Assembly (NCBI RefSeq): GCF_900115975.1
Contig: NZ_FOYM01000009.1
Coordinates: forward strand, 1 to 64,000
Reading direction: 5' to 3'
Length of the DNA: 64,000 nucleotides
DNA from: Desulfoscipio geothermicus DSM 3669
Lineage (GTDB): Bacteria > Bacillota > Desulfotomaculia > Desulfotomaculales > Desulfallaceae
Shown here: positions 1 to 64,000 of the stretch, piece by piece
Position numbering within the stretch: the stretch's first letter is position 1
Layout of the letters: every line of letters starts with the position of its first letter
Program-made: the position numbers and the translations under genes
Notes under the pieces: model-generated
Told to the model about the DNA's origin: nothing
The model's database searches: none
What the model saw: only the letters and a program-made list of their open reading frames with translations

Positions 1-480
1 ATTACATTAGCATCGCGCATGGTTTACCATGCCAGAAAATATAAGTTGCGTTTTGGCTGCCACAGTCCGTGGTTTATGACTTTCAAGCGTATTGCCTTGG
101 CTTTAAACTAAACACTGGTTCTTGGCAAGATATTAATGTGTGATATAACCTTACCAAGAATATTATTTGGTTGGGCTTGTTGGTTATTGCCTAAATCCTG
201 TTTTAAGTTGAGGTGTTAAAATGGCTTAATTTTACGCAATAAAATTAATGACATACAGCAAATATTTATTGATATGTTATGGCAGTTAATTCCATTATTT
301 TGCTGCTATTATTGCTAATTATGATATTTTCACGGATTCAGGCATTCTTCTGTATCTGGTTTTAGTTTACATTAAATGGGGGTTGTGCCGCAACCACTAA
401 AGCCATAATCCCTTGTTATAACTCCGCACCCAAACGTTATAAGCGGGCTTATGGTATCGCTTTCGGTGCCAGGGCTACAA
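1..480. other. AT-rich stretch without a recognisable gene
   Basis: I see no credible coding frame with a ribosome binding site here. The base composition is clearly AT-richer than the chromosome beyond 5.6 kb. An imperfect inverted repeat (TTCTTGGCAAG near 118 and CTTACCAAGAA near 151) could form a hairpin, and GGTTGTGCCGCAACC near 378-392 is a short palindrome. The stretch probably belongs to the integrative element or its degraded cargo. Confidence 0.5.
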
Positions 481-849
481 CTACTGCCCGCTTACGGCCT
501 GCATGATAGCCCGGCGACCGGCATCCTGCAGGCCGCCGCCTTTGCCAAGTTTCCCTCCGCCATTGGATACCGGTTCTTTTGCATATGTAATTTCAACACT
601 GTAATCACGTAACTTCGTCCTCTGACGACTACGCCTCTGTCTCCGCTGGCACTTGCGTTTGTTTAACCACCCTTCCAGTCCGCCAATTTCATAAATCTCA
701 CGGTAAGTCAGCTTTAGTACACTGGCAAGAGCTCTAACCCCGGCATGACCGCGGCGTTTCATCATGTGTCTAACCATTCTTGCCCTTAACTCCGGCTTTA
801 GCCTCCAAGTCAACCTAATTTCACTGACACTGCCCAAAATATCAGTCAA
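481..849 (-). CDS. Small basic hypothetical protein (uncertain)
   Basis: An open frame on the minus strand encodes a lysine/arginine-rich protein of about 122 residues. A GGAGG site inside the longer frame sits 8 bases before a TTG at 849, which I prefer over the ATG at 864. The middle part (ALASVLKLTYREIYEIGG) could form helices like a small DNA-binding domain, and the tail is rich in basic residues and Gly-Gly-Gly. I do not recognise the family. It lies in the AT-rich element region and could be a decayed cargo gene rather than an active one. Confidence 0.3.
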   Translation of the reverse strand: MTDILGSVSEIRLTWRLKPELRARMVRHMMKRRGHAGVRALASVLKLTYREIYEIGGLEGWLNKRKCQRRQRRSRQRTKLRDYSVEITYAKEPVSNGGGKLGKGGGLQDAGRRAIMQAVSGQ

Positions 850-879
850 CCGGCATACCTCCATTCAAAGATTTAAATA

Positions 880-1568
880 CTTTTCACCGTACAGCTGCGA
901 ATTTCGGCACTAGGCGTAAGGCCCATATCCATGCCCTCTCCAAGGAGCCGGACGTATTATTCCGGCTCCGTACGACAGCGCATGAATAGTACGCTGTTTT
1001 TTTTTCACTAAACTGATTGCCTGATAACCGCAGGCGATATCCTTTGACCCTGTTCGGGGAGCTCGGCAAGCCCCGTTGCCGTCACCTTGTGAATCAATGC
1101 AGAGTTGGTGAGCTACTTAAAAGACAATAATACGGTGGGGGAGCTCTTAGCATCTACGCGCCTGGTCGTACCATTAAAGGTGGAAATGTATATAGATAGC
1201 CGCAACTATAGTGAACATTCCCAAAATAACAGCACATTACCATTTGCTTCGCCGGAGGCCTTCCGGCTCTCTTTGCCGATATCTGCCCAGCCATGAAACG
1301 ATTATAGACAATCATTCCGACATCCAAGTATAGCCTAATATGCCACACATAGACGACGGTTATCTTATATTCAGTATTAAGTTATCAAGGACCACAGTTG
1401 GTTCGCCGGCATTGCGGCTTAAGCCGGCTCCGCTGTTTAGATTTAGTTTAGGCCGTATTATTGATTATTGACGGCACGCCTTCGAGCAGTTGCCCTACCC
1501 GGAGGCCTACCGCCAAGATAGACTGATTATTTCTCCCCCCATCCCCCCGCCCCTCGTATTTCACCGAT
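880..1568. other. Non-coding or decayed stretch with hairpins
   Basis: No frame here has both a start signal and protein-like composition; the short frames around 1105-1348 lack ribosome binding sites. Two hairpins are visible: GGAGCCGG/CCGGCTCC near 943-968, and a terminator-like stem ending in a T-run near 1006. It may be the remains of cargo genes. Confidence 0.45.
976..1006 (+). terminator. Putative Rho-independent terminator
   Basis: The stem ACAGCG/CGCTGT with an 11-base loop is followed directly by a run of nine T on the plus strand. No intact gene precedes it on that strand, so it may be a relic of a lost gene. Confidence 0.4.
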
Positions 1569-1766
1569 TTAGCGGCTTGCCACGTCACCATCGGTTTCTT
1601 GCTCCTCTAACATTTTCATTATCGAAGGCAATATAATTCTTGCCAGGTCACTGTATTCTTCTTCTAAATTCCCAGGCATTAATTCCACAACTTCTCTGCT
1701 TATGGTTTCCAAATGGTCCTTTTCTCTTTTGGCAACATATTTAACCAAAGCTATCATTTGATTCAC
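1569..1766 (-). CDS. Small hypothetical protein, 65 aa
   Basis: An acidic, helical protein of 65 residues starting at an ATG, with AGGTG 7 bases upstream. The N-terminus (MNQMIALVKYVAKREKDHLE) and the centre (EEYSDLARIILPSIMKMLEE) look like two amphipathic helices. There are no Cys or metal motifs and no membrane segment. It lies upstream of and codirectional with nothing recognisable, inside the element next to the repressor genes. It could be a small element-borne regulator or an antitoxin-like protein, but nothing in the sequence decides this. Confidence 0.55.
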   Translation of the reverse strand: MNQMIALVKYVAKREKDHLETISREVVELMPGNLEEEYSDLARIILPSIMKMLEEQETDGDVASR

Positions 1767-1970
1767 CTGCCCATTGGTTAAATAATTAACCTATAAAAAT
1801 CAATACCATTTATTGGTAGGATTTTGACTATTTGCGCAGAATTTTATAAAAAATACCTTTACTATTCCTTAATGTCAGGAGATAAACTACAGCTTATGAT
1901 AGTTTTTAAAGGGCCAGGCGGTTTGTAAACTTAGATTCTCGATTTCGGCAGTGTCCCGGCCCATGTAGCT

Positions 1971-2219
1971 TTACTGGTTAACCGCCTCGGGGGTGGCGGC
2001 TTGGTCATCCAGACACAAATCGTTTCTCTGTGCTTCAAAAAAAATGTCTTCAACCGATACTCCGTAGAAATCGGAAATCTTCTTAGCTAAGAGCAGTGAC
2101 GGGGTTCTTTCCCCCCTCTCTATCATGCCGAGCATTTGTGGCGTAATACCGATTTGTTTTGCTATTTCTGGCCTGGGAACATTGTTTCGTAACGCAATTA
2201 ACTTCTCTCGCCTTTTCAA
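1971..2219 (-). CDS. XRE-family transcriptional regulator (Cro-like)
   Basis: An 82-residue Cro/C1-type helix-turn-helix protein. Residues about 3-60 form the five-helix domain; PRPEIAKQIGITPQMLGMIE is the recognition part, and FYGVSVEDIFF is the typical end of the fold. The start is TTG at 2219 behind AAGGAGG. It is transcribed divergently from a second XRE gene at 2376 across a 156-base space full of operator-like repeats, as in phage or ICE lysis/lysogeny switches. Its promoter is a perfect TTGACA-N17-TATAAT whose spacer holds one operator. It probably acts as the Cro-like partner in control of the element. Confidence 0.85.
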   Translation of the reverse strand: MKRREKLIALRNNVPRPEIAKQIGITPQMLGMIERGERTPSLLLAKKISDFYGVSVEDIFFEAQRNDLCLDDQAATPEAVNQ

Positions 2220-2242
2220 TGCCTTCCCTCCTTTTCATTATG

Positions 2243-2348
2243 GAAACGTATCGTGTCCTTTGCTTCAGATTATAAAGACACATTATGTTTCTGTCAAGTG
2301 TATTTAGAAACTTTTTGTGTCTATTATAGCAAAGAAACAGAGCGTGTC
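2243..2348. promoter_or_regulatory. Divergent control region with four GAAAC-N5-GTGTC operators
   Basis: Four copies of a 15-base quasi-palindrome GAAAC-N5-GTGTC lie at 2243-2257, 2277-2291 (inverted), 2307-2321 and 2334-2348. They sit between the two divergent XRE repressor genes, with start-to-start spacings of 34, 30 and 27 bases. The number, symmetry and location strongly suggest binding sites for one or both repressors, comparable to the multi-site operators of temperate phages. Which protein binds which site cannot be told from the sequence. Confidence 0.75.
2269..2297 (-). promoter_or_regulatory. Consensus sigma-A promoter of the minus-strand XRE gene
   Basis: On the minus strand the -35 box TTGACA (2292-2297) and the -10 box TATAAT (2269-2274) are separated by exactly 17 bases. 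The spacer contains the operator copy at 2277-2291, so bound repressor would occlude RNA polymerase. Confidence 0.8.
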
Positions 2349-2375
2349 TTATAATTTGATTATGGGGGTATGTAT

Positions 2376-2774
2376 GTGGAAAAATACTTGCTACCTCAAC
2401 GGTTAAAGAGTTTACGAGAAGACAAAGGACTTAGCCAATATAATTTAGCGAAGTCCCTGGGTTATTCACGCGGTCAAATAGCTAACTATGAACAAGGAAC
2501 AAGAAGGCCCGACCCCGATACTCTCCAGCGGCTGGCCGATTTCTTTAATGTTTCCGTGGACTACCTTCTTGGCCGTGCCAATGATCCCTCTACTCCCTCC
2601 TGGTGGCACCGCAATACGCCTCCCACCGACATCGAGCTAGAGGATTTTCTAAAGTCCGCCAACATTTATTTTGACGGCGCCCCTTTGAACGAGGAGGATA
2701 AAGAAGATATCCTTACCTATTTGAAGGTAAAGTGGGAGCGGGAAAAGAAAAAGCGAGAAAAGGGGAAGGGGTGA
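2376..2774 (+). CDS. XRE-family repressor with C-terminal extension
   Basis: A Cro/C1 helix-turn-helix regulator of about 132 residues. The N-terminal 65 residues hold the DNA-binding fold (LREDKGLSQYNLAKSLGYSR, then IANYEQGTRRPDPDTLQRLA). The remainder is an acidic linker and a lysine-rich helical tail (VKWEREKKKREKGKG). GGGGG lies 7 bases before the GTG at 2376, so I prefer that start over the ATG at 2370, which is too close. It is probably the C1-like repressor of the element and the likely target of the ImmA-type protease encoded downstream, as in ICEBs1-like immunity modules (family knowledge). Confidence 0.85.
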   Translation: MEKYLLPQRLKSLREDKGLSQYNLAKSLGYSRGQIANYEQGTRRPDPDTLQRLADFFNVSVDYLLGRANDPSTPSWWHRNTPPTDIELEDFLKSANIYFDGAPLNEEDKEDILTYLKVKWEREKKKREKGKG

Positions 2775-2780
2775 TTTTTA

Positions 2781-3152
2781 GTGGGCACTCCCAAAGAAGA
2801 GCTCCACCGCCTAATTGATAGGATTCCGGAACAAAATGTAGCAAAGGCCAAAAGGTACCTGGAAAAACTGGTAAAAAGCGTACAACCAGAAAGCGCAGCC
2901 ATACCGCGATCACATAACAAACCTTTTTATATTGATCCCACCTGTCAAAAATGCGGCACCGTCCTTGTGCTTGCAGATTTATTAGATGATCCTAATGCGC
3001 CATGGGAGACTGTCTGGCATGACGAATTCATTTGCCCCGTCTGTCGCGACTACATTTACCTGGACTGGCCTGAAAGCGAAAGAGCGGCCTTGAGTGGGGG
3101 GCAAGAGGAAGGCGTTAGCTGGGATGATCTCAAGCAAGAACTCGACCTGTAA
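2781..3152 (+). CDS. Zinc-ribbon-like hypothetical protein
   Basis: A 123-residue protein starting at GTG with GGGGTG 7 bases upstream, 6 bases after the XRE repressor stop, so the two are probably cotranscribed. The N-terminal 30 residues (EELHRLIDRIPEQNVAKAKRYLEKL) form a helix common in small element-borne proteins. The C-terminal part has CxxC (CQKC) and a second CxxC (CPVC) about 45 residues later, suggesting a bound zinc. It ends with an acidic tail. I do not recognise a named function; a role in element regulation is only inferred from position. Confidence 0.65.
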   Translation: MGTPKEELHRLIDRIPEQNVAKAKRYLEKLVKSVQPESAAIPRSHNKPFYIDPTCQKCGTVLVLADLLDDPNAPWETVWHDEFICPVCRDYIYLDWPESERAALSGGQEEGVSWDDLKQELDL

Positions 3153-3188
3153 AGTGCAGCTATTAGCCCACTTGGGCGAACATAAAAC

Positions 3189-3224
3189 AACCTGCTACAA
3201 TCAAAAGTAGCAGGTTTTAGTTTT
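3189..3224 (+). terminator. Rho-independent terminator after the repressor operon
   Basis: Stem AACCTGCTAC/GTAGCAGGTT with an 8-base loop, followed by a T-rich tail (TTAGTTTTATTTT). It sits between the zinc-ribbon gene and the ImmA-like gene. Confidence 0.8.
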
Positions 3225-3280
3225 ATTTTGATATTTTGACATTTTTCGACACTGTTTTTATGGACAAGCAGGTGATTTCT

Positions 3281-3703
3281 ATGGATTACATTAAACAATT
3301 CGTCAAACAATTAATAGAAAAACATGAAACCAACGATCCCTACCGCCTGGCCCGGGCCATAGGCATTGACATAGACGAATTCCCCTTTCGCCGGATTAAA
3401 GGTCTGATACTTGAAATAGCCGAAAATGTTACCATTGTCCTCAACTCGAACCTCCCGGAATGGCTGAAACGGATTGTATTAGCCCATGAGTTGGGCCATC
3501 GGCAGTTGTCTCCGCAGGGGATGGGATATTTCTTTATGGCAGAACATACATTTATGGAGTCTCGGGTTGAATACGAGGCTAATAAGTTTGCCGTAGAACT
3601 ACTTACTTGGGGAGAAGAACCGGAATTTAATGAATCCATGGAGCATTTTGCGGCCAGGGTCGGGCTACCAGTAGAAATGATGCGTTATAAAGTAATCAAG
3701 TAA
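3281..3703 (+). CDS. ImmA/IrrE-family metallopeptidase
   Basis: A 140-residue protease with the HExxH zinc motif in LAHELGHRQ and a downstream YEANKFAVELL helix that supplies the third ligand region, typical of ImmA/IrrE proteins. The start is ATG at 3281, with AGGTGAT 5-6 bases upstream; the longer frame from 3236 lacks a site. In ICEBs1-like elements ImmA cleaves the XRE repressor to induce excision (family knowledge). Its place between the XRE repressor and the recombinase fits that role here. Confidence 0.85.
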   Translation: MDYIKQFVKQLIEKHETNDPYRLARAIGIDIDEFPFRRIKGLILEIAENVTIVLNSNLPEWLKRIVLAHELGHRQLSPQGMGYFFMAEHTFMESRVEYEANKFAVELLTWGEEPEFNESMEHFAARVGLPVEMMRYKVIK

Positions 3704-3750
3704 TTACCTACACACCAAAATTATCGACAATATTTTATGGGGGTATAAAC

Positions 3751-5286
3751 TTGAAAGCCGTCATTTACGCACGCTACAGCAGCGACAATCAACGTGAAGA
3801 ATCCATTACCGCGCAGATCCGGGCATGTACGGAATATGCCGAAAGAAACGGACATTCGATTATCAAGATATATACCGATGAAGCTAAGTCGGCCCAGACT
3901 GACGACAGGCCGGGCTTCCTTAAAATGATGAGCGAAATTAAAGGAAACCTGGTAAAACCAGATTTTTTAATTGTTCACAAGATTGACCGTTTTGCCAGAA
4001 ACCGGTATGACTCCGCCTTTTATAAACGAGAATTACGCAAAGCCGGCGTTTTAGTTCAATCCGTACTTGAGCACCTGGATGACAGCCCGGAAAGCATAAT
4101 TCTTGAGTCTGTATTGGAGGGTATGGCTGAATATTACAGTAAAAACTTGGCCCGCGAAGTTATGAAGGGCATGAGAGAAACAGCCCTGAAGGCCAAACAT
4201 ACCGGGGGGCTCCCTCCACTGGGGTTTGATGTGGATAAAGATAAAAATTATATTATAAATGAATCTGAAGCACCTGCCGTGCGCATGATTTTTGAAATGC
4301 GTGACGCCGGCCATGGATATAACAGTATTCGGGATGCTTTACATAAGCATGGTTATAAAACCAAACTTGGAAAACCTTTTGGTAAAAACAGCCTCCATGA
4401 AATACTACGCAATAAAAAATATATTGGCACGTATGTATTCAATCGTTCGGCCAGCAAAACCCCTGACGGAAAAAGGAATAATCATTTATCAAAAAGTCCC
4501 GAAGAGGTGATTGAAATACCCAACGCCATTCCGGCCATTATTCCTGAAAATCTCTTTTGGAGGGTACAAAATAAAATGAATCAAAACAAGAAACTTAGGT
4601 CTACAGGTGGCCACAAAGCAAAAGTCGTTTATTTACTATCAGGCTTAATCTGGTGCGGTGAATGCGGCAAAAGGATGGTAGGATCATCCAGCACATATAA
4701 GACCAGGGTAACAAGAGAAACAAGGCAGCGTTATTATTACTTGTGCAACAACGCTGATCGCACAAAAACCTGTATCAATAAGAAGATTAATAAACGCACT
4801 ATTGAAGAATATGTGATAAACAAGCTTAAGCAAGGGATATTCAGTGAAGAGGCCATGACCGGGCTGGCTGAAAAATTATATACCCATTATTCAAACATAA
4901 AGAAGGAAACCGCCGGCGAAGGCGATTATCTTAAAAAGGAATTGGATAAAGTTGACCGGCAGATAAAAAATATTGTTGACGCCATTGCCGAAGGTACTGT
5001 TGTAATTCGGGCCTTCGCCGAAAAACTCAAGTCGCTGGAAAATGAAAAAACCACCCTGGAGAGCCGCTACCAGGAATGGCTTATTAAACAACAAGAACAA
5101 ATTGTTTCTAAAGAAAAAATTTTAGAGGTTTTAAATACTTATAGACAAGCACTTAACAGTGATGACCCGCTTGTTGTTAAGCAAGTCATCGAAAGGTTTG
5201 TTAAAGACGTTAAAATCAATACAGACACCATTGAAGTTAACCTAATGGTGTCTGTGCATACGACTGGTGGAGGCGGGGGGAGTTGA
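3751..5286 (+). CDS. Large serine recombinase (integrase) of the ssrA-integrated element
   Basis: A 511-residue serine site-specific recombinase. Residues 1-150 are the resolvase domain, with the catalytic serine in YARYSSDNQ and the HKIDRFARN motif. Residues 165-260 are the Recombinase domain. A zinc-ribbon follows around 305-350 (CGECGKRM...C...C), then a coiled coil (370-465). The start is TTG behind GGGGG. The C-terminus (TTGGGGGS) is encoded by the 3' end of the oppositely oriented tmRNA gene, which marks the attachment site. It probably integrates and excises the element whose control genes lie upstream. Confidence 0.93.
   Translation: MKAVIYARYSSDNQREESITAQIRACTEYAERNGHSIIKIYTDEAKSAQTDDRPGFLKMMSEIKGNLVKPDFLIVHKIDRFARNRYDSAFYKRELRKAGVLVQSVLEHLDDSPESIILESVLEGMAEYYSKNLAREVMKGMRETALKAKHTGGLPPLGFDVDKDKNYIINESEAPAVRMIFEMRDAGHGYNSIRDALHKHGYKTKLGKPFGKNSLHEILRNKKYIGTYVFNRSASKTPDGKRNNHLSKSPEEVIEIPNAIPAIIPENLFWRVQNKMNQNKKLRSTGGHKAKVVYLLSGLIWCGECGKRMVGSSSTYKTRVTRETRQRYYYLCNNADRTKTCINKKINKRTIEEYVINKLKQGIFSEEAMTGLAEKLYTHYSNIKKETAGEGDYLKKELDKVDRQIKNIVDAIAEGTVVIRAFAEKLKSLENEKTTLESRYQEWLIKQQEQIVSKEKILEVLNTYRQALNSDDPLVVKQVIERFVKDVKINTDTIEVNLMVSVHTTGGGGGS
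5221..5255. repeat. Perfect 12-bp inverted repeat next to the ssrA end
   Basis: ACAGACACCATT and AATGGTGTCTGT pair perfectly with an 11-base loop, 10 bases beyond the tmRNA 3' end and inside the recombinase coding sequence. It could be a terminator for ssrA, although the T-tract is poor, or a recombinase recognition arm near the attachment site. Confidence 0.6.
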
Positions 5287-5623
5287 ACCCACCGTCCGAA
5301 GGAAGAGCCACAAGACCTTCTACGAGCGTAGGTTGTGTTTTGAGTTTCGCCCCTCCGGCGCCCACAACCAGGCTCCGCTTAGAGCTATCTCGATGAATGT
5401 CCCCTTAAACCTCCGAGAATTGATTTAAAGGCGAGCCTGCTAAGTCGACACCCCGAGTCCCGCTCCACAGGCAAGAGCAGGTGGGATGGGCTGCTTTAAA
5501 TTAAGCAGCCAGTGCGTATTCTTCGTTGGCAGTTATAATTAACTGTCCACCGTTTAACGGGCTGATGGAACCCCGGCTCGCTTATCCTGCCACAACTTCC
5601 CCCGTCGAAACCATTTCGCCCCC
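5265..5623 (-). ncRNA. ssrA: tmRNA (transfer-messenger RNA)
   Basis: The 359-base gene begins GGGGGCGAAATGGTTTCGAC and ends with a TPsiC-like GGTTCAACTCC segment and an encoded CCA. The 5' and 3' ends pair as a 7-bp acceptor stem with a G-U at the third pair, the alanine identity element. The tag frame at 5530-5501 reads ANEEYALAA followed by TAA, ending in the usual Ala-Leu-Ala-Ala degradation signal. It rescues stalled ribosomes together with SmpB, whose gene lies immediately upstream. The 3' end serves as the insertion site of the neighbouring element and remains intact. Confidence 0.96.
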
Positions 5624-5625
5624 TT

Positions 5626-5631
5626 ATTATA
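5626..5631 (-). promoter_or_regulatory. -10 box of the ssrA promoter
   Basis: TATAAT lies 2 bases before the tmRNA 5' G-run, directly after the smpB stop codon. No good -35 box is visible at 17 bases, so ssrA may also depend on read-through from smpB. Confidence 0.5.
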
Positions 5632-5633
5632 CC

Positions 5634-6089
5634 TTACTCTCTATGCCTGTTTTTCATAGCCCGGTCCATTTCCCGCTTGGCGTCGCGGGCGGCAATGTCT
5701 TCGCGCTTGTCATATTTCTTTTTGCCCCTGGCCAGGGCCAGTTCCACCTTGACCCAGCTGTTCTTAAAATACAGTTTCAGCGGAATGAGCGAAAATCCCT
5801 TTTCCCGGGTTTGCCCCAACAGTCGCATAATTTCCCGCTTATGCATGAGCAGTTTGCGCGGGCGCTTGGGTTCGTGATTAAACCGGTTACCCTGTTCATA
5901 AGGGCTTATATGCATATTATATAAAATCAATTCGCCGTTTTCAACTCGGGCGTAACTGTCCTGCAGGTTGGCCTTGCCGGCCCGGATAGACTTTATCTCC
6001 GTTCCGGTCAGGGCGATACCCGCTTCGTAAGTTTCATCCACATGGTATTCATGGCGGGCCTTGCGGTTGGTGATAGTTCTGGCGGCCAT
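5634..6089 (-). CDS. smpB: SsrA-binding protein SmpB
   Basis: A 151-residue protein with the complete SmpB signature: [20 protein letters not shown] at the N-terminus, [15 protein letters not shown], and a lysine/arginine-rich C-terminal tail. It binds the tRNA-like part of tmRNA and brings it to stalled ribosomes (family knowledge). The start is ATG at 6089, with GAGGTGAT 4-5 bases before it; the longer frame from 6110 lacks such a site. The stop codon lies 10 bases from the 5' end of ssrA, an arrangement common in Clostridia. Confidence 0.97.
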
Positions 6090-6209
6090 CTTTATCACCT
6101 CGATAATCAAAGCCCTGCTTCCTTAAAGGAGAGGGCTTTAAGAACAACAGCAACTTTATTTACCACAGCATTAAACTATTATACCACTAACTACACATTT
6201 GTCAATGGG

Positions 6210-6761
6210 TTACAGGCCCATTTCCTTGTTGATGCCCTGCATGGCCTCCAGCCCCAACCCGAGGAACTCATCCAATTCCAGCCCCATTTCCGAGCAGGCG
6301 GCAATAATTTCCCTGTTGGCACCCCGGGCAAAGGATTTTTCTCCGAATTTTTTCTTTAAAAAATCGACATCAATAGCAGACAGCTTTTTCTCGGGTTTAA
6401 TCAAAGCTGCCGCCACTATCAAGCCGGTCAGCGGGTCAATTGAATACAACGCCTTGTCCATTAAAGTTTTTCTCGGCAGCCCGTGAGCTTCGTTATGCAC
6501 CTTGACCGCATAAACCACATCACCGGGCAGGCCCTGTTCCGCCAGTAATTCGGCCCCCTCCAAGCTGTGTCGGCCCGGGTCATCCTTAGTCCGGTCATAG
6601 TCAATATCGTGCAGTAATCCCGCCAGGCCCCATTTTTCCTCATCTTCGCCGAAATGGCGGGCCAGGCGCTGCATAACAGCCTCCACCGCCAGTGAGTGTT
6701 TAATTAAATTCTTGGTTTTCAAATGTTTTTTCAGCAGGCTGTAGGCTTCTTCCCTGTTCAT
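6210..6761 (-). CDS. HD-domain phosphohydrolase
   Basis: A 183-residue HD-superfamily protein. The first metal ligand is H22 (IKHSLAV), the HD pair is in GLLHDIDYDRT, and a further His occurs in RHSLEGAELL and KVHNEAHG. This is the layout of the stand-alone HDIG-type hydrolases that act on nucleotides or related phosphates. The start is ATG with GGGAG upstream. It forms a tight minus-strand group with the thioesterase gene (21 bases apart). Its substrate cannot be read from the sequence. Confidence 0.8.
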   Translation of the reverse strand: MNREEAYSLLKKHLKTKNLIKHSLAVEAVMQRLARHFGEDEEKWGLAGLLHDIDYDRTKDDPGRHSLEGAELLAEQGLPGDVVYAVKVHNEAHGLPRKTLMDKALYSIDPLTGLIVAAALIKPEKKLSAIDVDFLKKKFGEKSFARGANREIIAACSEMGLELDEFLGLGLEAMQGINKEMGL

Positions 6762-6782
6762 AATCTCCCTCCGTTTATCCTT

Positions 6783-7199
6783 TTAAAACTGCGCCGGGTC
6801 AATTTTCATGAACTTGGCTCTGGCTTTAGCCGCCACCTTACCATCAGGTAGTATTATTTGGCCGGCCATGTGAAAAAGTTTACCTCGCTTTTCCTCCTCA
6901 CACCATGATTCCACCCGCAGCCTGGTATGTACCGGCACTCCCAGGCTATAACGGATAGTCATTTCCACGGTCATGATGGATATATCTTTCAACCAGAGCC
7001 ACCAGGCCATGGTTTCATCAAGTATAGCGGCAATCAACCCCCCGTGCATGTAACCGTTCCAACCCTGGTGCTCTTCCCCGGCCGTAAACTCTGTGCGGCA
7101 GATGTCGCCGTCCATGGTAAACTTCAGCTTGAAACCGATGGGGTTTCTCTCACTGCAGCCAAAGCACATGTGATCGCTGCCCTTAATTCTATTTTGCAC
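6783..7199 (-). CDS. PaaI-type hotdog thioesterase
   Basis: A 138-residue single-hotdog protein. The N-terminal CFGCSERNPIGFKLKF and the core GWNGYMHGGLIAAILDETMAWW carry the HGG motif with the downstream acidic residue typical of the 4HBT/PaaI group, which hydrolyses acyl-CoA thioesters. The start is GTG at 7199 behind GGGGGGAG. The acyl substrate is not predictable. Confidence 0.82.
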   Translation of the reverse strand: MQNRIKGSDHMCFGCSERNPIGFKLKFTMDGDICRTEFTAGEEHQGWNGYMHGGLIAAILDETMAWWLWLKDISIMTVEMTIRYSLGVPVHTRLRVESWCEEEKRGKLFHMAGQIILPDGKVAAKARAKFMKIDPAQF

Positions 7200-7324
7200 T
7201 GGATCTCCCCCCGGACTCTATTTTTACATATTATAACCCATTATGGCAAGACTTGACACCCGTTGCCGGTAAGTCAAAAAAAAGCAAGCTGTGCAAATAC
7301 AGCCTGCTTAATGAAAAATTTTTA

Positions 7325-7561
7325 TTAAAAAACATTTTGCAATCCGTGTATATCATTCTGCACTGTCTGCAATAGCTTTTCATTTTTGCTGATCCGCTCT
7401 TCCAGCTCTTTGATGCGGGTATCACCGGCACCCGCACTTTGCAACCTGGCCAGTTCCTTTTTATTTTCCACGATTTCCTGTTCCAACTCGTAAGAAAAAT
7501 TTACTTTTTCATCGTATGTCATGCCCTTTTTGTAACGCTGCCCGGGATCGCTGTAATCCAA
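7325..7561 (-). CDS. Small coiled-coil hypothetical protein, 78 aa
   Basis: A 78-residue highly charged protein. Residues 18-72 (YELEQEIVENKKELARL, then IKELEERISKNEKLL) form a clear heptad coiled coil. It has no Cys, signal peptide or membrane helix. The start is TTG at 7561 with GGAGGG 7 bases upstream. It is separated by about 125 bases from the thioesterase gene and probably has its own transcript. I do not recognise the family. Confidence 0.65.
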   Translation of the reverse strand: MDYSDPGQRYKKGMTYDEKVNFSYELEQEIVENKKELARLQSAGAGDTRIKELEERISKNEKLLQTVQNDIHGLQNVF

Positions 7562-7755
7562 CTGACATCCCTCCGGTTACTAATATTTAAATACATTTTT
7601 CCCGCAATTTACAGAAATATGCGCATGTACCCGCCAATCAGAAACGCTAATTTTCAAACGCCATTTTATAAAGCCGGGCGGTGGCGTTCAGAATCAAGGC
7701 AGGTTATAATTAATCTAACATTGCAAGTATTACGGTAATCCGGGAGGGAAATTGA

Positions 7756-7935
7756 TTGGATAATTTACAATTAATAGTGGCAGTGGTTGCTTTTATCTTT
7801 GCCGCCAGCCTTATTCCCATGAGCAAAGCGAAAGTCCGGGGCAAGGGGGTGCGCGTTTGGCGCTTGATCACCCTGGCTCTATTGGTAATCGCCGCCGCGC
7901 TGACCATGTTCGCACCGGTAATTAACGGGAAATAA
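7756..7935 (+). CDS. Two-helix membrane microprotein, 59 aa
   Basis: A 59-residue frame begins at TTG 7756 with GGGAGGG 7 bases before it. It reads MDNLQLIVAVVAFIFAASL as a first membrane helix, a basic turn (SKAKVRGKGVRVWR), then LITLALLVIAAALTMFAPVI as a second helix and a short polar end. The two hydrophobic segments around a positively charged loop predict a hairpin membrane protein with both ends outside. It is one of few plus-strand genes here and faces hppA convergently. The function is unknown. Confidence 0.65.
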   Translation: MDNLQLIVAVVAFIFAASLIPMSKAKVRGKGVRVWRLITLALLVIAAALTMFAPVINGK

Positions 7936-7953
7936 TCGTATTATTTTAATAAT

Positions 7954-7986
7954 GCAGTTAGTTTAATCAAGTTTAAGTCTGACCCC
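7954..7986 (+). repeat. REP2 copy
   Basis: Carries the REP2 core AGTTAGTTTAATCAAG followed by TTTAAGTCTGACCCC, the sequence that flanks the RAYT gene at 40-41 kb. Confidence 0.75.
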
Positions 7987-8007
7987 AAGGAGGGGGTAAA
8001 AAAACCC

Positions 8008-8062
8008 AAAAGGGGACAGGCACTTTTTTCAAAATGCGAAAAAAGAACCAGTCCCCTTTTTG
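8008..8062. repeat. REP1 palindrome
   Basis: Arms of the type AAAAGGGGACAGGCAC and AACCAGTCCCCTTTTT around a T-rich/A-rich loop. It sits 11 bases beyond the hppA stop codon and may double as its terminator. Confidence 0.75.
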
Positions 8063-8073
8063 GTTATTTGCTC

Positions 8074-10167
8074 TTATAATCTGGTGAGCAGGGGACCAAG
8101 GATCAGGGAGATAGTACCTGCAACCTTGATCAGCGGGTTCATGGCCGGACCGGAGGTGTCTTTACAGGGGTCACCTACGGTGTCACCGATAACGGCAGCC
8201 TTGTGCGGTTCGCTCTTCTTACCGCCCAGGGCGCCGCCTTCAATGTATTTCTTGGCGTTGTCCCAAGCACCGCCTGCATTGGCCAGGAACAGGGCCAGCA
8301 GCACACCGGTGGTGGTCAGGCCGCCCAGAAAACCGGCCAGAGCCTTGGCGCCAAGGCCGAAACCGACGATGATCGGCACGATAACGGCTACAACGCCGGG
8401 GAAGATCATCTTGCTGATGGCGGACTTGGTGGCAATGTCCACGCAGCGGGCGTAGTCAGGCTTGCCGGTACCTTCCATGATGCCGGGGATTTCCCGGAAC
8501 TGGCGGCGAACTTCTTCCACCATACCGAAAGCAGCTTCACCCACGGCGCGCATGGTGCGGGCACCAATCAGGAACGGCACAGCGCCGCCAATGAACACAC
8601 CTACCAGAACCATGGGCTCGGTCAGGTTAACAACAAACTCTTCCAGACCAAACTTATGCTTGACGCCGTCAACGTAAGCGCTGAACAGAGCCAGGGCTGT
8701 CAGGGCAGCGGAACCGATGGCAAAGCCCTTGGCGATAGCCGCAGTGGTGTTACCAACGGCATCCAGCTTGTCGGTTTTCTCACGCACTTCAGGCGGCAGT
8801 TCGGCCATCTCAGCAATACCGCCGGCGTTGTCAGCCACCGGGCCGAAGGAGTCCATGGCCACAACCATACCGGCGGTGGAGAGCATACCCATAGCCGCCA
8901 TGGCGATGCCATAAATAGCCCACAGGCCGCCCTGGCCTTCCGGAGAATTGGACATAACAGCCCAGAAAGCGAAGTAAATGGAACCGGCAAACACCAGCAT
9001 GGGAATGAAGGTGGACTCCATACCCACCGCCAGACCGTGAATAACGTTGGTGGCCGGACCGGACTTGGAAGCTTCGGCGATCTTGATCGCCGGGGGCTTC
9101 AGGTTGGAGGTGTAGTACTCGGTAAGGTAACCTACGGCTACGTTAACAATAAGACCGGCTAAAACAGCCATAAAGATACCGGTTGAAACATTACCGAAGC
9201 TGGGATCGGCAAAAGTAGCCTTGGCAATGAACCAGGTAGCGATAGCGGTAAGCACGTTGGTAGTCCACAGGCCCACGTTCAAAGCAGCCTGCGGGTTGCC
9301 GCCTTCACCGGTACGCACGGTGAAGGTACCGAGGATAGCGGAAACAATACCGGCAGCACCGACCAGCAGCGGGAAGATTACTCCCGGGAAACCGAACAGC
9401 GCGTTACCGATCAGCATGGCAGCGATGGTTGTAGCGGCATAAGACTCAAACAAGTCGGCGCCCATGCCGGCGGTGTCACCGACGTTGTCACCAACGTTGT
9501 CGGCGATGGTGGCGGGGTTGCGCGGGTCGTCTTCGGGGATACCCGCTTCCACTTTACCCACCAGGTCCGCACCCACGTCAGCGGCCTTGGTGTAGATCCC
9601 GCCGCCGACCCTGGCGAAGAAGGCGATAACGGATGCACCGAACGCAAAGCTGTTGATGATCAGCGGACTCTTGAAGATAATAAACAGGACGGAAACACCC
9701 AGCAGACCCAGACCGGCCACGGAAAGACCCATAACGGCACCGGCGCGGAAGGAAACCTGCAGGGCTTTGCCCAGACCGTGGCTGCGGGCAGCTTCAGCGG
9801 TACGGGCGTTGGACTTGGTGGTACTGTTCATACCCAGGTAACCGGCAATGGCGGAACAAATCGCGCCCACCAGGAAAGAAATGGCGGATGCCGGACCTAC
9901 GGGCAGGTGAGAACCTTCAGGAATCTCAATCATGTACTGCAATGCCCAGAGAATAACAAAAATTACAATTGCAAAAGGCGCAAGCGTTTTATACTGGCGG
10001 TTCATATACGCCATGGCACCCTCTTGAACAGCCTCGGAAAGCTGCTTCATCTTGGGTGTGCCCATGCTTTCCTTAAGCACCTGGGACATGGTGAAAAGGG
10101 CGAACAACAACGCCAGGGCGCCTGCTCCGGCAGCGTAATACGCCAACGTGATGTTGAACTCTTCCAC
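8074..10167 (-). CDS. hppA: Membrane-bound ion-translocating pyrophosphatase
   Basis: A 697-residue membrane pyrophosphatase with about 16 membrane helices. It couples hydrolysis of PPi to export of H+ or Na+. The catalytic loop DDPRNPATIADNVGDNVGD and the C-terminal GDTVGDPCKDTSGPAMNPLI metal-binding segment are both intact. The segment GNTTAAIAKGFA has Ala where K+-independent enzymes have Lys, so it should be the K+-dependent type. Whether it moves Na+ or H+ cannot be settled by eye. The start is GTG at 10167 behind GAGGAGGG. A membrane PPase beside a glycolytic operon fits the PPi-saving metabolism of Desulfotomaculum-like bacteria (inference). Confidence 0.96.
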   Translation of the reverse strand: MEEFNITLAYYAAGAGALALLFALFTMSQVLKESMGTPKMKQLSEAVQEGAMAYMNRQYKTLAPFAIVIFVILWALQYMIEIPEGSHLPVGPASAISFLVGAICSAIAGYLGMNSTTKSNARTAEAARSHGLGKALQVSFRAGAVMGLSVAGLGLLGVSVLFIIFKSPLIINSFAFGASVIAFFARVGGGIYTKAADVGADLVGKVEAGIPEDDPRNPATIADNVGDNVGDTAGMGADLFESYAATTIAAMLIGNALFGFPGVIFPLLVGAAGIVSAILGTFTVRTGEGGNPQAALNVGLWTTNVLTAIATWFIAKATFADPSFGNVSTGIFMAVLAGLIVNVAVGYLTEYYTSNLKPPAIKIAEASKSGPATNVIHGLAVGMESTFIPMLVFAGSIYFAFWAVMSNSPEGQGGLWAIYGIAMAAMGMLSTAGMVVAMDSFGPVADNAGGIAEMAELPPEVREKTDKLDAVGNTTAAIAKGFAIGSAALTALALFSAYVDGVKHKFGLEEFVVNLTEPMVLVGVFIGGAVPFLIGARTMRAVGEAAFGMVEEVRRQFREIPGIMEGTGKPDYARCVDIATKSAISKMIFPGVVAVIVPIIVGFGLGAKALAGFLGGLTTTGVLLALFLANAGGAWDNAKKYIEGGALGGKKSEPHKAAVIGDTVGDPCKDTSGPAMNPLIKVAGTISLILGPLLTRL

Positions 10168-10288
10168 TTATTATTACCCTCCTCTTCCCCAAATAAATAG
10201 TTTTTTCACAAACAACGCCATACTCCCATCAATGCTACCGGGAATTTGCCGAATTCACCTCCTTCTCCCCTTTGTTTTGTCCATAAAA

Positions 10289-10317
10289 ATTATAGCATAG
10301 GGAGTAAAAATTGACAA
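10289..10317 (-). promoter_or_regulatory. Promoter of hppA
   Basis: On the minus strand TTGTCA (10312-10317) and TATAAT (10289-10294) are 17 bases apart, about 120 bases before the hppA start. The leader between them and the gene is unusually long for a simple mRNA, but I see no recognisable riboswitch. Confidence 0.7.
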
Positions 10318-10380
10318 TTATATAATTAATACTATATAACCAGCGAAACATTTTGCTGTTTTAAATTCCTGGCGAATAAA

Positions 10381-10406
10381 AAAATCCGGGCCTTACGCCC
10401 CGGATT
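10381..10406 (-). terminator. Terminator of the gap-secG operon
   Basis: Directly after the secG stop codon, the minus strand has ATCCGGG and CCCGGAT pairing around an 8-base loop, followed by a T-run. Confidence 0.85.
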
Positions 10407-10640
10407 TTATCTCGACAACACCACTAAAACCAGCGAAGTAGCAGCGAAGGCAATGGCCATGTAAACTGTTATTTTCCCCAGCAGTTCATCAAGACCTTTT
10501 TTCTTGCCAAAAAAAGTTTCCGCTCCGCCGGCTATGGCCCCGGACAGCCCGGCGCTTTTACCGGATTGCAACAGTATTACCGCTATCAGCCCCAGACTGA
10601 ACAAAACGTGTAAAACAGTTAAAATAACTTTAGCAACCAC
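10407..10640 (-). CDS. secG: Protein translocase subunit SecG
   Basis: A 77-residue membrane protein with two hydrophobic helices (about 5-23 and 53-74) around the conserved loop LQSGKSAGLSGAIAGGAETFFG. It is an accessory subunit of the SecYEG channel. The start is GTG at 10640 with AAGGAGG 8 bases upstream. It is the last gene of the glycolytic operon after eno, a common arrangement in Firmicutes, and is followed by a strong terminator. Confidence 0.95.
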   Translation of the reverse strand: MVAKVILTVLHVLFSLGLIAVILLQSGKSAGLSGAIAGGAETFFGKKKGLDELLGKITVYMAIAFAATSLVLVVLSR

Positions 10641-10737
10641 TACTTACTCCTCCTTATCGGTTGTAAACATTTTAATATACCCTGACAGAGAAAGCAAGCA
10701 TTTAATGGCGCTTAGTTAATTGTGATTGTTGGTCGGT

Positions 10738-12036
<1,299 letters not shown>

Positions 12037-12068
12037 TCATGAAAATATACTATTAAAGTAATACCACG

Positions 12069-13628
12069 TCAGCTTTTATGTATACCCGCATCCAGCAAAC
12101 TTTGTCCCGTCATTTCCGGTGGCCGGTCAATTCCCAGCAGGCCCAATACGGTGGGAGCCACGTCCTCCAGGCGACCGGGGCGCAGTTGGGCGTCCCGGTG
12201 ATCGTCGCTGACCAGGATAAAGGGCACCGGGTCCGTGGTATGCGCCGTGAACGGTTCGCCCGCGTCATCCTGCATAACTTCCGCGTTGCCGTGGTCGGCG
12301 GTGATAATCGCCAGCCCGCCCGCTTCTTTAACGGCCTGCACCGCCCGGCCGATACAGTTGTCCACCGTTTCCACGGCCCGCACCGCCGCCGGCAGCACCC
12401 CGGTGTGCCCCACCATGTCCGGGTTAGCATAGTTGACGATGATTACGTCGTAAATTTGCTCCCGTATTTTATTAACCAGGGTATCGGTAACCTCCACGGC
12501 ACTCATCTCGGGCTGGAGATCGTAAGTGGGCACCTTGGGGGAAGGAATCAATACCCGGTCTTCACCCCGGTTGGGTTTTTCCACCCCGCCGTTGAAAAAG
12601 AAGGTTACGTGGGCGTATTTTTCCGTCTCCGCCAGCCGCAGCTGTTTCAGGTTGTGATAACTAAGCACCTCGCCCAGGGTGTTAACCAGCACCTGGGGCC
12701 GGTAGGCCACCGGCGCGGCAATGGTTTTATCATACTGGGTCATACACACGAAATGCACGTGCGGCCGGCCGGCGGGGCGTGGGAAACCGGTTAAATCTTC
12801 GTCCACAAAAGCCCGGGTGATTTGCCTGGCCCGGTCCGGCCGAAAATTAAAGAAAATGACGGCGTCCCCGTCCTCCACCCGGGCCACGGGGTTACTATGT
12901 TCGTCGGCAACTACCGACGGCTTGACGAATTCGTCGGTTTCCCCCCGCCCGTAAGCCTGTTCCACCGCCGCCAGGGCCGAGGGAACCTTGATACCCTCGC
13001 CTTTGACCATGGCGTAATAGGCATCCCTGGTGCGCTCCCAGCGCCGGTCCCGGTCCATGGCGTAATAGCGGCCCATCACCGTGGCCACCTTACCGGTTTC
13101 TGTTTTTTTCATCCGCTCTTCAAGCGAAATTATATATTCCCGGGCGTTGGCCGGAGGCACATCCCGCCCGTCCAGGAAGCAATGCACGAAAACCCGCGAC
13201 AGCCCCTGGTCCCGGGCCAGTTCCAGCAGGGCATACAAATGCTCAATATGGCTGTGCACACCACCGTCGGACAGCAGCCCCATCAAGTGCAGGGCGGTTT
13301 TTCGCTCCCGCACCTTTTCCACCGCCTCCAGCAGCACCGGGTTGTCGTAAAACGACCTGTCCCGGATGGCCCGGCTGATCCTGGTCAGTTCCTGGTAAAC
13401 CACCCGCCCGGCGCCCATGTTCAGGTGCCCCACCTCGGAGTTGCCCATCTGCCCCGCGGGCAAACCCACGTCTTCCCCGGAGGTGCCCAGCACGGTGTTG
13501 GGATAGCGGGCCAGCAAACTTTCCATGTTGGGTTTGGCGGCCATGGCGATGGCGTTGCCTTCGTTACTCTCATTCAGGCCCCAGCCGTCCAAAATTATCA
13601 GCACCAGGGGCCGCTTCTTGGAAGCCAA
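12069..13628 (-). CDS. gpmI: 2,3-bisphosphoglycerate-independent phosphoglycerate mutase
   Basis: A 519-residue Mn-dependent phosphoglycerate mutase of the alkaline phosphatase superfamily. The first metal site is in [12 protein letters not shown]. The phosphorylated serine lies in [17 protein letters not shown], the substrate region in [11 protein letters not shown], and the later metal ligands in [12 protein letters not shown] and ITADHGNAE. The length is normal. The start is TTG at 13628 with GGGAGG 8 bases upstream. The 185 bases before it, separating it from tpiA, hold REP1 repeats inside the operon. Confidence 0.97.
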
Positions 13629-13639
13629 AACAATATCCT

Positions 13640-13803
13640 CCCTTACAAAAAAGGGGACAGGCTACTTTTCGTGGATATTATTTCCATTCCCTGATTGCGC
13701 CGGTAAAAAGGGTACAGGCACCATTTTCAAAGAACGAAAACAGAGCCAGTCCCCTTTTTACCGTGGTGACGCGCTAGCGGCATGAAAGCCTGTCCCCTTT
13801 ATT
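13640..13803. repeat. REP1 cluster inside the glycolytic operon
   Basis: Contains GGGGACAGGCTACTTTTC, a pair GGGTACAGGCACCATTTTC / GAGCCAGTCCCCTTTTT, and GCGGCATGAAAGCCTGTCC. It fills most of the space between tpiA and gpmI and could fold in the operon mRNA. Confidence 0.75.
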
Positions 13804-13813
13804 TTCCAAATAA

Positions 13814-14575
<762 letters not shown>

Positions 14576-14589
14576 AAAGCATATCACTC

Positions 14590-15774
14590 CTATTTATCCT
14601 GCAGGGCCGCCACGCCCGGCAGTTCCTTGCCCTCGAGGAATTTCAGCGAAGCGCCCCCGCCCGTTGAAATATGGGTGATCTTATCCGCCACCCCGGCCTT
14701 CTCCACTGCGGCGGCCGAATCCCCGCCGCCGATCACGGTCACGGCGTTGCTGTCCGCCAGCGCCCGGGCCACGGCCACGGTGCCGCCGGCAAAGGGCTCC
14801 ATTTCAAACACGCCCATGGGCCCGTTCCAGACCACGGTGGCGGCGTCTTTAATCCGGGCCCCGAAGTTTTGTACAGTTTGCGGCCCGATATCCAGGGCCA
14901 TCGCGTCACCGGGGATTTCCTGCACCGCAACCACTTTGGATTCGGCCCCCGGCGAAGCCTCCGGAGCCACCACCACGTCCACGGGCAGCAACATGGCCAC
15001 GCCCAGCTCTTTAGCTTGCCGCATCAACTGTTTGGCCAGGTCCACTTTGTCTTCTTCCAGCAAGGATTTGCCCGTTTCCAGTCCGCCGGCCCTTAAAAAA
15101 GTATTGGCCATGCCGCCGCCGATCAGCAGCGCATTCACCTTTTGCAGCAAGTTGTCAATGACGCCGATCTTGTCGGACACTTTGGCCCCGCCGATAATAG
15201 CCACAAAGGGTTTGGCCGGTTCGCTCAATACCCGGCTCAACATGGATATTTCCTTTTCCATGAGAAAACCGGCCACGGCGGGGATAAATTCCGCCACCCC
15301 CTTATTGGAGGCATGGGCCCGGTGCGCCGTGCCGAAGGCGTCATTCACCAGGATGTCACCCAGCGCGGCCAGTTGGCGGGCAAAATCCGGTTCGTTTTTT
15401 TCCTCCCCGGGGTAAAAGCGAACGTTCTCCAGCAGCATTACATCCCCTTCCCCCAGGCTATCCGCCGCCTGCCGCACCTGATCCCCGATGCATTCGTCCA
15501 TTTTGCGCACCGGGGCGCCTAATAGCTGCGCCAGGCGATCGGCCACCGGCCCCATCCGGTACCTTTCGTCCACTTTGCCCTTGGGCCGCCCCAGGTGCGA
15601 CATTAAAACAACCCTGGCCCGTTCCCCGATCAGGTATTTAATGGTGGGCAGCGCCGCCCTGATCCGGGTGTCGTCCGTCACATTTCCTGCGCTGTCCAGG
15701 GGCACGTTAAAATCAACCCGCACCAATACCCGTTTTCCGGAAACATCAATGTCCCGTACGGTTTTTTTGGCCAT
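14590..15774 (-). CDS. pgk: Phosphoglycerate kinase
   Basis: A 394-residue kinase making ATP from 1,3-bisphosphoglycerate. It shows [12 protein letters not shown] at the N-terminus, SHLGRPKG for substrate binding, [16 protein letters not shown] in the centre and the nucleotide loop [15 protein letters not shown] near the C-terminus. The start is ATG at 15774 behind a run of G (GGGGGGG, 4 bases spacing); the upstream part of the longer frame is not pgk-like. It is separated from gap by only about 46 bases. Confidence 0.98.
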
Positions 15775-15820
15775 GTTACCCCCCCCTAGGAATCTTTTAC
15801 CACGTCTTTTAATGATAATA

Positions 15821-16852
15821 TTAAAATCCCTGTTTGGCAATGTATTTTACCAAATCCAGCACCCGGTTGGAATAACCCCACTCATTGTCGTACCAGGCCA
15901 CTACCTTCACCATGTCATCATAAATGGTCATGGTGGACAGGGCGTCAACAATAGAAGAATGGGGATCACCGTTATAATCGGCGGAAACCAGCGGTAGTTC
16001 GCTGTATGCCAGTATACCCTTTAATGCACCTTCAGATGCATCCTTGAGGGCCGCATTTACTTCTTCCCGGGTTGCCTTTTTTTGTAATTGCGCCACCAGG
16101 TCCACCACGGACACGTTCAGGGTGGGTACCCGCATGGCCATGCCGTTCAGCCGGCCCGCCAATTCCGGCAGCACCAGCGACACCGCCTTGGCCGCTCCGG
16201 TGGTGGTGGGGATAATGGAATTGCCGGCCGCCCGGCCGCGGCGCAAATCTTTGTTGGGCATATCCAGTATTTGCTGGTTGTTGGTCACCGCATGTACAGT
16301 AGTCATGAGCCCCTTAACGATACCGAAATTCTTCAACAAAACTTTGACCACGGGCGCCAGGCAGTTGGTGGTACAGGATGCGTTGCTCACCACGTGGTGC
16401 ACGGCGGGATCATACTGCTCTTCGTTAACTCCCATGACCACAGTCAGGCATTCACCCTTGGCCGGCGCGGTGATGACAACTTTTTTCGCCCCGCCCCGCA
16501 GGTGCGCGGCGGCCTCATCCGGATCACGAAACTTACCGGTTGATTCCACCACTATATCCACCCCCAGGTCGCCCCAGGGCAACTCGGCCGGATCTCCCAC
16601 GGCCAGGACCTTGACTTCCTTGCCGTTTACCGCAATAATATCATTGTAACCGGTTATATCAGCGTCAAGCCTGCCGTGTACGGAATCATACTTTAACGTG
16701 TGGGCTAGCGTCTGAGCGAATACATCGTTAGCCGGCAACCTGCGGGATTTATGATTAATGGCCACCACCTCAATTTCAGGATGGCGCAGCGCTGCTCGCA
16801 TTACCAAACGTCCAATCCTGCCGAAACCGTTAATCCCCACTCTTACCGCCAT
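15821..16852 (-). CDS. gap: Glyceraldehyde-3-phosphate dehydrogenase, unusual coenzyme loop
   Basis: A 343-residue phosphorylating GAPDH. The Rossmann motif [11 protein letters not shown], the catalytic Cys in [13 protein letters not shown] and the His in the region of [10 protein letters not shown] are intact. After the second beta strand it reads [14 protein letters not shown] where NAD-specific enzymes have Asn-Asp; the Asp that binds the adenosine ribose is replaced by His34, followed by basic Lys35, Arg37 and Arg38 and a short insertion. That suggests NADP or dual coenzyme use (inference). The start is ATG at 16852 with AGGAG upstream. It is the first gene of the glycolytic operon. Confidence 0.95.
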
Positions 16853-16974
16853 TGTTATACCCACTCCTTTCAATAGTATGCCTTAGTAATCATTAATTAA
16901 TTAATTATGTTATACTCTATTCGCCAATCTTCAAATTGTTTCCTCCTTTTGTGTATACAAGATTATAAAAAATT

Positions 16975-17003
16975 AAGAGGTATCGACATATGCGATACCT
17001 CTT
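16975..17003 (-). terminator. Terminator of rpoN
   Basis: On the minus strand AAGAGGTATCG and CGATACCTCTT form a perfect 11-bp stem with a 7-base loop, followed by AATTTTTTAT. It lies 20 bases after the rpoN stop and isolates it from gap. Confidence 0.85.
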
Positions 17004-17022
17004 CCCGCAAAAATATTTTTAT

Positions 17023-18435
17023 TTAATACCTTTTCCTTTTTCTAATCGGCGGTATACCCAGTTCATCCCGGTACTTGGCCACGGTGCGGCGGGAAATCTT
17101 AATGCCCTGGCGGCTTAATATATCCGCGATCTGCTGGTCATTCAGCGGTTTTTGGGAATCTTCCTTTTCTACAATTTCCTGCATGGTTTTTTTGATACTT
17201 TCGGCGGATACCATGGAACCGCCGGCATTGCTCAGACCGGACGAGAAAAAGTATTTCATTTCAAAAACACCCTGGGGAGTCTGGATATACTTATTGGAAG
17301 TGGCCCGGGACACGGTGGATTCGTGCAGTTCCACCATATCGGCCACTGTTTTAAGGTTCAGGGGTTTGAGATATTTGACCCCGTAGTCCAGAAACTCCCG
17401 CTGCAAATCAACGATGCACTTGGTCACCTTGTACAGGGTCAAGCGTCGCTGTTCAATACTTTTAATCAGCCAGGCCGCGGCGTTCAGCTTATGTTCGACA
17501 AACTTTTTAGTCTTGTTGTCACCCTGCTCATGGCTAAGCACCGCGCGGTAAGTATTGTTAATGGTCAGGCGGGGCACGGAAACATCGTTGATAATGATAA
17601 CATACTCCCCGTCCACCTTGTTCAACACGATATCCGGCACAATGTATCTGTTGTCGCCCGCGCCGCCGAAATTTCGCCCCGGCTTGGGGTCCAGCGTTTT
17701 AAGCAGGTCGGCCACCCGCTGAATATCCTGCGCCTGTACGCCCAACAATTGTGCCATGCGGCTGTACTTGCCGTCGGCCAGGTCCATCAGGTGTCTTTCC
17801 ACCACGTTGTGCACTAATTCATCATCAATGCCCAGGTAATTCAACTGTAACTGTAAGCATTCCTGCAGCGAGCGGGCACCCACCCCCGGAGGATCCAGCG
17901 ACTGTACTATTTGCAAAGCATCCAAAACTTCCTCCGTGGATGTATTCAACTGTTTAGCCATATCTTCAGTTGAACAACCAAGATAACCGTTGCGATTGAT
18001 ATTGCCAATAATATACTCGGCTATAGCACGCTGCCGGTCACTGCAGCGAATAAGGCCCAGTTGGCTTAAAAGATGCTCCAACAAATCGGGCGCGCGGAAA
18101 ACAAAGTTTTCGTAACTGTATTCTTCCCGGTCGCGGGATACCTCCGACCGGGGCATTCCCAAATCACTGCTGTCGTGAAAGTAATCCTGCCAATCTATAT
18201 CGTATTGGTTTTCCCCGGCACCCTCTTCTTCATGCTTTTGGTCCGGTGTATCTATCCTTTCAGACTGATCCTCCCCGATTTCCAGCAGCGGGTTTTCCTG
18301 GAGCTGCTGCTCCACATAGCTGCTCAGTTCCAGGGAGGAAAGTTGCAGCACGGCAATGGCCTGGCGCAATTCAGGGGTCATGATCAATTTTTGTGTCTGC
18401 ACGACGTTCAGCCCGTAACCCATGCGCATAGCCAA
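17023..18435 (-). CDS. rpoN: RNA polymerase sigma-54 factor
   Basis: A 470-residue sigma-54. Region I is the Gln/Leu-rich start (QTQKLIMTPELRQAIAVLQL). The acidic linker follows near 60-100, then the core-binding domain, and the RpoN box at the extreme C-terminus (ISRRTVAKYRDELGI). It directs transcription from -24/-12 promoters with enhancer-binding activators. The start is TTG at 18435 with AGGAGG 6 bases upstream. It occupies the place before gap where many Firmicutes have the repressor gene cggR, whose N-terminal domain is related to RpoN. Confidence 0.96.
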   Translation of the reverse strand: MAMRMGYGLNVVQTQKLIMTPELRQAIAVLQLSSLELSSYVEQQLQENPLLEIGEDQSERIDTPDQKHEEEGAGENQYDIDWQDYFHDSSDLGMPRSEVSRDREEYSYENFVFRAPDLLEHLLSQLGLIRCSDRQRAIAEYIIGNINRNGYLGCSTEDMAKQLNTSTEEVLDALQIVQSLDPPGVGARSLQECLQLQLNYLGIDDELVHNVVERHLMDLADGKYSRMAQLLGVQAQDIQRVADLLKTLDPKPGRNFGGAGDNRYIVPDIVLNKVDGEYVIIINDVSVPRLTINNTYRAVLSHEQGDNKTKKFVEHKLNAAAWLIKSIEQRRLTLYKVTKCIVDLQREFLDYGVKYLKPLNLKTVADMVELHESTVSRATSNKYIQTPQGVFEMKYFFSSGLSNAGGSMVSAESIKKTMQEIVEKEDSQKPLNDQQIADILSRQGIKISRRTVAKYRDELGIPPIRKRKRY

Positions 18436-18534
18436 TAGATTCCTCCTATAAATTCAAATAAATTTTCAAATTTTTTAAAATATATTTCTACATACACTAG
18501 CAAAATTCCTGCCTGTTTTTATAAACCAATATAT

Positions 18535-19137
18535 TCAGTTAACAGGCAAATGATTACAGACCCAGGCCCGAACCAGGGCAATAAATGCGACAATGGTCAA
18601 CCCGGCAGCGAGCCAGAGAGCGAAATTTTCCTGTAGTGGACTGAACAGGTACGGATGCAGCCCTCGAAAATAGTCCATGTAATCATTAAATATCATCCAC
18701 AGCGACGCGCCCAGCAGCGCCCGGCCCGGAACCGGCACCGTGCGTAAAAATATAAACCCTTCCAGGGCCATGCCCCAGTGCGACAGCCAGAGCATTACCT
18801 CCGTAAAGTTGACCGGCCCGCCCAGCGCCCAGTAATGGGTAATCATTCCCACCGCCCACAAACCGTATTTTATGGTGGTGGCGCAGGCCACTGCCGTAAT
18901 CAACCCGGGCCGGTTACCGGCCAGCACCAGCAGCAAAGCCAAGGCAAACAAGGTGGTGGAAAGGGGGCTGTCCGGCACCAGGGCCCACAGGTAACGAGGC
19001 GTTTCCGCCAGCTGCGCCCGGTACCAGTAAAAACCGTAAACAGAACCCAGGATATTGGTGATAATGATCGGCCAGACCAGGCTGGAACGCCACGGGCGCC
19101 GCCACAGTTCGGACAGTAATTCGCTCATTAATCTCAT
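18535..19137 (-). CDS. DUF1405 family membrane protein
   Basis: A 200-residue integral membrane protein with about six hydrophobic helices, among them ITNILGSVYGFYWY, LSTTLFALALLLVLAG and LWLAAGLTIVAFIALVRAWV. The sequence FYWYRAQLAETPRYLWALVPDSPLSTT and the MIFNDYMDYFRGLHPYL segment match the DUF1405 (YpjA) family. The molecular function is unknown. The ATG start has only a distant AAGG upstream, so the start is less sure than the family. Confidence 0.8.
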   Translation of the reverse strand: MRLMSELLSELWRRPWRSSLVWPIIITNILGSVYGFYWYRAQLAETPRYLWALVPDSPLSTTLFALALLLVLAGNRPGLITAVACATTIKYGLWAVGMITHYWALGGPVNFTEVMLWLSHWGMALEGFIFLRTVPVPGRALLGASLWMIFNDYMDYFRGLHPYLFSPLQENFALWLAAGLTIVAFIALVRAWVCNHLPVN

Positions 19138-19171
19138 TGTTGCAAGAAAGCCTTCCTTTGTTTAAGATAAA

Positions 19172-19472
19172 GGTAACTATTCAGCAAGCCCGCTGTGGTA
19201 TTGCCCAACGCTCACTCCAGTGCTTCGCGCCGACAGCACCACGCCTCGCTTCGGACCGGATTAGCGGCGCTGCAAAGGCGGCGCAATATGTTTTCTTATT
19301 TCTGAAATATTATCTTTAAAGCTCATTATACTTAATTACAAACTGTTAGTGAGCCGCTGATTTCGCGTCGCTATCCGGTTACCCGAAGCTTCGTCGGATG
19401 CTGTTACCGGCGCTACGCAAGTCGTTTGCTAATGGGCAATACCACAGCAGTCAATGTTTTTTGGTGAATAGT
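19172..19472. repeat. Long-inverted-repeat element LIR-C
   Basis: A non-coding unit of about 300 bases bounded by perfect 16-bp arms GCTGTGGTATTGCCCA (19192-19207) and TGGGCAATACCACAGC (19433-19448), with outer arms AACTATTCA/TGAATAGTT. The interior contains GCGCCGACAGCACCA, also present in the LIR-B elements at 54 and 55.7 kb. No coding potential is seen. Confidence 0.7.
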
Positions 19473-19489
19473 TATAAATTAAGATAAAA

Positions 19490-19660
19490 ATAGAATTCAG
19501 AAGTCAGGAGTCAGAATATTTTTTACGGCACTTTTGCTTGCAATGCCGGTTTTCTCAAAGGCAAATTTATCCAATCTTCAACTGCTGAATTCTTTATTCT
19601 GTATTCTGAATTCTATCTTTCATTCCTTAACTCCTGAATTCTGTATTCTGAATTCTTACT
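19490..19660. repeat. GAATTCTGTATTCTGAATTC repeat cluster
   Basis: Several copies of TGAATTCTGTATTCTGAATT and variants occur in about 170 bases, running into the 3' end of the acyltransferase gene. The nature of the repeat is unknown. Confidence 0.6.
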
Positions 19661-20128
19661 TTTGACCCTTGCGGGGACACCGCAAACCAGGGCGCCGGGT
19701 GGAACGTCCCGGTTTACCAGCGAGCCGGCCCCCACCACCGCGCCGTCGCCAATCCGCACTCCCGGCAGCACCGTGGAATTAGCGCCAATCATAACATCTT
19801 TACCAATTTCCACGGGGCCGAGCCGGTATTCATGCACCAAAAATTCATGGGCCAGCAAAGTGACATTGTAACCGATAACACTGTTTTCCCCAATGGAGAT
19901 GTACTGGGGGTAAAAAACGTCCATCATGGCCATCAATCCCACCGAAACACCCCGCTCCACCCGAATACCCACCATCCGGTACAGAAAATTTTTTACCCGC
20001 AGCGAAGGCAGGTACCGGGCCAGCACGATCAACAAAAAATTATATACCACCCGGAAAAAACCCACCCGCCGGTACCAACCGTGCAGGGAGTTGCCCCCGG
20101 ACACGGGAAAGCGCTTGATCCTTCTCAT
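19613..20128 (-). CDS. Hexapeptide-repeat acyltransferase
   Basis: A 171-residue left-handed beta-helix acyltransferase. An N-terminal helix ([18 protein letters not shown]) precedes hexapeptide repeats from about residue 60 ([16 protein letters not shown], then [31 protein letters not shown]) and the GVPARV end typical of maltose/galactoside O-acetyltransferase-like enzymes. The acceptor is unknown. The ATG overlaps the whiA stop codon by 4 bases, so the two are translationally coupled. The last 13 residues ([13 protein letters not shown]) are encoded by the adjacent repeat cluster, so the natural C-terminus may have been replaced. Confidence 0.85.
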
Positions 20129-21102
20129 TCACTTTCAACCTCCGGCGCCGCGGATTCCGGGAAATCAGACCCTGTACGTAATTTTTCCGCAATTTTATCC
20201 AGCTTGCGCAACCGGTGGTTGACGCCGGATTTACCCAGGGGCGGGTTGGCCATCTCCCCCAGCTCTTTTAAACTGGCGTCGGGGAAATTAATCCGCAATT
20301 CCGCCACTTCCCGCAGCGATGGGGGCAGTTTGTCCATTCCCAGGAAACGGGCAATCAAGCGAATATTCTCCGCCTGGCGCAGGGAGGCGTTAACCGTTTT
20401 GTTCAAATTTGCCGTTTCGCAGTTTACCAGCCTGTTCACCCGGTTGCGCATATCTTTATATATCCGGGCATTCTCGAATTCCAAAAGCGCCGAATGGGCG
20501 CCCATGTTGTTCAAGCACTCCACTATCTGCTCGCTTTCTTTAAGGTACACCACATACCAGCTTTTACGCTGGCTGACTTTGGCCGAAAAATTAAATTTTT
20601 TCAGCAAACGGCATATATCAACGGCATGGCGTTCTTTGCCGGTGATAACCTCCAGGTGATAGGTGCCCCCCGGGTTATTAACCGAGCCGCCGCCCAGGAA
20701 AACCCCGCGCAGGTAGGCCCGGCGGCAGCATTCGTTCCGGACCAGGTCACCGGGTACCCCTTCCCGCAGCGCACCGTCGGATTTCACCATGCCCAGTTGA
20801 ACCAGCATTTCGCGCAGCCCTTCCTGGGGAGGAATACGCACCACGTAAACATTATTTTTATGCAAGCGCATTTTTTTCTTGACCAGCACTTCCGCCTGCA
20901 AACTGAAAATTTCCTTGATCAATTTGAAAACTTTCCGTACTACGGCGGCGTTATGATTAAATATGTTCAATGAAACCCGGCGCCCGCTGATCTGGAGGGA
21001 GCCGTCCATTTTCACCAGGGCGGCCAGCTCGGCCAGCTTGCAGCAACGCCGCGCGTCCGCCACCCGGGCCAGTTCATTCTTGGTCAGCATGGAAAAACTC
21101 AA
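20125..21102 (-). CDS. whiA: Sporulation/division regulator WhiA
   Basis: A 325-residue WhiA with an N-terminal LAGLIDADG-like fold ([20 protein letters not shown], then [16 protein letters not shown]) and a C-terminal helix-turn-helix ([25 protein letters not shown]). It is a DNA-binding protein affecting cell division in Firmicutes and sporulation in Actinobacteria. The start is TTG at 21102 with GGAGGTG 7 bases upstream. It normally follows rapZ-yvcK directly; here those genes lie about 8 kb away, beyond thiI, the desulfurase and the CODH operon. Confidence 0.95.
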
Positions 21103-21120
21103 GACGGCTCACCTCCGGAA

Positions 21121-22311
21121 TTAAACTTTACGACCTATGTCCTCCACCACGGTACGCTCCAGGGCGCCGGCCAGCAAATCCTCCACGGCCAGCGGCTTTT
21201 CAGCTTCCTCGGCCTGCTCCGACCGGGGCCTGGTGGCCGGGTGTTTGGGCAAAAACAACGTGCAGCAGTCCTCGTAAGGCAGCACTGAAATATCATAAGT
21301 GCCGATTTCCTGTGCCCTGTGAATAATTTCCAGTTTGTCCATCCCCACCAGGGGACGCAGCACCGGCAGGTCAATGACCTGGTTGATCACCCGCATGCTC
21401 TCCAGGGTCTGGCTGGCCACCTGGCCCACGCTTTCGCCCGTCACCAGCGCCAGCGCCTCCTGCTGCCCGGCGATGCGCTTGGCCAGGCGAAACATCATGC
21501 GCCGCATGATGGTTACCCGTAATTCCTCTGGACAGTTTTTTTGGATATCCTTTTGAATGTCGGTAAAGTGCACCACGTGCAGCTTGATGCGTGCTGTGTA
21601 GGCAGTCAGCGCCCGGCACAGGTCCCGCACTTTTTCCAGTGATTTTTCCCCGGTGAAGGGGAAGCTATGGAAATGCACCGCCTCGATTTCAATGCCCCTT
21701 TTCATGGCCATCCAGCCCGCCACCGGGCTGTCAATACCCCCGGACAAGAGCAGCAGCGCCTTGCCGCTGGCCCCCACGGGCAAGCCGCCCACGCCGAGTA
21801 TGTCGGCCGCGTAGATGAAGGCGTTTTTCTCGCGTATTTCCACCCGCACCCTGATTTGCGGGTTATGTACGTCAACTGTGAGCCCCGGGTAGTTCTTTAA
21901 TAAATAACCGCCGATCAGGCCGTTCAGTTCCGGCGACGTCCGGGGGAACTGTTTGTTGGAACGCCGGGCCTCCACCTTGAAGGTAAGCGGGGTCCCGGGA
22001 GTTTTTTTTATGCCGGCGGCGGCGTCTTTCAAAGCCGCCAGCGCCCCCTCGCAAATGGCTTCCTCATCCAGGGGCAAGCGCAGCGCCGGCCCGATGCCTA
22101 CAATGCCGAAAACCTTGCTTAACTTGTCCAGCACCCTGGCCGGATCGGCAGCGCTTTCCACCAGAATCCGACCGTACACCCGCTGCACCCGGGCCGGCCC
22201 GGTATCTTTCAGCGCCCGGCTGATGTTGCCCATCAACCGTTTTTCAAATGCCGGCCGGTTTTTACCTTTTAAACCGATTTCACCGTAACGGATCATGTAT
22301 GTATTGTACAT
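21121..22311 (-). CDS. thiI: tRNA 4-thiouridine synthase ThiI
   Basis: A 396-residue ThiI. The N-terminal ferredoxin-like and THUMP region (YGEIGLKGKNRPAFEKRL) is followed by the PP-loop ATPase motif LLLSGGIDSPVAGW near residue 185 and the LVTGESVGQVASQTLESM segment. There is no C-terminal rhodanese domain, as in Bacillus-type ThiI. It adenylates U8 of tRNA and receives sulfur from a cysteine desulfurase, probably the one encoded just upstream. The start is ATG at 22311 behind GAGGTG. Confidence 0.95.
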   Translation of the reverse strand: MYNTYMIRYGEIGLKGKNRPAFEKRLMGNISRALKDTGPARVQRVYGRILVESAADPARVLDKLSKVFGIVGIGPALRLPLDEEAICEGALAALKDAAAGIKKTPGTPLTFKVEARRSNKQFPRTSPELNGLIGGYLLKNYPGLTVDVHNPQIRVRVEIREKNAFIYAADILGVGGLPVGASGKALLLLSGGIDSPVAGWMAMKRGIEIEAVHFHSFPFTGEKSLEKVRDLCRALTAYTARIKLHVVHFTDIQKDIQKNCPEELRVTIMRRMMFRLAKRIAGQQEALALVTGESVGQVASQTLESMRVINQVIDLPVLRPLVGMDKLEIIHRAQEIGTYDISVLPYEDCCTLFLPKHPATRPRSEQAEEAEKPLAVEDLLAGALERTVVEDIGRKV

Positions 22312-22354
22312 TTGTGCACCTCGCGATATTATATACCGTCCTGTATCCCGTGTT

Positions 22355-23533
22355 CTAATCGTACAGCGCCCGTAGTTCCTCAACTGCCGCCACGGTATTT
22401 TCCACGGCGTAATCTATTTCTTCCTCCGTATTGGTGTAGGACAGGCTGAACCGGATGGCTCCCTCCAGCAGCTCTCCCTTCAGTCCCATGGCCTTTAACA
22501 CGTGACTGCCGGGATTCTTCCGGGAGGCGCAGGCAGAGCCGGTGGATACATAAATACCCCGCCCCTCCAGGGAATGGAGCAATACCTCCCCGCGCAGGCC
22601 GGGAAAGGAAATGTTGGCAATATGCGGGGCGCAGCGGGGATTGTCCTCCCGGCACGCCGGTCCGTTCAACACAGCGCCGGGCACGGCCGCCAGGATGCCT
22701 TCCACCAACCTTTTTTTGAGGGCAAACAGCTTTTTCGCGGTATTACTGTCGCGTGCCTCTCGGGCGATTACCGCGGCGGCCGCGCCGAATCCCGCTATGC
22801 CGGGGACATTCTCGGTGCCGGAACGCAGGCCGGCCTCCTGTCCCCCGCCGGCCACCAGCGGCTGCAGCTGAGTGCGCGGCGCCACATAGAGCGCCCCTAC
22901 TCCCTTGGGGCCGTGCACCTTGTGGGCGCTGACTGACAGGAGGTCCACCCCCAGTTCCGCCGGTCGCTGGGGCAACTTGCCGTAGGCCTGTATCGCGTCC
23001 ACGTGCCATAAAAGCCGCCGCCCGGCCCGGCGGAATTCGGCAATAACCGCCGCCAGCTCGTCCAGCGGCTGCACCGCGCCCACTTCATTGTTGACGTGCA
23101 TTATTGCCACCAGGTAAGTATCGTCCCGCAAAGCAGCCCGGAGATGCCCGGGGTCCACCACACCCTCGCCGTCCACCGGAAGCACCGTTATTTCAATACC
23201 CCGTTCCTTCAGCTGTCCGCAGGCGTTTAAAACGGCCGGGTGTTCCACCGCCGTGGTTATCACGTGCCGGCCCCGCCGGCCCGGTAGCACGCCTTTGACA
23301 GCCAGGTTGACGGCCTCGCTGCCTCCGCCGGTAAACACAATTTCACCCGGGGCCACACCCAAACCGGCCGCCACCGTCTCCCGCGCCCGGGTAACCGCCC
23401 GGCCGGCCTCCACCCCTTTACGGTGCAGCGAAGAGGGGTTACCATAGTTTTCTTCCATCGCCTCCACCACCGCCCGGACCACTTCCGGGTAAGGCCGGGT
23501 GGTGGCACTGTTGTCAAGATAGACTTCACGCAC
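22355..23533 (-). CDS. Cysteine desulfurase
   Basis: A 392-residue PLP enzyme of the NifS/IscS group. It begins VYLDNSATTRPYPEVV; the PLP Lys lies in SVSAHKVHGPKGVGALY, and the sulfur-carrying Cys in STGSACASRKNPGSHVLKAMG. It releases sulfur from cysteine. The next gene, thiI, starts 43 bases downstream, so this is most likely the dedicated sulfur donor for tRNA thiolation (a NifZ-like role known from Bacillus). The start is GTG at 23533. Confidence 0.93.
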   Translation of the reverse strand: MREVYLDNSATTRPYPEVVRAVVEAMEENYGNPSSLHRKGVEAGRAVTRARETVAAGLGVAPGEIVFTGGGSEAVNLAVKGVLPGRRGRHVITTAVEHPAVLNACGQLKERGIEITVLPVDGEGVVDPGHLRAALRDDTYLVAIMHVNNEVGAVQPLDELAAVIAEFRRAGRRLLWHVDAIQAYGKLPQRPAELGVDLLSVSAHKVHGPKGVGALYVAPRTQLQPLVAGGGQEAGLRSGTENVPGIAGFGAAAAVIAREARDSNTAKKLFALKKRLVEGILAAVPGAVLNGPACREDNPRCAPHIANISFPGLRGEVLLHSLEGRGIYVSTGSACASRKNPGSHVLKAMGLKGELLEGAIRFSLSYTNTEEEIDYAVENTVAAVEELRALYD

Positions 23534-23743
23534 TGTTACACCGCACTTCCTTAAATGACTTAACCTTCATATTATTTCATAGTATACCGCAAACCCGGCA
23601 GCGTCAAGCAAGATAATGGATTTACGGTAATATGCGCAGTAAAAGCCCACATTTGCATTATCGGACAAACAAGAAAATTAACAATAATTGCAGGATTTAC
23701 TAAATATAGCATCAAAATTATAAATAATGCCGCCACGATAGAT

Positions 23744-24052
23744 TTGCCGTCAGCACCCGTCAAACAAGACGGTCGCAGCTTCGCCCCGGCGGACGCCCTG
23801 GCCGAGGGACTGGAAGTTACACTGACCAAAGCGGGTAAAATCATCACCCTTACCGGCCCGGACACTTCCGTACAGTTAACTGTCGGTGAACCTATGATAA
23901 AGATCAACAATCAGGAGCAAAAAATCGACGCCGCACCCTTTACCGCCGGCGGGGTTGACTTCCTGCCCATCCGCCGGGTGGCCGAAGCCTTCGGCGCCGA
24001 AGTAAGCTGGGACGCGGAAAAACAACAGGTTTCAATCGGTTTAGTGAAATAA
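23744..24052 (+). pseudogene. Copper-amine-oxidase-N-like domain fragment
   Basis: The frame encodes a domain of the copper amine oxidase N-terminal type (stalk domain of Firmicute surface proteins), ending INNQEQKIDAAPFTAGGVDFLPIRRVAEAFGAEVSWDAEKQQVSI. Homology-like sequence continues upstream in frame to about 23690 (SIKIINNAATIDLPSAPVKQDGRS) but no start codon, ribosome site or signal peptide is found. It is therefore probably the 3' remnant of a secreted protein gene. A REP1 element begins directly after its stop codon. Confidence 0.6.
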
Positions 24053-24053
24053 T

Positions 24054-24127
24054 AAAAAAGGGGACGAGCAGCGTAAAAGGGGACTGGCTTCGATTCGCTT
24101 TGTGAATCGGTGCCTGTCCTGAAAAGG
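24054..24127. repeat. REP1 copy, left part of composite unit A1
   Basis: AAAAAGGGGACGAGCAGCG, then AAAAGGGGACTGGCTTCGA paired with TCGGTGCCTGTCC. It abuts LIR-A1. Confidence 0.7.
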
Positions 24128-24132
24128 TATAT

Positions 24133-24398
24133 TGGGTGCGGGGCGGGTTGTTCCCCGCAAGTGATGTGTCGGAGCGTCGGAAACGGGACTTGGTGAAGCT
24201 GAGGCTGCCGAATTGGCGGGACGAATCGCGCAAAAACCACTGGCATAGCTTGAAAAGAGAAAGCTATTGTTAATAAATGACTCAGTATAACTACCCGTTC
24301 TGCGCAATATGCAGGACCGCCAAATTCGGCCCGAAGCGAACCTTAGTCCCGTCGACGCGGAGATTTTGAACGCAGCGGGGAACAACCCGACCTGCACG
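24133..24398. repeat. Long-inverted-repeat element LIR-A1
   Basis: A non-coding unit bounded by the perfect 15-bp arms CGGGTTGTTCCCCGC (24144-24158) and GCGGGGAACAACCCG (24375-24389). A nearly identical copy lies inverted at 37607-37880. REP1 palindromes flank both copies in the same order. Confidence 0.75.
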
Positions 24399-24465
24399 TA
24401 AAAGGGGGACAGGCACCATTTTCAAAAAACGAAAATGGAGCCAGTCCCCTTTTTTGCCTGTCCTT
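24398..24465. repeat. REP1 copy, right part of composite unit A1
   Basis: AGGGGGACAGGCACCATTTTC pairs with GAAAATGGAGCCAGTCCCC around an A-rich loop, downstream of cooS. Confidence 0.75.
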
Positions 24466-24511
24466 TTTTCTCTCTATAACAAACATACCATCTAAATAAA
24501 ATGCTTATTTG

Positions 24512-26371
24512 CTATAACCCCAGCGCTTTTCTTTTTGCGGCAATGTGATCGATGGCCAGTTTGGCGGCCGCCGCCGGGTTTTCCTCCACGGCAAAGACCG
24601 CGCCTACCACCTTTTCGGCACCGCCGGTTAAAAGTTCGGCCACGTTTTGGCTGCCCAGCACCGGGGGAACCGTGCCCAAAATGGTAAAAATACCCGAGCT
24701 GACCACATAGGTGCCGATGGAGACAGCCTTTTCGGACATCCACTCGGGCGCCGCCCCGGCCAGGGGCAGGTCGGCTATATCCACCCCCAGGGCATTGGCC
24801 ATGGCCGCCGCCACCGTCATAATCCGACTGATATCCACGCAGGAACCCATATGAAGGACCGGCGGGATGCCCAGACCGGTGCAAACGCCCCGCAAGCCAT
24901 CCCCGGCCTGTTCCGCCGCCGCGGGCAGCAAAAGACCGGCCTTGGCGCAGGCGATGGCCGCACAGCCCGTGCCCACCACCAGGATATCGTTTTTAATAAG
25001 CTCGCGCACAAAAACCAGGTGGCTGTTATCCTGGATGTATTTTGGGTTGTTACACCCCACCACACCCACGATTCCCTTGACCGCCCCGGATTTAACGGCG
25101 TCGATCAACGGGTTGAGGGAGCCGCCCAGAGCCTCCAGAATAGCCTCCACGCTAAAACCCGCCATATACTCCATTTGATCCGCGGGGATGTTTACCTTTT
25201 CCGCCCGGCGGTTGGAGTAATTCTCCACGGCGATCCGGACGATCTTTTTGGCCGTCTCCATGGCATTGTGCTCATCGAAGGCAATATGCTCGGCCCCCGG
25301 AAACTTAGCTTTCGGCGATGTGGAAATTATCTTGGTGTGGTAGCACCCGGCCACCTGGGGCAGGGCGGGCATGACGCACTGGATATCCACGATCATGGCT
25401 TCCACGGCGCCGGTCACTATGGCCAATTCCTGCTGCAGGAAATTCCCGGCCACGGGCACGCCGTGCCGCATTAATATTTCGTTGCCGGTGCAGCACATGC
25501 CGCATACGTTGATCCCCGCCGCCCCCCTCGCCCGGGCTTCCTGCAGCAGTTCCGGGTCCCTGGCGGCGTGCACGATAATATCCGAAAGGGTTGGCTCGTG
25601 CCCGTGCAAGATGATATTAACCTGATCCTCCTTTAAAACACCCAGGTTACTGGAGCCTTTAACGGGCCTGGGAGTGCCGAACAAAACATCCGAAAGTTCC
25701 GTTGCGACAATTGAACCGCCCCAGCCGTCGCTTAAAGCCGTGCGCATGCCCTGCAAAATCAAGCTGACGGGATCGTTATCCACCCCCATATGGGTGCGGT
25801 GCATGCTCTCCACCACTTCGCGGTCGATGCCCCGGGGAGTGATGCCCAGCTTATCCCATACCGCCCTTCTTTGTTCAGGCGCCCGGTTGATAAATTGCAG
25901 GGCGCCTTTCCTGGTACCGAACTCCTCCAATACCGCATTGGCCAAATCCCGGGCAATTTCCGCCGTTGCCCGCCCTTCCACGGCAATGCCGTATTCGGCG
26001 GCCAGGGCTTGCAACTTGGCCTCGTCCCGCACCGGGTAATCGGCGGTGTCGCCGCCGGCCGAGGCCAGAAGCGTGGAAGCAATCCCCCGGCCGTGGTCGG
26101 AATGCGCCGCCGCCCCGGCGGCAATGGCGCGCACCAGGTTGCGGGCCACGATCGTATCCGCGCCTGCCCCGCACACTCCTTGTGACGGGCCGTCCCCGAA
26201 GGGGTCGATACGGCAGGGGCCCATGTTGCAGTTACGGCAGCAAATACCCAGCTGCCCGAAACCGCACTGGGGTTCCTGGGCCGCCAGCCGGTCCCAAACA
26301 GTTTCTATACCATCCCTTTGGGCTTTTTTCAACATCTTAAGAGTGGCCTGATCTATGCTCTTTTCAACCAT
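24512..26371 (-). CDS. cooS: Ni-dependent carbon monoxide dehydrogenase catalytic subunit
   Basis: A 619-residue monofunctional Ni-CODH that oxidises CO to CO2 or the reverse. The D- and B-cluster cysteines are in CGFGQLGICCRNCNMGPC and GVCGAG. The C-cluster ligands are all present: His in LHGHEPT, Cys in NVCGMCC, DIQCVMP, VVGCNN, GTGCAA and HMGSCVD. The start is ATG at 26371 behind AGGAGG; the frame upstream is not homologous. It lies downstream of cooF and a FAD oxidoreductase gene in one operon, a CODH-CooF-FNOR layout linked to electron transfer to NAD(P) rather than to a hydrogenase or to acetyl-CoA synthase. Confidence 0.97.
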   Translation of the reverse strand: MVEKSIDQATLKMLKKAQRDGIETVWDRLAAQEPQCGFGQLGICCRNCNMGPCRIDPFGDGPSQGVCGAGADTIVARNLVRAIAAGAAAHSDHGRGIASTLLASAGGDTADYPVRDEAKLQALAAEYGIAVEGRATAEIARDLANAVLEEFGTRKGALQFINRAPEQRRAVWDKLGITPRGIDREVVESMHRTHMGVDNDPVSLILQGMRTALSDGWGGSIVATELSDVLFGTPRPVKGSSNLGVLKEDQVNIILHGHEPTLSDIIVHAARDPELLQEARARGAAGINVCGMCCTGNEILMRHGVPVAGNFLQQELAIVTGAVEAMIVDIQCVMPALPQVAGCYHTKIISTSPKAKFPGAEHIAFDEHNAMETAKKIVRIAVENYSNRRAEKVNIPADQMEYMAGFSVEAILEALGGSLNPLIDAVKSGAVKGIVGVVGCNNPKYIQDNSHLVFVRELIKNDILVVGTGCAAIACAKAGLLLPAAAEQAGDGLRGVCTGLGIPPVLHMGSCVDISRIMTVAAAMANALGVDIADLPLAGAAPEWMSEKAVSIGTYVVSSGIFTILGTVPPVLGSQNVAELLTGGAEKVVGAVFAVEENPAAAAKLAIDHIAAKRKALGL

Positions 26372-26497
26372 TTTAATTCCTCCTTTCAACCAAAAAAAAC
26401 ACAACTCTTCACCGGCGCATCTTCATTGACGCGGACCGCCGCGTCAAGGCTTGGAGCCCCGAATTTTTACCCGGCCGCACCTTCGCTTAAGATTTGC

Positions 26498-26992
26498 TTA
26501 AGACTTTAATGAAATCAAAAAACGCTCCCTTTTTTCCCGGCTGAAATCATCCACCTCAACATATTTAAGCGCCCGGGTCTGGCAGGCCCGCACACAGGCC
26601 GGTTCACCCGCCTCGTCCAGGCATTCCCGGTCGCACTTGACGGCTAATCGCTGCGCGATTTCGCTGCGAATAACCCCGTACGGGCAAACCATGACACACA
26701 TCCAGCAGCCCGTACATTCCGCCGGCCCGCCGGTATTGGTCACCACCCCTTCGGCCGTGCGGTGCATGGCCCCGGCGATACAGGCGTCAATGCAGGGGGC
26801 TTCTGCACAATGGCGGCAGTTCAGGGGTATTTTACCGGCTTCGGTTTGATGCACAAAAATTCTTTTTAACGGCTTTTTTGCCTCGCCCACTGCCCCAAGC
26901 AGCGTTTTACTTGCCGAATGAGCCACGGCACAGGCCAGTTCACAGGAACGACAGCCCAGGCAGCGTTCTTTATCGACCAGCACTTCCTGCAC
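26498..26992 (-). CDS. cooF: CooF-like 4Fe-4S electron-transfer protein
   Basis: A 164-residue ferredoxin of the CooF/DMSO-reductase-subunit type with four cysteine clusters: CLGCRSCELAC near residue 11, CRHCAEAPCIDAC, CTGCWMCVMVC and CDRECLDEAGEPACVRAC, enough for up to four 4Fe-4S centres. It should pass electrons from CooS to the oxidoreductase encoded upstream. I place the start at GTG 26992, 8 bases after AAGGAGG, rather than at the ATG 45 bases earlier, because CooF proteins begin just before the first cluster. Confidence 0.9.
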   Translation of the reverse strand: MQEVLVDKERCLGCRSCELACAVAHSASKTLLGAVGEAKKPLKRIFVHQTEAGKIPLNCRHCAEAPCIDACIAGAMHRTAEGVVTNTGGPAECTGCWMCVMVCPYGVIRSEIAQRLAVKCDRECLDEAGEPACVRACQTRALKYVEVDDFSREKRERFLISLKS

Positions 26993-27058
26993 CTCATCAC
27001 CCTCCTTGTGAAATTTTGTTATGGCTGCAAACCTCATTAAAACTACTGGGTAACTCTT

Positions 27059-28306
27059 TTACCGTACCGGCACGGTCCGGGAATACACGATGTCGGCCCC
27101 GGTTACCGTACCGCCCGCCACCTTGTCTTTCAATCGCCCCGCAATATGCCGGGCCTGCTTAATTAAAGCGGTATAAACCCCGGCCCGGTCCACCTTGCCC
27201 ACCATAATAAAACCAACCAGCCGGCCATCCCTGAAGCAAACCTTGCGATACACCCCGCCGTCTTGATACACGGCCGTTTCATCGCCGCCCCGCACATCAC
27301 CCGCCGATATAAAGGGCAGCGCGCCGAACTGGGCGGCGTTGAGGCGGGTCAGGGGCGGTGGGTAGCTTCCGGGCAGGCCGGCCAGATTGTACCCGGCGCA
27401 GCGGCCCTGTTCCACCGCCAGCGTCCACAGGCCGGAAGTCGTTTTATCCCCGGTCAGCATATCCGTTACTTCAATACAGTCCCCGGCGGCGTACACCCCG
27501 GGCAGCGAAGTGGCCAGGTTGTCATCGACCACTATGCCTTTGTCCACCCTGCCGCCGGCCCGGCGGGCCAGTTCCACATTAGGCCGCACCCCCTTGCCCA
27601 CCATTACCAACCCGGCGGGCAGCCGGCGCCCGTCCGCCAGTTCCACGGCCTGCACGGCGCCTTGCGGCCCCTTAACCGCAGCCACCGGCTCAACGCCATA
27701 AACAAACTTTATACCGGTTTTGGCCAACTCCTTTTCCACCAATGCCGCGCTTTGTGCATCCAATTGTTTAATCAGCACATGCGGACTTTTTACCACTACC
27801 GTAACCTCGGGCAAGCCGCGTTCTTTCAGGGCGTAGGCAGCTTTCAGGCTAACCAGGCCCCCGCCCGCCACCACCGCCGAGGCGCAGTCCCGCGCCCACC
27901 GGCCCGCCGCAGCGGCCTGGTCGGCTTTGCGCAGGGTGAAAACACCGGGTAAATCCGCCCCGGGCCAATCCGGTGCCACCGGCGAAGCCCCGGTGGCCAG
28001 CAACAGGCGGTCATAACCGATAGAGCGGCCGTTTGCCGTGGTAAGTTCACGTTTCTCCACATCCAGCGAAGTTACCGTCTGCCCCGCCAACAGCTCTATC
28101 CCGTACTGCCGGTAAAAGTCCGCCCCCACGTAACCAATCCCGGGCAAGTCCCTGGACCCGGCCAGCACCTCCGGAATCAGACAGCGCGCGTAAGCCGGCC
28201 CGGGTTCGTCGGAAATGACGGTGATTTGGGCCCCGGCGGCCACCTTGCGCACAGTGCGGGCCGCAGCCAGCCCGGCCGCGCTGTTCCCGATTATCACTAT
28301 ATGCAC
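27059..28306 (-). CDS. FAD/NAD(P)-dependent oxidoreductase of the CODH operon
   Basis: A 415-residue pyridine-nucleotide-disulfide-type flavoprotein. The FAD motif is IVIIGNSAAGLAAARTVRK at the N-terminus, the NAD-binding glycine loop VVAGGGLVSLKAAYAL is near residue 145, and the second FAD motif is GVYAAGDCIEV near 270. The C-terminal domain resembles nitrite/rubredoxin reductases. In CODH-CooF-FNOR operons this protein is thought to link CO oxidation to NAD(P) reduction (family knowledge). The start is GTG at 28306 behind GGGGGGG. It is the first gene of the operon. Confidence 0.9.
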   Translation of the reverse strand: MHIVIIGNSAAGLAAARTVRKVAAGAQITVISDEPGPAYARCLIPEVLAGSRDLPGIGYVGADFYRQYGIELLAGQTVTSLDVEKRELTTANGRSIGYDRLLLATGASPVAPDWPGADLPGVFTLRKADQAAAAGRWARDCASAVVAGGGLVSLKAAYALKERGLPEVTVVVKSPHVLIKQLDAQSAALVEKELAKTGIKFVYGVEPVAAVKGPQGAVQAVELADGRRLPAGLVMVGKGVRPNVELARRAGGRVDKGIVVDDNLATSLPGVYAAGDCIEVTDMLTGDKTTSGLWTLAVEQGRCAGYNLAGLPGSYPPPLTRLNAAQFGALPFISAGDVRGGDETAVYQDGGVYRKVCFRDGRLVGFIMVGKVDRAGVYTALIKQARHIAGRLKDKVAGGTVTGADIVYSRTVPVR

Positions 28307-28411
28307 TTATCCCCCCCCTTATATTTAATTTAATCAAATTAAAAGACCAATTGCTTAAATATTCAATATTGTTAATTATTTTCCTCTGTAAAAAAATAAA
28401 AAAGAGCACCA

Positions 28412-28468
28412 TAAAAGGGGACTGGCTCTTTTTTCGCTTTTTGAAAAAAGTGCCTGTCCCCTTTTTTG
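28412..28468. repeat. REP1 palindrome
   Basis: AAAAGGGGACTGGCTCTTTT pairs with AAAAAAGTGCCTGTCCCC around TTCGCTTTTTG. It lies upstream of the FAD oxidoreductase gene. Confidence 0.75.
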
Positions 28469-28525
28469 CCTGTCTATCCCCCTTTTACCTGAACCACTCC
28501 CTTTTTTGCGTATGTTTTTCTTATT

Positions 28526-28560
28526 TTAAAAAAAAGCGCCGGGTGATTTACCGGCGCGCC
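28526..28560 (-). terminator. Terminator after the 54-aa membrane protein
   Basis: On the minus strand GCGCCGG and CCGGCGC pair around TAAATCAC and are followed by a run of eight T. Confidence 0.8.
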
Positions 28561-28564
28561 TGTT

Positions 28565-28729
28565 TTACATACCGTACTTTTTTATCCGGCTTATTCTTGT
28601 TTTGTGTTCCGCTATGGTGTGCAGTGAATCAGCCATGTTTTTCATAATAAAAATAAACGGAACGGTTAAAGCTATAGATGTCAGGGTCAGCGTAATCCAA
28701 CCGGCCGGCGATACTTCCCTGTCAAACAA
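28565..28729 (-). CDS. Single-span membrane microprotein, 54 aa
   Basis: A 54-residue frame starts at TTG 28729 with GGGAGGTGGGAG just upstream and ends at a TAA directly before a terminator. The N-terminus MFDREVSPAGWI leads into one hydrophobic helix (TLTLTSIALTVPFIFIM), then a basic C-terminal tail (KTRISRIKKYGM). A strong ribosome site, a terminator and a membrane topology together support a real gene despite its size. The function is unknown. Confidence 0.7.
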   Translation of the reverse strand: MFDREVSPAGWITLTLTSIALTVPFIFIMKNMADSLHTIAEHKTRISRIKKYGM

Positions 28730-29035
28730 AACTCCCACCTCCCTGAAAATTATTGCTGCATAATGTAAAAATGCCGGCTAAAATCACTTCTAATGTAGTG
28801 GTACCCGCCCCCGAAATGAAAAATACGCTGTAGATAATGGCATGGCACCGGCAAAAAAGGGAACAGGCACAGTAAAAGGGGACAGGCACCATTTTCAAAA
28901 AACGAAAATGGTGCCTGTCCCCTTTTACTGATGGTGTCGCAACAGCGACATGAAAGTCTGTCCCCCTTTTTTGCCCGGCTTAACAACAAAAAAAAGCCCT
29001 GGTACTTATAAAAATTCCAGAGCATAAAAACACTT
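28730..29035. repeat. Intergenic space with a REP1 cluster and a 27-bp perfect palindrome
   Basis: The REP1 sequence covers about 28852-28975. Its core is a perfect 27-bp inverted repeat (28870-28896 and 28904-28930) with the 7-base loop AAAAAAC, followed by GTCGCAACAGCGACATGAAAG. No gene is seen in this 306-base stretch. Confidence 0.8.
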
Positions 29036-30385
29036 TTATTTACTACCCGGCACCGCGCTGTTGGGGCTGCTTCGATCCTGCCTTTCCCGCAGGTAATTAT
29101 TCAAAAACACCACCCGCTCCGGGTGCCGGCGGTCGTCGCTGATGAGCCGGATCAGCAAGCGGGCCAGCCGGTCGGGATGATGCCTTACCACTTCCCCCTG
29201 TTGCACCAGTTTGCCGGTAACGGAAATCACTCCCATTTCCCGGACAGCCTCCAGGTCAGCCTCCACAGGCACAGCGCCCTCCCGGCGATACCGGCCCACC
29301 AGCCGAGCGGGAATGCTCTCCGTGTTCACAACCATATAATCAACTATTTGACCGGCATGGTCGGTCAAGGCCCGCAAATGATCGGAAGCTGTATAACCGT
29401 CCGTTTCACCGGGCTGAGTCATGACGTTGCAAACGTATATTTTAGCCGCTTGGGACCGGGCGATGGCCTCCGGAATATCCTGCACCAGCAGGTTGGGCAA
29501 AATGCTGGTATACAAGCTGCCCGGCCCCATGATGATGGCGTCGGCCTCCCGGATGGCCAGCAGCGCTTCCTCAGTGGGAAAGCAGTTTCCCGGGTCCAGG
29601 AAAACCCGCTTGATTCTTTTGCCGCAGGCGGGAATATGCGATTCCCCGCGTACCACCGAACCGTCTTCCATTACCGCGCACAATTTCACGTCCGCCAGGG
29701 TGGCCGGCAGCACCTGTCCCCGCACCGCCAGCACCCGGCTGAAGTTTCGCACCGCCCGGTCAAAGCCGCCGGTGATGCCGCACAGGGCGGCCAGCAGGAG
29801 ATTCCCCATGTTATGCCCCCGGAGTTCCCCCGTGGGGAAACGATACTGCAGCAGTTCTTCCATCAGAGGTTCGCGGTCGGCCAGCGCCACCAGGCAGTTG
29901 CGCACATCGCCGGGGGGCAGGATCCCCAGGTCCCCCCGCAACCGTCCCGAACTGCCGCCGTCGTCGGCCACCGTAACAATGGCCGTCAAATTGCCGGTAT
30001 ACTCCTTGAGCCCGCGCAATAAAACCGGTATACCCGTTCCGCCGCCGATAACCACCACCCGGGGCCCCTTTTCCAGGTAGCGCCGCGAATAAATAATATC
30101 CACCAGGTTATTTTCCCCGGGCATAACGGCGTTGATCACCGAACGAAAAACCCTGCACATACCAAACACCAGCAGGGTAACCCCGCCCGCCATGCACGCT
30201 GCGCCGGGCACCCACAGGCTGCGCCCGCCGGCTGCCGGGCCGTACCAAACCGCCGGCAGCTTCAGCACGTCCGGGTAAACGGAAGCCACCGTCATCAACG
30301 CGCCGGCAACGGTCACCAGCACCCCCAGCAGGGCCAAAAAGAACCAGCGTTTAATATGCATGCCCGGGTAAAACCACTTGATCAA
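29036..30385 (-). CDS. yvcK: YvcK/CofD-family gluconeogenesis factor
   Basis: A 449-residue member of the CofD/YvcK family. Two N-terminal membrane helices (FFLALLGVLVTVAGALMTV and a second near 60) precede the Rossmann-like domain beginning VVVIGGGTGIPVLLRGLKEY, with VTVADDGGSSGRLR and GPGSLYTSILPNLLV. YvcK binds UDP-sugars and affects cell-wall precursor supply and growth on gluconeogenic carbon sources (family knowledge). I place the start at TTG 30385, 5 bases after GGGGGGTG. It follows rapZ directly. Confidence 0.94.
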   Translation of the reverse strand: MIKWFYPGMHIKRWFFLALLGVLVTVAGALMTVASVYPDVLKLPAVWYGPAAGGRSLWVPGAACMAGGVTLLVFGMCRVFRSVINAVMPGENNLVDIIYSRRYLEKGPRVVVIGGGTGIPVLLRGLKEYTGNLTAIVTVADDGGSSGRLRGDLGILPPGDVRNCLVALADREPLMEELLQYRFPTGELRGHNMGNLLLAALCGITGGFDRAVRNFSRVLAVRGQVLPATLADVKLCAVMEDGSVVRGESHIPACGKRIKRVFLDPGNCFPTEEALLAIREADAIIMGPGSLYTSILPNLLVQDIPEAIARSQAAKIYVCNVMTQPGETDGYTASDHLRALTDHAGQIVDYMVVNTESIPARLVGRYRREGAVPVEADLEAVREMGVISVTGKLVQQGEVVRHHPDRLARLLIRLISDDRRHPERVVFLNNYLRERQDRSSPNSAVPGSK

Positions 30386-30462
30386 AATAACACCCCCCAA
30401 CAGGGTAACAGCTTCCAAACTGAATATTTTTTACCAACCACCAACCACCGACCACCAAAAAG

Positions 30463-31329
30463 CTAGCCCACCCGGCCGATATCCCGGTGATGCACCGTTA
30501 CCCGGTAATCCATCTCATTTAAGATTTCCCCCAGCCGGTTGGCCAGGGCCACCGAGCGATGCATGCCGCCGGTGCACCCGATGGCGATCATCAACGTAGT
30601 CTTGCCTTCTTTTATATAACAGGGAATAAGAAACTTGATCAAGTCGGTGAACTTGGCCATGAATTCACGGGTTACCGGCGAGTTGAACACAAAATCCCGC
30701 ACCGCCGGGTCTTCACCCGTAAGCGGGCGCATTACGGGGTCATAATGCGGGTTGGGCAAAAAACGCACATCTATTACCAGATCGCTGTCCAGGGGAATGC
30801 CATATTTGAACCCGAAGGAAACCACGGTGACCAGCAGCTGGGATACTTCCTTGTCGGCGCCGAAAAGCTCCACCAGCTTATCCCTGAGCTGCTGCGGTTT
30901 GAAATTAGAAGTATCCACTATCTTGCCGGCCCGCCCCCTTAATTCCTCCAGGAGCGCCCGTTCTTCCCGGATATTGCGCAATACCTCGCCGTGCGTGCCC
31001 AGGGGATGACGCCGGCGCGATTCCTTGTAACGCCGCACCAGCACTTCATCCGACGCTTCCAAAAACAATACCTCGAATTCCACTTTCCGCTGCTCCAACT
31101 CATCCATTACGTCGGTCAAAGCCCGGAAAAACTCACCGCCGCGGATATCCACCACTAATGCTATATTATTAATGCGCCGGGCCGATTGTGCACAGAGCTC
31201 AGCAAATTTTGGAATCAATGTCGGCGGCAGGTTGTCCACGCAAAAATAACCCAGGTCCTCCAGAATGCGCAGCGCTTGCGTTTTCCCGGCCCCGGAAAGA
31301 CCGGTAACGATCACCATGTTTGCGGGCAA
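30463..31329 (-). CDS. rapZ: RNase adapter / nucleotide-binding protein RapZ (YvcJ)
   Basis: A 288-residue P-loop protein with Walker A GLSGAGKT near the N-terminus, [11 protein letters not shown], and a C-terminal domain with [21 protein letters not shown]. In Enterobacteria RapZ controls GlmZ RNA decay; the Firmicute homologue YvcJ binds and hydrolyses nucleotides. The start is TTG at 31329, 6 bases after GAGGTG; the upstream TTG has no site. It lies before yvcK as usual, but whiA is not next in line. Confidence 0.95.
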
Positions 31330-31415
31330 GTTACCCACCTCTTTCAAATACTAATGCAGTATCAAATAAAGCACGTGTTATAGATTCACCACGGGTGACG
31401 GTATTCCTTTACTGT

Positions 31416-32216
31416 TCAATGCAGAAACACATAATTCCCCGGGGCGTCGGTTTCGTTAAAAGGGAAATCCGGCCTGTTTCCCGGCGCCCGCCGGGCGTTC
31501 AGCACCCGTTCCGGCGGCACCCGGTACTTGTCCAGCAGGGCGGCGCCCGCGGCCAGATCGCCAACGCTGCCGGGGAAATGAGCGTCGCTGTTCACCACCA
31601 GGGACGCCCCCCGGCGCAATGCCGCCTGCACCACCCCGTCCCGGTCGTAATGGTGACCCGTGTTTATTTCCATGGCGCACCCGGCGACGGCGCAGGCCCG
31701 GGCCACCTCGTCCAGGTCCACCGCCATCACCAGATCGGGGTGGCCGACAAAGGTCAACGGATTCCTGTGCACCGCCGCCACCAGTGCCCGGGTATTGTCC
31801 CTACGCATCATTTCGCGCAATTGGTAGATAGATTTGCCCAGCCGGTTGGGCAGTATCCAGTTCAGGGTTTTCCACCATGGCCGGCACCACACCTGGGGAT
31901 GCAGGCCGGCAATCAGTATGTCCAGTTCCTTGATGATTTCCGGGGGCAGGTCTATTTCCCCGTCGAGGCTGATTACATTGGCCTCGGCGCCCACCAGCAC
32001 CTGTACCCCGTATTTTTCGCTCAGCGGGGCCGCTTGTTTTTTTAATTCCCGGTAAACCCCGGCATCCCTGACACCGATAAACATAGCCCGGGGACCGTGG
32101 TCGGTCAGGGCCACCTGCGCCAGCCCGCGCCGGGCCGCCGCAGCCACCATTTCCTCGGCGGTGGCACGCCCGTCGCTGTAATTGGTATGCGTATGCCAAT
32201 CCGCAAAAAGTTCCAT
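31416..32216 (-). CDS. PHP-domain phosphoesterase
   Basis: A 266-residue PHP protein. Metal ligands are visible in DWHTHTNYSDG at the N-terminus, LTDHGP, VGAEANV, AGLHPQ and NSDAHFPG near the C-terminus. This is the layout of stand-alone PHP phosphatases such as YcdX or histidinol-phosphatase-like enzymes. The substrate is unknown. The start is ATG with AGGAG about 10 bases upstream. Its stop lies about 85 bases before the rapZ start on the same strand, so cotranscription is possible. Confidence 0.85.
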   Translation of the reverse strand: MELFADWHTHTNYSDGRATAEEMVAAAARRGLAQVALTDHGPRAMFIGVRDAGVYRELKKQAAPLSEKYGVQVLVGAEANVISLDGEIDLPPEIIKELDILIAGLHPQVWCRPWWKTLNWILPNRLGKSIYQLREMMRRDNTRALVAAVHRNPLTFVGHPDLVMAVDLDEVARACAVAGCAMEINTGHHYDRDGVVQAALRRGASLVVNSDAHFPGSVGDLAAGAALLDKYRVPPERVLNARRAPGNRPDFPFNETDAPGNYVFLH

Positions 32217-32349
32217 CGTCTGATTGCTCCTTATTTTTCAATAATTAATTTGCAACTCCTGCCAATAATCCGTATATAATTTATAACAACTTTTTCAAAT
32301 AATTTACGCAAAAGTGGTAAAATAATTCATATCGTTGGTAAATAAAGGC

Positions 32350-32355
32350 TATAAT
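32350..32355 (+). promoter_or_regulatory. -10 box for pgi
   Basis: TATAAT about 73 bases before the pgi start. The -35 region is weak (TTCATA at an 18-base distance), so confidence is limited. Confidence 0.4.
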
Positions 32356-32427
32356 AACTTTGGCTCACCTGACCGTGGAAAAATGCTTTAAAGCAAATTT
32401 AAATAAATGATGTAAGGATGTGATTTC

Positions 32428-33825
32428 ATGAACGAAATAATCAATGTGGACATCGGCCACCTGCTGAGCCGGGAAGAACGGACCGGCTTTGTCCCGCTGG
32501 CTGCGTTTGAAAACTTTGCCGCCGAATACGGCGAAGCCTTTATGGAATTCCAATCCACACTGAAAGAAAAGCAGTCCCCCATCACCCTGTCATTTGCCGA
32601 AGAAGAAAATATTCCCCGCATCCGGTCACTGGCGCGGGAGCTGTCGGAAAAATATGCCAATGTCCTGCTCCTGGGCATCGGCGGCTCGGCGCTGGGTGCC
32701 AGGACCGTTTTACAGTTTCTCAAAGGGCCTTTTTACAACCTGGAAAAACACGGCCGGCCGCGCCTGTTTATCCTGGACAACATCGACCCGGCCCTGGTGC
32801 GCAAAGTGGATGAGCTGGCGGACATGCGCAAAACCGCCCTTGTCTATACCAGCAAGTCCGGTTCCACCCCGGAAACAGCGGCGCAATTCATCTACTTTTA
32901 CAACAAATACAAGGAAGCGGGCGGCAATGTAAAGGATATCGTGATTATCTGCGACCCGGGGGAAAACGGCATCAACCGCATCGCCCGGGACCTGGGGTGC
33001 CACCTGCTGCATATTCCCCGCAACCTGGGGGGGCGGTATTCCGTTTTATCGCCGGTGGGGTTCCTGCCGGCCGAGGTGGCGGGCATCGACGCCCGGCAAC
33101 TGCTGGAAGGCGCAGCGCTGGCCCATCAATCCATTATCGACAGCCCGCCGCCGGAAAACGCCCTGTTCGCCCTGGGCACCTGCCTGTATGAACTGGCCCG
33201 GAAGGGCAAATCCATTCACGTGCTGTTCAACTACAGCAGCTTTTTGTCGGAATTCGGCCTGTGGTTCGTGCAGTTGTGGGCCGAGAGCCTGGGGAAAAGA
33301 TTATCCCTGGACGGGGACGTGGTCAACGCAGGCACCACGCCGCTCACCTCCCTGGGGGCCACGGACCAGCACTCCATCCTGCAGCTCTTCAAGGAAGGAC
33401 CCGGCGACAAGGTCTTCGGCTTTGTGCGCGTCAACAACATGCCCGAGGATGTCATAATCCCCAATGAATTTTCCACCGAAAAAGAGTACGCCTACTTTGC
33501 CGGCCATACCATGGGCGAGCAACTGCACATCGAGCAGCTGTCCACGGAGATGAGCCTGGTCAAGGCCGACCGGCCCTGCTACCGCGTTACTCTGAAGGAC
33601 ATTTCCGCCGACACCCTGGGCGCCCTGTTTTACTTTTACGAAGCCCTGACGGTCTATACCGCCGGGCTGTGGAACATCAACCCCTTTGACCAGCCCGGAG
33701 TGGAGGAAGGCAAAAACATCACCTACTCCCTGATGGGCCGGCAGGATTACAGCCACCGGCGCGCGGAATACGAGCAGGCGGTGGAACAGTACAACCAGGA
33801 ACGCCGGATATTCAAATTGGAATAG
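32428..33825 (+). CDS. pgi: Glucose-6-phosphate isomerase
   Basis: A 465-residue phosphoglucose isomerase. The sugar-phosphate-binding SIS motifs are LLLGIGGSALGARTV and VYTSKSGSTPETAAQF; the catalytic Glu region is in QLWAESLGKRL, and the His in EQLHIEQL. It converts glucose-6-phosphate and fructose-6-phosphate. Start ATG behind AAGGATGTGAT. It is one of the few plus-strand genes in the window, convergent with the ROK kinase gene. Confidence 0.96.
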   Translation: MNEIINVDIGHLLSREERTGFVPLAAFENFAAEYGEAFMEFQSTLKEKQSPITLSFAEEENIPRIRSLARELSEKYANVLLLGIGGSALGARTVLQFLKGPFYNLEKHGRPRLFILDNIDPALVRKVDELADMRKTALVYTSKSGSTPETAAQFIYFYNKYKEAGGNVKDIVIICDPGENGINRIARDLGCHLLHIPRNLGGRYSVLSPVGFLPAEVAGIDARQLLEGAALAHQSIIDSPPPENALFALGTCLYELARKGKSIHVLFNYSSFLSEFGLWFVQLWAESLGKRLSLDGDVVNAGTTPLTSLGATDQHSILQLFKEGPGDKVFGFVRVNNMPEDVIIPNEFSTEKEYAYFAGHTMGEQLHIEQLSTEMSLVKADRPCYRVTLKDISADTLGALFYFYEALTVYTAGLWNINPFDQPGVEEGKNITYSLMGRQDYSHRRAEYEQAVEQYNQERRIFKLE

Positions 33826-33831
33826 CTACCA

Positions 33832-33867
33832 AGTGTTGAAAGAGGTGCCGGGTACCGGTGTTGAAAG
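33832..33867. repeat. GGTGCCGGGT-GTGTTGAAAGTTG repeat copy
   Basis: One of four copies of a short intergenic repeat; others lie at 45862-45886, 52110-52137 and 61171-61211. It separates pgi from the ROK kinase. Confidence 0.55.
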
Positions 33868-33886
33868 TTGAAATACGGGGCGCAGT

Positions 33887-34867
33887 TCAAGGCCGGCCGA
33901 GTTCGCCGCCGGCCCGCTCGATGGCCAGCGCCACGGCACCCATCACCCCGGCATCGCCGCCCAGGCCGGCCCGCACAATGCGCACCGCCTGCCGGGACGA
34001 CTCCAGGGAGCGCCGGTGCACCTCTTCCAGCATGGCTTCCCATAGGGGGGCATCTCCCTGGATAACCCCACCCCCCAGCACCACCGCCGCCGGATTCAGC
34101 AGATTAACCAGCCCCGCCAGCGCAATACCCAGATACCGGCCGGCGTCCCGCACGATTACCAGCGCCTCGGGGTCGCCTGCCAGCGCGGCCTGCACCACCG
34201 TCCGGGCCGTAACCCGCCCCGTATCGCCCCCGGCGGCGGCCAGTATGCCCGCGCCGCGCCCGTCCTCCACCAGGGCCGCGGCCCGCCGGGCCAGGGCGGT
34301 CCCCGAAGCCACCGCCTCCAGGCACCCCGTATTGCCGCACCCGCACGGCGGGCCGTCTGCGGCCACGGTAATATGCCCTATTTCCCCCGCTCCACCGCCG
34401 GCGCCGTGATAAATCCGCCCGCCCAAGATGAGCCCGCCGCCCACGCCGGTGCTCACTGTTATGTAAACCATGTCGCCGGTGTCCCGACCCGCGCCGTAAA
34501 CGTATTCGCCAAGGGCGGCCAGGTTGGCATCGTTGTCCAGGTAAACGGGCAGGCCCAGCCGGCTGCCCAGCATTTCGCCCAGGTGAACGTCCCGCCACCC
34601 CAGGTTGGGCGCAAAGTGCAGCCACCCCCTCGACGGGTCCAGCGGCCCCGGGGCGCCCATGCCCACGGCCCTGACGGAGTCGGCCGGCGCCCCGGCCTCC
34701 CGCAGCGCTGTTTGCACCGATTCCACAATTTTATCTATCACGTGCCCCTGCCCCAGGGCAGCTTCAGTGGGCACCTTCACCCGCGCCAGCAGCTTCCCCT
34801 CCCGGTCGGCCAGCACCGTGAGAATTTTGGTGCCGCCCAGGTCCACGCCCGCCACCAGGTCCTGCAT
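33887..34867 (-). CDS. ROK-family glucokinase
   Basis: A 326-residue ROK kinase. The phosphate loop is GVDLGGTKILTVLAD, the catalytic Asp lies in LDNDANLAALGEY, the ROK signature GGGAGEIGHITV follows, and the zinc-binding cysteines appear in CGCGNTGCLE. It most likely phosphorylates glucose, feeding pgi next door. I prefer the start at ATG 34867, 9 bases after GGGGTG; the ATG at 34876 overlaps the upstream stop codon. The overlap with the HAD gene suggests translational coupling. Confidence 0.9.
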   Translation of the reverse strand: MQDLVAGVDLGGTKILTVLADREGKLLARVKVPTEAALGQGHVIDKIVESVQTALREAGAPADSVRAVGMGAPGPLDPSRGWLHFAPNLGWRDVHLGEMLGSRLGLPVYLDNDANLAALGEYVYGAGRDTGDMVYITVSTGVGGGLILGGRIYHGAGGGAGEIGHITVAADGPPCGCGNTGCLEAVASGTALARRAAALVEDGRGAGILAAAGGDTGRVTARTVVQAALAGDPEALVIVRDAGRYLGIALAGLVNLLNPAAVVLGGGVIQGDAPLWEAMLEEVHRRSLESSRQAVRIVRAGLGGDAGVMGAVALAIERAGGELGRP

Positions 34868-34875
34868 GCCAATCA

Positions 34876-35685
34876 TCACCCCAGGATAAATTTTTCCACC
34901 ACTTCGGCCACCCCGCACTCCTCGTTGGAGCGGCAGACAAAATCAGCCCGGTCCCTGATTTCCGCCCGGGCGTTGCCCACCGCCACGCCCAGCCCGGCAA
35001 ATTCAATCATTTCTATGTCATTATAGCTGTCCCCCACGGCTATGACCTCTTCCCACTCCACGCCGTAATGCCCGGCGATGGCCGCCAGGGCGTCGCCCTT
35101 GTTGCCCTGCGGGTGGGAAAACTCCAGGAAGTGGGGTTTGGACTTGGTAATATGCAGCCGGTCACCGAAAACAGGCTTCACCTCTGCGGCCAGCTCATCC
35201 AACAATTCTTCCCGGGCCACCACCAGCACCTTGGTGGGCGCCTGCCGCCGCTCCCGCAGAAAGGCAATCAAATCACCCACCTCTTCCATGGGAATGCGCG
35301 AAATTCTGGTATACAGTTCGCTTTCCTTAGTATGTTTCGCCACGTACAGGTTGTCATCCAGGTAAATATTGATATGATAGCCATAACGGTTTACCTTGTC
35401 AATCACTTCCAGGGCCGGTTCAAGGGGCACCGGGCGGTGCAATAAAACTTCCCCTGTCACGGCGTGTTTCACCAGGGCCCCCTGGTAAGTGATCAGGTAA
35501 TCCTCCACCGCCAGTTCCCGGGCGTAAGGCAGCGCCGAGCGAAACATCCGCCCGGTGGCCAGGGTTACCCGCACCCCGGCCTGCCGCGCCAGTTCCACGG
35601 CCCGGCGGGAGCTTTCCGGCAAGCGCAAGTTTTTATCCAGCAACGTGTCATCCAGGTCCAAGGCCAGCAGTTTATATTTGTTCAT
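34876..35685 (-). CDS. Cof-type HAD-IIB phosphatase
   Basis: A 269-residue HAD hydrolase. Motif I is LALDLDDTLLDKN with the nucleophile Asp and the acid/base Asp two residues on. Motif II is VTLATGRM, motif III the Lys near KSKPHFLE, and motif IV GDSYNDIEMIEFAG. The large cap between motifs II and III is of type IIB, typical of sugar-phosphate phosphatases. It overlaps the kinase gene by a few bases in the same operon. Confidence 0.9.
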   Translation of the reverse strand: MNKYKLLALDLDDTLLDKNLRLPESSRRAVELARQAGVRVTLATGRMFRSALPYARELAVEDYLITYQGALVKHAVTGEVLLHRPVPLEPALEVIDKVNRYGYHINIYLDDNLYVAKHTKESELYTRISRIPMEEVGDLIAFLRERRQAPTKVLVVAREELLDELAAEVKPVFGDRLHITKSKPHFLEFSHPQGNKGDALAAIAGHYGVEWEEVIAVGDSYNDIEMIEFAGLGVAVGNARAEIRDRADFVCRSNEECGVAEVVEKFILG

Positions 35686-35782
35686 AAGATACGATACCTC
35701 CGTTTTGATTGCAGTATTAACAGCCGGTGCCTACAAGTTAAATTATGCCACAGTTGTGGAATGAATACGATGCTGAACATCT

Positions 35783-36967
35783 TTAACGTGCTGTTTCACA
35801 GCCCAGCTGTTTACCGGTCGAATCTTTCTTTAAATACAGCGCAATAAGGGCGGCAATAAAGGGCAACAAAAACAATAGGTTGATGGACAAAAATAAACCA
35901 TAAATATCGGCAATTTTACCAATTAAAGTAACTGCAAGCCCCCCCATGCCAATGGCAAACCCCATACTTAAACCGGCAGCCATGGCTTTGTTATCCGGTA
36001 TGGCTTCCTGGGCGGCCACCACGGTCACTGAGAATGATGCCAGTAAAGCAGCGCCACCCAGGCCGAGAAATACATAACTTAATATGCCACCGGTGGATAT
36101 AAACCCGTAAAAGAAAGGAGTAGCTAAAGCAAGGGAGCCGATGATTAAAGGCCTCCGACCGTACTTATCCGAAACAAAACCACCGATCAGCCCGCCAATG
36201 GCTCCTGCAAAAAGCATTAGGAACAACAGGGCGCTGGTTTTACCGGCGTCTACTTTCTCAGCTTTAAAATACAGAGGCAGCATAGTTATTAAGCCGGTAT
36301 ACGCCAGTGAACGCAGGGCTACCACGGCCATTAATTTACTTAATTCCCCCATTGCGGGTTTCATTGAAACAATTATCTTGCTCAAACTCTTCTTGGGTAC
36401 ATTGGGACTATTACTCCTGGGCGCAAATATATAAAGAAAGAATGCCGCAAGAACACCCGGAACAACCATAATAATGGTTCCTTTGGTACCGTAATATGTA
36501 AAAAGAGGAATTAAAATCACCGGCGCCACAGCCCAACCAACGTTCCCCGAAGCCACAAAGGCCGACATTATAAGGCCTTTGCGATTACCGCTAACCGATG
36601 ATATCATGGCTGAAGCCTGAGGGTGAAAGGCAGCTGTACCCAAACCGGCCAACGTCGCCATTACCAATAAAAGCCAGTAGTTGATGGTTAACCCTGTCAA
36701 GCTTAAAACCCCTGCCATCCATATTGTGCCCGCAAAGACCAGCCAGCGCTGGTTCTTTTGGTCGACCAAATAACCAAATAATGGCTGTACCAGTGATGAA
36801 GTAATGGTAAAAGCTGAAACGAGTGAACTGGCTTTTACCACTGAAAAACCCGCTGCAGCAACCAAAAAGGGCAATAGTTGAGGTAAAAAATTGTTATACA
36901 TGTCATTAACCAAATGGGCAACGGATAATACAGTTAAAGTTATTAATCTCAGTCCGTTTTTTTTCAT
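35783..36967 (-). CDS. MFS transporter, fosmidomycin-resistance-like
   Basis: A 394-residue major facilitator with 12 predicted helices. The N-terminal HLVNDMYNNFLPQLLPFL and the inner loop DQKNQRW, later SDKYGRRPLIIGS, fit the Fsr (fosmidomycin resistance) branch of drug exporters. The actual substrate is unknown. The padR regulator gene lies immediately upstream (68 bases) on the same strand, so expression of this exporter is probably controlled by the PadR protein in response to a compound it exports (inference). Confidence 0.85.
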   Translation of the reverse strand: MKKNGLRLITLTVLSVAHLVNDMYNNFLPQLLPFLVAAAGFSVVKASSLVSAFTITSSLVQPLFGYLVDQKNQRWLVFAGTIWMAGVLSLTGLTINYWLLLVMATLAGLGTAAFHPQASAMISSVSGNRKGLIMSAFVASGNVGWAVAPVILIPLFTYYGTKGTIIMVVPGVLAAFFLYIFAPRSNSPNVPKKSLSKIIVSMKPAMGELSKLMAVVALRSLAYTGLITMLPLYFKAEKVDAGKTSALLFLMLFAGAIGGLIGGFVSDKYGRRPLIIGSLALATPFFYGFISTGGILSYVFLGLGGAALLASFSVTVVAAQEAIPDNKAMAAGLSMGFAIGMGGLAVTLIGKIADIYGLFLSINLLFLLPFIAALIALYLKKDSTGKQLGCETAR

Positions 36968-36997
36968 CTGACTTCCTCCAATTCTGTTTTTTAAATT

Positions 36998-37048
36998 CGG
37001 CTCAGTTCAAGTAAACTCTATTCAAGCAACTCAGTTCAAGAAAACTCA
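36998..37048. repeat. Degenerate CTCAGTTCAAG tandem repeats
   Basis: Two exact CTCAGTTCAAG copies (37001-37011, 37030-37040) and partial copies between and after them span the padR stop codon. Their origin is unknown. Confidence 0.5.
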
Positions 37049-37395
37049 GTTGTTTTTAAAGAGCGGTATGTTTCAAGGAAAAAGGTTAAATTCTTGACGC
37101 GCATGACGATATCAGCTTCAAAATCAGCCAGCATATCCCACCCCTTGGCGGTAATTGTGTAAATTTTTTTTGCGGGACCCGGGTCTTTCGTATCCCACCG
37201 GAAATCCACAGCACCTTTTTTTTCCAGGTCCTGCAGTGCTCGATAAACCGCACCGCTGTCCACATGCGGCGTGGGTAAACGCTTTTGCAGCAATGTCAAT
37301 AAAGCGCCTCCGTGCGCGGGGTTTTCCGCTAAAAATAAAAGTAAAAACGCGGGCAAATGACGGTAATTTTTCCCTTTTCTCAATTTGGCCGCCAA
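37036..37395 (-). CDS. PadR-family transcriptional regulator
   Basis: A 119-residue winged-helix regulator. HLPAFLLLFLAENPAHGGALLTLL is the usual PadR start (helix 1-2), GAVYRALQDLEKKGAVDFRW the recognition helix and wing, and KKIYTITAKGWDMLADF the second strand of the wing, followed by a C-terminal dimerisation helix. The start is TTG at 37395 with AAGGAG 8 bases upstream. A palindrome over its own promoter suggests autorepression. It precedes the MFS gene and probably controls it. Confidence 0.88.
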   Translation of the reverse strand: MAAKLRKGKNYRHLPAFLLLFLAENPAHGGALLTLLQKRLPTPHVDSGAVYRALQDLEKKGAVDFRWDTKDPGPAKKIYTITAKGWDMLADFEADIVMRVKNLTFFLETYRSLKTTEFS

Positions 37396-37422
37396 AGAGT
37401 TAACTCCTTTCCACATTAAAAT

Positions 37423-37453
37423 AGCAGCATACTGCATAAAACAGTATACTGCT
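37423..37453. promoter_or_regulatory. Probable PadR operator
   Basis: AGCAGCATACTG and CAGTATACTGCT form an inverted repeat with one mismatch and a 7-base centre. It covers the -10 box of the padR promoter, as expected for an autorepressor site. Confidence 0.65.
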
Positions 37454-37471
37454 ATTGACAGAATTGGTCAA
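37443..37471 (-). promoter_or_regulatory. Promoter of padR-MFS operon
   Basis: Minus strand TTGACC (37466-37471), 17 bases, TATACT (37443-37448), about 48 bases before the padR start. Confidence 0.75.
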
Positions 37472-37486
37472 CATAAAACTGTCATC

Positions 37487-37609
37487 GTAAAAGGGGACTG
37501 GCTCCGATAAAAGGGGGACAGACTTTCATGCCGCTATCGCGGCACCATCAATAAAAGGGGACTGGCTCCTTTTTCGTTTTTTGAAAATGGTGCCTGTCCC
37601 CCTTTTACG
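37487..37609. repeat. REP1 cluster, left part of composite unit A2
   Basis: Contains AAAAGGGGACTGGCTCC twice, GGACAGACTTTCATGCCGC, and the arm GAAAATGGTGCCTGTCCCC. It adjoins LIR-A2. Confidence 0.75.
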
Positions 37610-37880
37610 TGCAGGTCGGGTTGTTCCCCGCTGCGTTCAACTACACGTTATCGCGTCGACGGGACTAAGGTTCGCTTCGGGCCGAATTTGGCGGTCCTAC
37701 ATATTGCGCAGTACGGGTAGTTATTCTGAATCATTTATTTACAATAGCTTTCTCTTTGCAAGCCATGCCAGTGGTTCCTGCGCGATTCGTCCCGCCAATT
37801 CGGCAGCCTCAGCTTCACCAAGTCCCGTTACCGACGCTCCGATACATCACTTGCGGGGAACAACCCGCCCCGCACCCAAT
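37607..37880. repeat. Long-inverted-repeat element LIR-A2
   Basis: An inverted near-copy of LIR-A1, with the same perfect arms CGGGTTGTTCCCCGC (37617-37631) and GCGGGGAACAACCCG (37853-37867) and the same flank AATATACC next to REP1. Confidence 0.75.
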
Positions 37881-37891
37881 ATACCTTTTCA

Positions 37892-37978
37892 GGACAGGCA
37901 CCGTAAAAGGGGACTGGCTCCTTTTTCGCCTTTTGAAAAAGGTGCCTGTCCCCTTTTACCGGCGTCTGTCCCCTTTTT
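37892..37978. repeat. REP1 copy, right part of composite unit A2
   Basis: AAAAGGGGACTGGCTCCTTTT pairs with AAAAAGGTGCCTGTCCCC; a further GTCTGTCCCC follows, just downstream of uvrC. Confidence 0.75.
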
Positions 37979-38035
37979 CTTTCTTTGCCAGCCAGCCGCG
38001 GCCCCGGGTACCCTCAACAATACCCGGTACCCCCG

Positions 38036-39883
38036 TCACTCCCGGAAAAAATCATACACCGCCCGGGCCGCCCGGCGATTCATACCCGGCACCGCCGCCA
38101 GTTCTTCCAGTTCGGCCTCCCTGATTTTCTCCACCGATCCGAACACCCGCAGCAGCTCCTTGCGCCGCTTGGCCCCGACCCCTTCAATTTCCTCCAGCAT
38201 GGATTTCAAGTTGCGCTTGCCCCGCAGCCGGCGGTGATAGGTCACGGCAAAGCGGTGCGCCTCGTCCCGCAGGCGCTGCAGCATTTTCAAAGCCGGCGAG
38301 CTTTCGGGCAAGCGCACGGGCTCGGGCCGACCCGGCAGGAATATCAATTCTTCCTCCTTGGCCAGCCCGCAGATGGGAATATGCCCGAAGCCCTGCCCCT
38401 CCAGGGCCGCCAGCGCGGAGGAAAGCTGACCCTTGCCGCCGTCCACCACCACCAAATCGGGCAGCCGGTGAAATTTGGCCTGCTTGGTGGACATTTGCCC
38501 GGTATTAACCAAATCCCTTTCCTCCCGGCCCCGGGCAAAGCGCCGGCCCAGCGCCTCCCGCATGGAAGCGAAGTCGTCCGGGCCGGCCACGGTTTTTATC
38601 TTAAACCGCCGGTACTGCTGCGGCACAGGCTTGCCTTCCTCAAACACCACCATGGAAGCCACCGGCTCCGCCCCCTGGGTGTTGGATATATCGTAGCACT
38701 CCAGTCGCCGGGGCGGCGCCTTCAGGTCCAGCACACCCGCCAATTCCTCCAGCGCTTTGCGCAAATCTTCCTTCCGGGCCGCCCGGCCGGCCTCCACCTC
38801 TTGCAGCACCAGCAGGGCGTTGCGGCCCACCAGGTCCACCAGCTGTTTCTTTTCGCCCCGCTGCGGCCTGGCCAGGTAAACCCGCCCGCCTCGTTTTTCC
38901 GTCAGCCAGCGTTCCAGTACCTCAATTTCCCCGGGGACCACGTCCTCCACCAGCACTTCCCGGGGGATGAACTCAGCCTGCAGGTAATACTGTTTGATAA
39001 AGGCGGTAATCACCTCATCCCGCCCCATCTCCCCGGTGCCGTCCAGGATAAAGTGCTCCCGGCCGATCAGCTTGCCGCCCCGTATAAAAAACACCATCAC
39101 GCAGGCTTCGTCCCGACCGCGGGCCATGGCCATCACATCGCGGTCATTATGGTCCGCCATTACAACCTTTTGTTTTTCCACAACCTTCTCCACCGCCTGC
39201 AGCTGATCCCGCAGCTCCGCAGCCCGCTCGAACTCCAGGTTCTCCGCCGCCTGCTCCATGCGCGCCCGGAGGTCTTTCACCAGTTCATCCTGCTTACCTT
39301 CCAAAAACAGCAGCACCCCGTCCACCACCCGGCGGTATTCCTCCCGGGTGGCCAGCCCGCAGCAGGGGCCCAAACAGCGCTTGATATGCTGGTTCAAACA
39401 GGGCCTGCTCCGCGGCGCCGGCTCCTTTTGTTTGCAGGTGCGCAGCGGGAAAATACGCTTGAGCAGCCGCAGCGTCTCGTTCACCGCCCCCACCTGTGTG
39501 TAAGGACCGAAGTACCGGGCCCCGTCCTTGACCACCCGGCGGGTGATAAACACCCGGGGATATTCCTCGTTCAGGGTCACCTTCAAATAAGGATAACTCT
39601 TGTCATCCTTGAGAAAAACATTGTAACGGGGGCGGTGCTCCTTGATCAGGTTGGACTCCAGGATCAGCGCCTCAACCTCCGAGTCCGTGGTTATATACTC
39701 CAGGTCCCGGGCCCGTTCCATCATGGCCCGCACCTTTGGGTTCTTGGCCGCCGCAGCCCCGAAATAAGACCGCACCCGGTTTTTCAAAGACACCGCCTTG
39801 CCCACGTAAATAATTTTCCCGTCGCCGTCCCGGTACAAATACACCCCCGGGCAGTCCGGCAACTTCCCCAGCTTCTCCCGCAC
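38036..39883 (-). CDS. uvrC: Excinuclease ABC subunit C
   Basis: A 615-residue UvrC that makes both incisions in nucleotide excision repair. The N-terminal GIY-YIG nuclease is visible in CPGVYLYRDGDGKIIYVGKAV. A Cys-rich patch and the UVR helix (RMEQAAENLEFERAAELRDQL) near 210 follow, then the RNase-H-like nuclease (VVVDGGKGQLSSA), and C-terminal helix-hairpin-helix motifs (IEGVGAKRRKELLRVF, LAAVPGMNRRAARAVY). The start is GTG at 39883, 5 bases after GGGGGG. A REP2 inverted pair lies 20 bases upstream, in its leader. Confidence 0.97.
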   Translation of the reverse strand: MREKLGKLPDCPGVYLYRDGDGKIIYVGKAVSLKNRVRSYFGAAAAKNPKVRAMMERARDLEYITTDSEVEALILESNLIKEHRPRYNVFLKDDKSYPYLKVTLNEEYPRVFITRRVVKDGARYFGPYTQVGAVNETLRLLKRIFPLRTCKQKEPAPRSRPCLNQHIKRCLGPCCGLATREEYRRVVDGVLLFLEGKQDELVKDLRARMEQAAENLEFERAAELRDQLQAVEKVVEKQKVVMADHNDRDVMAMARGRDEACVMVFFIRGGKLIGREHFILDGTGEMGRDEVITAFIKQYYLQAEFIPREVLVEDVVPGEIEVLERWLTEKRGGRVYLARPQRGEKKQLVDLVGRNALLVLQEVEAGRAARKEDLRKALEELAGVLDLKAPPRRLECYDISNTQGAEPVASMVVFEEGKPVPQQYRRFKIKTVAGPDDFASMREALGRRFARGREERDLVNTGQMSTKQAKFHRLPDLVVVDGGKGQLSSALAALEGQGFGHIPICGLAKEEELIFLPGRPEPVRLPESSPALKMLQRLRDEAHRFAVTYHRRLRGKRNLKSMLEEIEGVGAKRRKELLRVFGSVEKIREAELEELAAVPGMNRRAARAVYDFFRE

Positions 39884-39902
39884 ACCAACCCCCCTTTTTT
39901 TC

Positions 39903-39992
39903 GGGGGTCAGACTTTAACTTGTTTAAACTAACCTAATTATTAATATATATCATTTTTATAGTTAGTTTAAACAAGTTTAAGTTTGACCCTC
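39903..39992. repeat. Inverted pair of REP2 copies
   Basis: GGGGTCAGACTTTAAC and its partner TTTAAGTTTGACCC, each with the TTAGTTTAAACAAG core, face each other around a 25-base AT-rich centre. The right copy encodes the last residues and the stop of the RAYT. Confidence 0.8.
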
Positions 39993-40855
39993 TCTATGTC
40001 TTTTGTGATATGGCTTCCTGCATCGGATGCCATAGTTTCCTCCACCCATCTGAGGGATTTGGAAACACTAACTACGCTGCAGCTTAAATAATCAGCCACA
40101 TCCTTTAATGGATAACCGGCCATACGGCAGGCCAGGTAAGCAAACAAACGCCGGGCAAGCACCGCCTGCTGGGTGCGCCCCGAACTCAAAACCACTCCCG
40201 GTTCGATATTAGTCACCATACACAGTTCATTCAATATTTCGGGTAAACCGGGAGGTGAAAAAAACAGCTGCCGGCAAGAAACTGTAGCGGAATCATCCGG
40301 TGCGCCTGCCGGTCGGGGAAGCGACTCGGGCACCAGCCGGTAATCGTCAATCACCGTGCCGCCATATTCCGCCAGCAGATTTTTGATATAGGATGTCTTA
40401 ACAAAAGTCGGTTTATTTAAAAAATAACTGCGGTGACTGGACCACCGGTACTTGGTAGGTTCCTCCACCAGGCCGTCCTTAACGGGATTTATATGGATGT
40501 AGCGTATCAATTCAAGCAAGTATTCATCATGATCGACATACAGGCTTTTGTAGCGCCCCTGGAAAACATGCCCCACCGTAAAGTGGGCCTTGTTGAAATA
40601 CTGCGTATAAGACTGCTGTAATCCCTGCATAAACTTGGCAATCGGCACAGCACCCATTCTTAGCAGCATATGTACATGGTTGGGCATCAAAGCATAACCA
40701 TGCACTTCCACATTGTATCGCTGGCTGTATTTACGCATCAGTCGCAGGTAAACCTCATAGTCTTTATCACCGTAAAAAATCTGCTGCTTGCGGTTCCCCC
40801 GGGCCATTACATGATAAAACGCTCCTGCAATGTGCAATCTTGGCCGGCGCGGCAT
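39968..40855 (-). CDS. REP-associated tyrosine transposase (RAYT, Y1 HUH type)
   Basis: A 295-residue transposase-like protein. It starts PRRPRLHIAGAFYHVMARGN, a RAYT hallmark. The HUH motif is in YALMPNHVHMLL, and the catalytic Tyr is in GLQQSYTQYFNK. IHINPVKDGLVEEPTKYRWSSH follows. A C-terminal DnaA-like helix-turn-helix (VADYLSCSVVSVSKSLRWVE) is added. Such proteins are single-copy and bind REP hairpins (family knowledge). Here REP2 repeats flank the gene on both sides, and its last codons (VKLKLV) and stop are REP2 sequence. The start is ATG 40855 behind GGGGGTG. Confidence 0.93.
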   Translation of the reverse strand: MPRRPRLHIAGAFYHVMARGNRKQQIFYGDKDYEVYLRLMRKYSQRYNVEVHGYALMPNHVHMLLRMGAVPIAKFMQGLQQSYTQYFNKAHFTVGHVFQGRYKSLYVDHDEYLLELIRYIHINPVKDGLVEEPTKYRWSSHRSYFLNKPTFVKTSYIKNLLAEYGGTVIDDYRLVPESLPRPAGAPDDSATVSCRQLFFSPPGLPEILNELCMVTNIEPGVVLSSGRTQQAVLARRLFAYLACRMAGYPLKDVADYLSCSVVSVSKSLRWVEETMASDAGSHITKDIERVKLKLV

Positions 40856-40944
40856 GCACACACCCCCGCAAAGTAATTTTCTCTATATTATAGTACATAT
40901 GTTCCTAATAAAAAAGGGTGCATGCATGTATATTTATCAAAATA

Positions 40945-40979
40945 TGCAAGTTAGTTTAATTAAGTTTAAGTCTGACCCC
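40945..40979 (+). repeat. REP2 copy upstream of the RAYT
   Basis: AGTTAGTTTAATTAAG with TTTAAGTCTGACCCC. It overlaps the 3' end of uvrA and supplies its stop codon. Confidence 0.8.
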
Positions 40980-43782
40980 GGAGGGCGCGGAGGAAGCGGG
41001 CGGTGTGGGAAACGGGGGATTGGGCGACTTGTTCCGGGGTGCCGGTGGCCAGAACTTCGCCGCCGCGGTCGCCGCCCTCGGGTCCGAGGTCGATGATGTA
41101 ATCTGCGGTTTTAATGACATCCAGGTTGTGCTCGATCACCAGCACGGTATCCCCCGCGTCCACCAACCGGTGCAGCACGTTGAGCAGGCGGTGGATGTCC
41201 GCGATGTGCAGCCCGGTGGTGGGCTCGTCCAGAATGTACAGCGTTTTGCCGTTGGACCGCCGGGACAGCTCGGTGGCCAGCTTCACCCGCTGCGCCTCGC
41301 CCCCGGAGAGTTCGGGCGCGGGCTGGCCCAGGCGAATATAGCCCAGCCCCACATCGTACAGGGTCTGCAGTTTGCGCTGAATTTTGGGCAGGTGCTTGAA
41401 AAACTCCAGGGCCTGCTCCACCGTCATGTTCAGCACATCGGAGATGCTTTTCCCCTTGTACTTTATCTCCAGCGTCTCCCGGTTGTACCGCTGCCCTTTG
41501 CACACCTCGCAAGGCACGTAAACGTCGGGAAGAAAGTGCATTTCTATTTTAATGATACCGTCGCCCCGGCAGGCCTCGCAGCGCCCGCCCTTGACATTGA
41601 AGCTGAACCGGCCCGGCCGGTAGCCCCGCGCCCGGGCCTCCGGGGTCTGGGCAAACAGGTCCCGAATATCGGTAAACACCCCGGTATAAGTGGCGGGGTT
41701 GGAGCGGGGCGTGCGCCCGATGGGCGACTGGTCCACCTCGATGACCTTGTCCAGGTGTTCCAGACCCTTGATTTCCCGGCAGGCCCCGGGTTTGACCTTG
41801 GCCCGGTGCAACTCCTGGGCCAGTTTTTTATACAGGACCTCATTCACCAGGGTGCTCTTGCCCGAACCCGACACCCCGGTGACACAAATGAACAGTCCCA
41901 GGGGGATTTCCACTTCGATATTTTTCAAGTTGTGTTCGGTGGCCCCCAGCACCGCCAGCGATTTGCCGTTGGGCTGTCGCCGGGCCACGGGCACGGGGAT
42001 GCTTTTTTTCCCGCTGAGGTACTGGCCGGTGATGGATTCGGGCACCGCCATGATGTCCTCCACCGTGCCGCTGGCCACCACCCGACCGCCGTGTTCCCCG
42101 GCACCGGGGCCGATGTCGATAATGTGGTCGGCGGTATAAATGGTTTCCTCATCGTGCTCCACCACAATCAAGGTATTGCCCAGGTCCCGCATCCGCTCCA
42201 ACGTTTCCAACAGGCGGCGGTTATCCCGCTGGTGCAGGCCGATACTGGGCTCGTCCAGAATGTACAGAACGCCCATGAGCCCGCTGCCGATCTGGGTGGC
42301 CAAGCGAATGCGCTGGGCCTCGCCGCCGGACAGGGTGCCCGCGGCCCGGTCCAGGGTCAGGTAATCAAGGCCCACGTTGATCAAAAAACCGAGCCGGGCG
42401 TCGATTTCCTTCAACACCTGCCGGGCGATCAACCGCTCCCGCTCGGAAAGTTCCAGTTCCTGCAGGAAACGGTGCGCCTCCAGCACCGGCATGGCGGTCA
42501 ATTCGTTAATGGCCAGGCCGCCTATCTTCACCGCCAGCGCCTCGGGCTTGAGGCGGGCCCCGTTACAGGCCGGACAGGCCCGGGTGCTCATATACTGCTC
42601 TATTTCCTCGCGCATGTAGTCGGAATTTGTTTCCCGGTAGCGCCGGCTCAGGTTGTTGATGACCCCCTCGAAGGGCACCCGGTAGGTATGTTTGTTGCCG
42701 AATGAATCAGTCAGATTAATTTTGATAATTTCCCGGCCCGTGCCGTACAAGAGTTTGTCCAGGTGGGCGGGTTTCATCTCCCGCACGGGGGTGTCCAGGT
42801 CGAAGCCGTAATGATCCGCCACGGCCTCCAGGTAACGCATGCCGTTGAGGCTCTTGAGCCACGGTTCGATGGCCCCCTGGCGCACCGACAGGTTTTTATC
42901 GGGAATGACCAGGTCGGGGTCCAGTTCCATCTTAAACCCCAGGCCGGTGCAATCCGGGCAGGCTCCGAAGGGGCTGTTAAACGAAAAAAGACGCGGGGCA
43001 ATTTCCGGAATGCTTATACCGCAGTCGACACAGGCGAAATTTTCACTGTACACAATTTCCTCGCCGTCCACCACAGCGGCCACCGCCACGCCGCCCCCGT
43101 GTTTGAGGGCGGTTTCCAGGGAATCGGCCAGCCGCTTGGCGGAACCGGGACGGATAATCACCCGGTCCACCACGATTTCAATGGTATGCTTTTTATTCTT
43201 ATTCAGCTTGATGTCCTCATTGACGTCGAGCACCTCGCCGTCCACCCGCACCCGGACGAAACCCTCCCGGCGTATTTCCTCCAGCAGCTTGACGTGCTCG
43301 CCCTTTTTGCCCCGCACCACCGGGGCCAGCAGTTGCAAACGGGTGCCTTCGGGCATTTCCAGCAACTGGTCCACTATTTGTTGCACCGTCTGGCGAGCAA
43401 TGGGCTTGCCGCACTGCGGGCAATGGGGGCGTCCCGCCCGGGCGTACAGCAGGCGCAGGTAGTCGTAAATTTCGGTGACAGTGCCCACGGTGGAACGGGG
43501 GTTGTGGCTGGTGGTTTTCTGGTCAATGGAAATGGCCGGAGACAGTCCCTCAATGTAATCCACGTCGGGCTTGTTCATCTGCCCCAGAAATTGCCTGGCG
43601 TAAGCCGACAGGGATTCTACATAGCGACGCTGCCCCTCTGCATAAATAGTATCAAAGGCCAGGGAAGATTTGCCCGACCCGGACAGGCCGGTGATTACCA
43701 CCAGCTTGTCCCGGGGGATTTCCACGTTAATGTTTTTTAAATTATGAGCGCGGGCGCCCCGGACCACTATTTTGTCCTGCAT
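40966..43782 (-). CDS. uvrA: Excinuclease ABC subunit A
   Basis: A 938-residue UvrA, the damage-sensing ATPase of nucleotide excision repair. Two ABC modules carry Walker A in [13 protein letters not shown] and [13 protein letters not shown], and ABC signatures [13 protein letters not shown] and [13 protein letters not shown]. Zinc modules are in CPQCGKP, CVDC...CPDC and CEACRGDG...CEVC. The start is ATG at 43782 behind GGAGG. The last residues (LRGQT) and the TAA are read from the REP2 copy, suggesting the repeat inserted at the gene's end without harming it. Confidence 0.97.
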
Positions 43783-43887
43783 GATTTGCCTCCGTTGCAA
43801 AATTTAACGTAAACATTTAAACACATTTTTGTGTGCATTGTGGTAAAATTAAAAAACATATATTTTAACAGGGGGACCTATAATATA

Positions 43888-44514
43888 ATGATTGCCAAGG
43901 AAAGTATTCCCTATGTCTTAATATTTTCAGCACTCATCCTTGTTTTTTATGTCCTTTGGCCGGTTCTGACCGTTTTACCGGCCATTCTTCTGGTGTTCAT
44001 ATTATTTTTTTTCCGCAATCCTCCGCGACAAGTCACCCCCGATGATACCCATATTTTATCCCCGGCCGACGGTACGGTCCAGTACATCGAGGAAATCGAC
44101 GAGCCCGGCTTCATAAAGGGCAGGGCCATAAAAATAAGCATCTTCCTGTCCATTTTCAACGTACACTTCAACCGGAGCCCGGTGAGCGGGGAAATCACCT
44201 ACACCGAATACAGGCCCGGCAAGTACCTGCCGGCTTTTAAAAGCCACGCTTCCGAACTGAATGAAAGAAACACCCTGGGCATAGAAAACAGCCGTCTAAA
44301 GGTGCTGGTACACCAGATTACCGGTTTTGTGGCCAGGCGGATCGTTTTCTACAACCGAAAGGGCGATTTTTTGCACCAGGGCCAAATTTTCGGCCTGATT
44401 AAGTTCGGCTCGTGCACGGAAATAATTGTTCCCGCCGGCGTCGAGCTCCGGGTGCAAACCGGGCAAAAAGTGCAAGCGGGAATAACCGTCATAGGAGTGT
44501 TGAATAATGATTAA
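43888..44514 (+). CDS. psd: Phosphatidylserine decarboxylase proenzyme
   Basis: A 208-residue short-type phosphatidylserine decarboxylase. One or two N-terminal membrane helices (YVLIFSALILVFYVLWPVLT) precede the catalytic region: SPADGTVQYIEE, FLSIFNVHFNRSPVSG with the conserved His, and GLIKFGSCTEIIVP, where self-cleavage before Ser would create the pyruvoyl group. It makes phosphatidylethanolamine from phosphatidylserine. The start is ATG 43888. The pssA gene overlaps its end by 8 bases, so enzyme pairs for PE synthesis are cotranscribed. Confidence 0.93.
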   Translation: MIAKESIPYVLIFSALILVFYVLWPVLTVLPAILLVFILFFFRNPPRQVTPDDTHILSPADGTVQYIEEIDEPGFIKGRAIKISIFLSIFNVHFNRSPVSGEITYTEYRPGKYLPAFKSHASELNERNTLGIENSRLKVLVHQITGFVARRIVFYNRKGDFLHQGQIFGLIKFGSCTEIIVPAGVELRVQTGQKVQAGITVIGVLNND

Positions 44515-45013
44515 CTCGCTGCCCAATATATTGACTTTATGCAATATAAACCTGGGAATAGGTGCCATAATATCCGCTTACTACGGGTATTTCAGCCTGG
44601 CCGGGTTGTTCATCATTATCGGGGCTGTATTCGACCGCCTGGACGGCCAGGTGGCCCGTAAATACCAGTTAACCAGTGAAATGGGTAAACAACTGGATTC
44701 ACTGGCTGACGCAATCACCTTTGGTATTGCTCCGGCCATCACCATATTCATGGTCAGTTTCACCGAAACAGCCGTGCTGGGCTTTATTGCGACCATCATC
44801 TTTGTTACCTGCGGGGTTTACCGGCTGGCCCGGTTCAACATTCTCAATTATACCGACATTTTTGTCGGCCTGCCGATAACCGTGGCCGGTTTTTTGATGG
44901 CCCTGTTGACGCTGTGGCAAACCAGGATGGGCATTCATCCTTACCTGGTGGCCCTGGGCATGATGCTGCTCAGTTATTTGATGGTCTGTAAGTACGAGAT
45001 TAAGAAAGTTTAA
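44507..45013 (+). CDS. pssA: CDP-diacylglycerol-serine O-phosphatidyltransferase
   Basis: A 168-residue CDP-alcohol phosphatidyltransferase with about five membrane helices. The family motif DG-x2-AR-x8-G-x3-D-x3-D is seen as LDGQVARKYQLTSEMGKQLDSLAD. It condenses CDP-diacylglycerol and serine into phosphatidylserine, the substrate of the psd product. It overlaps psd and is convergent with the toxin-antitoxin pair. Confidence 0.95.
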   Translation: MINSLPNILTLCNINLGIGAIISAYYGYFSLAGLFIIIGAVFDRLDGQVARKYQLTSEMGKQLDSLADAITFGIAPAITIFMVSFTETAVLGFIATIIFVTCGVYRLARFNILNYTDIFVGLPITVAGFLMALLTLWQTRMGIHPYLVALGMMLLSYLMVCKYEIKKV

Positions 45014-45411
45014 ACCGTTTCCGCCGTGTTAAAGCCGTAGCGGGCGAAGTTTTCGTCAAAGGTGAAAGCGGTGTCTACACCCAGCCGCTCCATTACTGCG
45101 AAGCTGACCGCGTCGGTGAAAGTGCAGTCCCCGCCCCGGCCGCTAAGCAGTATCTCCCGGGCCCGTTTTTCGTCCTCTTCGGTGGCCCGCTCCACCGGCC
45201 AAATGTTGTGCCGCACCCACATCCGGGCCGCGTCCGGCCCCAGGCGGGCGGACAGCAAGGCGTGGGTTTCCGCCAGCAAATAATTGGTAAGGACGGGCAG
45301 CGCCCGCTGTTTCTGCAATTTACGCAGGCCGGCCAGGGCGGGTGCATGGTTTTTGTCACTGCGGCAGAGCAGGGCAAACACCGCCCCCGAGTCCATCAGT
45401 ATTTTTTCCAT
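45010..45411 (-). CDS. PIN-domain toxin (VapC-like)
   Basis: A 133-residue PIN nuclease. The first acidic residue is in ILMDSGAVFALL; a Glu in LLAETHALL and acidic residues in TFTDAVSFAVMERLGVDTAFTFDENFARYGF complete the active-site set. VapC-type proteins cut RNA, often tRNA or rRNA. The start is ATG at 45411, overlapping the antitoxin end by 16 bases, the usual coupled arrangement. It ends 3 bases inside the convergent pssA end. Confidence 0.85.
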   Translation of the reverse strand: MEKILMDSGAVFALLCRSDKNHAPALAGLRKLQKQRALPVLTNYLLAETHALLSARLGPDAARMWVRHNIWPVERATEEDEKRAREILLSGRGGDCTFTDAVSFAVMERLGVDTAFTFDENFARYGFNTAETV

Positions 45412-45677
45412 CCGGCCGTCACCCCTTCCACGGCACAGGCGTCGTGATCCGCCGCAACCCCGGCGGCGCCGCTGCAATCCTCAAACATCCCTACCATGTC
45501 CCAAATAGGGTCACTGTCACTTAAAGGCTTTACAGTATAAACTTTTTTCAGCATCAGCGTATCGCCCTTCATGGCCACGGCCAGGTGGGAGCCTTTTTCC
45601 AGGCACAGCTTGTCGCGATATTCCTTGGGCAGGGTGAGTTGCCCCTTGCTGGTGAGCTTAACCAGTTCATATTGCAA
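45396..45677 (-). CDS. AbrB/MazE-type antitoxin (VapB-like)
   Basis: A 93-residue protein with an N-terminal swapped-hairpin DNA-binding domain (ELVKLTSKGQLTLPKEYRDKL, then GSHLAVAMKGDTLMLKKV). The acidic C-terminal part (DSDPIWDMVGMFED) would neutralise the PIN toxin. The start is TTG at 45677, 8 bases after GGAG; an upstream ATG at 45695 contains that site. It likely represses its own promoter. Confidence 0.85.
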   Translation of the reverse strand: MQYELVKLTSKGQLTLPKEYRDKLCLEKGSHLAVAMKGDTLMLKKVYTVKPLSDSDPIWDMVGMFEDCSGAAGVAADHDACAVEGVTAGWKKY

Positions 45678-45751
45678 GGCGGATTCTCCTTTCATAACAG
45701 GGTCAGGCTTAATTATGACGAAATAATCTATTTATCAAAATATATTGTTTT

Positions 45752-45785
45752 TGTAGTTAGTTTAATTAAGTTTAAGTCCGACCCC
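45752..45785 (+). repeat. REP2 copy
   Basis: GTAGTTAGTTTAATTAAG with TTTAAGTCCGACCCC. The preceding TATTTATCAAAATAT is also found before the copy at 40945. Confidence 0.75.
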
Positions 45786-45861
45786 GTAGTTCTTACTCTT
45801 TTCCTTACTATACCAAAGGAAATTTATGGAATCAACCTTGCTCCGGTTTTTATCAGAGAAT

Positions 45862-45886
45862 CACAACATTTCAACACCCGGCACCA
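45862..45886. repeat. GGTGCCGGGTGTTGAAA repeat copy (inverted)
   Basis: Reverse complement of the copy at 52110-52137 with one mismatch. It lies just downstream of uvrB. Confidence 0.6.
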
Positions 45887-45889
45887 GGG

Positions 45890-47905
45890 TTAATTGTCGC
45901 CCACCGCCGGGGTTATGCGTTTATCACGGCCGCGCAGTTCGAGGCGCAGCTCGATGATGGCGTCCCGCAATTGGGCGGCCTGCTCGAATTCCAGCCGCCG
46001 GGCGGCCTCGCGCATTTCCTTCTCCAGCCGGGCCAGCACCTGTTTGATTTCCTTTTTGGTAAGTTTGCCCTTTTTCTTGCCGGTGTCGTAAACCGCCGGC
46101 GCTTCGGCCACCCTGGTGGCCTCGATAACCTCATGCACGTTTTTGTGTACGGTTTGCGGCGTGATGCCGTGCTTCATGTTAAACTCCTGCTGCAGCTTGC
46201 GGCGGCGCTCGGTTTCATCAATGGCCCGGCGCATGGAATCGGTAATCCGGTCGGCGTAGAGTATCACCCGCCCGTTCACGTTGCGGGCCGCCCGGCCGAT
46301 GGTCTGGATCAGCGAGCGCTCGGAACGCAGGTAACCCTCCTTGTCGGCGTCCAGTATGGCCACCAGGCTGACCTCGGGCAAGTCCAGGCCCTCCCGCAAC
46401 AGGTTGATGCCCACCAGCACGTCGAAGGCGCCCAGCCGCAGGTCCCGGATAATCTCCATCCTTTCGATGGTGTTGATTTCCGAGTGCATGTAGCGCACCC
46501 GAATGCCCGTTTCCCGCAGGTAGTCGGTGAGGTCCTCGGCCATCTTTTTCGTCAGGGTGGTCACCAGCACCCGCTCGTTGGCGGTTACCCGGCGGTTAAT
46601 CTCGCCGATCAGGTTGTCAATCTGCCCCCGGGTGGGCCGCACAAACAGCTCCGGGTCCACCAGCCCGGTGGGCCGGATGATCTGCTCCACCACCTGGTCG
46701 CTGTGTTCCAGTTCGTAAGGGCCGGGGGTGGCGGACACGTAGATGACCTGCCCCAACCGCCGCTCGAATTCTTCGAAAGTCAGCGGGCGGTTATCGAAGG
46801 CCGATGGCAGGCGGAAGCCGTGCTCCACCAGCGAATCCTTGCGGGAGCGGTCCCCGGCGTACATGGCCCGTACCTGGGGAATGCTTACATGGGATTCGTC
46901 GATCATCATTAAAAAATCATCGGGGAAATAATCCAGCAACGTGTAGGGCGGTTCGCCGGGCCGGCGCCCGGTGAGGTGCCGGGAATAGTTTTCGATGCCG
47001 CTGCAAAAGCCCATTTCCCGCATCATCTCGATATCATACCGGGTGCGCTGTTCCAACCGCTGGGCTTCCAGCAGCTTGTCCTTTTGGCGTAATTCAACCA
47101 GCCGCTGCTCCAGTTCCTCCTCGATCCGGGCAATGGCACTCTCCATCCGCTCCCGGGAGATAGCGTAGTGGCTGGCGGGGAAAACCGAAACATGGTGCCG
47201 CTCCCCGGTGATCTCGCCGGTGAGCACATCGAACTCCAGCAAGCGCTCAATTTCGTCCCCGAAGAAGTCCACCCGGATGGCCCGCTCGGAATTGCCCGCC
47301 GGGAATATTTCCAACACATCGCCCCGCACCCGGAAGGTGCCCCGGGTAAAGTTAACGTCGTTGCGTTCGTACTGGATGTCCACCAACCGGCGCAGCACAG
47401 AATCACGGTCGTATTCGCCGCCTTTGCGCAGGGAAAGCACCAGGGTGCTGTACTGCTCCGGGTCGCCCAGGCCGTAAATACAGGATACGCTGGCCACGAT
47501 GATCACGTCCCGGCGCTCGAACAGAGCGCAGGTGGCCGAGTGGCGCAGCTTGTCAATCTCGTCGTTGACGGAGGAGTCCTTTTCGATATAGGTATCGGTC
47601 TGGGGAATATACGCCTCTGGCTGGTAATAGTCGTAATAGCTGACGAAATATTCCACCGCGTTATCGGGGAAAAACTCCTTGAACTCGCTGCACAGCTGGG
47701 CCGCCAGGGTCTTATTGTGGGCCAGCACCAGGGTGGGGCGCTGCACCCGCTGGATCACCTGGGCCATGGTGTATGTTTTGCCGCTGCCGGTCACCCCCAG
47801 CAGGGTCTGGTGTTTCAGTCCGTCATTGAGCCCCTCCGCCAGCCGGTCGATGGCCTTTGGCTGGTCGCCCCGGGGCTCGTAGGAGGATTTCAATTGAAAT
47901 TGCAT
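45890..47905 (-). CDS. uvrB: Excinuclease ABC subunit B
   Basis: A 671-residue UvrB. Walker A is [14 protein letters not shown], the beta-hairpin region is [23 protein letters not shown], and DEAD-like MIDESHVS. Helicase motifs V/VI are [26 protein letters not shown] and QTIGRAARN. The C-terminal UVR domain ([24 protein letters not shown]) contacts UvrC. In this genome it is separated from uvrA by psd-pssA, the toxin-antitoxin pair and repeats. The start is ATG at 47905. Confidence 0.97.
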
Positions 47906-47954
47906 TTATCATTCACCCCGGCTAAATTATATCACAACGGGCAATGGCAAAAAA

Positions 47955-48102
47955 TGCATAAAGGGGACAGGCTGTTTTTCCAGGATAATTTTACCAGCAA
48001 AAGGGGACAGGCTACTTTTCATGGTAATATTTACCGCAAAAAGTAGCCTGTCCCCTTTTGCTGGGTAAATTTGCCACAAAAAGTAGCCTGTCCCCTTTTA
48101 CT
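47955..48102. repeat. REP1 variant cluster (GGGGACAGGCTACTTTT)
   Basis: Four arms of the type GGGGACAGGCTACTTTTC and AAAAAGTAGCCTGTCCCC in both directions, separated by CAGCAAA/TTTGCTG spacers. This sub-variant also occurs at 13646-13670. Confidence 0.75.
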
Positions 48103-49461
48103 TCACTGGCCCTGCTGGCCGCCCTGTTTTTGTTGGCCTGATTCTATTTTCTTGACCTCGCCGTCAATCTCAACTTCCATGGTTTTACCGTCCTGGGTGG
48201 TTATTTTCAAAATGGTTTTGCCTTTTCCGCCTTGCTGACCCTGGCCGCCCTGCTGCCCTTGCTGACCGCCCTGCTGTGCCTGTTGCCCGCCTTGCTGTTG
48301 ACCCTGCTGCTCCTGCTGCGGTTTTTCTTCCTCTTTCCGGGCTTTTTTCAGTTCTTTCCAGCGCTGCTCCAGCAGGTAAGCGTTTTTCGCGGTCACCAAC
48401 CGCACCGGCACAATGCGGGCCGGCACACTGTAGTCCCCGTTTTCCACCCGGGCGCTGTACTGCCAGTGGCCGGTCCGGGCCAGATCACCGGCCGCTTCCA
48501 GGGCAAAGTGCCCCAGCATTTCAGGCTGCACGTCCACCTCGGCATCGTGTTCGCCGCTGACCAGCGCCCGGGACGCTTTTTCATCGGCCCCCGCGCCCGC
48601 GGTCAAAACATTTTTCTCATAACCGCCCAGTTTCAGGTACTCCACCGCCGCCATGGCCAGGGTGCTGTCGTTGGCCAATATCACATCGATGCGTTCACCC
48701 CGGCCCATAATTTCCGCCAGGTCGGCGGGAACTGCAGCAGGGTCCCAGCGGGGATGATCATAAACCCCCAAAATTTTGATATCTTTCTCCCCTTGCAGCG
48801 CGGCCAGGTTGGCGGCGGTAATTTCCCGGGCCATTTGGTCCCGCGGGTCACCCCGCAATATTACCACGTTCAGGGGGCGCTGCTTGGGCAACTGGGCCAA
48901 AACACTGTAATCCACCGCACCGGGTGCCGCCCCCTGCCCGCCCTGGCCGCCCGCCGGCGGGGGAGTCATCTTGCCGCTCTGCACCTCATCGGCCCGGCGC
49001 AGCGCCTCCAGGACGAACCGGGCCTGCAGCCGCCCGATCATATTGTGGTCGGAAGCTATGTAACCGTCCAGCGGCGTACTGACCGGCAAATTCTCCAATA
49101 CCACCACTTTAATCCCCGACCGCGCCAACTTTTCCACCAGCGCCGGCGCCGTTCCGGGGTCCACCGGCTGCAGCACCACCGCCTTCACTTTTTTCTTGGC
49201 CAGTTCATCGAGTTGTTTTTGCTGCTCTGCCGGGTCGTTACGGGCATCCAGCCAGGTCACGTTGACGTTTGCCCTTTTCTTCTGCTCATCCACTACTTTT
49301 TTTATGGTTTTATTGCCGTCCCGGTTCATATCCGCCAGGGCGAAGGCAATCTTCACCGGCGGCTCGGCGGGCTTGCGCTTCGGTTCCCTGCTGCAGCCCG
49401 CCGACAAAAGTGCAAAAATGAGGACACAGACCAATAAGAATAGCAATTTAATCCTGTTCAT
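48103..49461 (-). CDS. Periplasmic-binding-type lipoprotein with Gln/Gly-rich tail
   Basis: A 452-residue lipoprotein. The signal LLFLLVCVLIFALLSAGC ends in a lipobox Cys. Residues about 35-380 form a sugar-binding-like (Peripla_BP_4) domain: VKIAFALADMNRDGNKTIKK, VVLQPVDPGTAPALVEKLA, and DVILANDSTLAMAAVEYL. A Gly/Gln-rich insert occurs near 180, and a long low-complexity Gln/Gly segment (about 395-425) precedes a short beta-rich end (KTILKITTQDGKTMEVEID). No transporter genes adjoin it. It may be a sensor or orphan binding protein. The start is ATG at 49461 behind GGAGG. Confidence 0.85.
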   Translation of the reverse strand: MNRIKLLFLLVCVLIFALLSAGCSREPKRKPAEPPVKIAFALADMNRDGNKTIKKVVDEQKKRANVNVTWLDARNDPAEQQKQLDELAKKKVKAVVLQPVDPGTAPALVEKLARSGIKVVVLENLPVSTPLDGYIASDHNMIGRLQARFVLEALRRADEVQSGKMTPPPAGGQGGQGAAPGAVDYSVLAQLPKQRPLNVVILRGDPRDQMAREITAANLAALQGEKDIKILGVYDHPRWDPAAVPADLAEIMGRGERIDVILANDSTLAMAAVEYLKLGGYEKNVLTAGAGADEKASRALVSGEHDAEVDVQPEMLGHFALEAAGDLARTGHWQYSARVENGDYSVPARIVPVRLVTAKNAYLLEQRWKELKKARKEEEKPQQEQQGQQQGGQQAQQGGQQGQQGGQGQQGGKGKTILKITTQDGKTMEVEIDGEVKKIESGQQKQGGQQGQ

Positions 49462-49493
49462 ACACTTGCCTCCAGGGCCGTTTTCCCAAACCC

Positions 49494-49543
49494 ATGACCG
49501 ACCACTGACCACCAATCACTGACCACCGACCACCAAAATGCTA
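49494..49543. repeat. CACTGACCACC-type short repeats
   Basis: CACTGACCACCAATCACTGACCACC-like units in near-tandem just upstream of the lipoprotein gene. A similar ACCACCGACCACCAAAA run lies at 30434-30465 upstream of yvcK. Confidence 0.5.
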
Positions 49544-49721
49544 TCCTTATATATGCTGCACCCGTAAAAGAAAAATAATCACTTTTTAAAACAGGTATTT
49601 TCTGGTTGCCATTGCTTCAGCATCTCCAGCGCCATACAACAAAAATTTCCACAAAGCCCCATTAAGAGGTCCTTCTAAACCACTTAACCACCGCATAGGT
49701 ATTTTTTGGGAGGTGCTTTCA

Positions 49722-50045
49722 ATGTATAAAAAATACCTGGACCGCTTTTTACTATGGCTCACCCCGTTAAAAAAAGAACCCCCCGGGCTGCCGGAGGCCG
49801 TCAATGAAGCCAAAAGGGCCTGGAAGCAGGCCCTGCACGATTTGAACTTTGTGGACAGCAGTTTAATAGATTATGCCGTGCATCATATTAACGCTACGGA
49901 ACGGCGCTACATGGCGCTGATTGACCAGGCGAAAAGAGAGGGGGTAACGGCCTGGCCCGGCCATTTTGAAGACAATGACAACCCTGTCGCCGGAGAGACC
50001 AAACCCGGCGAGTCTTCTCACCACAAGCAGGTAGCAAATTTTTAA
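49722..50045 (+). CDS. YaaL-like DUF2508 protein
   Basis: A 107-residue soluble helical protein. LPEAVNEAKRAWKQALHDLNFVDSSLIDYAVHHINATERRYMAL matches the DUF2508 (YaaL) pattern of two charged helices found in Firmicutes. Its function is unknown. The start is ATG at 49722 behind GGGAGGTG. It is a plus-strand gene among minus-strand neighbours, divergent from the lipoprotein. Confidence 0.75.
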   Translation: MYKKYLDRFLLWLTPLKKEPPGLPEAVNEAKRAWKQALHDLNFVDSSLIDYAVHHINATERRYMALIDQAKREGVTAWPGHFEDNDNPVAGETKPGESSHHKQVANF

Positions 50046-50067
50046 AATAAATGGTATTAACCTGAAA

Positions 50068-50120
50068 GCGGTTTTCCTGCGGGATCGGTTTGTTCCCCGC
50101 TGCGCTTGCGAATCTACGCG
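50068..50120. repeat. Half of a long-inverted-repeat element
   Basis: GGTTTGTTCCCCGCTGCGC resembles one arm of the LIR-A elements, without the partner arm. It may be a truncated relic. Confidence 0.4.
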
Positions 50121-50121
50121 C

Positions 50122-50697
50122 CTATACCAAACCCAGTTCCTCCATCTTGGCCCGGATGGATTGCAAATCCGCCCAGGCCTCGGCCTTGCGGGAAGGGTCC
50201 CGCAACAGAGCGGCGGGGTGATAGGTGGCGGTGATCCAGAATCCCTTGCGTTCGGTCCACTGCCCCCGCAGCCTGGTAATGCGCGCCTCGGGGTGGATGA
50301 TGTGCCGCACCGCCGTGGCCCCCAGGCAGACAATGATACCGGGCCGCACTATGTCCACCTGCGCCCTCAAGAAGGGCAGGCACCTTTCCCCCTCTTCAAC
50401 GGTGGGCGTGCGGTTGCCGGGCGGGCGGCACTTGACGATGTTGCAGATCATGGCGTTTTTTTGCCGGTCCAGGCCGATGGCATCCAGCATCCGGTCCAGC
50501 AATTGCCCGGCCGGGCCCACAAACGGGCGGCCCTGCAGGTCTTCCTGCTCCCCCGGCCCCTCACCCACGAACATCACCCGCGACTCCAGCACGCCCTCCC
50601 CGAACACCACATTGGTGCGCCGGGCCGCCAGCGGGCAGGCCCGGCACCGCAGGCACACCTGTTTAACCTCGTTCCACCTGGTCAGTTTATCGTTCAT
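50122..50697 (-). CDS. Family-4 uracil-DNA glycosylase (Fe-S)
   Basis: A 191-residue type-4 UDG. N-terminal CLRCRAC gives two Fe-S ligands, and CNIVKC...C the others. The active motif is MFVGEGPGEQEDLQGRPFVGPAG, and TATYHPAALLRD contains the HPA motif. It removes uracil from DNA. The start is ATG at 50697, 7 bases after GGTG. It lies 11 bases downstream of the SIR2-like gene on the same strand, so it probably belongs to the HAM1-SIR2 operon, an association with deaminated bases worth noting. Confidence 0.92.
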   Translation of the reverse strand: MNDKLTRWNEVKQVCLRCRACPLAARRTNVVFGEGVLESRVMFVGEGPGEQEDLQGRPFVGPAGQLLDRMLDAIGLDRQKNAMICNIVKCRPPGNRTPTVEEGERCLPFLRAQVDIVRPGIIVCLGATAVRHIIHPEARITRLRGQWTERKGFWITATYHPAALLRDPSRKAEAWADLQSIRAKMEELGLV

Positions 50698-50708
50698 TGG
50701 CAAACACC

Positions 50709-51518
50709 TTACTTTTGCAGCACCCGGTCCCGCAGGTCCTGCATAAACTCGGTGAAGTCGGCGGAAAAATTATCCGAATCCAGGCAAATGAATTTCATAC
50801 CCTTTTTGCCGTAGATCGTTTCAAAAACGTAGTTGGGTTTCATGGTCACCATGTATGCCTTGCAGTTGGCCTGCATCACCCGGAACAATTTGCTCCACAT
50901 GTAGCGGATATTGAGATCCCGAAAGCTGTAACCCAAAAACAGCACGGTCTTGCCCAGCAAGTCCGCGCGCAGCTTTATGTCCAAGGGCCCCTCCATATCC
51001 AGCCGGTTATGGTAATCGGTTTCACTGATCACCAGGGTTTCATCAAGGTCCAGGGTGCCGTGGAACTTGACGATCTGGGTCCCGTTGTCCGGCGCGTTCA
51101 GGATATCATCCAGGGTGGCAATCACACAATACGGCACGCCGTGATACCGGAAGGCCATCTCAATCATTTCATCAAAGTTCGTGGTATATATTTTGGGAAA
51201 GCTCATGTCAATCAGACATTTATGTACCTTGGAAGCGCCGATGTCCACTTCAATGGAACGCAGGTTGCGGTCAATGATCTTGCTGATGCGGTTTTTGCTC
51301 CCGCCATGGCATATGATGTGATACTCGGCAATCTGCAGAAAATCCCCGTGCAGGGCCAATATATCGGGATCAATGTCCAGGTCCTCGGCCACTTTGGCCA
51401 TCAACACTTCCCACTCCGGCAGTCCCAGATTGCGGGACATGCCGGCGCCCACAAAGGGAATGATTTTCTTTTCCCGGATGTCCTGGGCCAGCTCATCCAT
51501 CAATTTGTCGTAATTCAT
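50709..51518 (-). CDS. SIR2-like NADase effector (KomC-like)
   Basis: A 269-residue protein of the SIR2_2 type. NAD-binding GAGMS is in IIPFVGAGMSRNLGLPEW; the Asn and Asp of YTTNFDEM, the His of IVKFHGTLD, and VLFLGYSFRDLNIRYMW follow in the expected order. Such stand-alone SIR2 proteins deplete NAD in anti-phage systems (Thoeris, DSR, Kongming). Its start (ATG 51518, after GGTGAG) overlaps the stop codon of the upstream HAM1-like gene, so the two are coupled. No membrane segment is present. I judge it the effector of a two-protein defence module. Confidence 0.85.
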   Translation of the reverse strand: MNYDKLMDELAQDIREKKIIPFVGAGMSRNLGLPEWEVLMAKVAEDLDIDPDILALHGDFLQIAEYHIICHGGSKNRISKIIDRNLRSIEVDIGASKVHKCLIDMSFPKIYTTNFDEMIEMAFRYHGVPYCVIATLDDILNAPDNGTQIVKFHGTLDLDETLVISETDYHNRLDMEGPLDIKLRADLLGKTVLFLGYSFRDLNIRYMWSKLFRVMQANCKAYMVTMKPNYVFETIYGKKGMKFICLDSDNFSADFTEFMQDLRDRVLQK

Positions 51519-52078
51519 CACGGTCTCACCGCCTTGCGAGCCAGTAATTCCTTAAAACGCTGCGCCGCCCGGCTGCGGGCCGAAATCCGGTTCTTTTCTT
51601 CCAACGGTATGGTAGCCAGGGGCTTATCATAACCTTCGGGGATAAACAGGCATTCCCAGGTATCAGCGGGTCCGGCCGGCTCGGTGGCGATGGTGCCCTG
51701 CATCTCGGCCTCGAATATATGGATGCGCCGGCTGCAGCAGTAACCGATGATGGTCCGCACCACGGCCCGCCGGTTGGTTTCACACTGCATCAGCCTCAGA
51801 AAACCGGACACTCCCAGTTGGCCCCATATTTCCCGGCTCAGCCCCCCCGGCAAGTCGTTCCAGGCTTCGATACTGATCCCGGTATGGTCCACGAAAAGGT
51901 GGGCCCGCTTTTCGGCAAAGGCCATGAGCACCTTGCCGCGCACTATTTCCCGCTGGTCATCCCCCTGGGGCTCACGGACATTGAGTTCCACGGGAATAAA
52001 TGCATAGGGGGCCAGCAGTTGTTCATATTCAATAATCTTTTGCCGGTTCCTGGTGACAAAACGCATCGGTTTAAGCAT
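51518..52078 (-). CDS. HAM1/ITPase-like nucleotide-binding protein (KomB-like)
   Basis: A 186-residue member of the HAM1/RdgB noncanonical purine NTP pyrophosphatase fold. FVTRNRQKIIEYEQLL replaces the usual TGNxxK start. FVDHTGISIEAWNDLPGG aligns with the ADDSGL...GAPG motif, with His65 at the place of the catalytic Asp; EKNRISARSRAAQRFKEL is the usual C-terminal end (family: SHR). It probably binds ITP/dITP-like nucleotides but may hydrolyse them poorly. It is coupled to the SIR2-like gene. In Kongming the HAM1 protein senses dITP and activates the SIR2 protein (family knowledge as I recall it). Confidence 0.8.
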   Translation of the reverse strand: MLKPMRFVTRNRQKIIEYEQLLAPYAFIPVELNVREPQGDDQREIVRGKVLMAFAEKRAHLFVDHTGISIEAWNDLPGGLSREIWGQLGVSGFLRLMQCETNRRAVVRTIIGYCCSRRIHIFEAEMQGTIATEPAGPADTWECLFIPEGYDKPLATIPLEEKNRISARSRAAQRFKELLARKAVRP

Positions 52079-52109
52079 GGTTTTTGATTCTCTCCCGTTG
52101 GCCTGATTT

Positions 52110-52137
52110 GGTGCCGGGTGTTGAAATGTTGCGATTC
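52110..52137. repeat. GGTGCCGGGTGTTGAAA repeat copy
   Basis: GGTGCCGGGTGTTGAAATG followed by TTGCGATTC. It lies just upstream of the HAM1-like gene. Confidence 0.6.
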
Positions 52138-52275
52138 TACACTGAGGTTGCTTAGTTCAGTTATTTTACAGGCTACTTTTAAATCTTCTGCCCGTGATGC
52201 AAAAATCCTCCACTCAAAAACCGAAAACCCGCCGCGGTTGAATTGCCGCCGGCGGGTCAGGTCCGTTCAGTCCGT

Positions 52276-52467
52276 TTATTCTTGCTTTTCCAGGATAATC
52301 CGATGGTCCACCAGGGCCAGCTCGGCAATCCTGGCCTTGATAATCTTGCGGCGACCGAAAATATCTTCCAGCACCAGCCCGTCCTCCCCGGGGGTCACCT
52401 TATCCACCATTTCCATAAACATTTCCTCTTTACCTTCCTGACGCAGGTAAGCATTGGCTTCGCACAT
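52276..52467 (-). CDS. cooT: CooT-like nickel-binding protein
   Basis: A 63-residue protein beginning MCEANAYLRQ, with the Cys2 that binds nickel in CooT, and continuing with the small beta-barrel DGLVLEDIFGRRKIIKARIAELALVDHRIILE. CooT supplies Ni to CO dehydrogenase in Rhodospirillum; many Clostridia carry homologues (family knowledge). The start is ATG behind GGAGGTG. It is about 26 kb from cooS, so it must act in trans if that is its partner. An imperfect hairpin around GACCACC/GGTGGTC lies upstream at 52508-52558. Confidence 0.85.
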   Translation of the reverse strand: MCEANAYLRQEGKEEMFMEMVDKVTPGEDGLVLEDIFGRRKIIKARIAELALVDHRIILEKQE

Positions 52468-52507
52468 AAATATTCACCTCCAGTAAAAATACCCGTAAAA
52501 AGCCATA

Positions 52508-52585
52508 AGACCACCTCGGTCACACGCATATACGCGGCGCTTCGACCTCCGTGGTCATTTAACGTTCGCCCCAGGGCCTCCCTGG
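52508..52585. repeat. Hairpins between the PDZ gene and cooT
   Basis: GACCACCTCGGTC (52510) and GACCTCCGTGGTC (52544) form an imperfect inverted repeat, followed by GGCCTCCCTGGCC. Together with AT-poor spacing they could serve as a terminator-like or regulatory structure, but no T-run is seen. Confidence 0.4.
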
Positions 52586-52650
52586 CCCGCTTTGGTTAAA
52601 TTATATCCCCCGGCGGGGAAAGGTGTCAACGTATAATTTGTGGCACCGAT

Positions 52651-53895
52651 TTATTTTTGCAAACGCCGCCAAAAGTCGCCCCACCAGCGACCCAGGGGCC
52701 CGGCGGTGCTCATTTCCATAACGCCCGCCTCTTCGTGACCCTCGGGCACCGGCATGATGCCCAGCGGCTGCCCCTCGTCGTCGTAAGCAAGCAACTCGCG
52801 CCGGGAACGCCGTCCCCGCCGGCTCCAAAAATCCACCTGCAGGGGCGGCGTAATCGCATACAACATGGCCGCCAGGTCGGCCCGGCTGCGCACCGGCACA
52901 CCGTTTATCGCCAGCACCAGGTCACCCGAGCGCATCCCCGCATTCCAGGCGGGGGACTCGGGAACCACGTCCAGTACCGCCAATCCCTCCGGGTGGGGCA
53001 CGTAAACGGGCGGGTCCCGCAACTCCAGCCGCCGCCCGATGTTAATCACCGCTTCGTGGCCCAGGGGTGAAAACAGAGCCGCCGCCACCGCCAGCAGCGT
53101 GGAGCGGTCGGAGAGCACCGCCAGCACCAGCAACGCGGCGCTGTACAGGGCCAGGTAGCCGGCGGAAATCCGGCTTTTCCGGCGCGGATCCCGGGCAATG
53201 GCCATGTCCCCGTATCCCAGCGCGGCCACTACGGGGATAAGGGTGTAGATAATATTTTCCGCATTCGCCGCCTCGGGCCGGATCAGCGGCCACCATTCGG
53301 GCATATCAATGCTGCCCGGGGGAACCTCCATGCCCGCCACAAATGCCAGGGCGGCTATGGGAATGGGCCAGAACTTCTGCAAAGTAAACCCGCCCACCAC
53401 CCGGCCGGCCCGGTCCCGGAAAAAAGCGGGAATCGCTCCGAGGTGACCGCTGAAAAAAATCAGCACGCTTTCCACCATGTGCAGCACGGCCACCAGGGCC
53501 AGCACCTGGGGAACATTCACCTGTGGAAAGCCGAATAAAATCTTGGCAAGCGCCAGAATGCCCCCGGCGTAGGCAAAGCAGATAAACCGCGCGTTGATGA
53601 GCATGAGCAATATGGCCAGGGGCCAAATGTACATGAGCCCCGAACCCGTGAGCGTCACCCCGATAAAGACCATGATGATGCTGCCCAACAAGCCGCCCAG
53701 CAACCCCAGGATGATGGCGGTGCCTATTTCATTCCAGTTGGACTTCAGCGGCACGCCGTAAAACTCTTCCCGCAGGGATTGCATGCGGCGGTACTGCATG
53801 CCCACCAGGACCACCACCAGCCAGAAGATGGGCTCCCGCAGCATAATCTCGATGTTCATCAAAATAATGGGGAAAATATCACCAAAGGGGAACAA
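52651..53895 (-). CDS. PDZ-domain membrane protein, MinJ-like
   Basis: A 414-residue membrane protein with about seven or eight helices (for example IFWLVVVLVGMQY, AIILGLLGGLLGSIIMVFIGV, LYSAALLVLAVL) and one C-terminal PDZ domain (GLAVLDVVPESPAWNAGMRSGDLVLAINGVPV). The C-terminus is acidic/aromatic. In Bacillus the genes ftsEX-ctpB-minJ-uvrBA are neighbours, and here the order is similar; MinJ bridges DivIVA and MinD at division sites. The start is TTG 53895, 8 bases after GAGG. The MinJ identity is from topology and synteny, not from close similarity. Confidence 0.72.
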   Translation of the reverse strand: MFPFGDIFPIILMNIEIMLREPIFWLVVVLVGMQYRRMQSLREEFYGVPLKSNWNEIGTAIILGLLGGLLGSIIMVFIGVTLTGSGLMYIWPLAILLMLINARFICFAYAGGILALAKILFGFPQVNVPQVLALVAVLHMVESVLIFFSGHLGAIPAFFRDRAGRVVGGFTLQKFWPIPIAALAFVAGMEVPPGSIDMPEWWPLIRPEAANAENIIYTLIPVVAALGYGDMAIARDPRRKSRISAGYLALYSAALLVLAVLSDRSTLLAVAAALFSPLGHEAVINIGRRLELRDPPVYVPHPEGLAVLDVVPESPAWNAGMRSGDLVLAINGVPVRSRADLAAMLYAITPPLQVDFWSRRGRRSRRELLAYDDEGQPLGIMPVPEGHEEAGVMEMSTAGPLGRWWGDFWRRLQK

Positions 53896-54020
53896 CTGCA
53901 TCACCTCAACTCGGGTGCAACATTACTCTCATAGTGCAGTTTTCGCATAAAGCGGTCTGTCAAGCCGGTTCTCCCTAAAAAAACTCGTTATTGACCGCTG
54001 TGACTGCCCTGAAAATATTG

Positions 54021-54297
54021 TGGTTGAGGGCCGGTGGTCCCCGCTGCGTTCAGAACTTCAGCGCCGACAGCACCAACGGCTTGCACCGGTCAAAACCGGA
54101 CCGCCCTCAATTCGCCATCCTAGCTCAGTTCGGGCTCTCGCGGGCATCACGCCCGCTCGTCCGGTTTTGACCGGCGCTTCGCCGGGTGCTATTACCGGCG
54201 CTTTCGTACATCACTTGCGGGGAGCCACCGCCCCCCCGGCAGACTTTTTCATCCTTCTGCCGGTGCCGCAATAGCGGCATGAAAGTCTGTCGGAATA
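54021..54297. repeat. Long-inverted-repeat element LIR-B1
   Basis: Bounded by CCGGTGGTCCCCGC (54031-54044) and GCGGGGAGCCACCG (54217-54230), then a hairpin AGACTTTTTCAT/ATGAAAGTCT. A near-identical direct copy at 55705-55969 lies on the other side of the ctp gene. Confidence 0.75.
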
Positions 54298-54305
54298 AGT
54301 CCCGC

Positions 54306-55463
54306 CTACAGCTTCTGTTTCACCAGCTCGACGGCTTTATCCAGTTGCTCGTCGCCGGGCAGATCTTTTTGGTCTTCCACCACCACGTCGGGCCGGATGC
54401 CCTTCTTGTGGATGTCATGTTTGTTCGGGGTTAAATACCGGGCGGTGGTCAGTTTCACGCCGGCTCCGTTATCCAGAGGGAACAAAGTCTGCACAATGCC
54501 CTTGCCGAAAGTGCGGGTTCCCACCAGCACTCCGGCCCCGGTGTCCTTGATGGCACCGGCCAGAATTTCCGCCGCGCTGGCGCTGTTCCCGTTGACCAGC
54601 ACAGCCAGGGGCAGGTTCAGATAATTTTCATCGGCTTCCCACATGTCTTCCTGCCCAAAACGGTTTTGTATATACACTATCGGGCCCTTGGGAATAAAAG
54701 CGTCCGCCACCCGGGTGGCAGAAATCACCTCGCCGCCGGGGTTGTTGCGCAAATCCAGAACAATTCCCTTTATGCCCCGCTTGCGCAAATCAGCCAGCAC
54801 TTCCAATACTTCATCACCGGTCTTTTCAGAAAACTGGTCTATGGAAATATAGCCAATGCGGGTATCGGGCAACAGCTTGCCCTCCACTGTGGGCACGCTG
54901 ATTTCATCTCTGACGATTTCCACCTCCAGGGGTTTTTCCAGACCTTCGCGGGCGAGGCTCAGCTTCACTTTCGTACCCACCGGCCCGCGCATGAGCCCGA
55001 TGGCGGTTTCCAGGTCTATCCCCCGGACGTCCTTATCGTCAATACCCACGATGAAGTCCCCGGCTTGCACCCCCTTCCCGGCGGCCGGTGTTCCCTTGTA
55101 AACCCGTACCACGGTAAGCAGCCCGTCTTTACTGACTCCAACCAGAACGCCCAGGCCGCCGAAGGAAGCCCCTCGAATTTGTTCCAAAAACTGGCTGTAA
55201 GTTTGGGCATCCAGGTACACGGAATAGGGGTCATGCAGCGATTCCACCATCCCCCGGATAGCCCCGTCCACCAGAGATGTGGTCTGTACCGGCTCTATAT
55301 ACTGGGTTCGGATCAGGGATACCACCTTGATCAGATTGCCGATATGTTTGTAATTGCTGCCCAGGATACCCCCGACCAGCACGAAGAAAATAAAAAAAAT
55401 GAGCGCCAATACCGCCAGCCAGCGGGAAATACCGCTGTTTCTACGTCTGTTATATCCGTACAT
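54306..55463 (-). CDS. C-terminal processing protease (S41, CtpA/CtpB)
   Basis: A 385-residue serine protease. One N-terminal membrane anchor (LAVLALIFFIFFVLVGGILG) is followed by a PDZ domain (GLGVLVGVSKDGLLTVVRVYKGTPAAGKGVQAGDFIVGI) and the S41 domain. Catalytic Ser is in VNGNSASAAEILAGAIKD, and Lys in GTRTFGKGIVQTLFPL. It cleaves secreted substrates; in Bacillus CtpB acts in sporulation signalling. The M23 hydrolase and ftsX/ftsE lie upstream. Direct copies of LIR-B flank the gene on both sides. Confidence 0.95.
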   Translation of the reverse strand: MYGYNRRRNSGISRWLAVLALIFFIFFVLVGGILGSNYKHIGNLIKVVSLIRTQYIEPVQTTSLVDGAIRGMVESLHDPYSVYLDAQTYSQFLEQIRGASFGGLGVLVGVSKDGLLTVVRVYKGTPAAGKGVQAGDFIVGIDDKDVRGIDLETAIGLMRGPVGTKVKLSLAREGLEKPLEVEIVRDEISVPTVEGKLLPDTRIGYISIDQFSEKTGDEVLEVLADLRKRGIKGIVLDLRNNPGGEVISATRVADAFIPKGPIVYIQNRFGQEDMWEADENYLNLPLAVLVNGNSASAAEILAGAIKDTGAGVLVGTRTFGKGIVQTLFPLDNGAGVKLTTARYLTPNKHDIHKKGIRPDVVVEDQKDLPGDEQLDKAVELVKQKL

Positions 55464-55979
55464 GTCTAGCCACCTGCCATTATCAGGTTAAAAATTCATA
55501 CCATATTATACTACATCATGGCAAGTTGAATTACAACAAGTATTGGTAAAACACTAATCCAAAAAAGGGGCGGCAAAAAAGGGGACTGGCTCCATTTTCG
55601 CATTTTGAAAATGGTGCCTGTCCCCTTTTTTGCTCCATTTTCGCATTTTGAAAATGGTGCCTGTCCCCCTTTTTTGCCTTCCTGAAAAATAGTATCTTCC
55701 TTTTAGGGCCGGTGGTCCCCGCTGCATTCAGAACTTCCGCGCCGACAGCACCAACGGCTTGCGCCGGTCAAAACCGGAACGCCCTTAATTCGCCATCCTA
55801 GCTCAATTCGGGCTCTCGCGGGCATCACGCCCGCTCGTCCGGTTTTGACCGGCGCTTCGCCGGGTGCTGTTACCGTCGCTTTCGTACATCACTTGCGGGG
55901 AGCCACCGGCCCCCCAGCAGACTTTTTCATCCTTCTACCGATGCCGCATTAGCTGCATGAAAGTCTGTCCCATTTTTCG
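55464..55979. repeat. Intergenic space with REP1 pair and LIR-B2
   Basis: REP1 arms lie at 55562-55676: AAAAGGGGACTGGCTCC followed by two ATTTTCGCATTTTGAAAAT copies and GGTGCCTGTCCCC. LIR-B2 is at 55705-55969, a direct copy of LIR-B1. No gene is seen in these 516 bases. Confidence 0.75.
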
Positions 55980-57104
55980 CTAAACATAATTCCTGGGGTT
56001 TACCGGCGTACCGTTTTTCCTGATTTCGAAGTGCAGGTGCGGTCCCGTGGACATGCCGGTGCTGCCCACCTTACCGATGGCCTGCCCCTTATTAACGACG
56101 GCGCCGTTTTCCACCAACTGCGCGGACATGTGCGCGTAAAGTGATTTGATTCCCCCGCCGTGATCGATAATCACCACTTTGCCGTAGCCGGTCATGTAAC
56201 TGACGTTAATTACCTGCCCGCTCTGGGTGGCCTGCACAGTGGTGCCCATGGGCGCGGGGATGTCAATGCCGGTATGCAGCCGCCGGGTTTTTAAAATGGG
56301 ATGAATACGATAGCCGAAAGGCGACGAAATGTATGTATGCCCGGGAAGCGGCCATTGATAGGCTCCCGTCGCTGCAGGCGTCTGCCCGGCGTTTTGACGG
56401 GTAATCTGCTGGATCAGGGACTCTTCTTCCCGCTCCAGCCGCTCTACCTCGGCCTGGTATCTGCTCAAATCCTTCTTGGCATCGGCCAAAAGTTCCCGCT
56501 TGGCCGCGTGCCGGGAGGCCAGGTCCAAACGCGCCGCTTGCTGCTGGCGCATCAGGGCGGCAATGCTTTCCTTCTGCTGTTCCAGCGCCTCCTTGCGTTT
56601 TTCCAGGTCCTCCTTCAAGGACTCCACTTCTTCCACAACCCTGACATCCCTGGTCACCACCCGCTTGAGCAATTCGTAGCGGTTCAAAAAATCGCCGAAA
56701 TCCCGGGAAGCCAGCAAAACTTCCAGGTAACTGACGGTTCCGTTTTCATACATACCCCGCACCCGCCGGTGCAGTTCCTCCGTACTGTCCTCCAGTTCCG
56801 CCTCGGCCTGCGCCAGTTCTTGCTTGTTTTTTTCCAGCCCGGCCAGGGCTAAATCCAGCTGCGCACTGAGATTGTTAATTTCACGGTTTTTCAATGCAAT
56901 ATCCCTGTCCAGGGCCTGAACCTCCCTGGAATAAGAACTTACTTCCTGCTTCTTTTCCCTTTCCTGCTGCTTGGTCCGGTCCAGCTTTTGCCTGGTCTGC
57001 TGCAGCAAATTCTCCAGGTCGGCCCCGTAAGCCGTACCGTAACCTGTAACCAGGGCGGCGGTCAACACGATGGCCGTTACTTTCCTCTTCCAACCAGATC
57101 GCAA
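55980..57104 (-). CDS. M23 murein hydrolase with coiled-coil (EnvC-like)
   Basis: A 374-residue secreted protein. The signal [19 protein letters not shown] is followed by a coiled coil (about 22-240, [19 protein letters not shown] onwards) and a C-terminal LytM/M23 domain with [20 protein letters not shown] (His, Asp ligands) and [12 protein letters not shown]. EnvC-type proteins are linked to FtsEX, which controls their activity; here ftsX and ftsE are directly upstream. The start is TTG 57104, 6 bases after GGAGGGG. Confidence 0.92.
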
Positions 57105-57136
57105 GACAAGCCCCTCCATATACCCGGATTTTAATA

Positions 57137-58024
57137 TTACACCCGCAAAAAACGGTGCAGCGAAATGGCGCTGCCCGCGGCACCGATGCCGAAGCCCAGC
57201 CCCAGCATGCCGCCGAGCACCCGGTAAAGCGTTACCGGATCGTCAACCAGTTGAATAAACGGCAGGGTGATTATCACCTTGTTGAGCAGTGACAGGTAGC
57301 CGAAATTGATGATCAGCACGGCCACCAGGCCGCCCACCAGTCCGATAATCATCCCCTCCAGCATAAACGGCATGCGCACGAATAAATTGGTGGCGCCCAG
57401 CATCTTCATGATGCCGATCTCCCGCCGCCGGGCAAACACCGACATGCGAATGGTGGTGGCGATGAGAAATACCGCCGCGGCCCCCAGCACCACCAGCAGC
57501 ACCGTACCCCAAATGCGCACCCAGTGGGTCAGGGCCAGCAGTTTTTCCACCACACCCTGCCCGTAGCGCACCTGTTCCACGCCATCCAGTTCAGCCAGCT
57601 GCTGCGCCGCATCCGGCACCATCCGGGCTTCCCTGGTTTTGACCCGATAGGAATTGGGCAGGGGGTTGTCCTCCTCCAGCCCGCTGAGCACGTCGGCCCT
57701 TTCCCCGAAGCTCTCCTTTAATTCTTCCAGAGCCTGTTCCTTGGTGACAAATTGCACCCGGGCCACCCCGGGCACAAATTTTATTTCCTCCTCCAACCGA
57801 TCCAGGTGCTCCTGCTCCAAACCGTCCGCCAGAAATACGGTGATCTCCAGGCTGGATTCCACCGTGGAGGTAATGTGGCGCACGTTCAGCACCAGCAGCA
57901 GCGACCCGCCCAGGATGAGCAGGGATATGATAATGGTGCCCACCGAGGCGATAGACAGCCAGCTGTTGCGCACAATGGATGTGGCGGCTTCGCGGAAGTA
58001 ATACCTGAGCGTGTTAAGACTCAT
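57137..58024 (-). CDS. ftsX: Cell-division ABC transporter permease FtsX
   Basis: A 295-residue FtsX with four membrane helices. [31 protein letters not shown] is the N-terminal segment, then the extracellular loop, and the last helices ([59 protein letters not shown]). It pairs with FtsE to transmit ATP hydrolysis to a murein hydrolase. It overlaps the ftsE end by 11 bases. Confidence 0.95.
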
Positions 58025-58700
58025 AGCCGTATCCCCCGCTTTCCTCGTCCCGGACGATTAAGCCGTGACTCATCGCCACCACCCTTTTTTTCATGGCATC
58101 CACGATGTCCCAGGCGTGGGTGGCCATTAAAATGGTGGTCCCCCGGCGATTGATATCCAGGAATAGTTTCATCAGTTCCCAGGAAGTTTCCGGGTCCAGG
58201 TTGCCCGTTGGTTCGTCCGCCAGGATGAGCACCGGGTTGTTGACAATGGCCCGGGCCACGGCAGTGCGCTGCTGCTCGCCGCCCGACAGGTGGGCGGGCA
58301 GCATGTCGGCCTTTTTTTCCAGCCCCACCATGCGCAGCACCGTTGGTACCACCCGCTTGATCTCTTTGGTGGACGCACCGGTTATTTCCAGGGCAAAGGC
58401 CACGTTTTCAAAAACGGTTTTGCCGGGTATAAGGCGGAAGTCCTGGAAAACCATGCCGATCTTGCGCCTCAGGTAGGGGACTTCCCGGTTTTTCATGCGC
58501 ACCACGTTGCGCCCGTTGATCATCACCTGGCCCCGGCTGGGCAGTTCCTCCCGGCAAATCAGCTTGGTCAGGGTGGACTTGCCCGCCCCGCTGGGGCCCA
58601 CCAGAAATACAAACTCTCCTTTGCGAATATGCAGGTTTATGTCGTTGAGGGCCTTAACTCCGTTCGCGTAGATTTTGGAAACATTGTAAAGTTGGATCAT
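58014..58700 (-). CDS. ftsE: Cell-division ATP-binding protein FtsE
   Basis: A 228-residue ABC ATPase. Walker A is LVGPSGAGKSTL, the signature HLSGGEQQRTAVARA, and Walker B with LILADEPTGNLD, then the H-loop MATHAWDIVD. It is the FtsX partner. The ATG start is preceded by GAGGTG. Together with ftsX it forms a typical two-gene unit. Confidence 0.96.
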   Translation of the reverse strand: MIQLYNVSKIYANGVKALNDINLHIRKGEFVFLVGPSGAGKSTLTKLICREELPSRGQVMINGRNVVRMKNREVPYLRRKIGMVFQDFRLIPGKTVFENVAFALEITGASTKEIKRVVPTVLRMVGLEKKADMLPAHLSGGEQQRTAVARAIVNNPVLILADEPTGNLDPETSWELMKLFLDINRRGTTILMATHAWDIVDAMKKRVVAMSHGLIVRDEESGGYGYES

Positions 58701-58852
58701 CCCAGCACCTCAGATGTATGATTTGATCGATAATTGCTGGTCCTTTTATTCGACAGCACCGGCGGCAATTCCTTTTCCATTAAAGACTTTTCGACAGCAA
58801 AAAAAGGAAGTCCTTTCAAGAAAAAGAAAAAAGGCCGAGCTTTATACTCGAC

Positions 58853-58907
58853 AAAAAGGGGACTGGCTCTTTTTTCGCTTCTTGAAAAAAGTGCCTGTCC
58901 CCTTTTT
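58853..58907. repeat. REP1 palindrome
   Basis: AAAAAGGGGACTGGCTC pairs with AGTGCCTGTCCCCTTTTT around TTCGCTTCTTG, between tkt and ftsE. Confidence 0.75.
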
Positions 58908-58965
58908 GCCGGCAACCCTTCACCCGGGCTGTTCCACCGCTGGCCGCCGCAAATCCGTTATTATT

Positions 58966-59913
58966 TTACCGCTGCTTGCGCTGCAGCACCTCCCTCACCG
59001 CCTGCGCCAGGGCGGCGGGGGTGAGACCGTATTTCTCCAGCAGTTCTCCTGGCTTGCCTGATTCGCCGAAGGTGTCGCGCACGCCCACCCGGCGCAGGGG
59101 AACGGGACAGTTTTCACCCAGCGCCTCGGCCACGGCACCCCCCAGGCCGCCCAGAATGCTGTGTTCTTCGGCGGTAACCACCGCCCCCGTGGCCCGGGCC
59201 GCTTCCACCACGGCATCTACGTCCAGGGGTTTGATGGTATGCATATCCAGCACCCGCACGGCAAGGCCTTCACCGGCCAGCAGCTCCGCCGCTTCCAGGG
59301 CCGCGCTGACCATGATGCCGCAGGCGATGATGGCGGCGTCGCTGCCGTCCCGCAGCGTGATCGCCCTACCGGGCACGAAATTGAAATTGTCTTTGTCATG
59401 CAGTACGGGCACCCCGGAGCGCCCCAGTCTTATGTAAACCGGCCCGTCGATTTCTGCCGCCGCCAGCACCGCCGCCCTGGTTTCCACAGCGTCGGCGGGC
59501 ACAAAAACAGTCATGTTGGGCAAACAGCGCATCAGGGCGATGTCCTCCACCGCCTGGTGGGAAGCGCCGTCCTCACCCACCGTGATCCCCGCGTGGCTGG
59601 CGCCGATTTTAACATTCAATCGCGGGTAGGCAATACTGTTCCTGATCTGGTCGTAAACCCGGCCGGTGGCGAACACCGCAAATGAACTGGCAAAGGGAAT
59701 TTTGCCCGCCGCGGCGAGGCCCGCCGCCGTACCCATCATATTTTGCTCGGCAATGCCGATATTGAAAAAACGCTCCGGGTAATTCTTGCCGAAATCGTAA
59801 GTTTTGGTGGACTTGGACAGGTCTGCGTCCAGCACCACCACATCCGGGTTCTGCCGCCCCAGTTCCACCAGCGCCTTCCCGTACGCCTCCCGGGTGGCTA
59901 TCTTTTCACTCAT
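58966..59913 (-). CDS. Transketolase, C-terminal half
   Basis: A 315-residue transketolase C-terminal section: pyrimidine-binding domain (VVVLDADLSKSTKTYDFGKNYPERFFNIGIAEQNMMGTAAGLA with the catalytic Glu) and the C-terminal domain. With the N-terminal half encoded upstream it makes the two-subunit type common in Clostridia. The start is ATG 59913, 8 bases after AGGAGG. About 260 bases with a REP2 copy separate the two halves. Confidence 0.93.
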   Translation of the reverse strand: MSEKIATREAYGKALVELGRQNPDVVVLDADLSKSTKTYDFGKNYPERFFNIGIAEQNMMGTAAGLAAAGKIPFASSFAVFATGRVYDQIRNSIAYPRLNVKIGASHAGITVGEDGASHQAVEDIALMRCLPNMTVFVPADAVETRAAVLAAAEIDGPVYIRLGRSGVPVLHDKDNFNFVPGRAITLRDGSDAAIIACGIMVSAALEAAELLAGEGLAVRVLDMHTIKPLDVDAVVEAARATGAVVTAEEHSILGGLGGAVAEALGENCPVPLRRVGVRDTFGESGKPGELLEKYGLTPAALAQAVREVLQRKQR

Positions 59914-59928
59914 CACCAAAACCTCCTA

Positions 59929-59962
59929 TGGGGTCAGACTTAAACTTAATTAAACTAACTGC
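59929..59962 (-). repeat. REP2 copy between the transketolase halves
   Basis: GGGGTCAGACTTAAAC with TTAATTAAACTAACTGC, inverted relative to the copy at 40945. It may affect coupling between the two genes. Confidence 0.75.
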
Positions 59963-60145
59963 GATATTAGTATATTATAATACCTCGATGTTACTCATTA
60001 CCGCAACTTTATACCATAAGCAACGATTTTCCAAACTCACCTTTGCAGAATCATTCAACAAACTCCCCAACCCGGAAACGCCGCTGCCCGCAATTTCAGC
60101 ACCGGTTTCGCTGCTCCGGTCCCGCCAATACCTGCTCCACCCGGG

Positions 60146-60176
60146 TAGTTAGGAAGGGTCTGACCCTCCCTGACTA
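60146..60176. repeat. Hairpin after the transketolase N-half
   Basis: TAGTTAGGAAGGGTC pairs with GACCCTCCCTGACTA (two mismatches, 1-base loop) and includes the tkt stop codon. A weak copy of the tkt 3' end (CCGCCAATACCTGCTCCACC) lies next to it. Confidence 0.45.
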
Positions 60177-60995
60177 CAGTTCCGCCAGTGCCTGCTCCAC
60201 CTGTTCGGGCTTGGGCGCCGAACCGTGCCAGCCCACCTCATTTTCCATGAAAGAAACGCCCTTGCCCTTCACGGTATTGGCGATAACAATCGAAGGCTTG
60301 CCCCGAACCTCCCCCGCCCGGGTAACAGCGCCCAAAACCTGCTCCATATCATGCCCGTCGATTTCCTGCACATCCCAGCCAAAGGCCCGCCACTTTTCAG
60401 CCACGGGCTCGGGCGACATGACCTCGCCGACGGGGCCGTCGATCTGCAGCCCGTTATGGTCCAGGATGGCGGTCAGATTATCCAGCTTGTAATGGGCTGC
60501 GGCCATAGCGGCCTCCCAAATTTGCCCCTCCTGGATTTCCCCGTCGCCCAGCAGCGCAAACACCCGGTAGTCCCGCCCGTCCAGCTTGCCGGCCAGGGCC
60601 ATGCCGCCGGCCGCCGAAAGCCCCTGCCCCAGCGACCCGGTGGACATCTCCACCCCGGGCACCTTGCGCATGTCCGGATGCCCCTGGAGCGGGCTGCCCA
60701 GCTTGCGCAGCGTCTGCAGTTGTTCCACCGGGAAGTAGCCCCGCTCGGCCAGGGCGGCGTACAGCACCGGCGCGGCGTGCCCCTTGGAAAGCACAAAGCG
60801 GTCCCGCTCCGGCCAGTCCGGCCTTTGCGGGTCGATACGCATTACGTCAAAATACAGGGCCGTCACGATATCCGCCGCCGACAACGACCCGCCCGGATGC
60901 CCGGAACCGGCCGCTCCCACCATGGAAACAATATGCCGCCTGATCTGTCGAGCCTTGTCTTGCAGGCTTTTTATTTTTTCGGCTGTTCCAGTCAT
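60174..60995 (-). CDS. Transketolase, N-terminal half
   Basis: A 273-residue TPP-binding part with [22 protein letters not shown] at the start, [20 protein letters not shown], and the TPP/Mg motif [33 protein letters not shown]. It forms the active enzyme together with the next gene. The transketolase activity moves two-carbon units in the pentose phosphate pathway. Confidence 0.94.
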
Positions 60996-61170
60996 TTCGC
61001 AAAACCTCCTGTAAAATTCTTCATCGGCCTGTTCTCACTGTAAAATCTTTTTTTACACTTTCATAACCATAACGCTGCACCGGAACTGCATAAAAAAACA
61101 AAGCACGACCTCCGTTCTTGACAGTGCCTTGCCGGGGCGGCACGGTACCGCCGGGCACAGTTCTCGGAGA

Positions 61171-61211
61171 ACGCCAACTTTCAACACCATATCTTTCAAC
61201 ACCCGGCACCG
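61171..61211. repeat. GGTGCCGGGTGTTGAAA repeat copy (inverted)
   Basis: CAACTTTCAACACC and TTTCAACACCCGGCACC adjacent to one another, downstream of the YitT gene. Confidence 0.55.
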
Positions 61212-61214
61212 TTA

Positions 61215-62072
61215 TCAGATGCCCTTGCCCTTGCCGTATTCCTTGAACCCCTCCCCGAGTACCTCCCGCACATCGGCCAGGACAATAAATGCCCGGGGGT
61301 CTATGTCATACACCATCTCCTTGAGCCGGCTTACTTCCGAACGGTTCACCACGGTCAAAATCACTTCCCGGTCGGCGCCGGTATACAAACCCCTTCCTTT
61401 AAGCGCGGTGGCACCCCGGCCAAGTTCTTTGAGCACCTTCTCGGCGATGGCCTCGGTACGGTTGGAAATAATAAAAAAGGCCTTGGCGTAACTGATACCT
61501 TCCTGTACCATATCAATCACCCAGGCAGTGACGAATATGGTGATCAAAGCGTACAGGGCCAGTTCCCAGGACTGGAAAACAAATCCCGCCGCCAGCACCA
61601 CCGAAGCGTCCACCAGGAACAGCAACTGGCCGATATTCACGCCCGTGTAGGTACGCAAAACGGCCGCGGCCAGGTCGGTCCCCCCGGTGGTGCCGCGAAA
61701 GCGGAAAACCAGCCCCAACCCCAGCCCCACCAGCACGCCCCCGAACAGGCTGGCCAGCAGCGGGTCGCCGGTAGGCACCGGCACAAAAGGTTCGAAAAAA
61801 TCCACTGCCGCGGAAAGGCTGATGGTGCCGTAAAGGGAGCGAAACCCGAAGGTCAGCCCCAGCCGGTAAATGCCCATGGCAAACAGCGGCACATTCAGCA
61901 CCAGCATGGTCAGGCCCACCGGAGACCCGATCACGTAATGCAATATGGTGGCGATACCGCTGACGCCCCCGGCGGCTATCTTGTTGGGAATAAGAAACAG
62001 GTCCAGGCCCAGGGCGGTAAGCACCACTCCGGCGGTCACCCAGAAAAATTCCGTCAGTTGCTTCCAGGACAT
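61215..62072 (-). CDS. YitT family membrane protein (DUF161/DUF2179)
   Basis: A 285-residue protein with about five membrane helices. FFWVTAGVVLTALGLDLFLIPNKIAAGGVSGIATIL is the first DUF161 repeat; FRGTTGGTDLAAAVLRTYTG marks the second. A soluble C-terminal DUF2179 domain follows (VLKELGRGATALKGRGLYTGADREVILTVV). The substrate or role is unknown. The start is ATG 62072, 5 bases after GGGGAG. Confidence 0.9.
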   Translation of the reverse strand: MSWKQLTEFFWVTAGVVLTALGLDLFLIPNKIAAGGVSGIATILHYVIGSPVGLTMLVLNVPLFAMGIYRLGLTFGFRSLYGTISLSAAVDFFEPFVPVPTGDPLLASLFGGVLVGLGLGLVFRFRGTTGGTDLAAAVLRTYTGVNIGQLLFLVDASVVLAAGFVFQSWELALYALITIFVTAWVIDMVQEGISYAKAFFIISNRTEAIAEKVLKELGRGATALKGRGLYTGADREVILTVVNRSEVSRLKEMVYDIDPRAFIVLADVREVLGEGFKEYGKGKGI

Positions 62073-62334
62073 CATATCTCCCCGCAGTCGCCGCAATATT
62101 GCTAATAGCTTTTCCAGGCTTTTATATCATATTCCGATCGGTGCGGTTTCGCCTTCAAGCTGATATGTTTTACTGTTTTTATCGGCTTGACAAACCCTTA
62201 TATTCTTGCTTGTATTGGCAATTCCTTCTTATTTGTCGAAAAAAGTGTCCTTGGTTTGTCACCGGGATAAAACGTTAAAAACCGCGCTGACCGGCAACGG
62301 CACGCGGTTTTTTTTATTCCTGAATTTTAGAGAT

Positions 62335-63442
62335 CTACATACCCCTCCTGGCCTGCTCCTGCAGGTAGGCCGTGATGAATTCGTCAATATCACCGTCCAT
62401 CACGGCGTCAACGTTGCCCACCTCCACTCCGGTGCGATGGTCTTTCACCAGCGAGTAAGGGTGGAACACGTAAGAACGAATCTGGCTCCCCCAGGCGATT
62501 TCCTTGTTTTCCCCCCGCATTTCCGCCATTTCGGCCTCTTTTTTCTGCATTTCCAGGTCAATCAACTTGGCTTTGAGCAGTTTCATGGCAGTGTTGCGGT
62601 TGGAAAGCTGGGACCGCTCGTTCTGGCACTGCACCACGATGCCGGTGGGCAGGTGGGTGATGCGCACCGCCGAGTCCGTCTTGTTAACGTGTTGTCCCCC
62701 GGCGCCCCCGGAGCGATAGGTATCTATTTTAAGGTCCTCGGGGTTGATTTGCACCTCGATGTCGTCCTGCACCTCGGGCAGCACGTCCACCGAAGCAAAG
62801 GAAGTATGGCGGCGCCCTGCAGCGTCGAAGGGGGAGATGCGCACCAGGCGGTGTACCCCTTTCTCGGATTTAAGATAACCATAGGCGTTTCGGCCCGCCA
62901 CCGAAAAAGTAACGCTTTTCACGCCGGCCTCATCACCTGGCAGCATATCCAGGATATTTACCTTGAAACGACGGTCTTCCGCCCAACGGGTGTACATGCG
63001 CAGCAGCATTTCCACCCAGTCCTGGGCCTCGGTGCCTCCCGCGCCGGCGTGCATGGAAACTATGGCGTTGCTGCCGTCATACGGCCCGCCGAGCATGACC
63101 TGCAGTTCCATGTCGGCCACCCGCCTGCGCAGGTCGGCCAGGGCGTCCCGGGCTTCTTGCGCCAGCGCGTCGTCCGCTTCCTCTTCACCCAGGTCAATGA
63201 GTACTTCCAGGTCCTCCAAAGCCCCGTTGAGGTCGCCGAAGGCCCCGATGCGTTCTTTCAAATTGGTAAGGGTTTGCGTCACTTCCTGGGCGCGGGACTG
63301 GTCGTTCCAAAATCCCTCCCGGGTCATTTCCTGTTCCAGTTCGGCTATTTTCTGCTCTTTGCCGGCGATGTCAAAGAGAAACCCTCAAATCCGCAATTTT
63401 TTTCTGCAGAGGCTCCAACTCCCTGCGCAATTCGCTGAACAA
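62335..63442 (-). CDS. prfB: Peptide chain release factor 2, with programmed +1 frameshift
   Basis: RF2 of 368 residues when read across a frameshift. The 23-codon zero frame starts at TTG 63442 behind AGGAGG and ends in CTT TGA C (TGA at 63371-63373). Skipping the T at 63373 continues as [21 protein letters not shown]. The internal GAGGG upstream stimulates shifting. The GGQ motif is in [13 protein letters not shown], and the SPF tripeptide in [17 protein letters not shown]2 reads UGA and UAA, so low RF2 raises its own synthesis. The gene lies next to secA as in most Firmicutes. Confidence 0.96.
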
Positions 63443-63509
63443 AAAAACTCCTCCTTTAATCTTGCCGCCCACCTTTGGTACCGGGGCTACCAGGGCCAAG
63501 CCTTTAAGC

Positions 63510-64000
<491 letters not shown>

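Follow-up and report, generated by a model that had tools for sequence, protein, structure and literature searches.

The first 64,000 nucleotides of contig C63 of Desulfoscipio geothermicus DSM 3669 (the window) raise the question of why the gene for a serine recombinase ends inside the gene for tmRNA, and what this arrangement does to the enzyme. The recombinase open reading frame (positions 3751 to 5286, forward strand) starts with TTG, and its stop codon (TGA, 5284 to 5286) lies within the oppositely oriented ssrA gene (5265 to 5623, reverse strand), giving an overlap of 22 nt with the stop included. The last six recombinase codons (GGT GGA GGC GGG GGG AGT, 5266 to 5283, forward strand) all fall within ssrA, and the stop is complementary to the T-loop of the tmRNA (TTCAA). 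The earlier note on this DNA had reported both the stop inside the opposed ssrA 3′ end and a recombinase terminus, GGGGGS, made of tmRNA sequence, and these coordinates bear it out. Its statement that the tmRNA remains complete also holds, given that ARAGORN and Rfam (201.9 bits, model positions 1 to 374 of 374) agree on a full-length gene with the tag ANEEYALAA and an encoded CCA, and that the acceptor stem read from the sequence (5′-GGGGGCG / CGCCUCC-A-CCA-3′) contains the G3.U70 pair. The chromosomal neighbor on the host side of the junction is smpB (5634 to 6110, reverse strand, PF01668).

By its domains, active-site residues and attP form, the product of the reading frame (511 aa in the integrated state) is classed as a large serine recombinase (LSR), or integrase. 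Resolvase, Recombinase and zinc-ribbon domains (PF00239, PF07508 and PF13408) were all above cut-off, the catalytic Ser10 sits in the motif YARYSSDNQ, and R8, S10, R78 and R81 were invariant across 13 homologues. The protein scored 171.2 bits against the NCBIfam equivalog for SCCmec CcrB, for which more than 900 is required. An inverted repeat (ACAGACACCAT...ATGGTGTCTGT, 5221 to 5255) lies in the 3′ coding end of the gene, and relatives retain it, G027 showing a paired change (CAGGCACC/GGTGCCTG).

The overlap is not a product of chance, since relatives across the order and the phylum repeat it in the same frame. Recombinase matches were found in 27 of 113 genomes of the order (E ≤ 1e-40) and in 36 of 398 genomes drawn from the phylum (E ≤ 1e-50). 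Almost all homologues among relatives, down to roughly 40% identity, end at the ssrA 3′ end, most of them with a 19-bp coding overlap in the same frame. Across 28 phylum loci examined, 16 were at tmRNA, 8 were at or ran into a tRNA gene (Glu, Leu, Ala or Met) and 4 were at neither; 24 of the 28, and nearly all close relatives within the order, thus end in or at a tmRNA or tRNA 3′ end. Among the distant homologues (L020–L035, n = 15), L029 alone ends in a tRNA. In the tree, tmRNA- and tRNA-Leu-targeting enzymes fall into one 20-row clade (support 100/99), and L029 stands apart. Recombinase genes ending inside tRNA-Leu, -Glu, -Ala or -Met genes were recorded at L181, L183, L029, L185, L231, L235, L237–L239, L246, L247 and L249.

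A resident chromosomal recombinase gene that abuts ssrA by chance, with no mobile element involved, would also be found beside ssrA in many genomes, as this one is. Such an origin is extremely improbable: relatives without the recombinase have unrelated or empty DNA downstream of ssrA, copies occur in tandem arrays and, at attP-type junctions, away from ssrA, divergent clades occupy the same spot, and sister clades sit at tRNA-Leu, -Glu, -Ala and -Met genes. A protein search of IMG/VR returned no close LSR relatives, and a DNA pattern search of the same collection returned two: L212, and L209, which is identical in sequence to G038. Four other pattern matches (L250–L253) had no recombinase and were set aside as chance.

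The genes on the element side of the junction are an ImmA/IrrE-type metallopeptidase upstream of the recombinase (3278 to 3703, forward strand, PF06114), a 123-aa open reading frame with no Pfam match (2781 to 3152, forward strand), an XRE-type regulator (2370 to 2774, forward strand, PF01381) and a second, divergent XRE-type regulator (1971 to 2219, reverse strand, PF01381). Positions 343 to 1960 appear gene-poor in the open reading frame list. The contig itself starts inside the end of a repeated insertion sequence (1 to 342, from a repeat search), an assembly break, and the far end of the element was therefore sought on other contigs.

The attL core is the 13-bp tmRNA 3′ end (5265 to 5277, forward strand, TGGTGGAGGCGGG), and the search of the same genome for attR required this core followed by sequence typical of element right ends. 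A scan of the genome for exact or near-exact repeats of the ssrA end gave the ssrA copy itself and otherwise chance matches; the search that included right-end sequence gave, alongside chance matches, the attR candidate TGGTGGAGGAGGG (G000:C42:1978-1990, 13 bp, one mismatch). Several chance occurrences of a 13-mer with one mismatch are expected in 3.65 Mb, and the site was assigned as attR because flank, arm and tail were taken together. At this site the ssrA-downstream flank joins the repeat TGGTGGAGG(A)GGG and then the right arm. The left flank is 85% identical over 40 bp to the ssrA-downstream flank of G015 and has the terminal bases TTCCAAATTT, as in G003. A clearer pair is provided by G014, which is occupied, and G015, which lacks this element, with 95% identity over 43 bp up to the core. 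The same downstream flank is found in relatives whose ssrA site is empty or otherwise occupied. Two of the checks that the earlier note had proposed, for a second copy of the ssrA 3′ end and for an empty site, thus gave positive results, the copy lying on a different contig of the same genome, and the meeting point of the recombinase frame and ssrA is a real attachment junction, attL, as that note had held.

The best pattern match for attR, at C37:144335, lies inside a coding sequence that we take to be DNA ligase-like and was rejected as chance. Core matches on G009:C9 and G043:C35 were rejected likewise, as neither has tail homology or a right-end motif. The flank left of attR (G000:C42:1-1977, L129) contains a 10-N gap and repeated segments, which suggests an assembly problem. 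Beyond attR, C42 encodes VirB4-like and VirD4-like ATPases, a MobL relaxase, ArdC, a topoisomerase and an actin-like protein. If C42 and C63 are, as we infer, the two ends of one element, the integrated element is probably an ICE. An attempt to connect the two contigs by way of the insertion sequence gave no proof of a link.

Ten attP sites were compared, either taken directly from attP-type junctions or reconstructed out of attL and attR ends. The reconstructed attP is approximately 50 bp long, with inverted arms flanking the 13-bp core. Here the left arm TCTGTGCATACG (5251 to 5262, forward strand) pairs with CGTATACACAGA on C42 beyond the attR core at 11 of 12 positions (shuffle p = 0.003). 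The arms center on core position 11.5 in eight of the ten sites, this element included, and on 12.0 in a ninth; shuffle p was ≤ 0.003 in eight of the nine sites with arms and 0.057 in the other. The tenth site, G055, has no arms and seems to be a meeting point of ends from two different types of element; it serves as an internal negative control. Because the arms center there, the crossover is placed at the dinucleotide GG at core positions 11 and 12, probably at positions 5275 to 5276 of the window (forward strand). With a crossover at this point the element would supply the last ten bases of ssrA and the old host copy would be freed at attR. Mutations in attR cores were found at positions 1 to 10 (in this genome, G007, G013 and G036), which fits a displaced host copy given a crossover at 11 and 12.

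These ends could instead be the fossil of a decayed and immobile element. The gene-poor stretch at 343 to 1960 and the mismatch in the attR core would suit a relic, and relatives commonly carry recombinase remnants at ssrA. The recombinase, however, is full length, shares 96% identity with its Desulfotruncus alcoholivorax counterpart and has invariant catalytic residues, the arms match at 11 of 12 positions and the tmRNA is intact; decay is accordingly judged unlikely. The element presumably excises.

What goes beyond the earlier note is that the attachment site lies within the recombinase gene itself and that integration exchanges a conserved C-terminus. In approximately 30 attR or attP junctions of the order the LSR frame remains open past the core, mostly for 12 to 28 residues, which places attP within the coding sequence as read from these frames. 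Examples of the tails past the core are GGGGPYLTVTKYIPHLPHK (then stop), GGGGPYRIKSTAEKHILK... and GGGGPYPTVTTDNPNPHLSIFYSDPRP (then stop), that of this genome being GGGGPHVHVYTDIKDTFFCLSYSDPRNVCT (then stop), and homologous tails are common to several junctions across genera. Given that the tail begins with codons shared with the attP arm, where the DNA itself is also under constraint, selection was measured on the codons beyond the arm. There, pN/pS in three sequence classes was 0.38 (n = 12), 0.11 (n = 4) and 0.47 (n = 7), with column-permutation p of 0.005, 0.002 and 0.004, respectively; values for the last 60 residues of the enzyme were similar (0.18 to 0.63). None of the 23 tail sequences had an in-frame stop, and most other frames had stops. 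These ratios indicate purifying selection on the tails as protein, also beyond the attP arm, and since the frame spans attP, integration removes a C-terminus that is conserved. Uninterrupted long forms of 518 to 535 aa occur at attP-type junctions (L188, L209 and L212), for which tandem arrays are another possible source; L212, a phage-like contig, also encodes a repressor, an antirepressor and an endolysin. Counting against this picture, conserved tails also occur in ssrA-side islands that are bounded by attR sites and lack this recombinase (G008:C21:18824 and 37733; G013:C1 at about 4365342).

With the junction, the matching attR, the arms, a frame that stays open across attP and selection on the lost tail all observed in the DNA itself, it is highly probable that the window carries attL of an integrated, ssrA-targeting LSR element whose attP lies inside its own LSR gene and whose integration exchanged the C-terminus of the enzyme. 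The LSR would recombine ssrA with an attP core identical to the 13-bp tmRNA 3′ end, crossing over at a GG within its acceptor-stem portion. The element would thereby provide the last ~10 nt of ssrA (acceptor strand, discriminator and CCA), which would keep ssrA intact, and a displaced core copy would be left at attR. Some 26 codons at the 3′ end of the recombinase gene would be split off and carried to attR on C42, and the integrated recombinase then ends in GGGGGS with a stop taken from the T-loop. The long form encoded by the circle may serve integration, and the integrated short form may be less active or biased toward excision.

Mx8 IntP and the SSV integrases are tyrosine recombinases, whereas the enzyme here is a serine recombinase. 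As in the LSR gene, their coding sequences span attP and gain a new 3′ end (PMC6070905, PMC4383910), and in IntP of the Myxococcus phage Mx8 the integrase end acquired on integration changes the behavior of the enzyme (PMC6070905). Mycobacteriophage BPs, with its integration-dependent immunity, likewise has attP in a coding gene, and integration shortens the protein and switches the state; there the gene is that of the repressor, which is truncated with loss of a degradation tag, whereas here it is that of the recombinase (PMC4557955). In streptococcal ICEs at rumA a direct repeat likewise lies within the serine integrase gene, whose 3′ part, and thus the C-terminus, is exchanged on integration; the 3′ end of the target protein gene is exchanged there too, whereas the tmRNA target here is intact (PMC4701971).

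By analogy with Mx8 and BPs, the C-terminus swap may alter the activity or direction of the enzyme, and such a switch is judged the likeliest explanation of the tail's conservation, at roughly even chances. The main rival is a passive by-product, in which attP merely lies at the gene end, both forms are equal and the tail is functionless. In both tmRNA and tRNA-Leu the T-loop TTCAA, read as its reverse complement in the recombinase frame, yields TGA, and with TCGAA the integrated frame extends by some 20 or more residues (L178 and L179). It is thus the host gene that determines the integrated C-terminus, its T-loop giving either a stop or read-on; the attP-encoded end is conserved. This free variation, from GGGGGS to 20 or more extra residues, favors the passive account, since an enzyme whose end varies so must tolerate different ends. 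The AlphaFold model of the long form L188 is in line with it too, predicting a disordered tail (pLDDT 30 to 45) with no visible structural role. The tails are nonetheless constrained as protein outside the attP arm, to a degree comparable with the final 60 residues of the enzyme, which would not be expected of an end without function, and the passive account is rated as rather unlikely. The broader proposal, that a widespread clade targeting tmRNA and tRNA 3′ ends carries attP in its own gene and that integration acts as a reversible switch from a long to a short integrase ended by the T-loop stop, is put forward tentatively, at somewhat less than even chances.

The closest precedent is DsiB, the serine recombinase described in 2011 at the ssrA islands of Dehalococcoides (PMC3146451). 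Going by its published description, the two systems share a CcrB-like serine recombinase convergent with ssrA, a recombinase 3′ end overlapping attL and ssrA, a directly repeated copy of the ssrA end at the far boundary and tandem arrays (PMC3146451). The earlier note's remark that a serine recombinase at ssrA is less usual is fair by the standard of Islander, where integrases are restricted to the tyrosine recombinase family and tDNAs are not known as targets of serine integrases (PMC4383910), but DsiB is a published instance with the same kind of 3′ overlap. The DsiB repeat is 20 bp with the break inferred in the T-loop, whereas here the core is 13 bp with the crossover inferred in the acceptor stem; DsiB islands also carry a second small recombinase, DsiA, together with ParB and Mom (PMC3146451). 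In the sequenced flank of the recombinase here, Pfam gave neighboring genes of XRE and ImmA/IrrE types, no resolvase domain and hence no DsiA-type gene, and no ParB or Mom gene. The DsiB authors asked whether dsiB is fully functional on the circle alone and left its native end open (PMC3146451). Here that end is read from attP-spanning junctions.

Within the open-licence literature, three things appear to be new: the conserved tail encoded by attP, the geometry mapped for attP and the clade that targets tmRNA and tRNA genes across the phylum. That clade counters the view that tRNA and tmRNA genes are not among the targets of serine integrases. These enzymes are in wide use as tools for genome engineering, and control of direction is their central open question; an integrase that alters its own C-terminus by integrating makes the direction-switch hypothesis directly testable. 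If the hypothesis is true, integration would be a built-in, reversible control of integrase activity or direction.

The element ends are mapped well enough to recover intact elements and their att sites from draft genomes. Between ssrA and an element of 22.8 kb lies a gene-free mini-element of 186 bp that has both attachment arms (G038:C31:4911-5111, L069), and a complete 4.6-kb element carries the recombinase and both attachment sites, with a TAG within the recombinase frame (G007:C23:64643-69268, L139).
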